Positions 1-49,726 of a stretch of DNA of 49,726 bases are shown in pieces. The stretch is from positions 1 through 49,726 of the forward strand of contig JAFGES010000117.1 of assembly GCA_016931455.1 (NCBI GenBank). Direction: 5' to 3'. Origin of the DNA: Desulfobacterales bacterium. GTDB taxonomy: Bacteria > Desulfobacterota > Desulfobacteria > Desulfobacterales > JAHDSC01. The position numbers and the translations under genes were made by a program. The notes beneath the pieces are model-generated. The model worked only from the letters and a program-made list of their open reading frames with translations, had not been told where the DNA came from and did not search any database. Each line of letters opens with the position of its first letter. Position 1 is the stretch's first letter.

Positions 1-103
1 AAAGAAATAAACATAGAAAAACATAAGGTTCTTTCCGACTGGAGTTAAAAGTTGACGCCGTTAAAAATGTAAACTTATTTTTGAGTCAGTCCTTATTACA
101 TAA

Positions 104-177
104 TGAGGAGCCGTGTACGGACCCGTACGCATGGTTCTGTGAGAGGACGGAGCCCGATAGGGTTCCTTCTACTCGAT
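104..177 (+). mobile_element. 3' end of a group II intron (domains V and VI)
   Basis: Domain V is readable at 108-137: the 5' arm GAGCC pairs with GGTTC, followed by an inner stem GTG/CAT, a two-base CG bulge and TACG/CGTA closed by a GACC loop. Domain VI is a hairpin at 149-166 (GGAGCCC, loop GATA, GGGTTCC), followed by CTACTCGAT, where A171 fits the bulged branch-point adenosine and the AT at 176-177 fits the AY 3' splice end. These are standard bacterial group II features. The intron body and any reverse transcriptase lie upstream of the window; bases 1-103 hold no recognisable maturase sequence, so completeness cannot be judged. Strand is + because DV precedes DVI in this orientation. Confidence 0.8.
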
Positions 178-197
178 TTTTGGGATAGGGACAACAG

Positions 198-227
198 TTG
201 CTTTTTTCTGTAACATAATGGTATAAA
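198..227 (+). promoter_or_regulatory. Probable sigma-70 promoter of the ABC/UbiA operon
   Basis: TTGCTT at 198-203 and TATAAA at 222-227 are separated by 18 bases, putting a start site near 234, about 25 bases before the first gene. It begins only 21 bases after the intron 3' end, so the intron inserted just upstream of this promoter. Inferred by consensus match only. Confidence 0.5.
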
Positions 228-258
228 AAACGATTATTTTACCGATAGGATATTAAAA

Positions 259-1203
259 ATGCGTATTGATAGAACGATTATTGTGGTCAGTGTGTTGTTT
301 TTCATGTTTTTCCCCGGATTTGCGGCTGCCTCTGAAGGGCCGGTCTTACGGCTGGGGATACTTCCGGTTATCGACACGTTACCGCTCATTGTGGCTAATG
401 AGAAGGAGCTGTTTGCCGAAGAAGGCATCAAGGTTAAAATCCTGACCTTCAACAGTGCCCTTGAACGGGACGCTGCAATAAAGGGCAGGGCTCTCGACGG
501 GTGTTTCGGTGATCTGTTGAACACGATCCTTCTAAACGCAAGCGGCGAGGATCTTCGTGTCGTTACTACGGCCTACCACACAAGTAGCGATCAGAGGATG
601 TTTACCCTCTTGTCTTCGCCGAATTCGGGTATAACCGATATATCACGGGTTCGCGACGTCCCGGTTGCCATTTCGAAGGCATCGATTATCGAGTATTTTC
701 TTGACCGCATCGCTGAGGCGGAAAAGATTCAGGCGCAGTACATAAAAAAAATCGAGATCAGGCAAATTCCGATAAGATATCAGATGCTTATGGATAATTC
801 GGTGCGCCTGGCACTATTGCCCGAACCCATGGCATCGAAAGCGATTGCCGGCGGGGCGCGGCTTGTAGCCGACGACAGGAAACTGGATACGACGGCCACT
901 ATACTTGCCGTGAAGTGCTCATTTCTGGTACAGCATCCCGTTTTTTGTGAACGATTTCTAAAGGCCTATGACCGAAGCATCAGAATGATTAATGCCGATC
1001 CTGAGGCGTTCAAGGATCTGCTGGTCAGTAAAACCCGTTTTCCTCAGTCCCTTAGGGATACCTACCGGCTCCATTTTTTCCCGACTCCCGGTCTTCCCTC
1101 GGAAGATGATGTTTTGTCGGTGATACGATGGCTGACCGCCGGGGGTCTTCTCGCTGCGGATATCGAATATGAAAATGTAGTGTGGCGAGATGCGAGTAAA
1201 TAA
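259..1203 (+). CDS. ABC transporter substrate-binding protein, NMT1/THI5-like
   Basis: A 314-aa exported protein. It has an N-terminal signal peptide (positively charged MRIDR, hydrophobic core, AAAS cleavage region near residue 22), then the typical start of SsuA/THI5/NMT1-type periplasmic binding proteins: a first strand LRLGILPVIDTLPLIVANEKE, then a helix reading 'LFAEEGI', then a 'G..DG.FGDLLN' segment. Such proteins bind sulfonates, nitrate, taurine or pyrimidine-like compounds; the same fold is used by MqnA and MqnD of the futalosine menaquinone pathway. An AGGAT ribosome site lies at about 246-250. It overlaps the ATPase by 14 bases, so the two are translationally coupled. The ligand is unknown; the UbiA/UbiX/UbiD neighbours suggest an aromatic quinone precursor, which is inference. 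Confidence 0.85.
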   Translation: MRIDRTIIVVSVLFFMFFPGFAAASEGPVLRLGILPVIDTLPLIVANEKELFAEEGIKVKILTFNSALERDAAIKGRALDGCFGDLLNTILLNASGEDLRVVTTAYHTSSDQRMFTLLSSPNSGITDISRVRDVPVAISKASIIEYFLDRIAEAEKIQAQYIKKIEIRQIPIRYQMLMDNSVRLALLPEPMASKAIAGGARLVADDRKLDTTATILAVKCSFLVQHPVFCERFLKAYDRSIRMINADPEAFKDLLVSKTRFPQSLRDTYRLHFFPTPGLPSEDDVLSVIRWLTAGGLLAADIEYENVVWRDASK

Positions 1204-1948
1204 CGGGGCCGTTATACAGGTACGATCACTGTACAAAAAATTCAATGCCGGTACGTTGGCAGTGCTTGACAATGTCAGTTTCTCTCTCGAGGATGGAGAA
1301 TCGATGGCCGTTATAGGACCATCGGGGTGTGGCAAGACAACCCTTCTGTATATTCTCGCCGGTCTTATTTCCTATGCAAGGGGAACCGTCATGATTAAAG
1401 GTGATCCCCTTAAAGGGCCGTTGCGAAACACCGCCTTTATCCTCCAGGATTTTGGCCTTCTCCCGTGGAAAACGGTCCGGCAGAACGTCTGTCTCGGTAT
1501 GAAACTCCGTGGGGTCTCAAAGGAGAAAGAGCGCATTATCTGCGATTCTCTATTGGAGACAATGGGCCTTTCGCAATACCGTGACTGCTATCCTGCTCGG
1601 TTAAGCGGCGGGGAAAAACAACGGATTGCCATTGCGCGTGCGTTGGCGTTGAAACCGGATATTCTTCTGATGGACGAACCGTTTTCGTCCCTTGACACTT
1701 TTACCACGGAGACACTGCAGGATACTCTTCTTGAAATCAAAGCGGTGCACCATCTGACTATGATAATTGTGACCCACAGCATTGAGGAAGCGGTTTTCCT
1801 CGGTGATAAAATCATGGTGATGAGCCAGCGACCGGCTCATGTGAAGGCGATTGTTCCAAATTCGCAGGCTGGTTATTCATCATACCGGAGCGACGAGATG
1901 TTTTTTGCCGCGTGTCGTAAAGTACGGAAAGTGGTGGAGCAGCCATGA
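1190..1948 (+). CDS. ABC transporter ATP-binding protein (SsuB/TauB-like)
   Basis: A 252-aa nucleotide-binding subunit for the importer encoded around it. All catalytic motifs are intact: Walker A GPSGCGKT at residues 43-50, Q-loop LQDFGLLPW near 85-93, signature LSGGE at 138-142, Walker B ILLMDE at 158-163 with its catalytic Glu, D-loop SSLD and switch His in VTHS. The sequence style (SCGKTTLL, DFGLLPWKTV) is that of the nitrate/sulfonate/taurine family, which matches the NMT1-type binding protein upstream. Its ATG sits inside the end of the upstream gene, and its TGA overlaps the ATG of the next gene (ATGA), so these genes form one operon. It acts at the cytoplasmic face of the inner membrane. 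Confidence 0.93.
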   Translation: MRVNNGAVIQVRSLYKKFNAGTLAVLDNVSFSLEDGESMAVIGPSGCGKTTLLYILAGLISYARGTVMIKGDPLKGPLRNTAFILQDFGLLPWKTVRQNVCLGMKLRGVSKEKERIICDSLLETMGLSQYRDCYPARLSGGEKQRIAIARALALKPDILLMDEPFSSLDTFTTETLQDTLLEIKAVHHLTMIIVTHSIEEAVFLGDKIMVMSQRPAHVKAIVPNSQAGYSSYRSDEMFFAACRKVRKVVEQP

Positions 1949-3606
1949 AAGCGACGCGTACGACCTTCGGCTATATCCTGTCTGTCGCCGGAATCTTCCT
2001 GGTATGGAAACTGGCCGCCCTCGGAGTTTCGTCGCCGGTGCTTCCACCGCCGGAAGACGCACTCAAGGCCTTTCTGATCCATGCCGCAACCCCCGTGTTC
2101 TGGAAATATTTCGGCATCAGCGCCTACCGCGTGATCGCCAGCATCGCCCTCGCCTGGTGCCTGGCGTTCCCTGCGGGTATAGTGATCGGGTACAGCCGGT
2201 CCCTGGACAGGTTCCTCTCCCCTCTGATCTTTATGACCTATCCCGTTCCAAAGATCGTTCTGCTGCCGGTCATTTTGCTTTTGTTCGGTCTGGGGGATTG
2301 TTCGAAAATCATACTGATCGGGATAATTTTGTTTTTCCAGATTCTCGTTGCCACTTGCGACGGTGTGAAGTCGATAAGCAGCAAATATTACGATTCTCTT
2401 CTGTCCATGGGGGCTACGGATAAGGATATCATAAGAGAGGTTGTTTTCCCGGCAGCCTTGCCATATAGTTTTACGGCGCTTCGTATTACGACGGGAACCG
2501 CTATTTCCGTGCTCTTTTTTACCGAATCTTTCGCCACAACATCGGGATTGGGATATCTGATCATGAATTCATGGGCTACAGCCGCCTATACGGATATCTT
2601 TGTCGGTATCATAGGCATGAGTATTCTTGGTATATTGCTTTACGAGGTGTTTAGTTGCCTCGAGAAAGTGGTATGCCCGTGGCATGTAATCGAAACTGAT
2701 ACTGTCGACGAAGAGTCGCAGTCTGGAAGCGCTATACCTGTGCTGTCGCGTATTGTTACTTACGCACAAATGATCAAATTCAGCCACACCGTGTTCGCGT
2801 TGCCCTTCGCCCTGGCAAGTTTAGTCCTTGTTCGGCGTGTTGCTACGCTCGATATCTCCACGATTTTCTGGATCGCCATGGCCATGGTGGGAGCCCGCTC
2901 CGCAGCGATGGGATTCAACAGATATGTAGATGCCGTCTTTGATGCTAACAACCCGCGTACGGCGGCACGGGAACTACCCTCGAACGTATTATCGCGGCAT
3001 GAAGTTATCATTTTCATCGTTATCTCGTCCCTCGTGTTTATTCTCTCTGCAGCAATGCTGTCGCAACCGTGTTTCTGGCTCTCATTTCCTATTCTGGCCG
3101 TGTTGTTTTTCTATTCATACACGAAGCGTTTCACCTGGCTGTCACATATCATTCTCGGTTTCGGTATCAGCCTGGTACCGATGGCGGTCTGGTTTGCCGT
3201 CACCGGAACCCTGTCGCCAGGTATTTCAGTCTTGAGCCTGTTTCTTCTCACGTATATCGCGGGCTTCGACGTTCTCTACGCCTGCCAGGATATCGATTTC
3301 GACAGACGGGAAGGGCTTCATTCCATCCCGGCGGCCTTCGGGGTGCGTAGCGCTCTCAGAGTATCAGCCTTTTTACACCTTGTCAGTGTCCTCTCCCTTG
3401 CAGCTTTATACCGGATATTCGTGCTGCATCCGCTCTTTCTCGTTTTTGCGGTTGTTATCGCCGTCCTGTTTTTCGTGGAACATAGACTGGTTAAGACGGA
3501 TGATCTAACACAAGTCAACGTCGCGTTTTATAATATTAATTCCATCATCTCAGTTCTTCTTTTTGTCGGAATTCTTATGGGAGAACTCATGTGGGGGGTG
3601 TTATGA
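1945..3606 (+). CDS. Fusion of ABC transporter permease and UbiA-family prenyltransferase
   Basis: A single 553-aa reading frame holds two membrane proteins. Residues 1-245 are a SsuC/TauC-type permease with about six membrane segments and the EAA loop that contacts the ATPase (SMGATDKDIIREVVFPAALP, 154-173). A polar linker (about 246-272) leads to residues 273-553, a UbiA prenyltransferase with both Asp-rich Mg/diphosphate motifs: N325-R-Y-V-D-A-V-F-D333-A-N-N-P and D449-I-D-F-D-R-R-E-G. The first motif and the following RTAARELPS are typical of MqnP/UbiA enzymes that prenylate an aromatic acid in menaquinone synthesis. Neither half is truncated, and codon phase is continuous. It begins in an ATGA overlap with the ATPase and ends in an ATGA overlap with ubiX. 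The fusion itself is read directly; substrate coupling between the halves is inference. Confidence 0.9.
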   Translation: MKATRTTFGYILSVAGIFLVWKLAALGVSSPVLPPPEDALKAFLIHAATPVFWKYFGISAYRVIASIALAWCLAFPAGIVIGYSRSLDRFLSPLIFMTYPVPKIVLLPVILLLFGLGDCSKIILIGIILFFQILVATCDGVKSISSKYYDSLLSMGATDKDIIREVVFPAALPYSFTALRITTGTAISVLFFTESFATTSGLGYLIMNSWATAAYTDIFVGIIGMSILGILLYEVFSCLEKVVCPWHVIETDTVDEESQSGSAIPVLSRIVTYAQMIKFSHTVFALPFALASLVLVRRVATLDISTIFWIAMAMVGARSAAMGFNRYVDAVFDANNPRTAARELPSNVLSRHEVIIFIVISSLVFILSAAMLSQPCFWLSFPILAVLFFYSYTKRFTWLSHIILGFGISLVPMAVWFAVTGTLSPGISVLSLFLLTYIAGFDVLYACQDIDFDRREGLHSIPAAFGVRSALRVSAFLHLVSVLSLAALYRIFVLHPLFLVFAVVIAVLFFVEHRLVKTDDLTQVNVAFYNINSIISVLLFVGILMGELMWGVL

Positions 3607-4202
3607 ATCAGCGCTTTGTAATAGGAATCACCGGGGCGTCGGGGGGGCTGTACGCACGTACGCTGCTGCAGATCCTCTTCACGATGCCGGTGGAACTTCA
3701 TCTGGTCATCTCGGAGGCGGGATGGGATGTTCTCGCACACGAGCTGAACCTTACGCAGCAGGATTTTGAACAATTTATCGGGTCGCTTGCCGGTGTCGCG
3801 TCTACCGAGGCGCATATTAACATACACGATAACCACGATCTGTTTGCCCCCGTGGCGAGCGGTTCGTTTCAGATGTCCGGAATGATCATTATCCCATGTT
3901 CCATGAGGACTCTCGGAGCGATCGCCTCGGGCTGCTCGCACGATCTTATTTCACGGGCCGCCGATGTGATATTGAAGGAAAAACGGCCGCTTATGCTGGT
4001 CACCCGGGAGACACCGCTCAGCCTGATTCACCTGAAGAACATGAAGACCGTTGCGGAAGCGGGCGCCACCGTAATGCCGGCATCGCCGGGTTTTTACCAT
4101 CATCCCGATTCCATCGATGTAATGGCTGAACACCTGATCGCGCGGGTACTCGATCAGATCAATATCGCGGTGCCCGGTGCGGCACGGTGGGGTGATCGAT
4201 GA
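3603..4202 (+). CDS. ubiX: UbiX-family flavin prenyltransferase
   Basis: About 199 aa from ATG 3603, which overlaps the stop of the fusion gene and follows a GGGGGGTG ribosome site; a GTG 12 bases upstream is less likely. UbiX makes prenylated FMN from FMN and dimethylallyl phosphate, the cofactor needed by UbiD decarboxylases. The N-terminal FMN-binding signature GITGASGGLYA is intact, and later segments match the family: IIPCSMRTLGAIASG near the middle and the ETPLSLIHLKNM stretch that follows the LVTRE strand. Location between a UbiA domain and a UbiD gene makes a quinone-ring decarboxylation pathway likely. Confidence 0.93.
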   Translation: MNQRFVIGITGASGGLYARTLLQILFTMPVELHLVISEAGWDVLAHELNLTQQDFEQFIGSLAGVASTEAHINIHDNHDLFAPVASGSFQMSGMIIIPCSMRTLGAIASGCSHDLISRAADVILKEKRPLMLVTRETPLSLIHLKNMKTVAEAGATVMPASPGFYHHPDSIDVMAEHLIARVLDQINIAVPGAARWGDR

Positions 4203-4203
4203 G

Positions 4204-4225
4204 AACCGGCGTAGACCGGTTTTTT
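4204..4225 (+). terminator. Possible weak intrinsic terminator between ubiX and ubiD
   Basis: AACCGG (4204-4209) and CCGGTT (4216-4221) form a six-base-pair stem with a six-base loop, followed by a T run to 4225. It lies inside the operon and so may lower ubiD expression rather than end transcription; the stem is short. Confidence 0.45.
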
Positions 4226-4263
4226 AACTATTGTGAAAACATACTCTTGGAGAAATATCTTCC

Positions 4264-6111
4264 ATGAAAAATTGTTACGATAATCTCGGGGAATTCGTAT
4301 CGTGTCTGGAGCAGGAAGGAGAACTCATTCGCATTACCACACCTGTATCGCCAAGGCTTGAGATTACGGAATTCGCAGACCGCATGTCAAAAAGTCCGGG
4401 GGGCGGCAAAGCCCTTCTCTTTGAACAGGTAGAAGGTTCATTGTTTCCCGTGCTGATCAATGCCTTCGGAAGCATGAAGCGCATAAATCTCGCCCTGGGC
4501 AGCCGGAATCTGGACGAATTGGCGGGCAGGATTGTCGAGATCCTCGACCAGGCACCGCCCGAATCACTGGCAAAAAAACTGCGGCTCATACCTAAGGCAC
4601 TGTCGTGGACCCGTTTTTTTCCTAAAACCGTACACGGTCCGGCGCCCTGCCAGGAGGTGATCATGACGGGAAATGATGTAGATCTTTCCATGTTACCGGT
4701 TCTAACGTGCTGGCCGAAGGATGGCGGACCATTCGTTACCCTTCCTGTTGTTTTCACAGAAGGTCTCCATGACGGCCGGCGCAATGTAGGGATGTACCGC
4801 ATGCAGATTTACGATCGCAATACCACCGGTATGCACTGGCACATTCACAAGGACGGTTCACACCACTACAATGAATACAAAAAAACCGGCAAGCGTATGG
4901 AGGTAGCCGTGGCGATCGGAACCGATCCGGCCGTTACCTATGCCGCCACCGCCCCACTGCCCCGGGGAGTTGACGAAATGATCCTGGCCGGTTTTATCAG
5001 GCAGGCACCCGTTAAAATGGTGAAAGGGATAACTGTTGATATCAAGGTGCCGGCCGAAGCCGAGTTTGTCTTGGAGGGATATGTAGAGCTGAACGAATTG
5101 CGTCGCGAGGGCCCCTTCGGCGATCATACGGGATACTATTCGCTCGAAGACGATTACCCCGTGTTTCATGTGACGGCTGTGACCCACCGAAAAAATCCGA
5201 TTTATAGTGCTACCGTCGTCGGCCGTCCACCTATGGAAGACTGCTATCTTGCCCTTGCAACCGAGCGTATCTTTTTGCCAATGCTCAGGACGGTAATGAA
5301 AGAGATTATCGATTATCATATGCCCTGGGAAGGGGTATTCCATAACATCGTTGTCGTTGCGATTGAAAAGGAATATCCGCTCCACGCTCGGAAAATAATG
5401 AGTGGCTTGTGGGGAACGGGGCAAATGAGTTTTGCGAAAGCCCTTGTTATTGTTGACGACCCTAACCTGCTGCGTAGCGGACATGATCTTATGCACCATA
5501 TACTGGATACGTTGGATCTCGAAAACGATATTATCCTGTCCTCCGGGGTTCTGGACGTACTGGATCATTCCGCACCTCAGCCGCTGTTCGGCGGGAAGAT
5601 CGGTCTTGATGCGACCAGGCGTTGCCCCGGCGAGCTGCCGCGGGTTCCGAAGAAGCCCCGGGAACGATTGGATGAGAATGCCATTCTGGATGCTTTGCAA
5701 CAAAAGGATCCTGACTTCGTCGCAGTGGAGAAAATCTTCGGCGAAACGCTCAATCCCCTGATACTGGTATCGGTGGTAAAAGATGCCATTAAAAATTCGG
5801 CAATGTTCGTTGATGCAATACGGAAGGACGCGCGTTTACCGGCACAGGGTATTTTTATCTTATACGATGCTCATATTGATCTTGCCGACCATTCCCTTCT
5901 TCTGTGGAAAGCCTTCAACAATGTGGATCCCGCCAGGGATATCACCTTTTCCGGCAGTGGAGCCATCATCGACGCGACAAAGAAGGGACCGGCGGACGGA
6001 CATATCCGCAAGTGGCCTGACGACTTATTTATACCTCAGACCATAAAAGATACAGTCGACGAAAAAATCCACCTGTCGGGTATCACGGATTTGCTGTGTT
6101 TAAGAAAATAG
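4264..6111 (+). CDS. ubiD: UbiD-family prFMN-dependent decarboxylase (menaquinone-type)
   Basis: A 615-aa UbiD-family enzyme that removes a ring carboxylate using prenylated FMN from UbiX. Cofactor and active-site blocks are visible: GMYRMQIYD at residues 177-185, HWHIHKDGSHHY at 191-202, and ELRREGPFGDHTGYY at 278-292, which carries the catalytic Glu region. The length is longer than E. coli UbiD (about 500 aa) and closer to the longer menaquinone-decarboxylase group found in futalosine-pathway organisms. It is the last gene of the operon, 61 bases after ubiX. Substrate assignment (prenylated 1,4-dihydroxy-6-naphthoate) is inference from context; no mqnA-D genes are in the window. Confidence 0.92.
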   Translation: MKNCYDNLGEFVSCLEQEGELIRITTPVSPRLEITEFADRMSKSPGGGKALLFEQVEGSLFPVLINAFGSMKRINLALGSRNLDELAGRIVEILDQAPPESLAKKLRLIPKALSWTRFFPKTVHGPAPCQEVIMTGNDVDLSMLPVLTCWPKDGGPFVTLPVVFTEGLHDGRRNVGMYRMQIYDRNTTGMHWHIHKDGSHHYNEYKKTGKRMEVAVAIGTDPAVTYAATAPLPRGVDEMILAGFIRQAPVKMVKGITVDIKVPAEAEFVLEGYVELNELRREGPFGDHTGYYSLEDDYPVFHVTAVTHRKNPIYSATVVGRPPMEDCYLALATERIFLPMLRTVMKEIIDYHMPWEGVFHNIVVVAIEKEYPLHARKIMSGLWGTGQMSFAKALVIVDDPNLLRSGHDLMHHILDTLDLENDIILSSGVLDVLDHSAPQPLFGGKIGLDATRRCPGELPRVPKKPRERLDENAILDALQQKDPDFVAVEKIFGETLNPLILVSVVKDAIKNSAMFVDAIRKDARLPAQGIFILYDAHIDLADHSLLLWKAFNNVDPARDITFSGSGAIIDATKKGPADGHIRKWPDDLFIPQTIKDTVDEKIHLSGITDLLCLRK

Positions 6112-6121
6112 GGAAGTGATA

Positions 6122-6266
6122 GGGGACATCATGCACAAGGTGTTTAAATAAAAAGTTAAATGGAAATTCCTGAACTTCAGTGCGTGACTCGAATAATATC
6201 AGTAGAGAGAAAGTACGAAATCAATGAAATCAATTTGGATTTGTGAACGTTCTGCACGGACGTCCC
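6122..6266. repeat. Candidate small inverted-repeat element (MITE/REP-like)
   Basis: The gap 6112-6394 has no gene. GGGGACATCATGCAC at 6122-6136 and TTCTGCACGGACGTCCC at 6250-6266 are imperfect inverted repeats bounding about 145 bases. The right end recurs at 16072-16088 with one mismatch in 17, also in a gene-free region. This fits a small non-autonomous repeat, but only two copies of one end are visible. Confidence 0.35.
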
Positions 6267-6394
6267 ATGTTACACAATATATTGAAATTGCTGCATAAGC
6301 GAATAATTACAGATCATGTGAGGAACGAAGCACGATGTGCGACCGGCTCTGCAGGATCTGACGGGATCTGGTAAAACATAAAGGAGGCTATCTC

Positions 6395-7846
6395 ATGTTG
6401 CTCAAACATTTCTTCACCGAGAAAATCGCTCATAGCTCTTACATTCTCGCGGGCAAGAATGGCTGTGCGGTAATCGATCCCCGGCGGGATGTGGATGTGT
6501 ACCTCACCGAAGCCCGTGCAATGGGGGTGGATATTACCCACATTCTTCAAACCCATCTCCACGCCGATTTCATTTCGGGTCACATCGATCTGGCGAAAGA
6601 GACCGGGGCGAAAATTTATGCGGCAAAATCAGCCAAGTGTGCCTTCGACCATGTTGCTCTGTCGGAAGGCGATGCCATCGAGCTGGAGGACATGGTTCTC
6701 AAGGTGCTGGAAACACCGGGCCATACACCGGAACATCTCAGCTATGTCGTGATCGATAAATCACGCTCGAATAGTCCGGTCGGTGTATTCGTAGGCGATA
6801 CGCTTTTTGTCGGCGATGTGGGCAGACCCGACCTGTTTCCGGATATAGCACGGGATCTGGCCGGGAAACTCTACCACAGCCTGCATGATAAATTATTGAA
6901 GCTGCCCGATTATGTTGAAGTCTATCCGGCGCATGGGGCGGGCTCATTGTGCGGTCGAGCAATGGGAGCCAAATGGACCAGCACCATCGGCTACGAGCAC
7001 CGTTTTAACGCTGCCCTGCAAATTGAAAACAAGTCGGCGTTCATCAAGTCACTTACCGAGAACATGCCGCCGGCCCCGGATCATTTCAGCCGCTGCAGCG
7101 ACATCAATCGCCAGGGTCCGGCTCGGCTTGCCGATCTCCCCATAATGGAAGATTTGAGTGCGGGGCAATTCAAAGATCGGCTGAGCGATCCCAATCTTGC
7201 GGTGCTGGATACCCGCAGTTATCATGCCTTTGCCGGTCAGCACATCGCCGCCTCCTGGCATCTCGATCTCAATGGCAATTTTCCCACGTTTGCCGGTTGG
7301 GTTCTGCCGACGGATAAAGATATTTTGCTGGTAGCAGATGATTATAAAAAAGCGCTGGAGGCCAATACCTGGGCTCGCCGGGTTGGGGTCGATAAAATCG
7401 TGGGCTACCTGGATGGCAGTATGGCCGCCTGGGCGGTAGCTGGTTTTAGAACCAGCCGCATCGAGCTGATCTCAGCCCAAGACCTGCACGACATGATCAC
7501 CGGCGATGCCGATTTTGTGCTGCTGGACATCCGTGCGCCGCTGGAATATGAGGATAACCATATCGACGGCGCCATCAATATTCCGGTGGCGGATCTTCGA
7601 ACCCGCCACAATGAGTTGAACAGGGACAAAACGACCGTCCTTATCTGCAGCTCGGGAAATCGCTCCAGTCTCGGCGCCGGTATTCTCAAACAGCATGGAT
7701 TCAAAGATATCTATAATGTCGCCGGTGGAATGACCGGCTACAGTGCTGCCGGTTACACCCGGGAGTGCCGGGCCTGTGTCAATCCCCACGGTTCCAGATT
7801 TTTCACCAACTTCAGCGAAGTTAAAAAACACTGGAATACAGAATAA
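6395..7846 (+). CDS. Metallo-beta-lactamase fold protein with two rhodanese domains
   Basis: A 483-aa cytoplasmic protein of the persulfide dioxygenase/ETHE1-like group. The N-terminal domain has the metal motif THLHADFISGH (residues 53-63), TPGHTPEH (108-114) and GDTLFVGDVGRPDL (134-147), with the ETHE1-type spacing that usually binds one iron and oxidises glutathione persulfide. Two rhodanese domains follow. The first (about 255-360) has VADD where a catalytic Cys loop would be, so it is probably inactive; the second (about 372-460) keeps the loop CSSGNRS near residue 418 and should carry persulfide. A strong AAAGGAGG site precedes the ATG. Two YeeE/YedE genes follow within 20 bases, pointing to a sulfane-sulfur or thiosulfate uptake and handling operon. 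Confidence 0.9.
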   Translation: MLLKHFFTEKIAHSSYILAGKNGCAVIDPRRDVDVYLTEARAMGVDITHILQTHLHADFISGHIDLAKETGAKIYAAKSAKCAFDHVALSEGDAIELEDMVLKVLETPGHTPEHLSYVVIDKSRSNSPVGVFVGDTLFVGDVGRPDLFPDIARDLAGKLYHSLHDKLLKLPDYVEVYPAHGAGSLCGRAMGAKWTSTIGYEHRFNAALQIENKSAFIKSLTENMPPAPDHFSRCSDINRQGPARLADLPIMEDLSAGQFKDRLSDPNLAVLDTRSYHAFAGQHIAASWHLDLNGNFPTFAGWVLPTDKDILLVADDYKKALEANTWARRVGVDKIVGYLDGSMAAWAVAGFRTSRIELISAQDLHDMITGDADFVLLDIRAPLEYEDNHIDGAINIPVADLRTRHNELNRDKTTVLICSSGNRSSLGAGILKQHGFKDIYNVAGGMTGYSAAGYTRECRACVNPHGSRFFTNFSEVKKHWNTE

Positions 7847-7864
7847 CCAATGGAGGACAGCCTG

Positions 7865-8383
7865 ATGGAATTCTTAACACAAGTGCGCTGGTCGCCTTAT
7901 GCGGTCGGAATCGGCATCGGCATTTTGAGCTGGTTCAGCTTTCTCATTTCCCGAAAGCCGATCGCCTGCTCGACGACCTTTGCGAAGACCAGCGGCATGA
8001 TCGAAAAGCTGTTTCGGGGGAAAAAGGTCGATTTAAAGCCATACTACCAAAAGGTAAAGCTGGTGGTGGACTGGCAATGGATGCTGGTGGTAGGCATTGT
8101 CATCGGTTCCCTGATTTCGGCGCTGCTGTCCGGTGATTTTCATTGGCAGTGGGTCCCTTCGATCTGGGCCAACGCATTTGGCGGCGATCCACTGCTGCGT
8201 GTCATCGTAGCTCTGTTTGGCGGTATTTGCCTTGGTTTTGGCGCACGCTGGGCTGATGGATGCACCAGCGGCCATGGCATCAGCGGTACTTTGCAGCTTG
8301 CCGTTTCAAGCTGGATCTCTGCCGGCTGTTTTTTCATCGGCGGCATTCTGACGGCACACATTATCTTTAAATTAATCGGTTAG
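7865..8383 (+). CDS. YeeE/YedE family membrane protein, first half-transporter
   Basis: About 172 aa with four to five membrane segments. The ATG at 7865 is chosen because GGAGGA at 7852-7857 sits seven bases upstream; an ATG at 7850 lacks a site. The family signature GCTSGHGISG lies at about residues 135-144 (the conserved Cys and His of thiosulfate/sulfur-uptake TsuA/PmpA-type proteins), and an N-terminal motif KPIACSTTFAKTSGM contains a second conserved Cys. Full-length YeeE proteins are about 350 aa; here the function is split over two adjacent genes, so this half probably pairs with the next one. Confidence 0.87.
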   Translation: MEFLTQVRWSPYAVGIGIGILSWFSFLISRKPIACSTTFAKTSGMIEKLFRGKKVDLKPYYQKVKLVVDWQWMLVVGIVIGSLISALLSGDFHWQWVPSIWANAFGGDPLLRVIVALFGGICLGFGARWADGCTSGHGISGTLQLAVSSWISAGCFFIGGILTAHIIFKLIG

Positions 8384-8399
8384 GGGAGGGGAATAGCAG

Positions 8400-8963
8400 A
8401 TGAAGCATTCAGAAATAAGACCCCGAAAAGATAAATCTTCCCTGGTCTGGGGACTGGGGTTCGGCATAGTGTTCGGATTCTTGCTGCACAAAGGCGGCGC
8501 AACAAAATATGACGTGATTATCGGGCAACTGCTGCTCACCGATTTCACCGTCGTAAAAATCATGCTTTCCGCGGTTTTTACCGGAATGATCGGCATCTAT
8601 ACCCTGAAAACCCTGGGCTTGGTGGAACTCTATCCAAAATACGGTTCGTTTGGCAAGAACATCATTGGCGGACTGATTTTTGGGGTGGGTTTTGCCGTAC
8701 TCGGCTATTGTCCCGGCACCATAGCCGGTGCTATCGGCAACGGTTATCTGGACGCCCTGATCGGGGGACTGGCGGGTATTTTGATCGGCACCGGCCTGTT
8801 TGCCGCTCTGTATCCCCGACTGAGTCGGGCCATTTTGAACAAAGGTGATTTTGGCGATCTGACCTTGCCACAGCTGTTCAAAGTGAACGATTGGATTGTC
8901 GTTATCCCGGTTGCGGTGCTCATTTTTCTGTTGCTGTACTGGCTGGAACGGGCAGGTTTGTAA
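8400..8963 (+). CDS. YeeE/YedE family membrane protein, second half-transporter
   Basis: A 187-aa inner-membrane protein with about five hydrophobic segments and the second-half signature GYCPGTIAGAIGNG at about residues 102-115 with the conserved Cys. GGGGAGGGG precedes the ATG. It is 16 bases downstream of the first half-transporter and ends the sulfur operon. In the family, the paired halves form a channel for thiosulfate or polysulfide-type sulfur; transport direction here is unknown. Confidence 0.87.
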   Translation: MKHSEIRPRKDKSSLVWGLGFGIVFGFLLHKGGATKYDVIIGQLLLTDFTVVKIMLSAVFTGMIGIYTLKTLGLVELYPKYGSFGKNIIGGLIFGVGFAVLGYCPGTIAGAIGNGYLDALIGGLAGILIGTGLFAALYPRLSRAILNKGDFGDLTLPQLFKVNDWIVVIPVAVLIFLLLYWLERAGL

Positions 8964-9061
8964 TATCCATGAGTAAAGAACTATTACTTTCGGTGTACTG
9001 CATTACTATTTAGTAGAACTGACCCAGAAACAAGCTGACGGCGAAAGGAAATGATTCCGAA

Positions 9062-10342
9062 TCAGCATTCCGATCCAATGAAACTCACGGCTATCAACCC
9101 GTAGAGACCAAATGCCGCAATCAGACAGAGCCCGGTAACCCTTGGAAAACGCTTATGTCGAAGCCGACAAGCGATCACGTATCCGCTTAAACTGACCAGC
9201 AGACCGACCACCGAAATCCATCCTCCCGGTCGAATGGACAATTTTAAATATCCCCCTCCTGTTGCGTTCAGGTGGACGCTGAAGGGAAAGATCATGTCGT
9301 ATATACGTTTTGCCGGTGTAATTATTGCACGCGACATGCGATGGGTGTAACGCTCCAGCGGCCGGTAATCGGTGTCCATAGTCACGGCTCGGATAATTGT
9401 TTCATCCGACCAGACTGCTGTGAGATAAAGTGGATTGATCAAGAGTTTAAAATCCATCCGGTCGGGATCGTAACTTTCAAGGGGTAACTTTACCAACCGA
9501 TAGTTGTCATAGGTGAGTAAATGAAGGCCGCTGTCTTTAGCCAGAAGCAGTCCGTAGTATCTGCGCTGTTGATTTTCAGATATTTTGATATGGCGGGTTT
9601 TCAGGGCGGAATCAATGGCCGTCTGGGTCACTTCGGGGTGTCCATCCCTGCGTTTGACATGAAAAACTTCATACTTGGCATCCACTAAGAACACCCCTTC
9701 ATCAAACGGTTTGAGAATAGTGAACTTGCCGTTTACTGAGCGTGCCGGAAAAACAAATCCTTTGTCGATCAGTGCCCGGGTGAATCGTTCCGTCAGGTCC
9801 ATATCTACGGTATTGGTGTCGGCATTGATGAACTCCATGCCACTTGCCGTCATCCGAAAGCGATCTTCCGGAAACACCAGCCGTGCCTGGCCTGGATTGG
9901 ATTCTAAAAGCGGCCATAACGATGTTTCCGGATGGCAATTGTTGATTTCGCCGGGGGAAAGCTCTAGAACCTGTCGATGGTTTTTAATGGCCTGGATGTC
10001 GAATTTACGGCCTTCAAGATTTAAGGGTAAAAGTCCCCATAGCTCCATGTTTTTGTAGTAGATAAAGGGTAGATGCTTTTCAAATTCAACTCGATTGTAC
10101 CAGGTACCGTCAGCGTCTCGATAAGCGATTCTTGCGTGATGATCCTCGGCTTTTAAGGCTGCTTCCGGTGGAATCGGGCCGACGATTTTTTCCTTGTAAA
10201 TAAACCGTTGGGTCACCGGGCTGAACAGGAGATGGGTTTTTTCGATGGGTGTCAGGAAAAGCTTTTCATACAGCATCGGTAGGTAAACGGCCAAGACAAA
10301 GACGCTCAAAACTATCAGCACGATGACGGCCGGTTTTCTCAT
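9062..10342 (-). CDS. Membrane-anchored DUF4857-like protein of an ABC operon
   Basis: A 426-aa protein with an N-terminal membrane anchor (residues 4-25), a long extracytoplasmic region of about 330 aa and two membrane segments at the C terminus (about 372-392 and 400-420). I believe it resembles DUF4857 proteins found beside ABC-2 transporters, but this is from memory of the family context, not a search. It has no catalytic motif I recognise; the large external domain rich in Tyr and Asp strands (LLAKDSGLHLLTYDNYRLVKL) looks like a beta-repeat or substrate-contact domain. Its ATG overlaps the stop of the permease gene by one base, so the two are coupled. Confidence 0.65.
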   Translation of the reverse strand: MRKPAVIVLIVLSVFVLAVYLPMLYEKLFLTPIEKTHLLFSPVTQRFIYKEKIVGPIPPEAALKAEDHHARIAYRDADGTWYNRVEFEKHLPFIYYKNMELWGLLPLNLEGRKFDIQAIKNHRQVLELSPGEINNCHPETSLWPLLESNPGQARLVFPEDRFRMTASGMEFINADTNTVDMDLTERFTRALIDKGFVFPARSVNGKFTILKPFDEGVFLVDAKYEVFHVKRRDGHPEVTQTAIDSALKTRHIKISENQQRRYYGLLLAKDSGLHLLTYDNYRLVKLPLESYDPDRMDFKLLINPLYLTAVWSDETIIRAVTMDTDYRPLERYTHRMSRAIITPAKRIYDMIFPFSVHLNATGGGYLKLSIRPGGWISVVGLLVSLSGYVIACRLRHKRFPRVTGLCLIAAFGLYGLIAVSFIGSEC

Positions 10343-11013
10343 TAGGAAACTCTCCGATAGCGGAAACGGTAGGCCGGCAGCAAAACAGCCGGGATCAGAA
10401 GCAAAACGGGTACCGTCAGCTTAAATCCAAGAAGCCGGTAGGCCCCCGGACTCAGCGGATAGAGGTAGAGACCCACCACCCCGGCGGCAATCGCCAAGTT
10501 GAACAGTTTTAACCGGTAGTTGGGTTCCAGAAGTCCCAGGGTAGCTCCTAGATAGGCGGCGGCACCAGCCATAGCCCAGGGCAGTGCCGTCCAGAGGGCC
10601 GTGGTCACCGCCTCGAATGGGAAATACCAGGAAGTAATTAAAGTAAGAGCCGTCAGATCCACGAAGAGGATCAGCCCGAAGGCCGTTAAACCCACCATGA
10701 TGTGTGCGATGATCAGCCGGTTGGGAGAGACCGGGAGGTGGAGCGTCAGTCGCAGCCGCTCACTCGTCATTTCCGGTAAGTACTGGATGCAGGACAACAG
10801 CAAACCGGTGACGACCGGTGCATATTTGAGGTGAGAGTAATGAATTCGGCCTAGATGTAAAACCTGGTACCACACCATTTCAGCGTGGTCCATAACGAAA
10901 AGATGACGGGTAGCAATGGCTACATAGGCCATGAGTCCACCATTTAGGATAAGAAGGGTCAACCAGGGCAAGCGGATTTTAAGGTACTCTTTGAAAAGTA
11001 TCGATCGGAACAT
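10342..11013 (-). CDS. ABC-2 type permease
   Basis: About 223 aa from the ATG at 11013, one base after the ATPase stop; a longer frame runs into the ATPase but the tight TGATATG spacing supports this start. The protein begins MFRSILFKEYLK, the usual cytoplasmic amphipathic start of ABC-2 permeases, then shows six hydrophobic segments. It is the membrane subunit of the exporter or efflux complex with the ATPase upstream and the DUF4857-like protein downstream. No substrate can be read from it. Confidence 0.8.
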   Translation of the reverse strand: MFRSILFKEYLKIRLPWLTLLILNGGLMAYVAIATRHLFVMDHAEMVWYQVLHLGRIHYSHLKYAPVVTGLLLSCIQYLPEMTSERLRLTLHLPVSPNRLIIAHIMVGLTAFGLILFVDLTALTLITSWYFPFEAVTTALWTALPWAMAGAAAYLGATLGLLEPNYRLKLFNLAIAAGVVGLYLYPLSPGAYRLLGFKLTVPVLLLIPAVLLPAYRFRYRRVS

Positions 11014-11014
11014 A

Positions 11015-11911
11015 TCAATACCTTCCCGTGTAACCGATAAACGCATCTTCAAGGGTCATATTGATCATTTTTAGGTTGGACGCGTTAAAACCCTGTCGGC
11101 AAAGCTTCTCCTCCACCCGGTATATATCATGAAAACTGAAAACATCCCAATATCCGGCGTGGGTTTCGATGTTTTTGATCACGTCATCCGGAGCCGGAGC
11201 GATTGATTTGTGGTTGCGGGACAGCCGATAACATCGAAAGGTTTGCATGAAGGTGTCCAGGGATGTGGTCAGCAGACGGCCGCCACTTTCCAGAAAAATC
11301 ACTTCATCTACGAATTTTTCCATGTCCTGAATGACGTGAGAGGTGAGAAATACCGTTCTGTCGCCGTTTTCCAAATATTCACGCATGTAATCAAGAAACA
11401 GACGCCGGTAGCCCGCATCCAAACCCATGGAGTAATCATCGAGGATAAGCAGATCCGGTTGTTGGGCCATGATTAGGCCGAGCACCACCTGAGAGCGTTG
11501 CCCGCAGGACATGTTTCTGATCAAGTGGTTATGAGGTAGCCCCAATCGGTCCACCAGACCATAATAATCATTACGGTTCCATTTCGGGTAATGGGGCGCA
11601 TAAAACCGCTCGATCTGAGCGATGGTCATGAATTCATAGGTTAGATGCCCCTCGAACAAAAGTCCGATGCGTGCCCGGGTGGCAGGGGGAAGATTGTGGG
11701 AATCTTCACCGAACACCGTGCAGCGACCATGGGTGGGACGTAAAAAACCCATGAGGATCTTGATTAGGGTGGTCTTGCCCACACCGTTTTTTCCTAAAAG
11801 TCCGAAAATTTTTCCGGATGGAACGGAGAAATTCAGGTCCTCGTAGATGGTTCGTTGGCCGAAACGATGGGTAAGATGATTGACCTCGATGATATATTTT
11901 GGTTTTACCAT
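11015..11911 (-). CDS. ABC transporter ATP-binding protein with divergent motifs
   Basis: About 299 aa from ATG 11911 (a TTG lies one codon upstream). Walker A GKNGVGKTT is intact near residue 41, but the signature is MSCGQ instead of LSGGQ, and Walker B reads LLILDDYSMGLD, with Asp in place of the usual catalytic Glu; the switch His is present (TSHVI). Such substitutions usually slow hydrolysis, so the pump may be slow or regulated, or the whole subfamily may share these changes. The C-terminal 80 residues form an extra domain typical of ABC-2 exporters (CcmA/YhaQ style). The operon order is secreted protein, ATPase, permease, DUF4857-like protein. Confidence 0.85.
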   Translation of the reverse strand: MVKPKYIIEVNHLTHRFGQRTIYEDLNFSVPSGKIFGLLGKNGVGKTTLIKILMGFLRPTHGRCTVFGEDSHNLPPATRARIGLLFEGHLTYEFMTIAQIERFYAPHYPKWNRNDYYGLVDRLGLPHNHLIRNMSCGQRSQVVLGLIMAQQPDLLILDDYSMGLDAGYRRLFLDYMREYLENGDRTVFLTSHVIQDMEKFVDEVIFLESGGRLLTTSLDTFMQTFRCYRLSRNHKSIAPAPDDVIKNIETHAGYWDVFSFHDIYRVEEKLCRQGFNASNLKMINMTLEDAFIGYTGRY

Positions 11912-12010
11912 CAAAATTTTTATTCAGGTGCCCGCCATTTTACCCATCGCAAATTGCTATGGTTTTTTGGTATCGGTCGTTTGTTCGTTGAAGCAATCGG
12001 CTGTAAATTT

Positions 12011-12334
12011 TTACTCGACGATTTCCTTACCGTAGATTTCAATCCTGTGTCCTTCTTCGGCGTCAAAAATGATTTTGTAGGTACCGGAAGGTTTGTCAAA
12101 GGTAAATTCACTGTCTTCGTCCATTTTACCCTCAATCAGAACGGTGCCGCTGTTGTCTTCTACGCGCATTTGCACACCGGAAGCAGAGGAGCCGTCGGCA
12201 AACCCGCCTTTGCAGGTCACCGTACCATCTCCATTTTCATAACAGGCGCACAGGGGGGTATGGGCAAAAACTACGCCAGTGAACACGAGGCCGAGGGCCA
12301 AGAATAGGAATAAAGTGATGTTACGTTTGAACAT
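12011..12334 (-). CDS. Small secreted protein with Cys-rich N terminus
   Basis: About 107 aa from ATG 12334, chosen because GAGG lies eight bases upstream; an extended frame to 12409 has no ribosome site. A signal peptide (FKRNITLFLFLALGLVFTGVVFA) ends at about residue 24, and the mature protein starts HTPLCACYENGDGTVTCKGG, with three Cys residues, a His at the new N terminus and a GDGT turn, followed by FADGSSASG and a short beta-sandwich-like domain (about residues 50-105). An N-terminal His with Cys residues suggests metal binding, for example copper or nickel, but this is inference. It leads the ABC operon, 97 bases before the ATPase. Confidence 0.75.
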   Translation of the reverse strand: MFKRNITLFLFLALGLVFTGVVFAHTPLCACYENGDGTVTCKGGFADGSSASGVQMRVEDNSGTVLIEGKMDEDSEFTFDKPSGTYKIIFDAEEGHRIEIYGKEIVE

Positions 12335-12640
12335 GATATAAACCTCAATTATACTAAACATGTTGCGGTCGGTTTTTGAAAAGAACCTCTTAAAAACGGT
12401 AAACTTCATGGCCGGATCTTAATTGGAAGAGTCTATTTTCCTAAAGTTATCTAAATTTCATGACGCGTTTTTTTTGTCAAGCGTTTTAGGCAATTTATAG
12501 AAAAAGTTCTCATAGAGAAATAGTATCTGTGAACATGTTTAAGGAATAAGCTTGCGTACCGGTTAACTTGAACATTTAACAAAAATTCGCTATGGATAAA
12601 TTATCGTTGAAAACGAGCCGATGAATGAAGAAGTAAAACA

Positions 12641-13819
12641 GTGGATATAAAAAGGAAACCTAATTCAGTGCGTTTGATTATTTTTTTAACGACTTTTTTA
12701 ACATTATACGGCGGACTGCATGTCTATGCTTATCTAAAAGTGCGTGGTGCGCTGCATCCGGGGATAAAAGGAAATATTGTCCTGATCGCCTTTATGATCC
12801 TGATGAACTTTTCCCCGATCATCGTTCGTGTTTCAGAGCAGCAGGGATTTGAATGGATTTCCCGGTTTTTGGCCTGGATTGGCTATACTTGGATGGGTTT
12901 GCTGTTTTTATTTTTCTTTGTTTCCCTTAGCCTAGATGCCTATCGCCTAATTTTATATTTGAGCAGCCGGATATTATCCCTGGATTTTTCAAGGATTGCT
13001 TTTTCACCGCGTATCGCTTTTTATGCTGCTTTTATACTCTCTTTTTTGATGGCGGCTTATAGTTATTATGATGCACTTCAGATCCGCACCGAATATATCA
13101 CCCTTCCAACTTCCAAAATATCGGCGGATGTAGGTCGGCTCAAAATCGTACAAATATCGGATGTGCATTTGGGATTGATCGTGCGGGAACAAAGATTAAA
13201 AAGAATACTGAAAGCAGTCAATGCCGAACAACCCGATATTCTGGTGTCGACCGGAGACCTGGTGGATGGACAGATTAACAATTTGACAGGTCTTGCAAAT
13301 ATGTTCGAACAAGTTAAAACTCGCTACGGAAAATATGCTATCACCGGAAATCACGAATTTTATGCCGGTTTGGATCGGGCGCTGGAGTTTATCAAAAAAT
13401 CCGGTTTTTCCATTTTGCGAGGCAGAAGCGTTTCCGCTGCCGGAGTAATCAATATTGCCGGTGTTGATGATCCGGCCGGAAAGCGCTATCAGCTTTCAGA
13501 AGCGATTTCGGAAAATGAATTACTATCAAATCTCCCTGAAGAAAAATTCACCCTGCTGTTAAAGCACAGACCCTGGGTAGATGAAAAATCCGCGAGTCTT
13601 TTTGATTTGCAGCTTTCAGGCCATGTGCACAAAGGACAGATCTTTCCGTTTTATTTTTTTGTCAAACTCTCCAACCCTAATGATATCGGGCTTTCAAGAC
13701 TTCCCAGCGGCTCCTATCTGTATGTCAGTCGCGGTTCGGGGACCTGGGGTCCGCCCATGCGCTTTTTGGCCCCGCCGGAAGTGACCGTTATCGAACTGGT
13801 CCACGCGGAAAATCCGTGA
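12641..13819 (+). CDS. Membrane-bound metallophosphoesterase (YkuE-like)
   Basis: A 392-aa protein with about four N-terminal membrane segments (residues 8-135) and a calcineurin-like phosphoesterase domain. Metal motifs are clear: ISDVHLG near 177-183, STGDLVDG near 208-215, GNHEFYAG near 241-248, and SGHVHKGQ near 330-337, with the two-metal His/Asp set complete. Related proteins cleave phosphodiesters such as UDP-diacylglucosamine or phospholipid headgroups at the membrane surface. GTG at 12641 is the only good start before the first membrane segment, but no clear ribosome site is seen. It stands alone, divergent from the ABC operon. Confidence 0.88.
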   Translation: MDIKRKPNSVRLIIFLTTFLTLYGGLHVYAYLKVRGALHPGIKGNIVLIAFMILMNFSPIIVRVSEQQGFEWISRFLAWIGYTWMGLLFLFFFVSLSLDAYRLILYLSSRILSLDFSRIAFSPRIAFYAAFILSFLMAAYSYYDALQIRTEYITLPTSKISADVGRLKIVQISDVHLGLIVREQRLKRILKAVNAEQPDILVSTGDLVDGQINNLTGLANMFEQVKTRYGKYAITGNHEFYAGLDRALEFIKKSGFSILRGRSVSAAGVINIAGVDDPAGKRYQLSEAISENELLSNLPEEKFTLLLKHRPWVDEKSASLFDLQLSGHVHKGQIFPFYFFVKLSNPNDIGLSRLPSGSYLYVSRGSGTWGPPMRFLAPPEVTVIELVHAENP

Positions 13820-13913
13820 ATAGACGGTAAAACCGACGTAGCGAAGGACCTTTTATAAATATCTAATTTTTATTGTGGTGACCCGTATTCACCATCGGTC
13901 GGAAGCTTTGCTG

Positions 13914-14345
13914 CTATTTTATGATCCGAATAATTTGCGGCATGTATTGATCCTTATGGGTCCATTGCTTTCCTTTCGATCTTGCAATCAGAAAGCCGAA
14001 AATTAGAAATACGCATCCCAAGATTACGGCAGATATTGAGGAATCGAAATAAAATAAGGGCGCAATGAGCAAGCCGACCAATAGACCGATCATCATGCTT
14101 ATAAACGGAATACCGTATATCAGTAGAGAAATTTTCATTTGGGAGGCGGATTCAAACCGAACGATAACACGATCTCCAACTTTGGCGCTTAACGGATTCA
14201 TTGCTTCAACATACATGTCGTTGCCGATACCCATTGTATTGCATCTGCCTCTTTCAGCTTTAGCTTTCATCTCAGCAGCTTTTCTTGTTTTGACCCAAGT
14301 GGTCTGAGAACCGACTTTTGTTACAAAACCTTCTTCAACTGTCAA
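13914..14345 (-). CDS. RseC/MucC-family membrane protein
   Basis: About 143 aa from a TTG start preceded by AAAGG. An N-terminal soluble part (residues 1-68: EEGFVTKVGSQTTWV, then one Cys in GRCNTMG, then the beta strands of VGDRVIVRFES) and two membrane helices (about 75-98 and 102-122) match the RseC/MucC layout. Family members often carry several Cys residues that bind an iron-sulfur cluster in the N-terminal part; here only one Cys is left, so the redox role may be lost. RseC is linked to the SoxR-reducing Rnf complex or sigma-E control. It overlaps the VOC gene by 11 bases. Confidence 0.75.
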   Translation of the reverse strand: MTVEEGFVTKVGSQTTWVKTRKAAEMKAKAERGRCNTMGIGNDMYVEAMNPLSAKVGDRVIVRFESASQMKISLLIYGIPFISMMIGLLVGLLIAPLFYFDSSISAVILGCVFLIFGFLIARSKGKQWTHKDQYMPQIIRIIK

Positions 14346-14721
14346 AATATTTACCTTTTATCTCAAATATGTTGCCGGAATGGTCACTTATGAATAAAAT
14401 ATTATCCTTTGAGTCTCTTTCTATCTGTGTGACGGGAAACCCCATAGATTTCGCCTTTTTTAGGATATCGTCCCTGTTAATGACAGAGATGCAGATATGA
14501 TTATAGATTGTTTTCTGTTTTTTCCCCGTTAGGAATAATTCTATTAGAAAATTTTCACGGGAGAGAAGCGTCACGGAAACCGTCTCGCCCGTACCGAATA
14601 ATTTATCCGATAAATCATCATTGAGTTTGAATTTTTTTTCCTCTTTCAGCCCCAGCAAGTCTTTGTAGAATGCTTCAATATCACTTTCCTCATTGATTGT
14701 TATTCCAATATGTTCAAACAT
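14335..14721 (-). CDS. VOC-family (glyoxalase-fold) protein
   Basis: About 128 aa from ATG 14721, which follows TGGAGGG at a good distance; an extended frame starts earlier without a site. It opens MFEHIGITI with the first metal-ligand His, followed by an FYKDLLGLK helix and beta strands including NHICISVINRDDI and DHSGNIFEIKG, the usual glyoxalase/bleomycin-resistance/epimerase pattern with the final metal Glu in the C-terminal strand. Substrate is unknown; the closest functional class could be methylmalonyl-CoA epimerase-like or lactoylglutathione lyase-like. It is the first gene of a two-gene unit with the RseC-like gene. Confidence 0.75.
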   Translation of the reverse strand: MFEHIGITINEESDIEAFYKDLLGLKEEKKFKLNDDLSDKLFGTGETVSVTLLSRENFLIELFLTGKKQKTIYNHICISVINRDDILKKAKSMGFPVTQIERDSKDNILFISDHSGNIFEIKGKYFDS

Positions 14722-14943
14722 AATGCCCTCCATTTTGTGAATACAAAAAAAATACATAATAACACAATTATTCTTGTTTCAAAACACTCTATTTCTGTTT
14801 GGAATTGTTTCGATTCATAGAACTCATGAATCATTTAATCAATAAAGGGGGGGGGATAATCTATGTACAAGTTTTTCGCTGGTTCGAAAAAGCGGCGAAA
14901 GGGATCAAAAAATCGGATCAAATTTTCAATGAGTCAAGTAACT

Positions 14944-15504
14944 TTACCGGTAATCCGGGTTATCGACGAAGTACTGAGGATCTATCGGTGCCAACGATAG
15001 CAATTGAGCCTCGAAGATATTGCTGCGAATGACTTTGTACTTTTCACCATAGATTGAAATCATCCTTGGAAAGTCGACCTCGGTTGCGGTACATTTTATG
15101 CCGACAGGATTAAAATTACCACTGGTGCCGAACGTAGGATCATAAACTTTGTTTATCACAGGATCTTTGACCCGATAGTGATTGTCGAACTCCCAGCCGC
15201 TCACCTGTGCAGTCTGTACAGGTGGTCTGTTACCACCTAAAGCCTTAATGCTGGGCGTCGAAGGCACAAAGAAACCATCTTAGATATTTGTAGTGACAAT
15301 CTCTATTCCGGTAACACCTCGTTCTTCCGCCATTTCCTTTGCCAGACGTGCTGCAGCCTGACAATTCAATCTTGTTCCTCTCGGCGGTGGCATCAGAGTC
15401 CAATTCGATGATCCTCTTGCAAGATCGTAAATATATCCTGCCCCCTGAATTTGTTGAATAACCTCACCCATTATGAGTAGACGTTCGGAAGGTGTGGGTG
15501 GCAT
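14944..15504 (-). pseudogene. Papain/transglutaminase-like gene with an in-frame TAA
   Basis: One 186-codon frame is interrupted by TAA at 15282-15280. The upstream half (ATG 15504) has a strong AGGAGGAG site; the downstream half runs on in the same frame past the stop to 14944. Read through, it contains LNCQAAARLA (Cys), WEFDNHYRV (His) and KVYDPTFG (Asp), in the order of a Cys-His-Asp papain- or transglutaminase-like triad seen in many secreted or polymorphic-toxin effector domains. No signal peptide or targeting domain is visible. It may be a decayed effector or a sequencing/assembly error; a stop-codon readthrough mechanism is less likely because the codon is TAA. Confidence 0.6.
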
Positions 15505-16358
15505 AATCTCCTCCTATTATAAAAGATTATTAAAATGAACGCGGTAGAAGGCCTTGAGCTGATAATCGACCCACTTCATTGATACCTGAAGCGCTGGTGG
15601 AACTATTTTCAATCCTTACTTTGACAAAAATCAACTTCCTATCTACTATATGAACGTAGAAAATGATGGAATATGTTGCCGAAGCAGTGAGTGAAGTTTA
15701 TAAACATAGAGATAATCTTAAAGGCTTGAAAATTACTTGGGAAGCTCCTTTCCTGAGGCACTTTACTGCTAAATTCGAGTATTATCGATAAGATTTTCAA
15801 CATATTTTTTCCGGAGAACATCCGGATGCTCTTCACTGAATTTGGGGGAAATTTTAGATGCCGCTTCACCGATAACTTCCAATGTGATTCGATGGGAATT
15901 ATTTACATGGGCAGCGGAATCATTTTAGATATGCGAGGACATCAAAACTTTTTATAATCACAATAATCACAAAACAAGCTGTACACCCAATTGTTGCATA
16001 AGAGGCATCTAATATTTGCTAATCTTAGCATAATCTGTAAATTTCATATTTAATATTAAACGTTAATCACTTTCTGCACGAACGTCCCCAAATACGTTTT
16101 GATCTTGAAGTAGCAGAGGATCTGCTGGAGAGCACCTTGAAAAAGAGGTATATGTACTCAGTTCAAATGCAGCTTAAACCATGGTTTGGGTTATAACCTT
16201 TAAGGATTGAAAAAACCTTATAGGATCATTTCGATCCATAAAGGTTCCGGAGATCATCTATAATATTCGACTCAAAAAACTTGAAAAAATCGTATTTACC
16301 ATTGATCCGGTGGAAGATATAATGATTTATTTTTTTCAATCTAAAATGGGAAATTTAA
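15505..16358. other. Gene-free stretch with decayed sequence
   Basis: No gene is supportable. Only short frames occur, such as a 76-codon minus frame at 15639-15869 with no ribosome site, and a roughly 37-codon + frame ending at about 16196 that I cannot place. The 17-base motif TTCTGCACGAACGTCCC at 16072-16088 repeats that at 6250-6266. An inverted repeat at 16214-16246 (AACCTTATAGGATC / GATCCATAAAGGTT) could fold as a terminator-like hairpin. The region looks like gene remnants between the broken gene and the FMN protein. Confidence 0.5.
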
Positions 16359-16973
16359 ATGATATTTGGAAAAAAAGGAAATATCTCTACACTGGACGAT
16401 GTTCTCAAATCGAGCTGGGAAAATCTCCATAATGGCGTTCGAAACTTCAGACATCCGTTTTACCGACCGACCCTTACCACCATGAACGGCAACAAACCTG
16501 AGGCGCGGACCGTCATCCTGAGGGAGTTTTCAGAAATAGACCGGATATTGATATGTCACTGTGATGCTCGAACTCCCAAGGTTTCACAGATCCGGGATAA
16601 TCCTAATGTGAGTTGGCTGTTTTATCATCCTAAAAAGTGGATCCAGCTGCGTTTTTCCGGAACCGCTTCGGTCCATACCGACGATAAGACTGCTGAATCT
16701 CAATGGAAAAAGGTGCGACTGCCCAATCGAATCAACTATTGCGCGGAAAAGCCGCCGGGTTCTCCCACCGAAAAACCGACTTCGGGTCTGCCGAGTTTTC
16801 TCCGTGATAAAGCACCCAAACTGCTTGACCATCCGGAAGCCCGTAAAAATTTTGCCGCCATTGTATGCCGGTTCGATCAAATGGACTGGCTGCTGTTAAA
16901 ATTGACGGGTAACATCCGGGCGAAATTTCATTGGAAAGATAATCGCATAGAAGCGTCCTGGGTAATCCCCTAA
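16359..16973 (+). CDS. Pyridoxamine 5'-phosphate oxidase family (FMN split-barrel) protein
   Basis: A 204-aa protein with the PNPOx-like flavin-binding split barrel. FRHPFYRPTLTTMNGNKPEARTVILREF (across residues 29-57) and the later stretch RIL-ICHCDARTPKVSQIRDNPNVSWLFYHP give the FMN-phosphate contacts (R and K residues), and WIQLRFSGTASVHTDD is the conserved next strand. It is close to the general PNPOx/HugZ-like size but lacks the C-terminal PNP oxidase dimerisation motif, so it is more likely an FMN- or heme-binding member of unknown substrate than PdxH. It stands alone. Confidence 0.85.
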   Translation: MIFGKKGNISTLDDVLKSSWENLHNGVRNFRHPFYRPTLTTMNGNKPEARTVILREFSEIDRILICHCDARTPKVSQIRDNPNVSWLFYHPKKWIQLRFSGTASVHTDDKTAESQWKKVRLPNRINYCAEKPPGSPTEKPTSGLPSFLRDKAPKLLDHPEARKNFAAIVCRFDQMDWLLLKLTGNIRAKFHWKDNRIEASWVIP

Positions 16974-17058
16974 TCCATGACGCGTGACCCGCAAATGGAA
17001 AAAATTTTAATGTCGTCCAGACGCCCGTCGCCACATAACTCCATAGGAAGAAGGAGAT

Positions 17059-20000
17059 CTACCAATAGAACACACTTTCGCGTTCTTCACAGTATTTCCA
17101 AAATTCCTTAAAACAACTATTTTTCTGAAGCATTTTTTCCGTATGGGAAATCGCTGAAAAGAAGGCATTGCTTCCGATAACTATTAGTTTATTCCTTGCT
17201 CTGGTAATGGCCACGTTAAAACGGTTCGGGTTATTCAGAAAATCCGTCATGATATGGTCGGGATCAGAGCTTGTAAAAGAAAAAATAATAACATCTCTTT
17301 CAGCGCCTTGAATACGTTCCACCGTATCAATCAGCGGAAGATTCATATTTTCATTTTCAAGCAGGGTTACAAGATGCTTTGTTACCGCATTGTTTTGTGC
17401 CCGATGCGGTGAGATCAATGCCAGTTGATCGGCGCTTAATCCGCAATCGTTCATCAATCTGAATGCCAGTTGAGTCATGATCTCGCATTCTATTTCCGAT
17501 TCCTGATGACATCCCTCATGATCCGCCAGAACCAGGGCGACCGGTTTTTCAGGAGCTAATATTTGGTCAATGAGATCATGTCTTAATTTGTTATTCAGAT
17601 TCAGTCGATTATCTGCTTTTTCCGGTGAGGGTTTAAGCAGACCATCATACCATGTGCGGCTTGGAAACCTACAAAGGGTTTCATTCATACGATAGGTTAA
17701 ATCCAGGCGTATCTTGTGGTTGGAATTATATTGATCCAACAAAATTTCCAACACGGATTTTTGAAGATCGCTTGTCAAATCAACTTTACATGCCGACTGA
17801 TCGTATGGTCCTTGATTACTCATCATGGAAAATCGATGGTCATTTTCATAATTTCCAAGAACAATGGGCCGCAACTGTTTGACATCCCCCAAAAAGACAA
17901 AGTTTCCCTTTCCATAGATTAAACTGAGCAACGCCTGAGGAACCAATATCTGGGATGCCTCGTCAAAAATTACCCAATCGAAAAATTGAGGAAAATTTCC
18001 CTTTCCGCTTTCAAAGAGCTGATAAAGGCCGTATCCGGTGGCCCCCAGAATCAGATAGGGTGTTTTTAGTATTTCCTCCGCACTATCCAAAGACTCAACC
18101 TGAATTGCTCCGGTCTTTTCATCTTTCTCCGACTGCCGTCGGCCCCACTTGATGCAGCGGCCGGGAAAATCCTTTGGTTTGTGAACATTCACTAATTGCA
18201 CTACTTTGTTTAAAACATTATCGATGGCCTGATGCGTTAAGGCGCTGATTGCAATCCGCAGCGGCCTTCCAATTTCCTGAGCCCGTTCAATCAGAGCAAG
18301 TAAAATCCAGCCTAAAAGATGGGTCTTTCCTGTTCCCGGAGGCCCTTCAATTAAGCTTAAATTATATTGAAACGGAAGCTCCAAGGCGCTTTTTTGCGTG
18401 TTATTCAGTTTTGCAATCGATTCGTATTGTTGCATCCGGTTCCGAATCCACAACAGAGAATCCGCGGGCTGCTTATGTAACCACCGGCCGGAAATGAGTC
18501 TGGATAACATATGGGAATCATCGCCGGAAAATATAGTTTGAATAATGTGTGTAAGCTTGGGTTCATTCCAATCCGTTAAATCTTCCTCAAGAGAATAGGA
18601 AATGCGTTTATTTAACGGCAATCGCTTTTGTCTGGAAAGCAATGAAACTTTTCCAAGAGAGCGATCATAATCATTCAAAATCACGGAAAAACCGCTTTGC
18701 AAATCGGAAATTCCCAGGGGAACAAGTTTAAGGAAATCTCCTTCACGAAACTTGGAAAGAATGGTCTCCCTTGAAATTTTAAAATTATAGAGAAAACGTC
18801 CTTCCGGGTCGAGGCTTATGCCTTGAAAATTCAAAGGCCCGATAGCTCGAAAGCGTTCTATCCGTTCCGGCAAGCAATATTGCTGAAGCGATAGAATATC
18901 TTCTTCTTTTTTTCGTTTTTCCTCTTTTAAAAAGTGAAAATAAGCTGCTTGTTGAGGATTTTTCATTTCATCTGAAAATACCCAGCGTTCCGGTTCTCTT
19001 TCACTTTCAAGGTAAGACGAAGCCCATTTCCAAAGATGATGCTGAAGCATTAAAGAAGACTTCAAAAATGCTGTAATCTCATCTTTGACTTTCTCTTCGG
19101 GCTTATCGCTGAAAAAAACATCGGGAAATTGATCAAAATGAAAAAAGCTCTCCGGAGGGTTGGGTTCAGGGCTAAGTCCCAGCAAACGGCTTAGAGAAAA
19201 AAGCGTTAATAATCCGGGAATCGGAAAATCGAAATGTTCAACAATGACTTGACGCAAGTCCGTCCAATGAGAATGGTTCCAAAGAAAATTCAAAGGCTTT
19301 GTATATTCCGAACTTTTTCCCCATTTCAAAATGCTCTCCCATGTTCCTGTTCCAAAGCAAAAAATATGAGGCGTTTTTTCCTGTTCCACACTTTGCCCCC
19401 AAATTTTAAGCAATTGGCTGAAAAATTTCTGACCGGCCCGGGCCATATCCTTTTGGGCGTCAATAGTCCATATACGAAAGTCTTTAACTTTTCCGCCGTC
19501 ATCCAAAACACGCCGGCCCAATGCAACGGGAAGCGATGAAAGGGGATTTCCGATCACATCTAAAAAGATAAATGTCGAAATATTTTTTGGAAACAAGCGG
19601 GTTTTCTTTTTACGAAGAATAACCTGGTTGGTTTTAAAGGCCTTTAAACGATCCTGAATCCGTTCCTTTTGATAAGGGCTAAAGGAATCCGTATTGATGG
19701 AATCTAATGAAGAATCCTCAAACCATGTTGCCGCGCTTTCTATAGTGTTGATATTCAGCTTTTTTAGTTTGCGCAGTTCTCCGAGCGTTAATTGAGGAAG
19801 GAACTGAATATCTTGTTTTTGTAAGGCCTCTTTATAACAATATTCAAACCAGGGACAGGTCGTACAGTGCCCATCAAGTTTATGCTCCGCTTCCGATGCA
19901 GGGTATTTTAAGATATTTGCCAGATTTTGGAAGAGCATTGAAAAGGCAGACATATAAGGACCAAGATCAAATGTGTGATAATCAATTTCATCAGCCTCAC

Positions 20001-22947
20001 TTGGAGAGCGTGTTATCAAAAAACCTGCACTCGAAAGCTCAGCTTGAGATGAAAGTATCTGTGAGTTGATGATTTGTTGCAATAAGAATGCATAAAATGC
20101 AACCTGCCATTTTTGATGGTACTGCGGGGAAAGACTGCTTTTGATATCCCCTACCGCTAAGACGGTTTTGTCCTTTAGCTTTGACACTCTAATGAGATCA
20201 GCAATGCCGAGGCCGTTTATTTCGCTTAATTGGAAATCTTTTTGTTGAGAAAGGAGGGAAGGCGTTTTTAATATGGAATTTACAATAAAGACACCCTGGG
20301 AAAGATAAAGCGGCCTTTCGGGTTTTTGACCAGCTTTTTGAATCAAATCCCGTAACCGGCTTATTGATTTTTCAAAACGCTTTTTTATAGGTATAATATT
20401 GCCGTTTGCATCATTTTCTTCAATGCTGATCAGCGCATCACTTTTTGTGCGAAGATTGCAAAGAACCTGTTTTTCATAATTACGCCCTTTTTCCATTCTA
20501 ATCATTTCCAGTCTATCCACACGCGTTCGCCTGGGAGGCTGCTTATCGGAAGGCATGAACTGAAAACCAAACCATCGCCGGCACTCCTTGTGTCTCAGAT
20601 ATTGCCCTATTATTGTTCCTGTAAGGGGCCGTGATAGGTAATTAACATCTGCTATATAAAGCGTCTGATCCGTGAGCCGGCACTTTTTCTCCTTGTCCAG
20701 CAATGATTCTTTGAAAGCAGGGATACGGATAAATGTTTTCTTTTCTTTAACCGGCTCCTGATCCTGAAAATCAAGGCTTCTTCGATCCCCTGATACAATT
20801 TTTGAAGATTTTCTTAAATATTGGTCAAAAGCATCGGCAACACGGTGGTCAAAAACAAAACCTGTTAATTCTTCGATCAGTAAAGATTCAGGAAGAGCCG
20901 GGCAGAAACTGTTTAAAGGAAACAATGCGTGAAGGATAGATGCGTGTTTTTTCACCCAATTATAAAAATCTTTTCTATTGCACGGTAAGGAAAGTTTTTG
21001 AAAATCTATCCATCGGGAGCAGTTTATCCCGATTTCATCGGAAGTGATATATAAATCCTCATCCCTGTTTTCCAGCTCTTTTTTAATGGTCCATTCCAGG
21101 ATCAGATTACCTACGGATCCAAGAAATGTTCTGTACCGATATATTCCAGGCTTTCCGCTGACAACCTCTATTCCGTTTTCCAATACCACGGCGTTTTCTT
21201 GCTTCTTCAATTCTTCATAAATAAGCTTACGAGTACGGGAAAATAATCCGGCAGCATTTTCATTTTCCGTTTTATCTGATGACTTTAAAAGCTCACGCAT
21301 GCATTGGGCGACATCATAAGAAACATGAAGGCCTGTACCGAGCCAGTAAATCTCCTTATCACCCACGTAATCCGCAGGTATGGCCGACACCCTTTTTTCC
21401 TTCCCTGTGTCGATCTTTAAAATCTGAAGAGGTTTGCCTGCCAAATGAACCCTGTCGCCGATATCAAGCTGACGCACAACGGACTTTGGAATATCCGCAA
21501 TAGCTTCTTGCTCCGATTCAAGTGTATATTCTTCTTCCGTTTCCGGAAAATTACTCCAGATTTTGCGTTCCAGAAGGCAATTCCGGTATTGCCGTCCGCC
21601 TTCAAAAAGGCCGTCAAAAGAGGCTTTTTTAATCCATGATTTTTTTTCCATAAAATCAAAAAGGAGCTCAACCGATTTCCTATGCTCGGGAAAAAGTCCT
21701 TGAAAAGCAGGTATGGAAATTTGCCTGTTTTCGTATAGGCAGGAAAATATCTGCTGAACCAGCACACTGGGTAATGTCCTGAAAGACGGAGATTCCACCA
21801 TTCCCTTACGAGCTGATCTTAACAGTGCTAAAAAACGAAGAATTTGGTCTCCTGCTTTTTCTCCTCTGCAGATGCCCCAAAAATGAATATTCTTTTGGCG
21901 CCGGTTGGAACGGCCTAACCGCTGCAAAAAAGCGGATACGGAATCAGGAGGTTCGTAAAGCAAAACAGCATCCACATCTCCCACGTCAATACCGAGTTCA
22001 AGCGTGCTGGTCGTTACACAAAGGGCATGTATATTGTTACGAAATCGGTTTTCCGCAGCCCTTCGTTCATTGACTTTAAGATTGGAATAATGGATTTCAC
22101 AAACGCCTTTAAAACGGCCTTGCCCGTTTATCATGCTGAAGAGACCATCACAGCGGCTGCGGCTATTGGCAAAGATCAAAATTTTTCTATACTTCCAGAC
22201 ATTGTAAAGATCATCCAAAAGGGCTGTAAGCTCAATATCTTCATTTTTGAGATAAATCAGATGCGGTATGATTTCTCGATTCACACTTTCAGTCAGTTGA
22301 ACCGTATCAGGCTTGAAATCGAAGAATTGAATGACGGCATCCATATCTGCAATGGTTGCGGAAAGGGCGATCTTCTGTAAAGTATTACCGGTTCTACGTT
22401 GCAAACGTCTCAGCAAATATGCCAACTGCTGTCCCCTGTATTGGTATAAAAATGGATGAACTTCGTCGATAATCACCATTTGAATTCTGGATACAAATCC
22501 CTTTAAATCAGGATTGGAGCTGCCTAAAAGCACATCCAGAGACTCCGGCGTGGTAATCATAAGATCAGGGCGATTGCCGCCGCCGCGTTTTATGTCTCCT
22601 GTTCTTATGGCCAAACCCAGCCCGAGACGCTGTGTCAAAAATAAATCAAAACGCCTCTTCAGATCAAAGGCAAGCGCACGCGTGGGCACGATATAGATCA
22701 GCGCGTAAGACCGCCCTGAACGGATAACCTGCTCCAGACAAGGCGCCAGAACTGCTTCCGTCTTACCTGACCCGGTTGCAGCCTGCAAAACCAGGTCTTT
22801 TCCATCAAGAATCGGCTCAATGGTCTTTTTTTGAATCCAGTGAAGACCGGGAAAACTTCCATAAAACGCGTGGTAGGTATTGGGGAGCTTAAATAACGGG
22901 GAATCGGTTAGACTGTCGTACATTCCGTCTATATAGTTCAAAATCAA
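17059..22947 (-). CDS. Giant Lhr-like helicase / RecB-Cas4 nuclease / SF1 helicase fusion
   Basis: A 1962-aa protein. (1) Residues about 35-460 form an SF2 DExH helicase of the Lhr type: Walker A AATGSGKTE (56-64), TTPESLD, DEVH (161-164), LSAT (195-198), STLELGIDVGDVD (314-326) and QRLGRSNRR (342-350). (2) About 850-1040 is a PD-(D/E)XK nuclease of the RecB/Cas4 type, with GIADL, the VGDIKSS strand near 934, QVAFY, and an iron-sulfur Cys set (one in KQVLCNLRT, then CTTCPWFEYC near 1027). (3) Near 1125-1260 an RNase H-like domain reads FLDVIGNP. (4) About 1500-1950 is an SF1 Dna2/UPF1-like helicase: GPPGTGKTH near 1534, DEASQ near 1660, VERIQGAERD near 1876 and NVAITRARNKL near 1903. It starts at a TTG overlapping the upstream stop (an ATG eight codons inside is possible). 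It is the last gene of the four-gene operon. Confidence 0.88.
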   Translation of the reverse strand: MILNYIDGMYDSLTDSPLFKLPNTYHAFYGSFPGLHWIQKKTIEPILDGKDLVLQAATGSGKTEAVLAPCLEQVIRSGRSYALIYIVPTRALAFDLKRRFDLFLTQRLGLGLAIRTGDIKRGGGNRPDLMITTPESLDVLLGSSNPDLKGFVSRIQMVIIDEVHPFLYQYRGQQLAYLLRRLQRRTGNTLQKIALSATIADMDAVIQFFDFKPDTVQLTESVNREIIPHLIYLKNEDIELTALLDDLYNVWKYRKILIFANSRSRCDGLFSMINGQGRFKGVCEIHYSNLKVNERRAAENRFRNNIHALCVTTSTLELGIDVGDVDAVLLYEPPDSVSAFLQRLGRSNRRQKNIHFWGICRGEKAGDQILRFLALLRSARKGMVESPSFRTLPSVLVQQIFSCLYENRQISIPAFQGLFPEHRKSVELLFDFMEKKSWIKKASFDGLFEGGRQYRNCLLERKIWSNFPETEEEYTLESEQEAIADIPKSVVRQLDIGDRVHLAGKPLQILKIDTGKEKRVSAIPADYVGDKEIYWLGTGLHVSYDVAQCMRELLKSSDKTENENAAGLFSRTRKLIYEELKKQENAVVLENGIEVVSGKPGIYRYRTFLGSVGNLILEWTIKKELENRDEDLYITSDEIGINCSRWIDFQKLSLPCNRKDFYNWVKKHASILHALFPLNSFCPALPESLLIEELTGFVFDHRVADAFDQYLRKSSKIVSGDRRSLDFQDQEPVKEKKTFIRIPAFKESLLDKEKKCRLTDQTLYIADVNYLSRPLTGTIIGQYLRHKECRRWFGFQFMPSDKQPPRRTRVDRLEMIRMEKGRNYEKQVLCNLRTKSDALISIEENDANGNIIPIKKRFEKSISRLRDLIQKAGQKPERPLYLSQGVFIVNSILKTPSLLSQQKDFQLSEINGLGIADLIRVSKLKDKTVLAVGDIKSSLSPQYHQKWQVAFYAFLLQQIINSQILSSQAELSSAGFLITRSPSEADEIDYHTFDLGPYMSAFSMLFQNLANILKYPASEAEHKLDGHCTTCPWFEYCYKEALQKQDIQFLPQLTLGELRKLKKLNINTIESAATWFEDSSLDSINTDSFSPYQKERIQDRLKAFKTNQVILRKKKTRLFPKNISTFIFLDVIGNPLSSLPVALGRRVLDDGGKVKDFRIWTIDAQKDMARAGQKFFSQLLKIWGQSVEQEKTPHIFCFGTGTWESILKWGKSSEYTKPLNFLWNHSHWTDLRQVIVEHFDFPIPGLLTLFSLSRLLGLSPEPNPPESFFHFDQFPDVFFSDKPEEKVKDEITAFLKSSLMLQHHLWKWASSYLESEREPERWVFSDEMKNPQQAAYFHFLKEEKRKKEEDILSLQQYCLPERIERFRAIGPLNFQGISLDPEGRFLYNFKISRETILSKFREGDFLKLVPLGISDLQSGFSVILNDYDRSLGKVSLLSRQKRLPLNKRISYSLEEDLTDWNEPKLTHIIQTIFSGDDSHMLSRLISGRWLHKQPADSLLWIRNRMQQYESIAKLNNTQKSALELPFQYNLSLIEGPPGTGKTHLLGWILLALIERAQEIGRPLRIAISALTHQAIDNVLNKVVQLVNVHKPKDFPGRCIKWGRRQSEKDEKTGAIQVESLDSAEEILKTPYLILGATGYGLYQLFESGKGNFPQFFDWVIFDEASQILVPQALLSLIYGKGNFVFLGDVKQLRPIVLGNYENDHRFSMMSNQGPYDQSACKVDLTSDLQKSVLEILLDQYNSNHKIRLDLTYRMNETLCRFPSRTWYDGLLKPSPEKADNRLNLNNKLRHDLIDQILAPEKPVALVLADHEGCHQESEIECEIMTQLAFRLMNDCGLSADQLALISPHRAQNNAVTKHLVTLLENENMNLPLIDTVERIQGAERDVIIFSFTSSDPDHIMTDFLNNPNRFNVAITRARNKLIVIGSNAFFSAISHTEKMLQKNSCFKEFWKYCEERESVFYW

Positions 22948-24188
22948 TAGTTTTTCAAAACCCGTTTCTGATGGGCAATATCCAGTTGTTCAACCAAAGC
23001 CTTTAATTTAAAACGGGTTTCCAGATCGCCTGTTTCTTTTAGTTTGTTTCTTATTTGATCATATACATTGGTTTCAAAAGGCTGCCATGCATAGGCCTCG
23101 GCATGAAGAAGCATTAATTTTTCAGACAGGTGTTCCCATTGCTTAGGGGATAAATCATGTAACCGGTAAATATTAAGGTCGCGCCATGCTTTCGCATAGT
23201 TTTGATCAAAATAGGGGATTTCGATTTCATTCCTGATCCGGGTTCGCTCATAATCTTCTTCTTCAACTTTAAGAAAGAAATCTTCCGTAAAGGCAAATAT
23301 GGGATAAAACCCGGGCATAGGTTTTTCAGAAAAAAATATTCGGTTTAATATTTTATAGCTCTTGCTTCGAGAAAAAACAGGAGACTGAACAATGGATTCT
23401 CCCTCATCAAAAAGGAGCACCCATCCGGAAAATCCCATGTTTTTAAAAAGTCGGGCAAGCGCGTAAGTCATATTAAGATAGGGCTCCGGGCCTTTACAAC
23501 TTAATGAATCCTCTTTATAAAATGATACTTGCCTGTATTTGAAAACCTTTTTTAATCGATATACGGGTACGGATTCACCCAAAAGGGCGCGGGACAACAG
23601 ATAGGGAAATTCCCGGGGACGAAATGCGGCATGCTTTTTCAGTCTTTTCTCTCGATCGGAAAGAGAAATATTATTTTGTGCCAGAGCCGCCATGACGGAT
23701 TTAAACAAATGCGGCATTTCATCGGGAATCATATTCAACAGACCTTGTCCGTTGTTTTTTTCAAAGGATATGTTTTGTTGCTTTATCCAGGTTTTCCAAT
23801 GATTGATCAAAGATGTTTCCGTGCCGGGAAATTTGATGCGGGTTATCAGTTCCGTGTAAACGCGTTTAAAATCATGAAAAGGAATTTCTCGGGGATCAAG
23901 ATTGATCTGACTGACAACAAAACTCTGCGAAAGTGCCTGTTCTTTGATATAGGTAAGACTATGGGATTTGCCCTGCCCGTAAGATCCGCAAATACAAAGA
24001 TGAGCTGCTGAATTTTTTTCCAAATCCAGCGCTCCTTTTCCAAAGGCGCGGTTTAGATCGGCTTCACCGGCAGTGAGCAGCTTTACACCCAGAGGATCAA
24101 ATAGTCCTTCACGCAGACGCTCCACGGCTCGCCGGAGCTTAAAATTACCAACATTGTTTAATGTGTTTAAAAAATAAGAATCATCCAT
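22944..24188 (-). CDS. BrxD/DUF2791-like P-loop ATPase, second copy
   Basis: A 414-aa ATPase. Walker A is GSYGQGKS (68-75) after AHLCIC, and Walker B is WVLLFDEGE (256-264). The pattern around it, with an N-terminal RRAVERLREGLFDP and a REIPFHDFKRVY strand-helix after Walker A, is that of the BREX BrxD/DUF2791 ATP-binding proteins, in which this P-loop protein works with an Lhr-type helicase. It is clearly not a recent duplicate of the neighbouring ATPase: the two share only the general layout. The start follows the upstream stop by seven bases, and its stop overlaps the start of the helicase gene. Likely role: ATP-driven sensor or loader for the helicase (inference). Confidence 0.75.
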   Translation of the reverse strand: MDDSYFLNTLNNVGNFKLRRAVERLREGLFDPLGVKLLTAGEADLNRAFGKGALDLEKNSAAHLCICGSYGQGKSHSLTYIKEQALSQSFVVSQINLDPREIPFHDFKRVYTELITRIKFPGTETSLINHWKTWIKQQNISFEKNNGQGLLNMIPDEMPHLFKSVMAALAQNNISLSDREKRLKKHAAFRPREFPYLLSRALLGESVPVYRLKKVFKYRQVSFYKEDSLSCKGPEPYLNMTYALARLFKNMGFSGWVLLFDEGESIVQSPVFSRSKSYKILNRIFFSEKPMPGFYPIFAFTEDFFLKVEEEDYERTRIRNEIEIPYFDQNYAKAWRDLNIYRLHDLSPKQWEHLSEKLMLLHAEAYAWQPFETNVYDQIRNKLKETGDLETRFKLKALVEQLDIAHQKRVLKNY

Positions 24189-24195
24189 AGGTTAA

Positions 24196-25497
24196 TCATG
24201 AATCCCAACTGGGCTGAAGGTATTCGATTTTTTCCTGTTTAATCTCGCGTTGACTGGAAAGAACATGCTCTGTAAGGTCTAATTCCTCAGGAGACTTGCC
24301 CTGTTCAGCCATATCCAGAAGACGAACGATTTGCTTGACGAAAAGACGAACTTCGCTTAAAAGCCCCATGCGTTTCTGATTCATGCAAATTTGCTCAATC
24401 AGGTCATCTTTGATTAAATCTCCGGCCTGCCATCGGTAAGAGATTTCATGAATCCGCCTGAGACAGGTCCCCAAACTGATCAGTTCTTTCTCCTGAAGAG
24501 GGGTTTGATGAAGATTAATCAACACGCCGCGATAGTTCAGGCGGCTGCTTTCGCCCACGGAACGAACCCGGCTCCAAAGCGCGTCATAGGACTTAAATCC
24601 CTTTTCCGAAGCAAGCACATCCGGAATAATCGAAAAAAAGATATGCAGATACTCTGCCTGCTCGGTATTGTCTATAAGCAGACGAACATTTTCGTATGCT
24701 GCATTACGAACCGACGCTGCCTGGGCAATAACGGTTTCAAGCTCATCCATCAAAAGAATAAGTCCTTTATATCCCCGGTAACGAAGAAAAACGATAAGAG
24801 AGCTTAAAAACTGTTTGCTGTTTGTCTTATTAAGGACTTCAAAGATCTGAAACGGCTTTAATTCCTTTTTAGCAACCTTGTTTCCTTCAAGCCAACGATA
24901 AAGAATGTCGATGCCTGCATTACGTTCCTCTTGAGTTTCTCCTTCCTTAAGAGGCATTAATCTATAGTTTAAAAGGGAAATCACCGCATTGGCAAAATTG
25001 ATATCCATTCCGGAAAGCGCGCGAATAGTTTCGCTCGTTTTCAAGATTCGCTCCTCTATGGAAGATTTGTCTTCTTCAGTCTGTTCAGAGCTTAAATGAT
25101 TCATCCAATTTTCCATCAAGTTGCGAATACCATTGTGTTCAAATGTTCCCATCAGTTGATTGACAATCGATTGATACACTATTTCAAATTTGTGAATCGG
25201 AACTTCCCGAGTCAGAACTACAAATGATACGGCAAATCCTTTCTGAAGCGACAGGTGACGAACAACGGACATGAAGTGGGTTTTGCCGTCCCCGTAATCG
25301 CCGCTTATAAAACGAACCTTGGCGCCTCCTTCGGCAATATAATGCTCCAGATCATCTTCGATCAAAGTCAGCCAGTTTTCGCGTCCCACAGTAAAAAAAG
25401 ACACGTAATCCGTAGGCACACTTCCTTTACGAAGCGCTTCTATAATGGTTCTGGCCTCAAAAGGTTCTAGTTGTTCCAAATTTTCTTTTGATATCAT
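24196..25497 (-). CDS. BrxD/DUF2791-like P-loop ATPase, first copy
   Basis: A 433-aa ATPase with N-terminal EARTIIEALRKGSVPTDYVSF, the conserved DUF2791/BrxD opening, then Walker A GDYGDGKT (66-73), LTREVPIHKFEIVYQ (95-109) and Walker B LILLMDELE (246-254). The last 80 residues form a helical C terminus. BrxD-type ATPases accompany an Lhr-like helicase in type 2 BREX, and related ATPases sit with helicases in other phage-defence loci; here two such ATPases occur in tandem. Its ATG overlaps the TGA of the 279-aa gene (ATGA) behind a GGAGGG site, so translation is coupled. Confidence 0.82.
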   Translation of the reverse strand: MISKENLEQLEPFEARTIIEALRKGSVPTDYVSFFTVGRENWLTLIEDDLEHYIAEGGAKVRFISGDYGDGKTHFMSVVRHLSLQKGFAVSFVVLTREVPIHKFEIVYQSIVNQLMGTFEHNGIRNLMENWMNHLSSEQTEEDKSSIEERILKTSETIRALSGMDINFANAVISLLNYRLMPLKEGETQEERNAGIDILYRWLEGNKVAKKELKPFQIFEVLNKTNSKQFLSSLIVFLRYRGYKGLILLMDELETVIAQAASVRNAAYENVRLLIDNTEQAEYLHIFFSIIPDVLASEKGFKSYDALWSRVRSVGESSRLNYRGVLINLHQTPLQEKELISLGTCLRRIHEISYRWQAGDLIKDDLIEQICMNQKRMGLLSEVRLFVKQIVRLLDMAEQGKSPEELDLTEHVLSSQREIKQEKIEYLQPSWDS

Positions 25498-26333
25498 TGC
25501 CCACCCTCCTGAAAGGATATACCGGTGATCTGCCGTCGTTCACCGTCGCTGTCGATGAGCCATAGGGATTTATTTCGTCCGGGACTTAATTTCAGTATAT
25601 AACCGTCGGATGTTCCGCCTATGCCGGCCTGAAAATAACGCCAAAAATCGACTGTAAACTGATCCAGACTGTAACCCTTGAATTTTGCCTTGTCCATATC
25701 CTGAAAAAATGTTTTGCTTTGAAGAGAAATCACAAACTCCAGATAAAAACGTTGTATGGCAATAGGATGACCTGATTTTAAGTTTTCCTGATTAATGATA
25801 TTTGCGTAGGTCTGATAAATACTATCAATAAAAACCTGGGCATCATAAGGACGATCATAAAGCAGGCGTTTGATCTTTAATACAGCCGTAATGATTTTCC
25901 GTGGATCAATTGACTTTAAAACTTTTTTGTTGATCTTTGTTATTCGTTTTCCAAAATCGATCTCCCCGTCTATTCCTTTTAAAACACTAAAACGGGGAAT
26001 GTCTATACTAATAGGAAGATTATTTTCTTCGGCAATTTGGGTAAGATCTTCGATGAATTGGATACGGTACCGCTCGACCTTTTCATTGGTGTAGACCCTC
26101 AAACGGTCAAAAATATCTTTGCACGCGTTTAAATCGCTGTCTTCTAAAACGGTTTCAGTCATTCTGCCTTTTAATTGTTCATCCAGTGCAAGGAAATCAT
26201 CTCTTTCCACATACCGGATGCACTGTTTTACAAAATCAGCCATTCGCTGTTTGCGGTTAATTTCAGACTGATAAGGTCGTAGTATCTGATTCAATGCCTC
26301 CTGGGAATCCTGTAAAAAAGTTTCATTATTCAT
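25494..26333 (-). CDS. Unrecognised 279-aa protein heading the helicase/ATPase operon
   Basis: I do not recognise a domain. The protein is mostly alpha-helical by sequence, with charged helices at residues 1-95 (RKQRMADFVKQCIRYVERDDF, ALDEQLKGRMTE, VYTNEKVERYRIQFIEDL), a middle region with KINKKVLKSIDPRKI, and a C-terminal beta-like end (YILKLSPGRNKSLWLID, then ERRQITGISF). There is no signal peptide or membrane segment, so it is cytoplasmic. By position it corresponds to the small partner that precedes ATPase and helicase genes in Shango- or TerB-type systems, but no TerB motif can be shown. Its start ATG has only a poor ribosome site. The downstream ATPase overlaps its stop. Confidence 0.8.
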   Translation of the reverse strand: MNNETFLQDSQEALNQILRPYQSEINRKQRMADFVKQCIRYVERDDFLALDEQLKGRMTETVLEDSDLNACKDIFDRLRVYTNEKVERYRIQFIEDLTQIAEENNLPISIDIPRFSVLKGIDGEIDFGKRITKINKKVLKSIDPRKIITAVLKIKRLLYDRPYDAQVFIDSIYQTYANIINQENLKSGHPIAIQRFYLEFVISLQSKTFFQDMDKAKFKGYSLDQFTVDFWRYFQAGIGGTSDGYILKLSPGRNKSLWLIDSDGERRQITGISFQEGGQ

Positions 26334-26399
26334 TATTTTTTAGTCTCTTTCCTTTGGTAATTTTGAGTCGTATCATTGCGCCCTTAATTCGCTGTTGTT

Positions 26400-26618
26400 T
26401 TACCTTTCTCTTCCTTCCCGTATGATATCCACTATTTCCTGTGTTGTAATATTTGCTTTAATTGATGGGACATCCAAGGGGGAAGAAGCAATTTTTTCCG
26501 GAACCAACGCAAATGTTCGGCCGTCCTTTCTTCGTATTAATACCTTTCCCGTTTTTTCTGCCTGTTCAAGGACTATAGCGAGCTTTTGTCGTGCCTCTGA
26601 ATATGAATAAACTTGCAT
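26400..26618 (-). CDS. Phd/YefM-family antitoxin
   Basis: About 72 aa from ATG 26618, one base after the toxin stop; a longer in-frame start lies inside the toxin gene. The N-terminal part MQVYSYSEARQKLAIVLEQA then KTGKVLIRRKDG and ALVPE matches the Phd/YefM DNA-binding fold, and the C-terminal 25 residues (IKANITTQEIVDIIREGRER) form the usual toxin-binding tail. It is translated together with the PIN toxin and should repress the promoter at 27036-27069. Confidence 0.85.
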   Translation of the reverse strand: MQVYSYSEARQKLAIVLEQAEKTGKVLIRRKDGRTFALVPEKIASSPLDVPSIKANITTQEIVDIIREGRER

Positions 26619-26619
26619 T

Positions 26620-27012
26620 TTAGACCCCCATGGTTTTAACGTTAAAATCTTGAGCAACTTTTTTCAGCTTTTGATCCAACGTCAATAGCGGTGCTTTATG
26701 CCTGATCGCACAATACAAAAAATAGGCATCATATGCATATATATTGGCTTTTTTAGATATTTTTACAGCTTGGAAAAAATCAGATTCGATATACCGAAGA
26801 GGGATACTCTTAAAAATTGATAGACCATTTTGAGCATCTTCCAGTTTCAATCTGTTTTGTTTGAACATCGCAGAAAAGGCATTGCCGATTTCCCAGGGTA
26901 TGGAGCCGGGTCCGATAAGTGTATTTCCTGTTGTAACTTCTATAATCCTGTTACGTTCAGGTTCACCGACAATAACAGCAATTATTGCCGAAGTATCAAT
27001 AACAATATCCAC
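26620..27012 (-). CDS. PIN-domain toxin (VapC-like ribonuclease)
   Basis: About 130 aa from GTG 27012, chosen because GGAGGT sits just upstream; an earlier start at 27069 would lie in the promoter. The PIN acidic residues are visible: VIDTSAIIA (first Asp), the Glu of WEIGNAFSAM, YDAYFLYCAI (Asp) and LLTLDQKL (Asp). PIN toxins cut tRNA or rRNA in one defined site. Gene order is unusual: the toxin precedes its antitoxin, whereas Phd-type antitoxins normally come first. Confidence 0.87.
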   Translation of the reverse strand: MDIVIDTSAIIAVIVGEPERNRIIEVTTGNTLIGPGSIPWEIGNAFSAMFKQNRLKLEDAQNGLSIFKSIPLRYIESDFFQAVKISKKANIYAYDAYFLYCAIRHKAPLLTLDQKLKKVAQDFNVKTMGV

Positions 27013-27034
27013 ATTTACCTCCAAAATTGATTTT

Positions 27035-27070
27035 CTTGACAATTGTACAATAGTTATTCGATTTGTCAAG
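27035..27070 (-). promoter_or_regulatory. Promoter and inverted-repeat operator of the PIN/Phd operon
   Basis: On the minus strand, TTGACA (27069-27064) and TACAAT (27047-27042) are 16 bases apart, a near-consensus sigma-70 promoter. A perfect inverted repeat CTTGACAA (27035-27042) / TTGTCAAG (27063-27070) spans it, so a bound antitoxin would cover both elements. Confidence 0.7.
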
Positions 27071-27262
27071 GTTCAAAAGGTAGAACGCCTGGAAAACTGA
27101 TGTGACACCGCACCTTGTTGGTCGGTAATGCCGATGGACTTTTTTCTTGCATGCAAATCCATACCGCAATAATAATTGTGTGGCTGTATGTAGAACTTCA
27201 TACGGAAACTTCGGCCGTTTAGTGGAAAATCGGCCGGCCGACAAATTACAAAAGGATAATAG

Positions 27263-27748
27263 TTGGAAAGAGAATTAAAAATGTGTCAGCTTCGTGATTA
27301 CAGACCGGGTGACGAAGACAGTGTATTTCAAATTGTGAAATGTGTACTTGCGGAATATGGACTCTCCACGAATTCCGAGGTTACTGATGCAGACCTCAGG
27401 GATATCCGGCAGTCTTATCTATCCAACGGCGGTGCCTTCAGAATTCTTGAGTCCGATGGACGGATTGTCGGATCCTACGGTCTGTATGCCACATCAGTTC
27501 AGTCATGTGAATTGCGTAAGATGTACCTTCTTCCGGAGCTTAGGGGACAGGGGTTTGGAAGAATAATGATGGACGATGCCGTTAGGAAAGCGAAAGCGCT
27601 GAAGTTTAAAGAGATGACCTTGGAAACCAATTCCTGCTTGCAGGAGGCTGGAGAACTCTACAAAAAATACGGATTCAAGGAGTTTGTGCCGGACCATCTG
27701 TCGGATCGATGTAACCTGGCCATGAAGAAGATGCTCTCTAATGATTAG
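27263..27748 (+). CDS. GNAT-family N-acetyltransferase
   Basis: About 161 aa (start TTG 27263 behind AAAGGA, or ATG 27281). The acetyl-CoA-binding signature is RGQGFGRIMMDDAV at about residues 93-106, preceded by LRKMYLLPE strand and the N-terminal DYRPGDEDSVFQIVKCVLAEYG helix; the C terminus has ETNSCLQEAGELYKKYGFKEF, the common GNAT end. The acceptor substrate cannot be read. It is a single gene between two toxin-antitoxin pairs, so it could be an accessory resistance or modification gene, or a cargo gene. Confidence 0.88.
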   Translation: MERELKMCQLRDYRPGDEDSVFQIVKCVLAEYGLSTNSEVTDADLRDIRQSYLSNGGAFRILESDGRIVGSYGLYATSVQSCELRKMYLLPELRGQGFGRIMMDDAVRKAKALKFKEMTLETNSCLQEAGELYKKYGFKEFVPDHLSDRCNLAMKKMLSND

Positions 27749-27840
27749 TGCTAAACGGGGAGAAAGATGTGAAAAAAATAGAGTTGGCCTGATACGCGGC
27801 TTCATCGGTAAGCCAATAAACACGTATTATAAAAAAATCA

Positions 27841-27869
27841 AAGGGGGCTAGCCTATCGGCTGCCCCCTT
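27841..27869. terminator. GC-rich hairpin, possible terminator of the GNAT gene
   Basis: AAGGGGGC-AGCC pairs with GGCT-GCCCCCTT around a TATC loop, with one bulged T. On the + strand no T run follows, but on the minus strand a T-rich run follows. It is 93 bases after the GNAT stop. Confidence 0.45.
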
Positions 27870-27975
27870 CGGCGTTTAGATTCAGGCGTTTTATTCCATT
27901 TATGAAAAACGAGGCTTCAGAAGTTGCTTTGTTTGGCTCGGCGCGTTATACGGCGTTTTGGTATGGGTAATTTAT

Positions 27976-28004
27976 TTGACAAGAAGTGTAGTGTGGATTA
28001 AAAT
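27976..28004 (+). promoter_or_regulatory. Promoter of the MazEF-like operon
   Basis: TTGACA (27976-27981) and TAAAAT (27999-28004) are 17 bases apart, close to the sigma-70 consensus, with the start site expected about 25 bases before the antitoxin ATG. Confidence 0.7.
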
Positions 28005-28035
28005 AGCTATTATTATCCATAAAATGAGGTATAAT

Positions 28036-28269
28036 ATGAAAACAGTCCAAATGACTCTTGATGAAGATCTTGTCAAAGAAGTTGACCGTGTTTCAAAGGA
28101 TCTTCACACAACTCGTTCCGCGTTTACGCGAAAAGCACTTCGGGAAGCGCTTGTCCGCTACAAACTCGATATATTGGAAATCAAGCATCGAGAGGGCTAC
28201 CAACGACACCCTGTAGCTGATGATGAGTTTTCAGTTTGGGAATCGGAACAGGATTGGGGCGACGCATGA
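28036..28269 (+). CDS. Ribbon-helix-helix antitoxin (MazE-like partner)
   Basis: About 77 aa from ATG 28036 behind GAGGT; upstream in-frame starts lack a site. The opening MKTVQMTLDEDLVKEVDRVSK then TTRSAFTRKALREALVRY is a CopG/RHH DNA-binding fold (beta strand with alternating polar residues, two helices), and the C-terminal acidic tail (residues 50-77, VADDEFSVWESEQDW) should wrap the toxin. Its stop overlaps the toxin ATG. Confidence 0.88.
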   Translation: MKTVQMTLDEDLVKEVDRVSKDLHTTRSAFTRKALREALVRYKLDILEIKHREGYQRHPVADDEFSVWESEQDWGDA

Positions 28270-28577
28270 AACAAGGTGAAATCCGTTGGTACAAGTTCCC
28301 GCGTCCGGATAAAAAAAGGCCGGTTTTGATACTGACCCGAGATTCCGCTTTGAGATATCTAGGCGAAGTGACCGTTGCCCCCATTACAACTACAGTACGC
28401 GATATACCGTCCGAAGTTTTTCTGTCAAAGGCCGATGGTATGCCCCGAGATTGCGCTATCAATTGTGACCATCTGCAAACGGTTTCAAAGAGTAAAATCG
28501 GTTCTCTGCTTATGACCTTATCTCCGTCGAAAATGATTGATGTTGGAAGCGCAATTCGATTTGCTCTCAATATTTGA
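28266..28577 (+). CDS. mazF: MazF-family endoribonuclease toxin
   Basis: About 103 aa from ATG 28266 in an ATGA overlap with the antitoxin. MazF features: the N-terminal MKQGEIRWYKFPRPDKKRPVLILTRD strand with the conserved K-R-P-V, a LGEVTVAPITTTVRDIP core, and DHLQTVSKSKIGSL with a conserved Asp/His region near residue 68, in the classic MazF/PemK order. MazF cuts single-stranded mRNA at short sequences. No RelE, HicA or other toxin features are present. Confidence 0.9.
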   Translation: MKQGEIRWYKFPRPDKKRPVLILTRDSALRYLGEVTVAPITTTVRDIPSEVFLSKADGMPRDCAINCDHLQTVSKSKIGSLLMTLSPSKMIDVGSAIRFALNI

Positions 28578-28640
28578 GGCCGACAAGCATTTGCACAACC
28601 GAGTGAGTTACCGCGGCGATTTTTTTTCGAAAGTTTGTGT

Positions 28641-31127
28641 ATGAAAAATCAACCCATCCAAAATTCGGGAACAATCATCGAATCCATCAGGGGTATCGTA
28701 GATCGCGTCACCTACCACAATCCGGATAATGGATGGTCCGTTCTGCGTGTTTTGCCTTTTGACAATCCCCATCAACAGGAAACGGTTACGGTTCATCAAA
28801 CCAAAGTTTTTGCCGGGGCCACGATGGAATTTCATGGTGCATGGACCGTTCATCCCAAATTCGGCCGTCAATTTAAAGCCGTGAAAGCCGTTGAAAGAAA
28901 GCCGGCAACAACCGCTGCAATAGAAAAATATCTTGGATCAGGACTCATCAAAGGTGTCGGTCCAAAGACCGCCAAGAAAATCGTCAAATATTTCGGCAAT
29001 GAAACAATTGAGGTATTTGAAAATGAGATCAAGCGGCTCACGGAGGTTCGTGGAATCGCTCACAAGAAATTGGTGATGATCAGTGAGGCGTGGACCGAGC
29101 ACCGGGCGATCCGAAACGTGATGATGTTTCTCCAGTCTCACGGCATCAGCACCCTCTTTGCCGTTCGGATTTACAAAGAGTACGGCGACCATGCGATTGA
29201 ATATGTGAATGAGGATCCGTATCGACTGGCCCTGGATTTTTACGGCATCGGTTTTTTCTCGGCAGATAAAGTCGCTCTCAGCATCGGTCTTGAAAGAAAT
29301 AGTCCCCAAAGAATTAAGGCCGGTATCAGTCATGTCCTGGCCGCCGGCAGGGAATTCGGTCATTGTTACCTGACGGAATCGCAAATTGCCGCACAGGTCA
29401 ATGAACTGTTGGAATTGAAGCTTGATGACCGGATACCTGATTTCCTTGATCAAATGAAGCAAGACGGGCTTATCATGGTCCGTGAACTTAACAACCCGGA
29501 TGGGGTAACCGAATCCTGCTATTATTCCAAATCCCTTTATTTTGATGAGCTTTATGTTGCAAGGAGAATTTCCAGCACCAAGTATCCACCCCTTGTCGAC
29601 AAAGAACGGGTTGAAAACTGGATCGATCGATACTGCGAAACAAAAAACTTTTCCTTGAGCGAAGAACAGGCTGATGCTGTTAAGGGTATTGTATGCGAAA
29701 ATTTTTCTGTTCTGACCGGGGGTCCCGGCTGCGGAAAAACAACGACAACCCTTGTCGTCGTCAGATTGCTCGAGGCAATGAAACGGAAAATCCTGCTTGC
29801 CGCCCCAACGGGTCGTGCCGCTCAGCGAATGATGGATGTCATCGGCAGAGAATCCAAAACCATCCATCGCCTGCTGGAGTGGCAAATCGGCCGGTTCAAA
29901 AGAAATGAGGAATATCCCCTTGATGTGGATTTCATCATCATTGATGAATGCTCCATGCTCGATATTAGTCTGACCGCTTCGTTACTCAAAGCGATTCCAT
30001 CGGAAAGTCAGATCCTTTTTATCGGCGATCCGGACCAATTACCTTCAGTCGGTGCGGGTAATGTCCTTCGCGATATTATCGCCTCCGCAACGGTCCGCTG
30101 TTTCGAACTGAAAAAAGTCTTTCGGCAGGCACAGGAATCGCTCATCATCAAATACGCTCACCAGATCAACAAGGGTGACATGCCTTACATTGATTCTCCA
30201 TTCAAAAAGCCCGAAATATGGCAACAACAAGCGGATTGTCTGTTCATGGATTCCGATGAGGCCACGCAAGAGCAGCTCAACTTCATTGCCAAGGTCAAAA
30301 GGTTTTGTGAATTTCAGCCACCTGAACCGATCGATGCAGCTGAATCAATCACCAATCCGTACGAGTTCCGCATCGATGACGCCATTCTTCCTTACGAAAC
30401 GGAATTGACCATTCCCAAAAAATTTCAGCACGTCAACCTGGAACAACTATACCAGGCAGAAAGCAGGGTGGATGAATTGTTGACGGTTTTGAAAAAAGTC
30501 CATCCCTGGTCATCGCTGCATTACGGCCTGTCGGCAGTTGAAGTGGTCAGGAAACTTTATACTGAATGGATGCCCAAATATTTCGGGGATAAGACCGAGA
30601 TCCAGATTCTTTCACCCATGACCCGGGGTAGCCTCGGTACGGTCAGCTTGAATAAAATGATCCAGGAATCGGTCAATTCCGCTCAGAAGGGAAAAGCTCA
30701 ACTCAGTGTCGGTGAAAGAATCTTTAGAGTCGGTGATCGGGTAATTCATCGCAGGAACAATTATGATCTTAACGTGTTCAACGGCGATATCGGCACCATT
30801 CGAAGAATCGATACAGAGGAACTGAAGTTATGGGTCTCTTTTTTTCCGGACGGCCGGGTGGTCGAATATACCCAAGAGGCTGTTCCGGAACTGGATTTGG
30901 CCTACGCCATTACGATCCACAAATCACAGGGGAGTGAATTTGAAGCGGTCATTATTCCCGTCCTGACGCAGCATTTCAAGATGCTGTTTCGGAACCTGAT
31001 TTATACCGGTCTGACCCGGGCCAAAAAACTGGCTGTTTTGGTTGGAACACGCAAAGCATTGGCGATGTCCGTTAAGAATCAAGACACCAGCCGGCGGCAG
31101 ACCTTGCTGAAAGAATTACTGCAATGA
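28641..31127 (+). CDS. recD2: RecD2-like SF1B DNA helicase
   Basis: About 828 aa from ATG 28641 (a GTG two codons earlier is less likely). The N-terminal domain begins IRGIVDRVTYHNPDNGWSVLRV, followed by two helix-hairpin-helix stretches (GSGLIKGVGPKTAKKIV and LTEVRGIAHKKL), then helicase motifs: GGPGCGKTT near 360, APTGRAAQRM, DECSML near 433, and the C-terminal AITIHKSQGSEF near 757 with TGLTRAKK. RecD2 unwinds 5'-to-3' in genome repair. Between about residues 520 and 650 the protein has an extra 100 or so residues before the QILSPMTRGSLG motif. It is not operonic with the MazEF pair. Confidence 0.9.
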   Translation: MKNQPIQNSGTIIESIRGIVDRVTYHNPDNGWSVLRVLPFDNPHQQETVTVHQTKVFAGATMEFHGAWTVHPKFGRQFKAVKAVERKPATTAAIEKYLGSGLIKGVGPKTAKKIVKYFGNETIEVFENEIKRLTEVRGIAHKKLVMISEAWTEHRAIRNVMMFLQSHGISTLFAVRIYKEYGDHAIEYVNEDPYRLALDFYGIGFFSADKVALSIGLERNSPQRIKAGISHVLAAGREFGHCYLTESQIAAQVNELLELKLDDRIPDFLDQMKQDGLIMVRELNNPDGVTESCYYSKSLYFDELYVARRISSTKYPPLVDKERVENWIDRYCETKNFSLSEEQADAVKGIVCENFSVLTGGPGCGKTTTTLVVVRLLEAMKRKILLAAPTGRAAQRMMDVIGRESKTIHRLLEWQIGRFKRNEEYPLDVDFIIIDECSMLDISLTASLLKAIPSESQILFIGDPDQLPSVGAGNVLRDIIASATVRCFELKKVFRQAQESLIIKYAHQINKGDMPYIDSPFKKPEIWQQQADCLFMDSDEATQEQLNFIAKVKRFCEFQPPEPIDAAESITNPYEFRIDDAILPYETELTIPKKFQHVNLEQLYQAESRVDELLTVLKKVHPWSSLHYGLSAVEVVRKLYTEWMPKYFGDKTEIQILSPMTRGSLGTVSLNKMIQESVNSAQKGKAQLSVGERIFRVGDRVIHRRNNYDLNVFNGDIGTIRRIDTEELKLWVSFFPDGRVVEYTQEAVPELDLAYAITIHKSQGSEFEAVIIPVLTQHFKMLFRNLIYTGLTRAKKLAVLVGTRKALAMSVKNQDTSRRQTLLKELLQ

Positions 31128-31168
31128 CATCGGCTGGATTCTAAGGGGTGGCCGATAGGGCCTACAAA

Positions 31169-31699
31169 TTACCCATTTTTTCTTTGAATAGGAAAACGTA
31201 TACGTATGAGGGAAAATATTTTGGCCAAAGCGAATAAAATAAGTTCAAAGGCCAAAGAGGCGACCAATGCTAAAGCCAATCCACATATAATTGCCGCTTG
31301 ATTAAGTGGGACCATGGAGGAGTATTCCGAAAAAGTCTCTTCAAGCACATCGGGATTCGAGTGAAAAACAACATGGCATATTTTTTTTAAAAGTGATGCA
31401 TTCAGAGCCTTTAATTCAGCCTCAAAATCAAGAATTCTATAATAGATGCGTTTTATATTTTTCGCATCATCTTGAAAAACCTTATCTTGACTGGATTCAT
31501 AGTGCGTAATAAGCATTTGAACATTTCCTTCAAAATGTTTATCAGCCGTATCCTGATAACCGCTGAAATTCGTTTTGGCTTCTATATGATGAGCGCTGAT
31601 TCTCTTTACATACTGATCTATGAAATTCGGGATTTGGACTCCGAGAAGAATTCCGGAACAAAAAATGATCAATTTTCCATAATCTCTAAAAAATTTCAT
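31169..31699 (-). CDS. DUF2937-like membrane protein
   Basis: A 176-aa inner-membrane protein with an N-terminal helix (residues 9-28), a soluble helical middle (30-130, DQYVKRISAHHIEA then ADKHFEGNVQMLITHYESS) and a C-terminal membrane segment (about 135-165). The order matches DUF2937 proteins of Gram-negative bacteria, which have no known function. It stands alone on the minus strand, convergent with RecD2. Confidence 0.65.
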   Translation of the reverse strand: MKFFRDYGKLIIFCSGILLGVQIPNFIDQYVKRISAHHIEAKTNFSGYQDTADKHFEGNVQMLITHYESSQDKVFQDDAKNIKRIYYRILDFEAELKALNASLLKKICHVVFHSNPDVLEETFSEYSSMVPLNQAAIICGLALALVASLAFELILFALAKIFSLIRIRFPIQRKNG

Positions 31700-32035
31700 A
31701 ACTAGGCCTCATTTCACGAAATTCGCGCCGCCTTGATTTTCAGCTTTGCTCCTGCCGGTGATTTTTTCAATATGTGGTTCGCTATTATTCTGATGTAAAA
31801 TTTTCATATCATCATAAAAAATATTAATATTAAGTTCAATTGCTAAAAAAAAGAACAATCACTAAATGAGTTGTAAGCGGAACGGTTTTTAAGACTTTAC
31901 AAATATTGATTTTATGATTATTATCCATCTTTTTTGCGGGCTGGTTTTGAGCCCGTTTTTTTACGTATGAAGAATCAACTATCGGCTTCTTAAAAACATT
32001 TCGACAATGTATAAGGGCCTCGAAAAAGGTTTGCA
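31700..32035. other. AT-rich intergenic gap with one clear terminator
   Basis: No gene is supportable in this 336-base gap between the divergent DUF2937-like gene and prfC. Its only clear element is the hairpin and T run at 31937-31962, described separately. Positions 31700-31930 hold no ORF, so a small RNA or an attenuated prfC leader is possible. Confidence 0.5.
31937..31962 (+). terminator. Intrinsic terminator in the leader region of prfC
   Basis: CGGGCT (31937-31942) pairs with AGCCCG (31950-31955) followed by seven T bases. No + strand gene ends here, so it may end a small RNA or act as an attenuator 74 bases before prfC. Confidence 0.7.
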
Positions 32036-33622
32036 GTGAACAATAAACATAAGAAAGAAATCCAACGACGCCGCACCTTCGGCATCATCAGCCATCCGGA
32101 TGCCGGCAAGACCACCTTGACCGAGAAGCTGCTGCTGTTCGGCGGCGCCATCCGACTGGCCGGGGCGGTGAAATCGCGAAAAGCGGATAACTTTGCGGTC
32201 AGCGACTGGATGGCTATTGAGAAGGAGCGGGGAATTTCGGTCACGACTTCGGTGATGAAGTTCAACTACCGGGATTACGAGATCAATTTACTCGATACCC
32301 CGGGGCACCAAGATTTTTCAGAGGATACTTACCGGGTTTTGACGGCGGTTGACAGTGCTCTTATGGTGATTGACAATGCCAAAGGAGTGGAGGCCCAGAC
32401 CGAGAAACTGATGGAGGTGTGCCGAATGCGTAATACTCCGGTTATAACCTTTATCAACAAGCTTGACCGCGAAGGGATCGCACCACTTGATATACTATCT
32501 GATATTGAGGATAAGCTGCAGATTGAATGCACGCCGCTTTCCTGGCCCATCGGCATGGGCAAGAGCTTCAAGGGCGTCTACGATATTTACCGTCGGCACT
32601 TGCATCTTTTTACCCCCGGCCAAGATACCCGGCCGCAGGAGGGGATAGTAGTCAGCGATATAGAGGATCCTATGCTTGACAAATTACTGGGTCGCCAGGC
32701 GGATAAACTGCGAGAGGATATTGAACTGCTGGAAGGTGCAAGCAATTGTTTTGAACATCGGCAATATCTAAGAGCGAGCCAAACCCCGGTATTTTTTGGC
32801 AGTGCTATCAATAACTTCGGTGTTAAGGAACTACTGGATTCTTTTGTCGAATTAGCACCGGCTCCCGGCTCCCGCTCCGCCGTCAGCCGAACGGTCCTTC
32901 CGGAAGAGGAAACCTTTTCAGGTTTTACTTTCAAAATCCAAGCCAATATGAATCCGGCCCATCGGGATCGGATTGCATTTTTCCGTATTTGTTCGGGAAA
33001 ATTCACTCGTGGCATGAAGGTCCTTCACCATCGGCTCGGCAAAGAGGTAACGCTGGCCAATGCTACCATTTTCATGGCCCAGGATCGAAAAAATGTAGAT
33101 GAGGCTTATCCCGGTGATATTATCGGTATCCATAATCACGGCACGATTAAGATCGGTGACACGTTTACCGACAAAGAACCACTTAAATTTACAGGTATTC
33201 CCAATTTTGCCCCCGAACATTTTCGAAGGGTACGGCTCAAAAATCCGCTCAAGGCCAAACAGCTCAACAAGGGGCTGGTTCAGATGGCTGAAGAGGGGGC
33301 GGTACAGATGTTTCGTCCCATCACAAACAGCAGTTATATTCTTGGCGCAGTGGGACAGCTGCAGTTTGAGGTGACGATGGCGCGACTTAAAGCTGAATAC
33401 GGTGTAGATGCGGTCTATGAAACGGTGGATTATGCTACGGCTCGCTGGATAAGCTGTGATGACGGTAAAAAGCTTGAAGCGTTTAAAGACAAAAACCTAA
33501 ACAACATTGCCATAGATGCCGAAGGGCGGTTGGCCTACCTGGCAAACAGCGAATGGTGGCTGTCCCATACCATGGAAATTTTCCCGGATATTGCTTTTCA
33601 CAAGACCCGGGAATACCTTTGA
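32036..33622 (+). CDS. prfC: Peptide chain release factor 3
   Basis: A 528-aa GTPase, the normal size of RF3, which recycles RF1 and RF2 from ribosomes. It starts at GTG behind AAAGG. GTPase motifs are complete: [16 protein letters not shown] (G1, residues 16-31), the G2 stretch [19 protein letters not shown] (G3), and FINKLDRE (G4) with the [16 protein letters not shown] and TPVITFINK signatures. The C-terminal RF3 domains end in [18 protein letters not shown], as in the family. It stands alone. Confidence 0.97.
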
Positions 33623-33644
33623 TATTAAACCGATCAGTATTTTT

Positions 33645-33854
33645 TTAGTATTTCTTTATCGGCCTCACGTTGACGGCTTGTTTGCCCTGTGGAGTTTCCT
33701 TGATATCGAAAGTAACGGAATCATTTTCTTGGAATCCGAAATATCCAAATTCCTTAATACCTGTGTGGTGAAGAAAAATATCTTTATTCTCTGCGGTGGT
33801 AATAAAACCATATCCTTTTTTTTCGCTGTACCATTTGATGCGACCTTCGGCCAT
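33645..33854 (-). CDS. Cold-shock protein (CspA family)
   Basis: A 69-aa OB-fold RNA chaperone. RNP1 is KGYGFI near residues 13-18 and RNP2 is DIFLHHT near 26-32; the core reads MAEGRIKWYSEKKGYGF and NDSVTFDIKETPQGKQAVNV. It binds single-stranded RNA and melts mRNA secondary structure in the cold. It lies convergent with prfC and is divergent from the other cold-shock gene 480 bases away. The AAGAAAGGAGACAACA-like leader gives a strong ribosome site. Confidence 0.95.
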   Translation of the reverse strand: MAEGRIKWYSEKKGYGFITTAENKDIFLHHTGIKEFGYFGFQENDSVTFDIKETPQGKQAVNVRPIKKY

Positions 33855-34181
33855 TGTTGTCTCCTTTCTTGAAGCATTGTCCAGCTTCTCAGGAGATCAT
33901 CTTGGGATAGGGTCTAAATAAATCATTTTAGGCGAACTCCAATTCAGATTCCAGAGAGATGCACAAATTATTAGTTATGAAAATTAATGATCATAGAATA
34001 TAATATTTAGAAAGGTATGTCAAAAGCAATTTGAAATATTGAAAGCTTTAATCAAACGAACGTAATCATAATTTTTTGCCTATTTTTTTCACTTGTGACA
34101 CATTATGGGAATGAAAAGATAGAAAGTGTTTCTATAAATCTCCGGTTAAAAAAAAAATTAAAACCAAAGTAAATATTCTGC
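33855..34181. other. AT-rich gap between the two cold-shock genes
   Basis: No gene is present. This is the shared upstream region of two divergent cold-shock genes; the + strand promoter starts at 34182. The sequence is strongly AT-rich, with A/T runs near 34150-34195, and no clear minus-strand promoter could be assigned. Confidence 0.5.
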
Positions 34182-34335
34182 TTGTTTTTTTTTTGAAATC
34201 AATTATAATCTTTTTAAATAATAAGGGCCTGCCATAATGAGTGGGCCGGTTTCGTTCTGTAGGAGATAACCATTTTTCAAAGTGGCACCCTCCAGTTTGG
34301 GACCATGAAAATTTTTGGGAAAGGAGGATGTCACC
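34182..34335 (+). promoter_or_regulatory. Promoter and about 120-base leader of cold-shock gene
   Basis: TTGTTT (34182-34187) and TATAAT (34204-34209) are 16 bases apart; the start site would be near 34216, giving a 5' leader of about 120 bases. Long leaders that refold in the cold are typical for cspA-type genes. The leader ends with AAAGGAGG just before the ATG at 34336. Confidence 0.5.
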
Positions 34336-34536
34336 ATGGCTAATGGAACTGTAAAATGGTTTAATAGCAGCAAAGGCTTCGGCTTCATTGAGCAGGAGAA
34401 CGGTCCGGATGTATTTGTCCATCATTCAGCAATCAATGCGACCGGTTTTAAGTCCCTCAATGAAGGCGATCGGGTTACCTTTGACATTGAGCAAGGTCAA
34501 AAAGGCCCTGCAGCAGCAAATGTCACCGTAATCTAG
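34336..34536 (+). CDS. Cold-shock protein (CspA family)
   Basis: A 66-aa CspA-type protein from ATG 34336, chosen because AAAGGAGG is 8-15 bases upstream. It reads [18 protein letters not shown] (RNP1 KGFGFI), then VFVHHSAI (RNP2) and [20 protein letters not shown], the canonical order. It is closer to the family consensus than the minus-strand paralogue and is followed by a strong terminator. Confidence 0.96.
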
Positions 34537-34555
34537 CTTTCTGTTTCTGTGCAAT

Positions 34556-34600
34556 AAAAAGGGGCACTCTCTCAAAATCTGAGAGGGTGCCCCTTTTATT
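34556..34600 (+). terminator. Strong intrinsic terminator of the cold-shock gene
   Basis: AAAAGGGGCAC-TCTCTCA and TGAGAGG-GTGCCCCTTTT form an 18 base-pair stem around AAATC, with a T-rich tail. It ends the cold-shock transcript and may also serve the methyltransferase gene on the other strand. Confidence 0.9.
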
Positions 34601-34673
34601 TTAATCCGGTACGAAGGCTTCATAACTGAAATGAAAATGCAAACCGAAAACCGATATATGATCGATTTGTTCG

Positions 34674-35861
34674 TTATTTCTCAAACAGAAGCCGTTGTTT
34701 TCCTTGGCGCGTTTTTTTTAAGGCTGCGGCTTTTTTAGTTTTGGTTTGCTCCGATTTTGAAATAGTATAATCGTTCCAATTGCCCATATTGCCATTAGTT
34801 TCTTGGCGGTGTTTTTCCAAGTAGGAAACCTCAAAGGAATTTCCATGTTTTTCCTGGTTTTCCCGGATTTCAAACAATGGATTGAAAAGCAGCTCTTTTT
34901 CTTGTCCGGTTACGACCGGAAATCCATAATGTTGATTTAAGTACTTGAATTTACCCTTTCGCTGAAAATATTCTTCTATAAAATTCAGATGATTTTCGAG
35001 ACGTTGGGTGATTCGATGGTTGGAGAATTCAACAATTCCATTGACCCTTGAACGGATGAGATCGGTGAGATTCGGTTCGATTTCGTATCCAGTACTGTTG
35101 CGGCATGCAGCCATTGCTGCAAACATGGTTGTACCGATTCCCAAAAAAGGATCCAGAACTCTATCCCCCTTGACGGAAAACATGTTGATCAATCGATAAG
35201 CTAGTTCGAACGGAAAAGAAGCACTTCGGTTTCTGACCTTGTCATCAAATAAATTTTGAGTCGTCCCCTTTAAATCCATCCATACATCTGAAAACCAAAT
35301 ATTTCTTTCTTCCCAAAAAAAAGCGCTTTCACGCCGATTCTGTTTTTCTGAATCGGTGCTGAACTCTTTCTTGTTTCCTTTTCTTAGGATGAGAATGTAT
35401 TCATGCTCCAACGTCACATAGGCTCCCGGGGGCATCATGCCCGAGCCCATGAACTTGTTCGGCGCATTGGTCTGTTTGCGCCATAAAATGGCCGGCAGAG
35501 CGGAAAATCCGAGATTTTGCATGTAGGTTTGAATTCGCGCATGATTGGTGTAAAGAGCAAAATGATCGTTGATTGTTCGGGTTGCATCACCGATATTGAT
35601 GCAGGCAATGCCGCCTTTTGTCAATACCCGGTAGACTTCATCCCAAACTAGATCAAGCTCTTGATGCATCAATTCAAATGCCGACGAACTTTGTCTATTG
35701 CTTAAGGCCTGGTGTATTTTTTTATTTTGTTTGGAAAATATTTCATCCCACATTTCAATCATGGGATAAGGCGGGGATGTAACGATTAAATCGACACTTT
35801 CAGAAGGAACTCCGCTCATCTTTTGGGAATTTTTAAAAATAATTTGATGCACTGTTTTCAT
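34674..35861 (-). CDS. DNA methyltransferase, TSPPY type (N4-cytosine or N6-adenine)
   Basis: A 395-aa class beta-type methyltransferase. Catalytic motif IV is TSPPYP (28-33), near the N terminus, and the AdoMet-binding motif I is DPFLGIGTT near residue 237, after VKGDRVL; a helix FPFELAYRLI precedes it. The TSPPY motif is typical of N4-cytosine enzymes. A TRD-like middle segment (about 110-200) holds KQTNAPNKFMGSG. The C-terminal 60 residues are basic (SKSEQTKTKKAAALKKTRQGKQ) and may contact DNA. No restriction endonuclease gene is next to it, so it looks solitary. Confidence 0.88.
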   Translation of the reverse strand: MKTVHQIIFKNSQKMSGVPSESVDLIVTSPPYPMIEMWDEIFSKQNKKIHQALSNRQSSSAFELMHQELDLVWDEVYRVLTKGGIACINIGDATRTINDHFALYTNHARIQTYMQNLGFSALPAILWRKQTNAPNKFMGSGMMPPGAYVTLEHEYILILRKGNKKEFSTDSEKQNRRESAFFWEERNIWFSDVWMDLKGTTQNLFDDKVRNRSASFPFELAYRLINMFSVKGDRVLDPFLGIGTTMFAAMAACRNSTGYEIEPNLTDLIRSRVNGIVEFSNHRITQRLENHLNFIEEYFQRKGKFKYLNQHYGFPVVTGQEKELLFNPLFEIRENQEKHGNSFEVSYLEKHRQETNGNMGNWNDYTISKSEQTKTKKAAALKKTRQGKQRLLFEK

Positions 35862-35965
35862 ATTTCATTTCCAAAGGCAAATCTAGGTATTTGAATTTTT
35901 ACGAGTTCATCATAATTTGGTTTAATGGTCAATATAAGAAATGTTTAAAGTTATTTTATTTATTC
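35862..35965. other. AT-rich spacer upstream of the trpB2 promoter
   Basis: No gene is present. The methyltransferase starts at 35861 on the minus strand and the trpB2 promoter begins at 35966; this spacer holds no further clear element. Confidence 0.4.
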
Positions 35966-35994
35966 TTGACTCTTATTTTTTAATAGATTAAACT
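35966..35994 (+). promoter_or_regulatory. Promoter of the trpB2 leader transcript
   Basis: TTGACT (35966-35971) and TAAACT (35989-35994) are 17 bases apart, with the expected start near 36001. No Trp-repressor operator is recognisable in the surrounding bases. Confidence 0.65.
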
Positions 35995-36039
35995 TTAGCA
36001 AAATATATAAAAAAATGAATGATTAAAAAAGGATCCATA

Positions 36040-36078
36040 ATGATATTACATTGTTGGTGGTGGCAGATGACTAAATAG
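36040..36078 (+). CDS. trpL: Trp leader peptide with three consecutive Trp codons
   Basis: A 12-codon frame, MILHCWWWQMTK then TAG, starts at ATG 36040 behind AAAGGA (about 36028-36033) and encodes three TGG codons in a row at 36055-36063. Trp is the rarest codon in most proteins, so three in a row in a 12-codon frame in a long leader before a Trp-synthesis gene is the hallmark of ribosome-mediated attenuation. The ORF is too short to be found by length-based gene calling. Confidence 0.88.
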   Translation: MILHCWWWQMTK

Positions 36079-36199
36079 GTCTGCCTGCGAGAGTGATTTA
36101 TAATTAAAAAGATTCAGATCGTGGGTCAAGGACAAAGCGGATTTTCCCATGGATCTGAAAAAATGATCAAAAGCCATGGGAATATCCCATGGCTTTTTT
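36062..36199 (+). promoter_or_regulatory. Trp attenuator RNA: alternative hairpins and terminator
   Basis: Segment 1, GGCAGA (36062-36067), inside the Trp-codon end, pairs with TCTGCC (36080-36085). Segment 2, GGTCTG (36078-36083), can instead pair with CAGATC (36115-36120, one G-T wobble). TTCAGATC-TGGG (36113-36125) pairs with CCCA-GATCTGAA (36146-36159). TCCCATGG (36145-36152) can also pair with CCATGGGA (36174-36181), while CCATGGGA normally pairs with TCCCATGG (36185-36192) to form the terminator AAAAGCCATGGGA / TCCCATGGCTTTT (36169-36197) with T run to 36199. A ribosome stalled at the Trp codons would therefore leave segment 2 free and favour readthrough. Gene trpB2 starts 69 bases later. 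Confidence 0.78.
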
Positions 36200-36267
36200 A
36201 ATTATGGCCCATCTGATTTGTTATTTTGAACCGGAACCATCAAGACGACATAAAGGAGAAAGGCCTA

Positions 36268-37629
36268 ATGAAACAGGTAAAAGTTTTTTTAAATGAAAAT
36301 GAGATTCCTATGCAATGGTACAATATTGTAGCGGATCTGCCCAACCCCATGAGTCCGCCTCTTCATCCCGGCACCGGCAAACCGTTGAAACCTGATGAGA
36401 TGGGTATGATTTTTCCGATGAATCTTGTGGAGCAGGAAATGAGCACGGAACGCTGGATTGATATTCCTGAAGAGGTACTGGAAAAATATCTTCTTTGGAG
36501 GCCCAGCCCGTTATGCAGGGCTCATAATTTTGAAAAATTGCTGAATGCACCGGTTAAGATTTACTATAAAAATGAAGGGGTGAGTCCGGCGGGATCTCAC
36601 AAACCCAATACAGCTATTGCGCAGGCTTACTATAATAAAGTATTCGGTATCAAAAAGATCTCTACTGAAACCGGTGCGGGTCAGTGGGGCAGCGCGTTGA
36701 GTATGGCCTGTAATATGTTCGGACTTGAATGTCGGGTGTTTATGGTAAGGGTGAGCTATGCGCAGAAACCTTACCGCAGGATGATGATGCAGACGTGGGG
36801 AGCCAAATGTTTTCCAAGCCCAAGTGAAGAAACTGAGACGGGGAAAAAGATTCTGGCGCAAAATCCGGATTCGCCCGGTAGCCTCGGGATTGCCATCAGC
36901 GAAGCCATCGAGGATGTTCTGGGTCAAGAAGATGCGCGCTATTCACTGGGAAGCGTCTTAAATCATGTTCTTTTGCATCAGACCATAATTGGTCTGGAGG
37001 CCCGGAAACAACTTGAAAAAATCGGTGATTATCCCGACGTAGTAATTGGATGCGCCGGCGGCGGCAGCAATTTTGCCGGAATAGCCCTGCCTTTTGTCCG
37101 AGACAAGATCCATGGAAAGAAAATAGCGATTGTAGCTGCTGAGCCTTCATCATGTCCTACGTTAACTAGGGGTCCTTATGCTTATGATTTCGGCGATCTT
37201 GCTCAAAAAACGCCTCTGCTTGCAATGCATACACTGGGTCATGATTTTGTGCCTGCGCCAATTCATGCCGGCGGCCTCCGCTATCACGGTATGGCCCCGA
37301 TTATCAGCCACCTGGCTAAAGAAAACATTATCGAAAGTAGATCCTATCACCAGCTTGAAACTTTTGATGCCGGCGTGAAATGGTCGCGAACGGAAGGTTT
37401 TATCCCCGCACCGGAAACCAATCACGCCATTGCAGCGGTTGTTCAGGAAGCAAAGCGGGCCAAAGCGGAAGGCAAGGAAAAGGTGATCCTTTTTAATTGG
37501 AGCGGCCACGGCCTGGTAGATTTGGCCTCTTATGAGGCTTATTTTTCAGGGAAACTCACAGATTATCAGCTTCCGGAAGAAGAGATTGAAAGAGCAAAGA
37601 AAACAGTAAATTCTTATCCGAAACCGTAA
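36268..37629 (+). CDS. trpB2: Tryptophan synthase beta chain, TrpB2 type
   Basis: About 453 aa from ATG 36268, chosen because AAAGGAGAAAGG sits just upstream; an in-frame start at 36226 would fall in the leader. The PLP Lys is in GSHKPNTA (near residue 107), followed by [12 protein letters not shown] and the phosphate-binding [11 protein letters not shown] near 275. The N-terminal extension with [27 protein letters not shown] and the later [14 protein letters not shown] stretch are TrpB2 features, distinguishing it from TrpB1. TrpB2 joins indole and Ser; no trpA is nearby, so it may use free indole. Confidence 0.94.
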
Positions 37630-37707
37630 AATTTTTATTGGGTTTGGGGTTTTGGCCTTAATCTGGGGACCTCAAATCTGATTTTTTCAATAAATTGGGT
37701 TCTTCAA

Positions 37708-37983
37708 ATGGAACAATTTAATCATATTGAAATTCGGTGTCCGCGACTTGGGGGAGAGGTGACCTTTGCTTACTGCCGAAAGGAAGATGATGATCTTCCT
37801 TGCCCGAGAATAATTAAATGCTGGCAAGCCTATTTCCCGGTAGAACAATTTCTAAAAGAAAAACTGACATCGGAACAATGGAAATGTTTTTGCAGCCGGC
37901 TCCCAAAAGATAAAATCACGACGATATTTGAGATTGTGGAGGAGATTAAAAAGAAAAAGAAAGATCGGCGGGGTGTTGAGTGA
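37708..37983 (+). CDS. Small Cys-rich protein, possibly zinc-binding
   Basis: A 91-aa protein of unknown function. Four Cys residues lie in the first half (C11, C23, C32, C38: RCPRLGGEVTFAYCRKEDDDLPC then KC), which could form one metal site; a CFC is near residue 61. The rest is a helix (KEKLTSEQWKCFCSRLPKDKITTIFEIVEEI) and a Lys-rich tail. No clear ribosome site is seen. Similar small Cys proteins are common in sulfate-reducing bacteria, but I cannot name the family. Confidence 0.7.
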   Translation: MEQFNHIEIRCPRLGGEVTFAYCRKEDDDLPCPRIIKCWQAYFPVEQFLKEKLTSEQWKCFCSRLPKDKITTIFEIVEEIKKKKKDRRGVE

Positions 37984-37989
37984 AGAATA

Positions 37990-38012
37990 AAAGGGGCCTA
38001 AAAGGCCCCTTT
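37990..38012 (+). terminator. Probable terminator after the small Cys-rich gene
   Basis: AAAGGGGCC (37990-37998) pairs with GGCCCCTTT (38004-38012) around a TAAAA loop. It has only a broken T-rich tail (TTTGAAAATTTTT). It may serve both strands, since a minus-strand gene ends at 38033. Confidence 0.65.
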
Positions 38013-38032
38013 GAAAATTTTTCTATGTAAAA

Positions 38033-38347
38033 TTAACTGCAATCACCCGGTCCATAACCGGATCCATCTTGTGGTCCTTCACCGTCGTTTCCATCGCCGT
38101 TACCAGGGCCATATCCACCTGAATCGTTACTCTCTCCCTGGCCTGCACCGGGTCCGGGTCCTGCATCCGGCCCTGGTCCGTTACCATTGCCCTGTCCGCC
38201 TCCATGGCCTCCATTTCCGTTTCCGCCTTTAGCCAGAATCAAAATATTATCCGTACTCAAGTCACTGATCGGTGAACTCCATGCCGGCGCACTCAGAAGG
38301 CCGATCACAAGAATCAAACCTGCAATTTTAATAAAATTTTTCAGCAT
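38033..38347 (-). CDS. Secreted Gly-rich protein
   Basis: A 104-aa protein with a signal peptide (MLKNFIKIAGLILVIGLLSAPAWSS, cleaved near residue 24) and a mature half almost entirely of Gly, Asn, Pro, Asp and Ser: GGNGNGGHGGGQGNGNGPGPD then GPGPGAGQGES. It is probably disordered and extracytoplasmic. The composition recalls the tail of the 296-aa protein upstream in the same locus, so both may be structural or surface-associated products of the sigma-factor locus. The C terminus ends in GDCS. A function cannot be assigned. Confidence 0.7.
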   Translation of the reverse strand: MLKNFIKIAGLILVIGLLSAPAWSSPISDLSTDNILILAKGGNGNGGHGGGQGNGNGPGPDAGPGPGAGQGESNDSGGYGPGNGDGNDGEGPQDGSGYGPGDCS

Positions 38348-38553
38348 TACGTTTCCTTTCGTTTAATTTTTTCCAAAATAAAAAATATTGCCTCATCAAA
38401 CCCAGTTCTAAAATAATCTTTTTTTTATTGCTTAGTGTATCAACCCTCCTTTCTTGGTTTTTAAATCTTAGACGGCTGAATTTGAAAAAGGTTACATTTT
38501 TTATTTTATTTATATAATGCTGATAAGGGGGAAGGCCCTGATCCGTTAATAAT

Positions 38554-39444
38554 TTATTTTCTACCACCGGAACCACCGGAACCACCGGAACCACCGGAAC
38601 CACCGGAACCACCGGAACCACCGGAACCACCGGAACCCCGCGAGCTTCCCGAGCCATCAGGTTTACCGAATCCGCCGTGGGAGGGATCTCCAAGGTCATT
38701 GACGTTTTTTCCTGCCCGAATGCCGTATGAAAAGCTCGCAGCAAGGCGATCAGGGAAAGACTGCCTGGAATGTGAAAGAAATGAATGCCGCAACCTTTTG
38801 AATTTTTCGGCGTCGTATTCTTTCCGTAATGCTTGATCGATCACATCCACTGCTGCGGGAGAGGAAACACCCAGACGCATCATATCCCGGACGGTTTTAA
38901 TGGTTTCAGTAGTCAGTGCGTTGATCTGGGCTTTGTCCATTTTTGAAGTTTTTTGCTGAATCATGTGGATAATTTTTGCAGCGTCTTCATTATTGAGCCC
39001 TGCCGTAAGAGCTGCGACCAAAATATCGGCGATTAAACTATTCCGAGACTTACTTTGTACTAAAGTTTCTATCTGCTGATAGGCGTAAGCGTATCGGGAT
39101 CGAATCTGTTCCATTGCGCGGATGATATTTTTGGCCTGAACACGTTTGGTCATGCCTTCAAAAGCTTTATCCATAACCGGTTTTACCGGTAGTCCTTTTT
39201 GACGGCATGCCATTATCACTTGGTGCGCCTGCAGGATGAGTTCAATTGTGAACTGATTTTGCAGCATGGTTCGTGTCAGGCGAGCGGCATCTTTGTTATC
39301 GATGCCGGTGTCAATCATTTTCTGCACGCTGATTTTTAGCTGTTTGTTTTCAGGACCGAACAGCTCGTCATCCACTTCATTGCCGAAGGCTGATAAAGTC
39401 CAAACAATCATGATAAATGTGATTAAAAATATCTTTTTCATCAT
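38554..39444 (-). CDS. Secreted helical protein with a Gly-Gly-Ser repeat tail
   Basis: A 296-aa exported protein. After a signal peptide (MMKKIFLITFIMIVWTLSAFG) comes a helix-rich domain of about 220 residues (DDELFGPENKQLKISV, then AADILVAALTAGLNN, then DAAKIIHMIQQK) without recognisable motifs. Residues about 235-295 are a disordered, Gly-rich tail that ends in repeated SGG units and GGRK. The tail is encoded by eight perfect 9-base repeats (38564-38635). The gene lies downstream of the ECF sigma, anti-sigma and lipoprotein genes on the same strand, so it is likely a member of that regulon. It is not recognisable as an enzyme. Confidence 0.78.
   Translation of the reverse strand: MMKKIFLITFIMIVWTLSAFGNEVDDELFGPENKQLKISVQKMIDTGIDNKDAARLTRTMLQNQFTIELILQAHQVIMACRQKGLPVKPVMDKAFEGMTKRVQAKNIIRAMEQIRSRYAYAYQQIETLVQSKSRNSLIADILVAALTAGLNNEDAAKIIHMIQQKTSKMDKAQINALTTETIKTVRDMMRLGVSSPAAVDVIDQALRKEYDAEKFKRLRHSFLSHSRQSFPDRLAASFSYGIRAGKNVNDLGDPSHGGFGKPDGSGSSRGSGGSGGSGGSGGSGGSGGSGGSGGRK
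38564..38635. repeat. Eight perfect tandem copies of a 9-base unit in a CDS
   Basis: The + strand reads CCACCGGAA eight times in exact register, which on the coding minus strand gives (Gly-Gly-Ser) repeats. The unit length is a multiple of three, so copy-number change would alter tail length without frameshift. Confidence 0.95.
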
Positions 39445-39486
39445 ATTCCTTCTTTTTCATCATAATATAAATAATATTGAAAAAGG

Positions 39487-39813
39487 TTACATCTCCGGCA
39501 CATATATGCAATTTGCAGAACTGAAATCATCTTTTTCCTTAAATCGGCAGGCGGGCAGATATAAAACACCGTCCACAATATAGAAATACTTGAATTCAGA
39601 TGATGCCGAAATAGTGACGGCCCATGTGTAAGAGTTTATTTTTTCGGCTGCGTGAATTTTATATCCATCCAAAGAAGAGACAAAATCGACCTTTTCGGCC
39701 GAGGGGGCTTTGAGATAGATCGTGATCTTATCGGCCTGAACCTTATAGTAATGGGTGGTGCAGCCCGTTAAGCCCAAGATGATTGGAATCCAAAATATGA
39801 TGCCTCTTTTCAT
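39487..39813 (-). CDS. Lipoprotein with CBM48-like fold
   Basis: A 108-aa lipoprotein: MKRGIIFWIPIILGLTGC, with LTGC as lipobox, so Cys18 is lipidated and the protein sits at the inner or outer membrane. The mature part has seven beta strands, with VDFVSSLDGYKIH and WAVTISASSEFKYFYIVDGV, which recalls the AMPK/CBM48 glycogen-binding fold and the C terminus of the anti-sigma protein next door. It overlaps no gene but is two bases from the anti-sigma stop, so it is in the same operon. Confidence 0.75.
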   Translation of the reverse strand: MKRGIIFWIPIILGLTGCTTHYYKVQADKITIYLKAPSAEKVDFVSSLDGYKIHAAEKINSYTWAVTISASSEFKYFYIVDGVLYLPACRFKEKDDFSSANCIYVPEM

Positions 39814-39815
39814 AT

Positions 39816-40367
39816 CTAAATGCTCACCTCTAGAATAGAATTTTCACCCCCGAAATCATCTTGCTCACGAGCGAGGATGGTTGGGTCCGCAATGCGTTTA
39901 TCTCCCTCAAGGATATAGCTGAATCGATGTTCCCCGCCGGGCAAATCAAGGGTGATCTCCCAATAACCACTTGGCCCGAGCTTTTTCATCGGAACGGCTG
40001 TCCAACCGGTAAAGCTTCCTGTAATTTCCGCCTGACTGATATCGGGCTGGAAAATAATAAATCGATAGGGCTTGGATAAATTGATCTGCGATGGTAATGT
40101 GAAGAATAAAATAATTCCTGCTGCTGCCAGACCACTGAGAAACATTGTAATCGGCCGTAGCATCGACCATCTGATTTTGTGTTTTTCCCTGATGACGACA
40201 GACGGTACATATTCCACGATGTCCGAGCGAAGCAACTTTTCCTGGCGGATAAGATCAACAGCTTCTTTTTTAAAAATTTTATCTTCGTGGACGGTTTCAA
40301 CGAATTCGATTTTATCATCAAGACTCAATTCGTCATCTATAAACATGCTAATCATATAATCTTTCAT
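39816..40367 (-). CDS. Anti-sigma factor with C-terminal CBM48-like domain
   Basis: A 183-aa membrane protein. Residues 1-70 form a cytoplasmic anti-sigma region with FIDDELSLDDKIEFVE (the zinc-finger-like start typical of anti-ECF proteins, but no HxxxCxxC), then one membrane helix (about 73-92). Outside the membrane, residues 100-183 resemble the AMPK/CBM48 glycogen-binding domain: GSFTGW at 117-122, HRFSYILEGD at 147-156 and DPT at 161-163. The external domain could bind a glucan or another ligand and so control the sigma factor. Its ATG overlaps the TGA of the sigma-factor gene by four bases. Confidence 0.82.
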   Translation of the reverse strand: MKDYMISMFIDDELSLDDKIEFVETVHEDKIFKKEAVDLIRQEKLLRSDIVEYVPSVVIREKHKIRWSMLRPITMFLSGLAAAGIILFFTLPSQINLSKPYRFIIFQPDISQAEITGSFTGWTAVPMKKLGPSGYWEITLDLPGGEHRFSYILEGDKRIADPTILAREQDDFGGENSILEVSI

Positions 40368-40840
40368 ACATTACCTGTCTGTAGGATATTTTTCAGCTTC
40401 AGCCGTGAACGGTGAACCTTCACTTTAACGTTTGCCTCGCTGATACCTAAAATTGAAGCGATTTCCCGATAAGAAAGATCATTGCCGACGGAAAGAGATA
40501 AGATGTCTCTTTCATCCTTTTTCAGCTTTTGTAAGGCGGCGATGACCTTACGGTACTGCTCACGGATCATTAGAGCCGATTCCTGATCCATTGCACAGTC
40601 TTCCTGATCATTTTGAAGAGGCTTGTTTCGGTTCTCTTTGCGGGCATTGTCAATCAGCGCATTGCGACCGATTTTATAAAGAAGGGCAATACTTTGCTTT
40701 TCATGGCCGTAATGCTCAAGATAACGGGTGAAACTTTCTTGCATAATGTCGCTTGACAAGTAATAATCACCTGTCATACGCATAAGATATGCAAAAAGTT
40801 TATCTTTATGTTCGTTATAAAATGCCCGAAATTTATTCAA
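40364..40840 (-). CDS. ECF-type RNA polymerase sigma factor
   Basis: A 158-aa sigma factor. Region 2: FRAFYNEHKDKLFAYLMRMTGDYYLSSDIMQESFTRYLEHY (about 4-45), with the conserved D-Q-E-x-F helix. Region 4: SLSVGNDLSYREIASILGISEANVKVKVHRSRLKLKNIL (about 116-154), which has the helix-turn-helix SYREIASILG and the R-S-R. A short linker joins them and no sigma-3 domain is seen, as in ECF factors. TTG is the only start seen, and no ribosome site precedes it, so it may be leaderless or start elsewhere. It is likely controlled by the anti-sigma protein next to it. Confidence 0.92.
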   Translation of the reverse strand: MNKFRAFYNEHKDKLFAYLMRMTGDYYLSSDIMQESFTRYLEHYGHEKQSIALLYKIGRNALIDNARKENRNKPLQNDQEDCAMDQESALMIREQYRKVIAALQKLKKDERDILSLSVGNDLSYREIASILGISEANVKVKVHRSRLKLKNILQTGNV

Positions 40841-41019
40841 TGTATATGTATTTGAGTTTCGGAATGTTAACGGCGGCGTAAAAACCGATTTCTACGGTGC
40901 GCTTCGTTCAATTATCTATATAACGGATTTTTAATGAAAAAGTTACAGTTTTTCAACCTCTTTGGTTATTATGAAATTTTGTTCTTTTATTTTTTTTATT
41001 TCCAGCGATGGAGGAATTT

Positions 41020-41502
41020 ATGGAAATCAAGACCGTTAAAATTGAAAATCCGGATGGACTGAATCTGATTTTAGGCCATTCTCATTTTATCAAAACAGTA
41101 GAAGACATTTATGAAGCCATGGTCAATGCAGTACCATTTGCCAAATTCGGCCTTGCATTCTGTGAAGCTTCAGACGCCTGCTTGGTACGTCATACGGGTA
41201 CGGATGAAGAATTGATCAAATTAGCAAAAAAAAATGCCTTTAATCTGTCGGCCGGACACAGTTTCATTCTTTTTATGAAAGACTTATTTCCGGTCAATGT
41301 TTTAAATTCAATTAAAAATGTTCCCGAAGTTTGTCGAATTTTTTGTGCAACGGCAAATCCCGTCGAAGTTCTGATTGCGGAAACCGTGCAGGGCAGGGGA
41401 ATATTAGGCGTTATCGACGGTTTGGCTTCAAAAGGCATTGAAACCGAAGAAGATATTCAGGCTCGTAAAGAATTGTTGCGGAGATTCGGGTATAAGCAAT
41501 AA
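41020..41502 (+). CDS. Adenosine-specific kinase-like protein (DUF355)
   Basis: About 160 aa from ATG 41020 behind GGAGGA; an ATG four codons earlier lies on top of that site. The protein matches a small archaeal and bacterial family related to adenosine-specific kinases, with [63 protein letters not shown] and [17 protein letters not shown]. Cys and His residues are conserved in the family. The biological substrate is uncertain. It is divergent from the sigma-factor gene and convergent with Mpl. Confidence 0.85.
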
Positions 41503-41517
41503 CCTGTAAATTCCAAT

Positions 41518-42942
41518 TTATAATTTTTCCAGCAGCCTTTCATGGATATTGTCAAAACCGCCGTTTGACATCACCAGGATCAGATCACCGGATTCGGCTT
41601 CCTGTGCTAAAAAATCGATGATGGCTGGTGTATCTTCAAAATAATGGGCATCTTTGCCGCGATCGATGAGATCGGTGACCAGTTTTTCAGAGGAAAAACG
41701 CCGGCCGGCAGGAATCTTTTGAAGCAGTGGTGGTTTGCGGATACAGATCAGATCGGCTGAATCAAATGAGAGCGGATAGATATTTTGGAATATATCGCGC
41801 ATGCTCGAATTGGTGCGCGGTTCAAAAACCGCAATAATACGACCGTCCGGATAAAAGGGTTTGACTGCTCCAATGGTCTCCCGCACCGCGGTCGGATGAT
41901 GGGCAAAATCGTCCATGACGGTGATCCCTCGCTTTCGGCCCCGTATTTCCTGTCGTCGCTTGATTCCTTGAAAAGTTTTAAGCGCTCCGGTAATGACATC
42001 GATCGGAATATCCAAGTTTTCAGCAACGGCAATGGCCGCCAGTGCATTGAACAGATTGTGTTCACCGATCAAACGGGTTTGAAAACGTTTGAAAATTTTA
42101 TCTGCTTTTAAAACTTCGAAAAAATTCCATGGCGGTTGAACGGAGATATCCCCCAAGCGCCAAGGTGTTTGAGTATTTCGTCCGTATTTGACAACTCGAC
42201 ATTGAAGATCGTTTAAAAGATCAAGAACATTTTCATCACCGTCAAAAGCCAGAAGCGTGCTTGTTGCGCTAATGCCGGATAAAAAGGTATTAAATGTCTG
42301 ACGGACATGCTCAAGGTCCTGGAAGATGTCTGCATGATCAAACTCAACACTGGTCAGTATCGCCATAAAGGGATTGTAATGTAAAAATTTTGGCCCCTTA
42401 TCAAAAAAAGCCGTATCATACTCATCGCCTTCAATGACAATAAATTTTCCCTTGCCGATACGATAGTTGCTGTTGAAATTTTTTAAAATTCCGCCAATCA
42501 TAAAACCGGGATCTAAGCCCGCTTCATGGAGAATCCATGCAAGGATGGAAGCCGTCGTCGTTTTACCGTGCGTGCCGGTAACAAGAAGCGGTTTTTTACC
42601 ATTGGCCATGAAGTGGTTGATCGCCTGCGGCATGGAACAGTAATTGAGTTGCATCTGAAGCATTTTTTGGGCTTCGGGATTGTCTCGCCGAACCGCATTG
42701 CCGACGATGATAAGATCCGGGCCGTGGGAGACATTTTCAGTATCAAAACCATTGCTGACTTGAATGCCTTTTTGTGTCAGAAAAGTGCTCATGGGAGGAT
42801 AAACGCCTTGATCCGAGCCGGTTACCGTATAGCCCATATCCTTGAGTACACCGGCAAGTGCTCCCATTGCCGTACCGCAGACGGCAATCAGATGAATACT
42901 TTTAACATTGCCGGGGATTTGATTATTATTTAAGTTTGTCAT
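41518..42942 (-). CDS. mpl: UDP-N-acetylmuramate:L-Ala-gamma-D-Glu-mDAP ligase (Mpl)
   Basis: A 474-aa Mur-ligase family enzyme that reattaches the recycled murein tripeptide to UDP-MurNAc, the peptidoglycan recycling step. N-terminal HLIAVCGTAMGALAGVLKDMG and TGSDQGVYPPMST (38-53) bind UDP-MurNAc, the P-loop is GTHGKTTT (123-130), and ATP/Mg motifs include DEYDTAFFDKGPKF (family carbamoyl-Lys region) and DFAHHPTAVRETI. The order and FxxHNPFMAILTSVEFDHADIF stretch are those of Mpl rather than MurC. Implies a meso-DAP cell wall. It ends 15 bases from the + strand kinase-like gene. Confidence 0.94.
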   Translation of the reverse strand: MTNLNNNQIPGNVKSIHLIAVCGTAMGALAGVLKDMGYTVTGSDQGVYPPMSTFLTQKGIQVSNGFDTENVSHGPDLIIVGNAVRRDNPEAQKMLQMQLNYCSMPQAINHFMANGKKPLLVTGTHGKTTTASILAWILHEAGLDPGFMIGGILKNFNSNYRIGKGKFIVIEGDEYDTAFFDKGPKFLHYNPFMAILTSVEFDHADIFQDLEHVRQTFNTFLSGISATSTLLAFDGDENVLDLLNDLQCRVVKYGRNTQTPWRLGDISVQPPWNFFEVLKADKIFKRFQTRLIGEHNLFNALAAIAVAENLDIPIDVITGALKTFQGIKRRQEIRGRKRGITVMDDFAHHPTAVRETIGAVKPFYPDGRIIAVFEPRTNSSMRDIFQNIYPLSFDSADLICIRKPPLLQKIPAGRRFSSEKLVTDLIDRGKDAHYFEDTPAIIDFLAQEAESGDLILVMSNGGFDNIHERLLEKL

Positions 42943-43229
42943 TGTGAATCTTTTGCGCGGATTTATGCTATCGGTTTAGCTGTTTTGTTAATTTTATTTT
43001 AGTGCGTAATTTACATCTTTTATGATGAATGGACAATGTATTTTTTGCGGTTGGAAGTATTTTTAAAAGCATATCAGGCTTGCTGAATTTTGCTGCAACC
43101 TTATTGCCGTAGATAGAAATGTAAAACAAAAGGGGCGGGTGAAAGAAGGCAGGGTCTTCCTCCGGGAGGGTGGGAGGTAGCTTTTTCGGAGGAAGACCTG
43201 CTTTGAGTCGGCCGACTCAAATTTGGGTT
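42943..43229. other. Intergenic region with two structured elements
   Basis: No gene is present. A 12 base-pair stem (43153-43164 with 43187-43198) extends to about 15 with one bulge, and a perfect 20-base palindrome TTTGAGTCGGCCGACTCAAA lies at 43202-43221, right after the diheme gene stop. The palindrome probably works as a transcription terminator; the long stem has a 22-base loop and may be a second terminator or a small RNA. An upstream promoter for mpl is not clear. Confidence 0.6.
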
Positions 43230-44702
43230 TTACGAATTGGTCAATATTTGTAGTAATATATTGATTTCATGCAGCATCCAATAAATTGTTTTTTGGGCTT
43301 CACAATTATTTATCCAGTCATTTTTGTCCGGCGATCCACCCTGATTACATCCATCGAACTTTTTAACGATATCGCAATTTATTTTATTGAGACCTGCTAT
43401 GTATTTTTTATTTTTAATTAGCTCCCGACTGATTTTTGTTTTCTGAATCAATGCTTTCTTAGAGCCAGCATGTTCAAAAAATTCGTCATTCAATGCGCTT
43501 AGTTTGTCGATCAACTCATCAAGTTTTTGCAAAATATTGGGCTGGGGGTCAATAGCGCCATAGACAATGATTTTATTTTCATCTACAAAGTTCCAGCCGG
43601 CCTCAAAGATGTTAATATCCGTTGTGCCTTCGGGAAGCGGATCAACCCGGATGATCGTGGCTGAACGTGTTGAAAATCCGGCGTTATGATCGGCGTTTTC
43701 ATTAAAAGGCCAGATCACGTCTTGAATATCGGAATTGGAACTTTGATCCGGAGGACCGGGATCTTTCTGGGGCGGTACAATCCGAAAAGGGCCTTCCCCG
43801 TCCAATTTATTGTCTAGTGTAAGTATCCCTGGATCCAGATAAGCTCCGTCCCGTTTAAACGCTAAAATCATCTTTAGCCCCTCTATAGACTCACCATTTT
43901 CTCTACCGTCGCACGAAGGTGCGCTGTAATCGCACCAGCCATATCCGGTATATTCGGAATATATGGAGGCATCTGCTTGAGTATCGTAATAAAAAACAGC
44001 AGGGGGATATTCACCGTTGACGTGGTAGAAAAGCGGATCCGGATCCGGTTCCAGTGGGTGGTACTGTGCCCAACCATCGGGTGCATAAACCATTATATTG
44101 GTGGCCGAGGGAAGGATACCCGCATCTTTAAGAAGCTTTTCCATAACCACCCCGGTGTATTGCGCATAAAAATCACCGGACTTGTGGGTATTCATCAGCA
44201 TAAACTGGGAATGTTGAGACAGCATTTCCAATTCTTCGCGCGTATAAATGCGAAAGGGTGCCGATACCATGTCGGGGTTGTCATTTGCATCTCCGGGATA
44301 TCTCAGGGCATTGATTTCTTCGATATTCGTATAACCGTCGCCATCAGAGTCTACGTCTACGTTTTCGATATCCGTAAGGGCCGTTGCATTTCTGCCGTTA
44401 TCACGATAATCGCGACCATATGGGTTTAAGGTAGCATCAATATCACCGGATGCATCGTATCCATACTTGTAATGACACCATTGACAACTGCCGAGACTGA
44501 CCCATTGGCCGGTTTTTTTTTCATATTGACCTCCGCTATGGCATAACGCACAATTATCTAACTTGGTGCCGTCTTTATCCGGATAAACAGAGAGGAACAC
44601 ATCCGAATCCGTATCACCCCCATGGTGATATGCTGCAGAAGCCATTGCAGCAGAGAATATAAGGAATAAAAAAAATCCAAATAAAAATGTTTTTTTTTGC
44701 AT
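43230..44702 (-). CDS. Periplasmic diheme c-type protein of the GEGP-motif kind
   Basis: A 490-aa exported protein. A signal peptide (QKKTFLFGFFLFLIFSAAMASA) precedes two heme-binding motifs CALCH (near 51) and CQWCH (near 74), enough for two c-type hemes. A DVDSDGDGYTNIEEINALRYPGD segment (near 117-138) is a Ca-binding thrombospondin type 3-like repeat. Near residue 305 the GEGPFRIVPPQKDPGPPDQ stretch matches the GEGP motif of a diheme family. The helical C terminus has extra Cys residues. Likely role: extracytoplasmic electron transfer or metal or sulfur redox (inference). It starts just downstream of an AAAGGAGA site. Confidence 0.82.
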   Translation of the reverse strand: MQKKTFLFGFFLFLIFSAAMASAAYHHGGDTDSDVFLSVYPDKDGTKLDNCALCHSGGQYEKKTGQWVSLGSCQWCHYKYGYDASGDIDATLNPYGRDYRDNGRNATALTDIENVDVDSDGDGYTNIEEINALRYPGDANDNPDMVSAPFRIYTREELEMLSQHSQFMLMNTHKSGDFYAQYTGVVMEKLLKDAGILPSATNIMVYAPDGWAQYHPLEPDPDPLFYHVNGEYPPAVFYYDTQADASIYSEYTGYGWCDYSAPSCDGRENGESIEGLKMILAFKRDGAYLDPGILTLDNKLDGEGPFRIVPPQKDPGPPDQSSNSDIQDVIWPFNENADHNAGFSTRSATIIRVDPLPEGTTDINIFEAGWNFVDENKIIVYGAIDPQPNILQKLDELIDKLSALNDEFFEHAGSKKALIQKTKISRELIKNKKYIAGLNKINCDIVKKFDGCNQGGSPDKNDWINNCEAQKTIYWMLHEINILLQILTNS

Positions 44703-45022
44703 TTTTCGTCTCCTTTTTTCTATGATTCGTAGTGGGTTGAACTTCTTAAAATCATTATCAATTGTTTATTTATAATATTATGAATCATAATTAGTCAATT
44801 AATTCTTTCCATAAAAATTAAAATCTTTAATAATAACTGTATGAAACGTCAAAATAAGTCTTTTTAATATATTGATCGTAAGATTTAATTCTGATATTTT
44901 ATTTTAACGGCCTTGAAAAAAAATAAAATAAATTCAGTTGACAAGCTGCAGAGAAGGTAATTTCTCAAAAAATTTCGATAAAATTAGATTGGATTGAGCA
45001 ATTACCGGAAAGGATCAAAAAA
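44703..45022. other. AT-rich gap between the diheme gene and the sirtuin gene
   Basis: Divergent intergenic region with no gene. It is strongly AT-rich and probably holds the promoters of both genes; GTTGACAAGCTGCAGAG near 44939 could be a -35 box for the sirtuin gene, but no good -10 is evident. Confidence 0.4.
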
Positions 45023-45859
45023 ATGAAACAGGAGCTGCAGGAAATTTTAAAAAATTTCGCGCTTACGTCGGATCCGATTACGATTTTAACCGGTGCCGGT
45101 ATTTCAGCCGAAAGCGGTATTCCAACCTTTCGCGGTCCCGAGGGATATTGGACGATCGGTTCGAAAGAATACCATCCTCAAGAAATGGCAACCTATCGCA
45201 TGTTTATGCAAAAACCGGATGAAGTTTGGAAATGGTATCTGTATCGTATGGGCGTTTGTCAAAGTGCAAAACCGAATCCCGGACATTTTGCAATTGTCGA
45301 AATGGAAAAAATTTTTGGAGATCGTTTTACCTTGATTACCCAAAATGTGGACAACCTGCATTTGGAAGCGGGCAATAGTTTAAAAAAAACATATCAAATT
45401 CACGGCAATGTTTTTTATATGCGCTGTGCGAATGAATGTTCTGAAAACATATACAAGATCCCTGAAAAAGTATCCGCCAAATCAAAGGGGGAAGATCTGA
45501 CCGAAACAGACCGTGAGTTACTCAGATGCCCTGCTTGCGGAGAATTTTCACGTCCGCATGTGCTTTGGTTTGATGAGGCTTATAATGAAACCCATTATCG
45601 TTTCCACAGTTCTTTGAAAGCAGCGGTTCAGACGCAGTTGCTTTTAATTATCGGAACATCCGGTGCAACGAATTTGCCCAATCAGGTAGTCTGGGAAGTC
45701 AAAAACCATGGCGGAATTTTGATCGATATCAATATCGAAGAAAATCCGTTTTCCGATCTGGCCCAAAAGAGCCCCCGGGGCTTTTTCATCAAGGAACCCG
45801 GCAGTCATGCCTTGCCTTTGATAGTGAAAATATTCAAGGAAAGCCTCAATATTGTCTAA
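45023..45859 (+). CDS. Sir2-family NAD-dependent protein deacylase
   Basis: A 278-aa sirtuin. NAD-binding GAGISAESGIPTFRG (24-38), catalytic-domain TQNVDNLH (near 110) and HG (near 128), and a Zn module with CANEC (near 136-140) and CPACGEFSRPHVLWFDE (near 173-189) are all present; the GTSGATNLPNQ and INIEENPF stretches complete the Rossmann fold. The Cys spacing differs from canonical CxxC-CxxC because the first pair is C-x3-C. Substrate acyl group cannot be read. AAAGGA precedes the ATG. Confidence 0.92.
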   Translation: MKQELQEILKNFALTSDPITILTGAGISAESGIPTFRGPEGYWTIGSKEYHPQEMATYRMFMQKPDEVWKWYLYRMGVCQSAKPNPGHFAIVEMEKIFGDRFTLITQNVDNLHLEAGNSLKKTYQIHGNVFYMRCANECSENIYKIPEKVSAKSKGEDLTETDRELLRCPACGEFSRPHVLWFDEAYNETHYRFHSSLKAAVQTQLLLIIGTSGATNLPNQVVWEVKNHGGILIDINIEENPFSDLAQKSPRGFFIKEPGSHALPLIVKIFKESLNIV

Positions 45860-45926
45860 TGATGCGCTTGATAAAAGAATGCCCCCTGTTTGAGAGGGCA
45901 CATAATTGCGCTTTGTTTCATGTTCA

Positions 45927-47219
45927 CTATTTTTTTAGTTGTTTGAAGATCTCGGCGGCAGCGTTTATCGTCGCATTGATATGCTCAGGGGTATGAGCGG
46001 CTGAAACAAAAAGGGCTTCAAACTGGGAAGGTGCAAGGTAAATTCCTTTTTGAAGCATTCCTTTATAATAGGCGGCAAATCTTTCAAGATCGCTGGTTTT
46101 GGCATCATCAAAATTTTTGACCTCCTTGCCTGTAAAAAAGCAGCCCAGCATTGAGCCGACACTTTTTACCGAAGTGTCGATGCCTGCTGCTATACCGGCT
46201 TCTCGAAGACCGGCGGCAAGGTGCTTGGTTTTCTCTTCCAGTGATTCATAAAACCCCAGTTTTTTCAGTTGCTTAAGGGTGGCAATGCCGGCAGCCATGG
46301 CAACCGGATTTCCCGACAGGGTACCGGCCTGGTAGACAGGGCCTTGTGGAGAGACATGCTCCATAATTTCGCGTTTGCCGCCATAGGCACCCACAGGTAA
46401 TCCACCTCCGATAATTTTACCAAGGGTCGTCAGATCGGGCGTAATGCCGTATAATGTCTGGGCGCAGCCATGGGCCACGCGGAAGCCGGTCATGACTTCA
46501 TCAAAGATCAGGATACTGCCGGTTTTTGCGGTCAGTTCTCTTAAGGTTTCTAGGAAACCCTCTACCGGTGGAACCAGACCCATGTTTCCGGCAACGGGTT
46601 CAACGATGATACAGGCAATTTCAGTTCCCTGGGTTTCCATGATTTCTTTAACTGCGCCGATATCATTGTAAGGCAGGGTCAATGTTTGGGATACAACGGC
46701 TTCCGGTACGCCGGGGCTGCCGGGAATGCCGAACGTCGCCACACCCGATCCCGCAGCCACCAATAGGGTGTCGGCATGTCCATGATAACATCCGTCAAAT
46801 TTGATGATTTTATCCCGACCGGTAAACCCTCTGGCTAAGCGGATGGCACTCATGGTGGCCTCCGTGCCGGAATTGACCATACGCACCATTTCGATGCTTG
46901 GAACCGCTTCAATGATCAATTCAGCCAATTCGATTTCAAGATCTATCGGCGCTCCGAAACTCGTTCCTCTTTCTAATACGGTGGTGATGGCTTTAATTAC
47001 CGCCGGGTGCCGGTGCCCGAGGATCATTGGGCCCCATGAACCGATATAATCGATAAAGCCGTTGCCGTCGGCATCAAAAATCATGCATCCGTCCGCACGA
47101 TCGATGAAAAGGGGTTCGGTTCCGACCGATCGGCCCGCACGAACGGGGCTATTGACTCCTCCGGGGATAATATGTAAAGCACGATGAAAAAGCCGATGAG
47201 AATTTTCAAAATCCATCAT
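45927..47219 (-). CDS. hemL: Glutamate-1-semialdehyde 2,1-aminomutase
   Basis: A 430-aa PLP enzyme of C5-pathway tetrapyrrole synthesis, converting glutamate-1-semialdehyde to 5-aminolevulinate. Diagnostic features: [24 protein letters not shown] at the N terminus, [50 protein letters not shown], and the PLP Lys in [18 protein letters not shown]; the C terminus ends [18 protein letters not shown]. Length and motifs are normal. It is preceded by AAAGGA and is a single gene. Confidence 0.97.
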
Positions 47220-47422
47220 TTCGGTATCCTTTCTTTTTGATATAATTGATTAAAGTAAGTGATACTTTGAATTATATCCGTGAAATCATAACGATTTGAC
47301 ATTCAAATGAATATTTTTTATTATAACTGATGCAAATAACAGATATAAATTTGCAGGTCAAGCCGGCTTGTCTGCTGGTTAATAATTTTTTAGGTGGAAG
47401 GTTTTAAGGAAAAAAAGTTATC

Positions 47423-48178
47423 ATGGGACAACAAAGATCCCCAAAACAACTATCAAAATTTATCAATTATATTTTGGGGCATAGACCGGATGAGTTTGGT
47501 CTGATTCCCGATCCGAATGGATTTGTTAAAATTAAGGAGTTATTAAAAGCACTTTGTGAAGAAGACGGGTGGAGATATGTGCGTCGGTCACATCTTAATG
47601 AAATTCTTGTCACTTTGCCTGATTCACCGATTGAAATTAAAGACAACTTCATTCGAGCCAAAGTCCGCGATAAACTGACAGGGCTTATCCCTGCAAAAGA
47701 GCTTCCCAAGCTTCTTTACACCGGGCTGCGAAATAAGGCCTATCCGTTTGTATTGGAAAATGGAATTCGTTCCTCGGCCAATCAACAGGTTGTTCTTTCC
47801 TCAAAACGGGATATGGCTGAAAGAATCGGCAAGCGTATCGACTCCAAACCGGTTATGTTGACCGTGCAGGTCCAAAAATCATTGACAGCCGGGGTTGTAT
47901 TCTATCAGTCCGGTGATCTGCTTTATGCTGCGGATTTTATTCCGGCTGAATGCTTTCAAGGTCCACCGCTTCCGAAACAGAAAGTCGATACCAAAAAACA
48001 AGATGAGCCGGAAGCACCGAAGCAGCCGAAATTTCCCGGTAGTTTTTTTATCGATCCGTCATTTGAAAATAAAAGGGAAAAATCGTTTGAACACAAAAAG
48101 AAACGCAAAGAAATCGCATGGAAAAAAGATCTTAAAAGAATGAAGCGGCGAAGGCAGGAAAAGTGGCCTGCGGAATGA
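47423..48178 (+). CDS. Tpt1/KptA-like protein with altered catalytic residues
   Basis: A 251-aa protein with the RNA 2'-phosphotransferase fold: SPKQLSKFINYILGHRPDEFGLIPDPNGFVKIKELLKAL then FIRAKVRDK and LYTGLRNKAYPFVLENGIRSS, and the ART-like second half. Canonical Tpt1 proteins carry LRHxP, RAxQGHS and a HGT at the corresponding places; here the first is LGHRP (Arg lost, His kept), the second IRAKVRDK (Arg kept, Gln-Gly-His lost), and HGT is TGL. The C-terminal 50 residues are basic (KKRKEIAWKKDLKRMKRRRQEK), likely nucleic-acid binding. Activity on 2'-phosphates is doubtful; an NAD-linked role of another kind is possible. It is divergent from hemL. Confidence 0.72.
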   Translation: MGQQRSPKQLSKFINYILGHRPDEFGLIPDPNGFVKIKELLKALCEEDGWRYVRRSHLNEILVTLPDSPIEIKDNFIRAKVRDKLTGLIPAKELPKLLYTGLRNKAYPFVLENGIRSSANQQVVLSSKRDMAERIGKRIDSKPVMLTVQVQKSLTAGVVFYQSGDLLYAADFIPAECFQGPPLPKQKVDTKKQDEPEAPKQPKFPGSFFIDPSFENKREKSFEHKKKRKEIAWKKDLKRMKRRRQEKWPAE

Positions 48179-48281
48179 GGAATTAAAAAATAGAATAGTT
48201 TTAATAAAAAAATTGACAAGCACGATTAAAATTGGTACGGAACAATTCGTTTTCTGATTTTGCCGATTCATATCTTTCGAT

Positions 48282-48358
<77 letters not shown>

Positions 48359-48369
48359 ATGAAATCAAT

Positions 48370-48399
48370 GCCTTAGAGAAAACCCTCTAAGGCTTTTTT
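48370..48399 (+). terminator. Intrinsic terminator after tRNA-Lys
   Basis: GCCTTAGAG (48370-48378) and CTCTAAGGC (48385-48393) form a nine base-pair stem with a T run at 48394-48399. Confidence 0.85.
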
Positions 48400-48405
48400 A
48401 TTTCG

Positions 48406-48425
48406 GGGTGACAATAGGGTGACAA
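48406..48425. repeat. Direct GGGTGACAA repeat beside tRNA-Lys (possible att/arm sites)
   Basis: GGGTGACAA occurs at 48406-48414 and again at 48417-48425, 11 bases apart. Such GTGACAA-type direct repeats next to tRNA genes often are integrase arm-binding sites of integrated elements. No integrase gene is in the window, so the identification is tentative. Confidence 0.45.
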
Positions 48426-48662
48426 CAGGGTATATGTTGCTCTATAAAAATAGTCTTTTCCACATCACATTATTTTTAAAAAATTCATACGCAGCAAACT
48501 TTTTTTACGGATACCTTTATGCCGATCAAAGAGGAAAAATCATTCTGTTTCCTGTTTGTCTAATAAAGTGTAGTTTTTTAAAAATTTAGACTAATCTCAT
48601 AACCATCAAATTCTATGTGATTGGAAATAATATTTACTATTAAAATTAACTTTAATTTTGTT

Positions 48663-49030
48663 TTAGTTCGGATAACACAACGAATTATTTGTAAAGTTTT
48701 GTGAGGTTTTCTGGGGTTTATCGGTATTAGGTTTTTTTAGAATTTCGTCAAAATACCAAACGAAACAGATTGGTGTTTCAAAGCCGGGATCTTGGAATAA
48801 GGCCAATAGCTTGGTCATTTTTGCAAGTTTTCCCTTTTTTTGCAAAACTTCTATTTCATTCGTTACCATTTGCCGTGCCAATCCATCCGCCTCGGCAATT
48901 TCTTCCTGAGTATGGCCGTAATGATCTTAGTATTTTTTAGTAATTTGTTAGTACTTTTTGCTGCAAATATCTTGATACACTTTTAACTGATACCGATATC
49001 GTTTTTGCGATATCTTCTTTGTTTATTCCT
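48663..49030 (-). pseudogene. Decayed double-HTH DNA methyltransferase gene fragment
   Basis: On the minus strand, an HTH reading GINKEDIAKTISVSVKSVSRYL (about 49030-48965) ends at a stop, and a second in another frame, HYGHTQEEIAEADGLARQM, follows after the stop region (about 48943-48880) and runs into LLALFQDPGFETPICFVWYF, ending at 48663. This order, two HTH segments then FQDPxFxxPIxxVWxF, is that of phage- and plasmid-type proteins with an N-terminal HTH and a C-terminal adenine or cytosine methyltransferase; the methyltransferase body is missing. At least one frameshift and a truncation are visible. Confidence 0.55.
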
Positions 49031-49726
49031 GTTCACTTACTGTCTCGATGACAAGAGGGTATCCTATGCCTTAAATATTTTCTTTAGCTAAGATAGGCCG
49101 TGTAAGACGCAAGGATCTATCTGAAATTAAAGATTATCTATCTGTCCGGTATCCTATAACCTATGTTATAACTTTAAAGAAATGTTCGTCTGTGCTTATC
49201 TTTAGTGGTTGATTTTAGTGACATTTAGCATTTTCACTAACATTTCACTAACATTTTTAACCATTACCCATATGATATTTAGAAGCCTGCACACTATTGT
49301 GCAGTTTTAGTAGCTTCTCTTGCAAATGAACGCTGTAAATAGCCTGTTCACTACTACAGGACGCTGAAATCGTCGATATTTCAGGACTTTTTTGAAAAGT
49401 AATAGTAAGATAGGGCTTTTTTTAAATTATAAGCTTAAATCGCTTGATTATTCAATATATTGTTGTTTGAATTTAAAACTATACAATATATTGTATTAAA
49501 AAGCGGTCTTGCACAGACAAATTTATATGAGTTAGTAAAAACTGTAATAATGATATTTTGACAAACCTGAAAATCGTGTGATATTCGAATCTTATTACTA
49601 TAAATTTCGATAGGTGCCGAATTACAGAGACTGGCAAGATATGTCATGTTTTCCTATTGCATATATTTCCGTTGACGATTCGAATGGGTAGCGGTAAATT
49701 TGTCCGAAAAGTGTTTCAGTTAATGA
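49031..49726. other. Gene-poor AT-rich terminal stretch
   Basis: No gene is supportable. A short palindromic hairpin CTGCACA / TGTGCAG (49287-49304) followed by TTTT could end a transcript. A 70-codon minus frame at 49435-49647 has low complexity and no ribosome site. The whole stretch 48400-49726 is likely old mobile or plasmid-like DNA. Confidence 0.45.

Follow-up and report, generated by a model that had tools for sequence, protein, structure and literature searches.

The window, by which we mean the whole stretch of 49,726 nucleotides analysed here, belongs to a contig of a Desulfobacterales bacterium and carries on its minus strand four open reading frames, at the places where an earlier note had put them. 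The four genes, termed A to D, and two toxin-antitoxin pairs near them are as follows.

25494..26333, minus strand: gene A, ATG start, 279 aa, new family
24196..25497, minus strand: gene B, ATG start, 433 aa, BrxD/SngB-like ORC-type AAA+ ATPase
22944..24188, minus strand: gene C, ATG start, 414 aa, second, diverged BrxD-like AAA+ ATPase
17059..22947, minus strand: gene D, TTG start, 1962 aa, SF2 helicase + Cas4/RecB-type nuclease + SF1 helicase
26400..27069, minus strand: Phd/YefM antitoxin and PIN toxin pair, 66 bp upstream of A (context, outside the cassette)
27958-28577: RHH/MazF pair on the upstream side of the cassette

Tight coupling of all four genes had been claimed, and it is seen in the ATGA overlap of A and B and in the TTGA overlap of C and D, where the TTG is the start codon of D (an in-frame ATG at 22923, eight codons further on, is an alternative start); B and C do not overlap and are separated by a 7-base gap. 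The toxin-antitoxin pairs thought to bound the island are present on the upstream side only, which makes that description half right; the other flank is formed by a pyridoxamine-phosphate-oxidase-like gene adjoining D. Toxin-antitoxin-type genes also occur in other copies of the cassette, with MNT-HEPN genes between B and C (L044) and an MNT-like gene between C and D (L082), and the Phd-PIN genes upstream of A in the window are a further case.

Protein families encoded by the cassette

B and C had been taken by eye for two different BrxD-like ATPases, and profile searches bear this out. The BrxC_BrxD profile matches B at 8e-62 and C at 8.8e-24, the latter weaker yet above the cut-off, and B also matches the PADLOC models of BrxD (8.7e-48) and SngB (1.5e-36). 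Profile comparison of B with C gives 99.6% (E 1.7e-23). Their nucleotide-binding motifs are located at the following positions.

25279..25302, minus strand: Walker A of B, residues 66-73, kept in 59/59
24742..24747, minus strand: Walker B DE of B, residues 251-252, kept in 59/59
23964..23987, minus strand: Walker A of C, residues 68-75, with Gly, Lys and Ser/Thr each kept in 56/56
23403..23408, minus strand: Walker B DE of C, residues 261-262, kept in 56/56

By profile and by intact Walker A/B motifs, both proteins fall into the BrxC_BrxD family of ORC/Cdc6-type AAA+ ATPases. With these motifs complete in 59 B and 56 C sequences, both look like active ATPases.

The domains read by eye in D, i.e. 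an SF2 helicase, a nuclease and an SF1 helicase, were recovered with HMMs, the Pfam domains being DEAD and Helicase_C together with AAA_11 and AAA_12.

20827..22854, minus strand: D module 1, BrxHI/SngC-like SF2 helicase, about residues 32-707 (BrxHI 4.3e-88, SngC 9.4e-75)
19768..20640, minus strand: D nuclease region, about residues 770-1060, with Cas4/RecB-type motifs and Fe-S cysteines
17128..18441, minus strand: motor of D module 2, SF1 helicase AAA_11/AAA_12 (Pfam), residues 1503-1940

The SF2 part finds its best match in the SngC/BrxHI helicase group; the SngC match covers residues 34-637, after which D runs on for 1300 further residues. The nuclease region matches the TM0106-family RecB-like nuclease at 9e-15 over residues 954-1244, and the Pfam Cas4 profile scores under its cut-off (14.3 vs 22.7 bits). 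Four cysteines (789, 1028, 1031 and 1037) and the D...DxK...QxxxY motifs, built from Asp 917, Asp 934, Lys 936 and Gln 948, place it among the Fe-S nucleases of Cas4/RecB/AddB type. In an alignment of 36 D sequences, the four cysteines and Asp934 are kept in 36/36, and the less constant residues are Lys936 (34/36), Asp917 (34/36) and Gln948 (31/36). A few D proteins carry changed nuclease residues, Lys936 in 2/36 and Asp917 in 2/36. The SF2 catalytic residues and the Walker motifs of both motors are complete wherever the 36 sequences reach, and the helicase, nuclease and Fe-S sites thus look active. Our reading of the alignment suggests that the stretch after the nuclease is a degenerate RNase-H-like region in the manner of the TM0106 family; its presumed first Asp is replaced in relatives. 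The two modules fused in D are also found as separate genes: SAR324 encodes the halves as proteins of 763 and 1221 aa, and in some loci the SF2 half stands alone beside A-B-C.

Protein A, listed earlier as an unknown, has no family match in Pfam, NCBIfam or PADLOC. An AlphaFold model built with a 61-sequence alignment of its relatives reached a pLDDT of 93 and predicts a winged-helix-like domain at the C-terminus, which was also modelled alone, preceded by a long N-terminal helical hairpin and a small beta part.

25497..25847, minus strand: winged-helix-like domain of A, residues 163-279, predicted alone with pLDDT 91

The model of this domain alone consists of helices followed by a beta wing. 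Its closest solved structure is ORC (Z 6.0, rmsd 3.8, 88 aligned residues), a weak match below the trust level of Z 8. Nearly all of its structural neighbours are winged helices, with ORC1/ORC subunits on top and Cdt1, the winged helices of condensin and MukE/F kleisins, RctB and JetA ranked lower. We read the domain as a probable winged helix because this neighbour list is consistent, the single scores (Z up to 6) being under the trust level. The winged helix is a common fold. A Foldseek search with A returned no match below E 0.001, and the profiles of A, B and C against the sequences of solved structures gave nothing useful. A is a new protein family with a predicted C-terminal winged helix nearest to that of ORC.

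Conservation, linkage and mobility

Searches with A and C found the order A-B-C-D to be common to about a dozen genomes of the phylum. A scan with the A alignment, one genome being kept per species, gave 65 loci from Desulfobacterota (many labelled Deltaproteobacteria), Latescibacterota, Gemmatimonadota, SAR324 and Chlamydiota, together with an acidobacterium and a Legionellaceae MAG; most of them are MAG contigs, and binning errors could affect the phylum labels. B follows A in 62/62 loci with room for it, and C comes next in 57 of 58; in the remaining one, L080, an interruption follows B. D is encoded on the same locus in 46 of the 65, in five of these upstream of A. Some of the apparent absences of D are contig ends. 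Seven of the remaining 19 loci (L070, L074, L075, L076, L080, L083 and L109) continue for at least 3 kb after A without D, and a search of the whole genomes located D elsewhere in 7/7. Eth-SRB1 has two copies of D: one shares the scaffold of A-B-C at a distance of about 50 kb and adjoins a PIF1-like helicase gene, the other is on a different contig. In Electrothrix aarhusensis D lies 8 kb downstream on the same contig.

The window therefore holds a real four-gene cassette, whose gene set is kept across phyla far beyond chance. The earlier note had looked to the recurrence of the four genes in other genomes, and they do recur together. D being tens of kilobases away in some genomes, "one obligate operon" is too strong a term for the four. 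The invariably linked part is A-B-C, and D, two modules fused into one chain, occurs in the same genomes.

The block A-B-C, with or without D, is 80-98% identical between loci with unrelated flanks. Such cases include L074 and L075 (98% over 3.4 kb, A-B-C), Simkania L123 and Acidobacteria L125 (83.6% over the A-D block alone, 8.2 kb) and Desulfotignum L101 and L132 (82% over 9.4 kb), and the PIF1-D block of Eth-SRB1 is 93% identical at two sites. Similar blocks within unrelated flanks indicate that the cassette moves as a unit. Transposon-like ends were not found, since inverted or direct repeats shared at the block ends are no longer than chance (8-10 bases). In the tree of B the sequences cluster by phylum, yet several cross-phylum placements are needed. 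The distribution is patchy: A has matches in 11/96 genomes of the order at E <= 0.001, of which eight besides the window's own are near full-length and two are weak or truncated. A second site in the window's own genome carries a 104-bp remnant of the 3′ end of D, 95% identical, which is the scar of a lost or moved copy.

No relative of A was found in the viral contigs and plasmids searched, nor any relative of B in phages. In plasmids, the B query retrieved distant BrxD-like genes, of which the best (about 27% identity) has TerB genes as neighbours, the arrangement known from Shango. Carrier phyla are probably poorly represented in the plasmid collection. The flanks of the cassette contain 84 PADLOC families (128 proteins) against 69 (112 proteins) in controls at E 1e-15, which, with families rather than proteins counted and random regions of three carrier genomes as the control, is no clear enrichment. 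None of the flanking gene families recurs across loci; in Latescibacterota the neighbourhood of the cassette is conserved.

Mobility, patchiness, the kinship of the SF2 motor with helicases of immune systems and the toxin-antitoxin-type genes in or next to several copies favour the defence function proposed in the earlier note; a clear enrichment of defence families in the flanks is not seen, and an unlinked D is unusual for a defence operon and counts against this reading. As the flanks are not clearly enriched and A is absent from plasmids and viral contigs, we hold defence to be likely and go no further: in our reading the cassette is accessory, spreads horizontally and most likely acts against mobile elements.

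Other motors and known systems

Within the phylum, the distant matches of C likewise lie in ATPase pairs, and reading these loci revealed two further layouts. One of them (L204, L205, L058) combines an A-like protein and two ATPases with a BrxHI/SngC-like helicase of ~700 aa. The other (L206-L209) consists of an A-like protein, a degenerate ATPase lacking Walker A, an active ATPase, a 188-aa protein and an SNF2-Mrr helicase-nuclease like ZorD/DpdE. Profile comparison relates A to the A-like families of these layouts at 98.8% (E 8e-17) and 97.1% (E 5e-11), C to the active ATPase of the SNF2-Mrr layout at 99.8% (E 4e-29), and B to its degenerate ATPase at 97.6%. That a loader-like trio stays constant while the motor changes makes little sense unless the trio delivers the motor or acts on it. 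The A-ATPase-ATPase core thus appears to be a constant loader with exchangeable motors: the core and the exchange of motors are there in the genomes, and the loading is what they would imply. There is a fair chance that this family deserves a class of its own.

When compared with PADLOC-DB 2023, no one system covers the four proteins; A matches nothing, and B to D match parts of several systems, so that no complete system of that database accounts for the locus. BREX type 2 (Pgl) likewise pairs an ORC-type BrxD ATPase tightly with a BrxHI-like SF2 helicase, and this dyad is matched by B and the SF2 half of D, with C in between; it has neither a second ATPase, nor protein A, nor the nuclease-SF1 half of D. 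BrxD has been described as an ORC-Cdc6 AAA+ protein that lacks a DNA-binding domain and is closely paired with BrxHI, whose loading has been proposed as its task (PMC12839542). The SngC, BrxHI, DruE and DpdJ helicases may make up an SF2 clade whose common trait is antiphage function (PMC12278908), and it is this group that the SF2 part of D matches best. Shango is also a compact operon in which a BrxD ATPase of SngB type accompanies an SF2 helicase of SngC type, and its SngB + SngC pair is matched by B and D, as given above. However, Shango has one ATPase and a TerB-type SngA, whereas here there are two active ATPases and a winged-helix-like A, and SngC lacks the nuclease and SF1 fusion carried by the helicase of D.

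It could accordingly be asked whether the cassette is a divergent Shango, or the BrxD-BrxHI part of a BREX type 2 system, without any new mechanism, as the strong matches of B to SngB/BrxD and of the SF2 half of D to SngC/BrxHI would suggest. We consider this quite improbable, and as a matter of membership it is largely refuted. PglZ (PF08665) is absent from the whole of the window's own genome, which is 97% complete, and neither a PglX/BrxX methyltransferase nor BrxC is found among the four genes, and BREX membership was rejected on the absence of PglZ. The SngA model finds nothing in the same genome, and A compared with genuine SngA by profile gives a probability of ~0, where distant relatives of A, even one represented by a single sequence, are recovered by this method at 92-99%; on these two grounds Shango membership was rejected as well. 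Moreover, the second active ATPase and the nuclease-SF1 half occur in neither system.

The YprA-type systems (DISARM, Dpd, Druantia, ARMADA, BRIGADE, TALON) were also considered and rejected, as D lacks DUF1998, which has no match among its Pfam hits up to E 1. The main text of the YprA-systems paper (PMC12458937) mentions neither BrxD nor Cas4.

Partial resemblances extend to several other proteins. TM0106-family RecB-like nucleases with a C-terminal SF1 helicase share the plan of the second half of D; here, by contrast, a BrxHI-like helicase is either part of the same chain or encoded alongside, and the whole co-occurs with A-B-C. The motor of L206-L209 is like the SNF2-Mrr proteins ZorD of Zorya and DpdE of Dpd, but unlike them it is coupled to an A-like protein, to degenerate and active BrxD-like ATPases and to the 188-aa protein. 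The claim that the system is undescribed agrees with the freely accessible main texts, where we found no description of it, and we rate the cassette as an apparently undescribed variant of the BrxD-BrxHI / SngB-SngC pairing.

A loader model and its competitors

Given two BrxD-like ATPases with a separate winged-helix-like protein, and BrxD having been proposed as a loader, a split ORC/Cdc6-like loader is the simplest model. The two different AAA+ ATPases, B and C, would form a hetero-oligomer, to which A would supply the DNA-contacting winged helix, a part that is missing from BrxD-type ATPases but belongs to the ATPase chain itself in ORC/Cdc6. With ATP bound, A-B-C would recognise some feature of invader DNA, or of foreign DNA that is damaged or being replicated, and place D on the target. 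Both motors of D, BrxHI-like SF2 and SF1, would then open the duplex, while the Cas4/RecB-type Fe-S nuclease that lies between them would cut the displaced strand and so degrade the target. We give roughly an even chance to the reading in which A-B-C is an ORC/Cdc6-like helicase-loading complex and D its cargo, likely degrading invader DNA. The parallel to ORC-Cdc6-Cdt1 loading, which likewise brings together AAA+ ATPases, a winged helix and a helicase cargo, is an analogy only: there the cargo is MCM, while here the system is bacterial, the winged helix is on its own chain and the cargo is an SF2-nuclease-SF1 protein.

The same parts could serve the host chromosome, as an accessory repair or replication-restart machine in which A-B-C senses stalled forks or breaks of the host and loads D as a Dna2/AddAB-like end processor. 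The nuclease-SF1 half does have a TM0106 RecB-like or Dna2-type architecture, the flanks are ordinary chromosome, D is at times unlinked and in Eth-SRB1 neighbours the PIF1-like helicase gene, and the conserved neighbourhood in Latescibacterota points the same way. Patchy presence, transfer of the block between phyla into unrelated sites and the grouping of the SF2 half with immune-system helicases all speak against this reading, which we hold to be unlikely, though it deserves serious attention. Less probable by far than the loader of an invader-degrading motor is a system directed at plasmids rather than phages, comparable to DdmDE, ApsAB or Wadjet, in which extrachromosomal DNA would be what A-B-C senses. 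ApsAB and DdmDE are built on a similar plan (PMC11096173): a helicase-nuclease, made of an SF2 helicase with a PD-(D/E)XK nuclease, is guided by a separate recognition module, which is Argonaute-like there and AAA+/winged-helix here. The absence of A from plasmid records fits an anti-plasmid role, and the poor coverage of carrier phyla in that collection weakens the point.

The loader model can be extended to the related layouts. A-B-C and its relatives may represent an unrecognised bacterial superfamily, in which a constant ORC-Cdc6-Cdt1-like loader, a winged-helix protein plus two AAA+ ATPases, detects DNA that is foreign or abnormal and loads onto it exchangeable motors (the BrxHI-Cas4-SF1 fusion, the SngC-like helicase or SNF2-Mrr), with BrxD-BrxHI and SngB-SngC as reduced branches. 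This we put forward tentatively, as a possibility on the doubtful side.

Why BrxD/SngB ATPases accompany BrxHI/SngC helicases is a question in both BREX type 2 and Shango, and the cassette offers a clean system for testing whether an AAA+ protein loads an immune helicase, as it holds the same pair together with an intact nuclease, a winged-helix subunit and exchangeable motors. It also adds new unannotated families outside the defence models searched, namely A and the 188-aa partner of the SNF2-Mrr type. If the loading model is true, helicase-loading logic of the ORC kind would extend to bacterial genome defence, and the superfamily, if real, would mean that eukaryote-like origin-loading logic serves immunity.

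Relatives of the cassette with other motors

A five-gene set (loci L206-L209), strongly conserved across four genomes (G222, G243, G239 and G281), consists of a protein like A (the 279-aa cassette protein), a BrxD-like pseudo-ATPase without Walker A, an active BrxD-like ATPase, a 188-aa protein matching no known family, and a SNF2-Mrr helicase-nuclease that resembles ZorD/DpdE. A four-gene set at L204, L205 and L058 has an A-like protein accompanied by two BrxD-like ATPases; its remaining product, a BrxHI/SngC-like helicase of ~700 aa, carries no nuclease. Tandem BrxD-like ATPases also occur without an adjoining BrxHI-like helicase (L059, L060, L061, L063, L057), and several of these pairs are adjoined by housekeeping genes, namely selA, rpe, rsmB, tldD and NAD(P)H-hydrate dehydratase.

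Genes in and around the cassette

The ~20 kb around the cassette is conserved in Latescibacterota (L088, L096, L099) but not elsewhere. Toxin-antitoxin-type genes lie inside the cassette at other loci and upstream of it in the window, where a RecD2 gene follows beyond the pairs:

L044:12126-12859, MNT-HEPN, between B and C
L082:13468-14118, MNT-like gene, next to D
L111:13749-14355 and L170:6378-6984, pairs adjacent to D that by eye resemble RHH and MazF
window 26400-27069, Phd/PIN toxin-antitoxin pair, same strand as A, 66 bp before it
window 27958-28577, RHH/MazF toxin-antitoxin pair
window 28635-31127, complete RecD2 gene

Copies of D apart from the cassette

In the window's own genome, 104 bp (G000:C115:8129-8232, L164) are 95% identical to the final 104 bp of D, the helicase-nuclease gene, stop codon included; no other cassette parts were found nearby. 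This fragment is the leftover of a second or earlier copy.

In Eth-SRB1-type genomes, D copies unlinked to A-B-C are preceded upstream by a gene whose 833-aa product is a PIF1-like helicase containing HRDC and HTH_40 domains:

L165:13295-15793 (-), PIF1-like helicase
L166:658-3156, PIF1-like helicase
L169:7144-9642 (-), PIF1-like helicase

PIF1-D is a separate block that moves independently.
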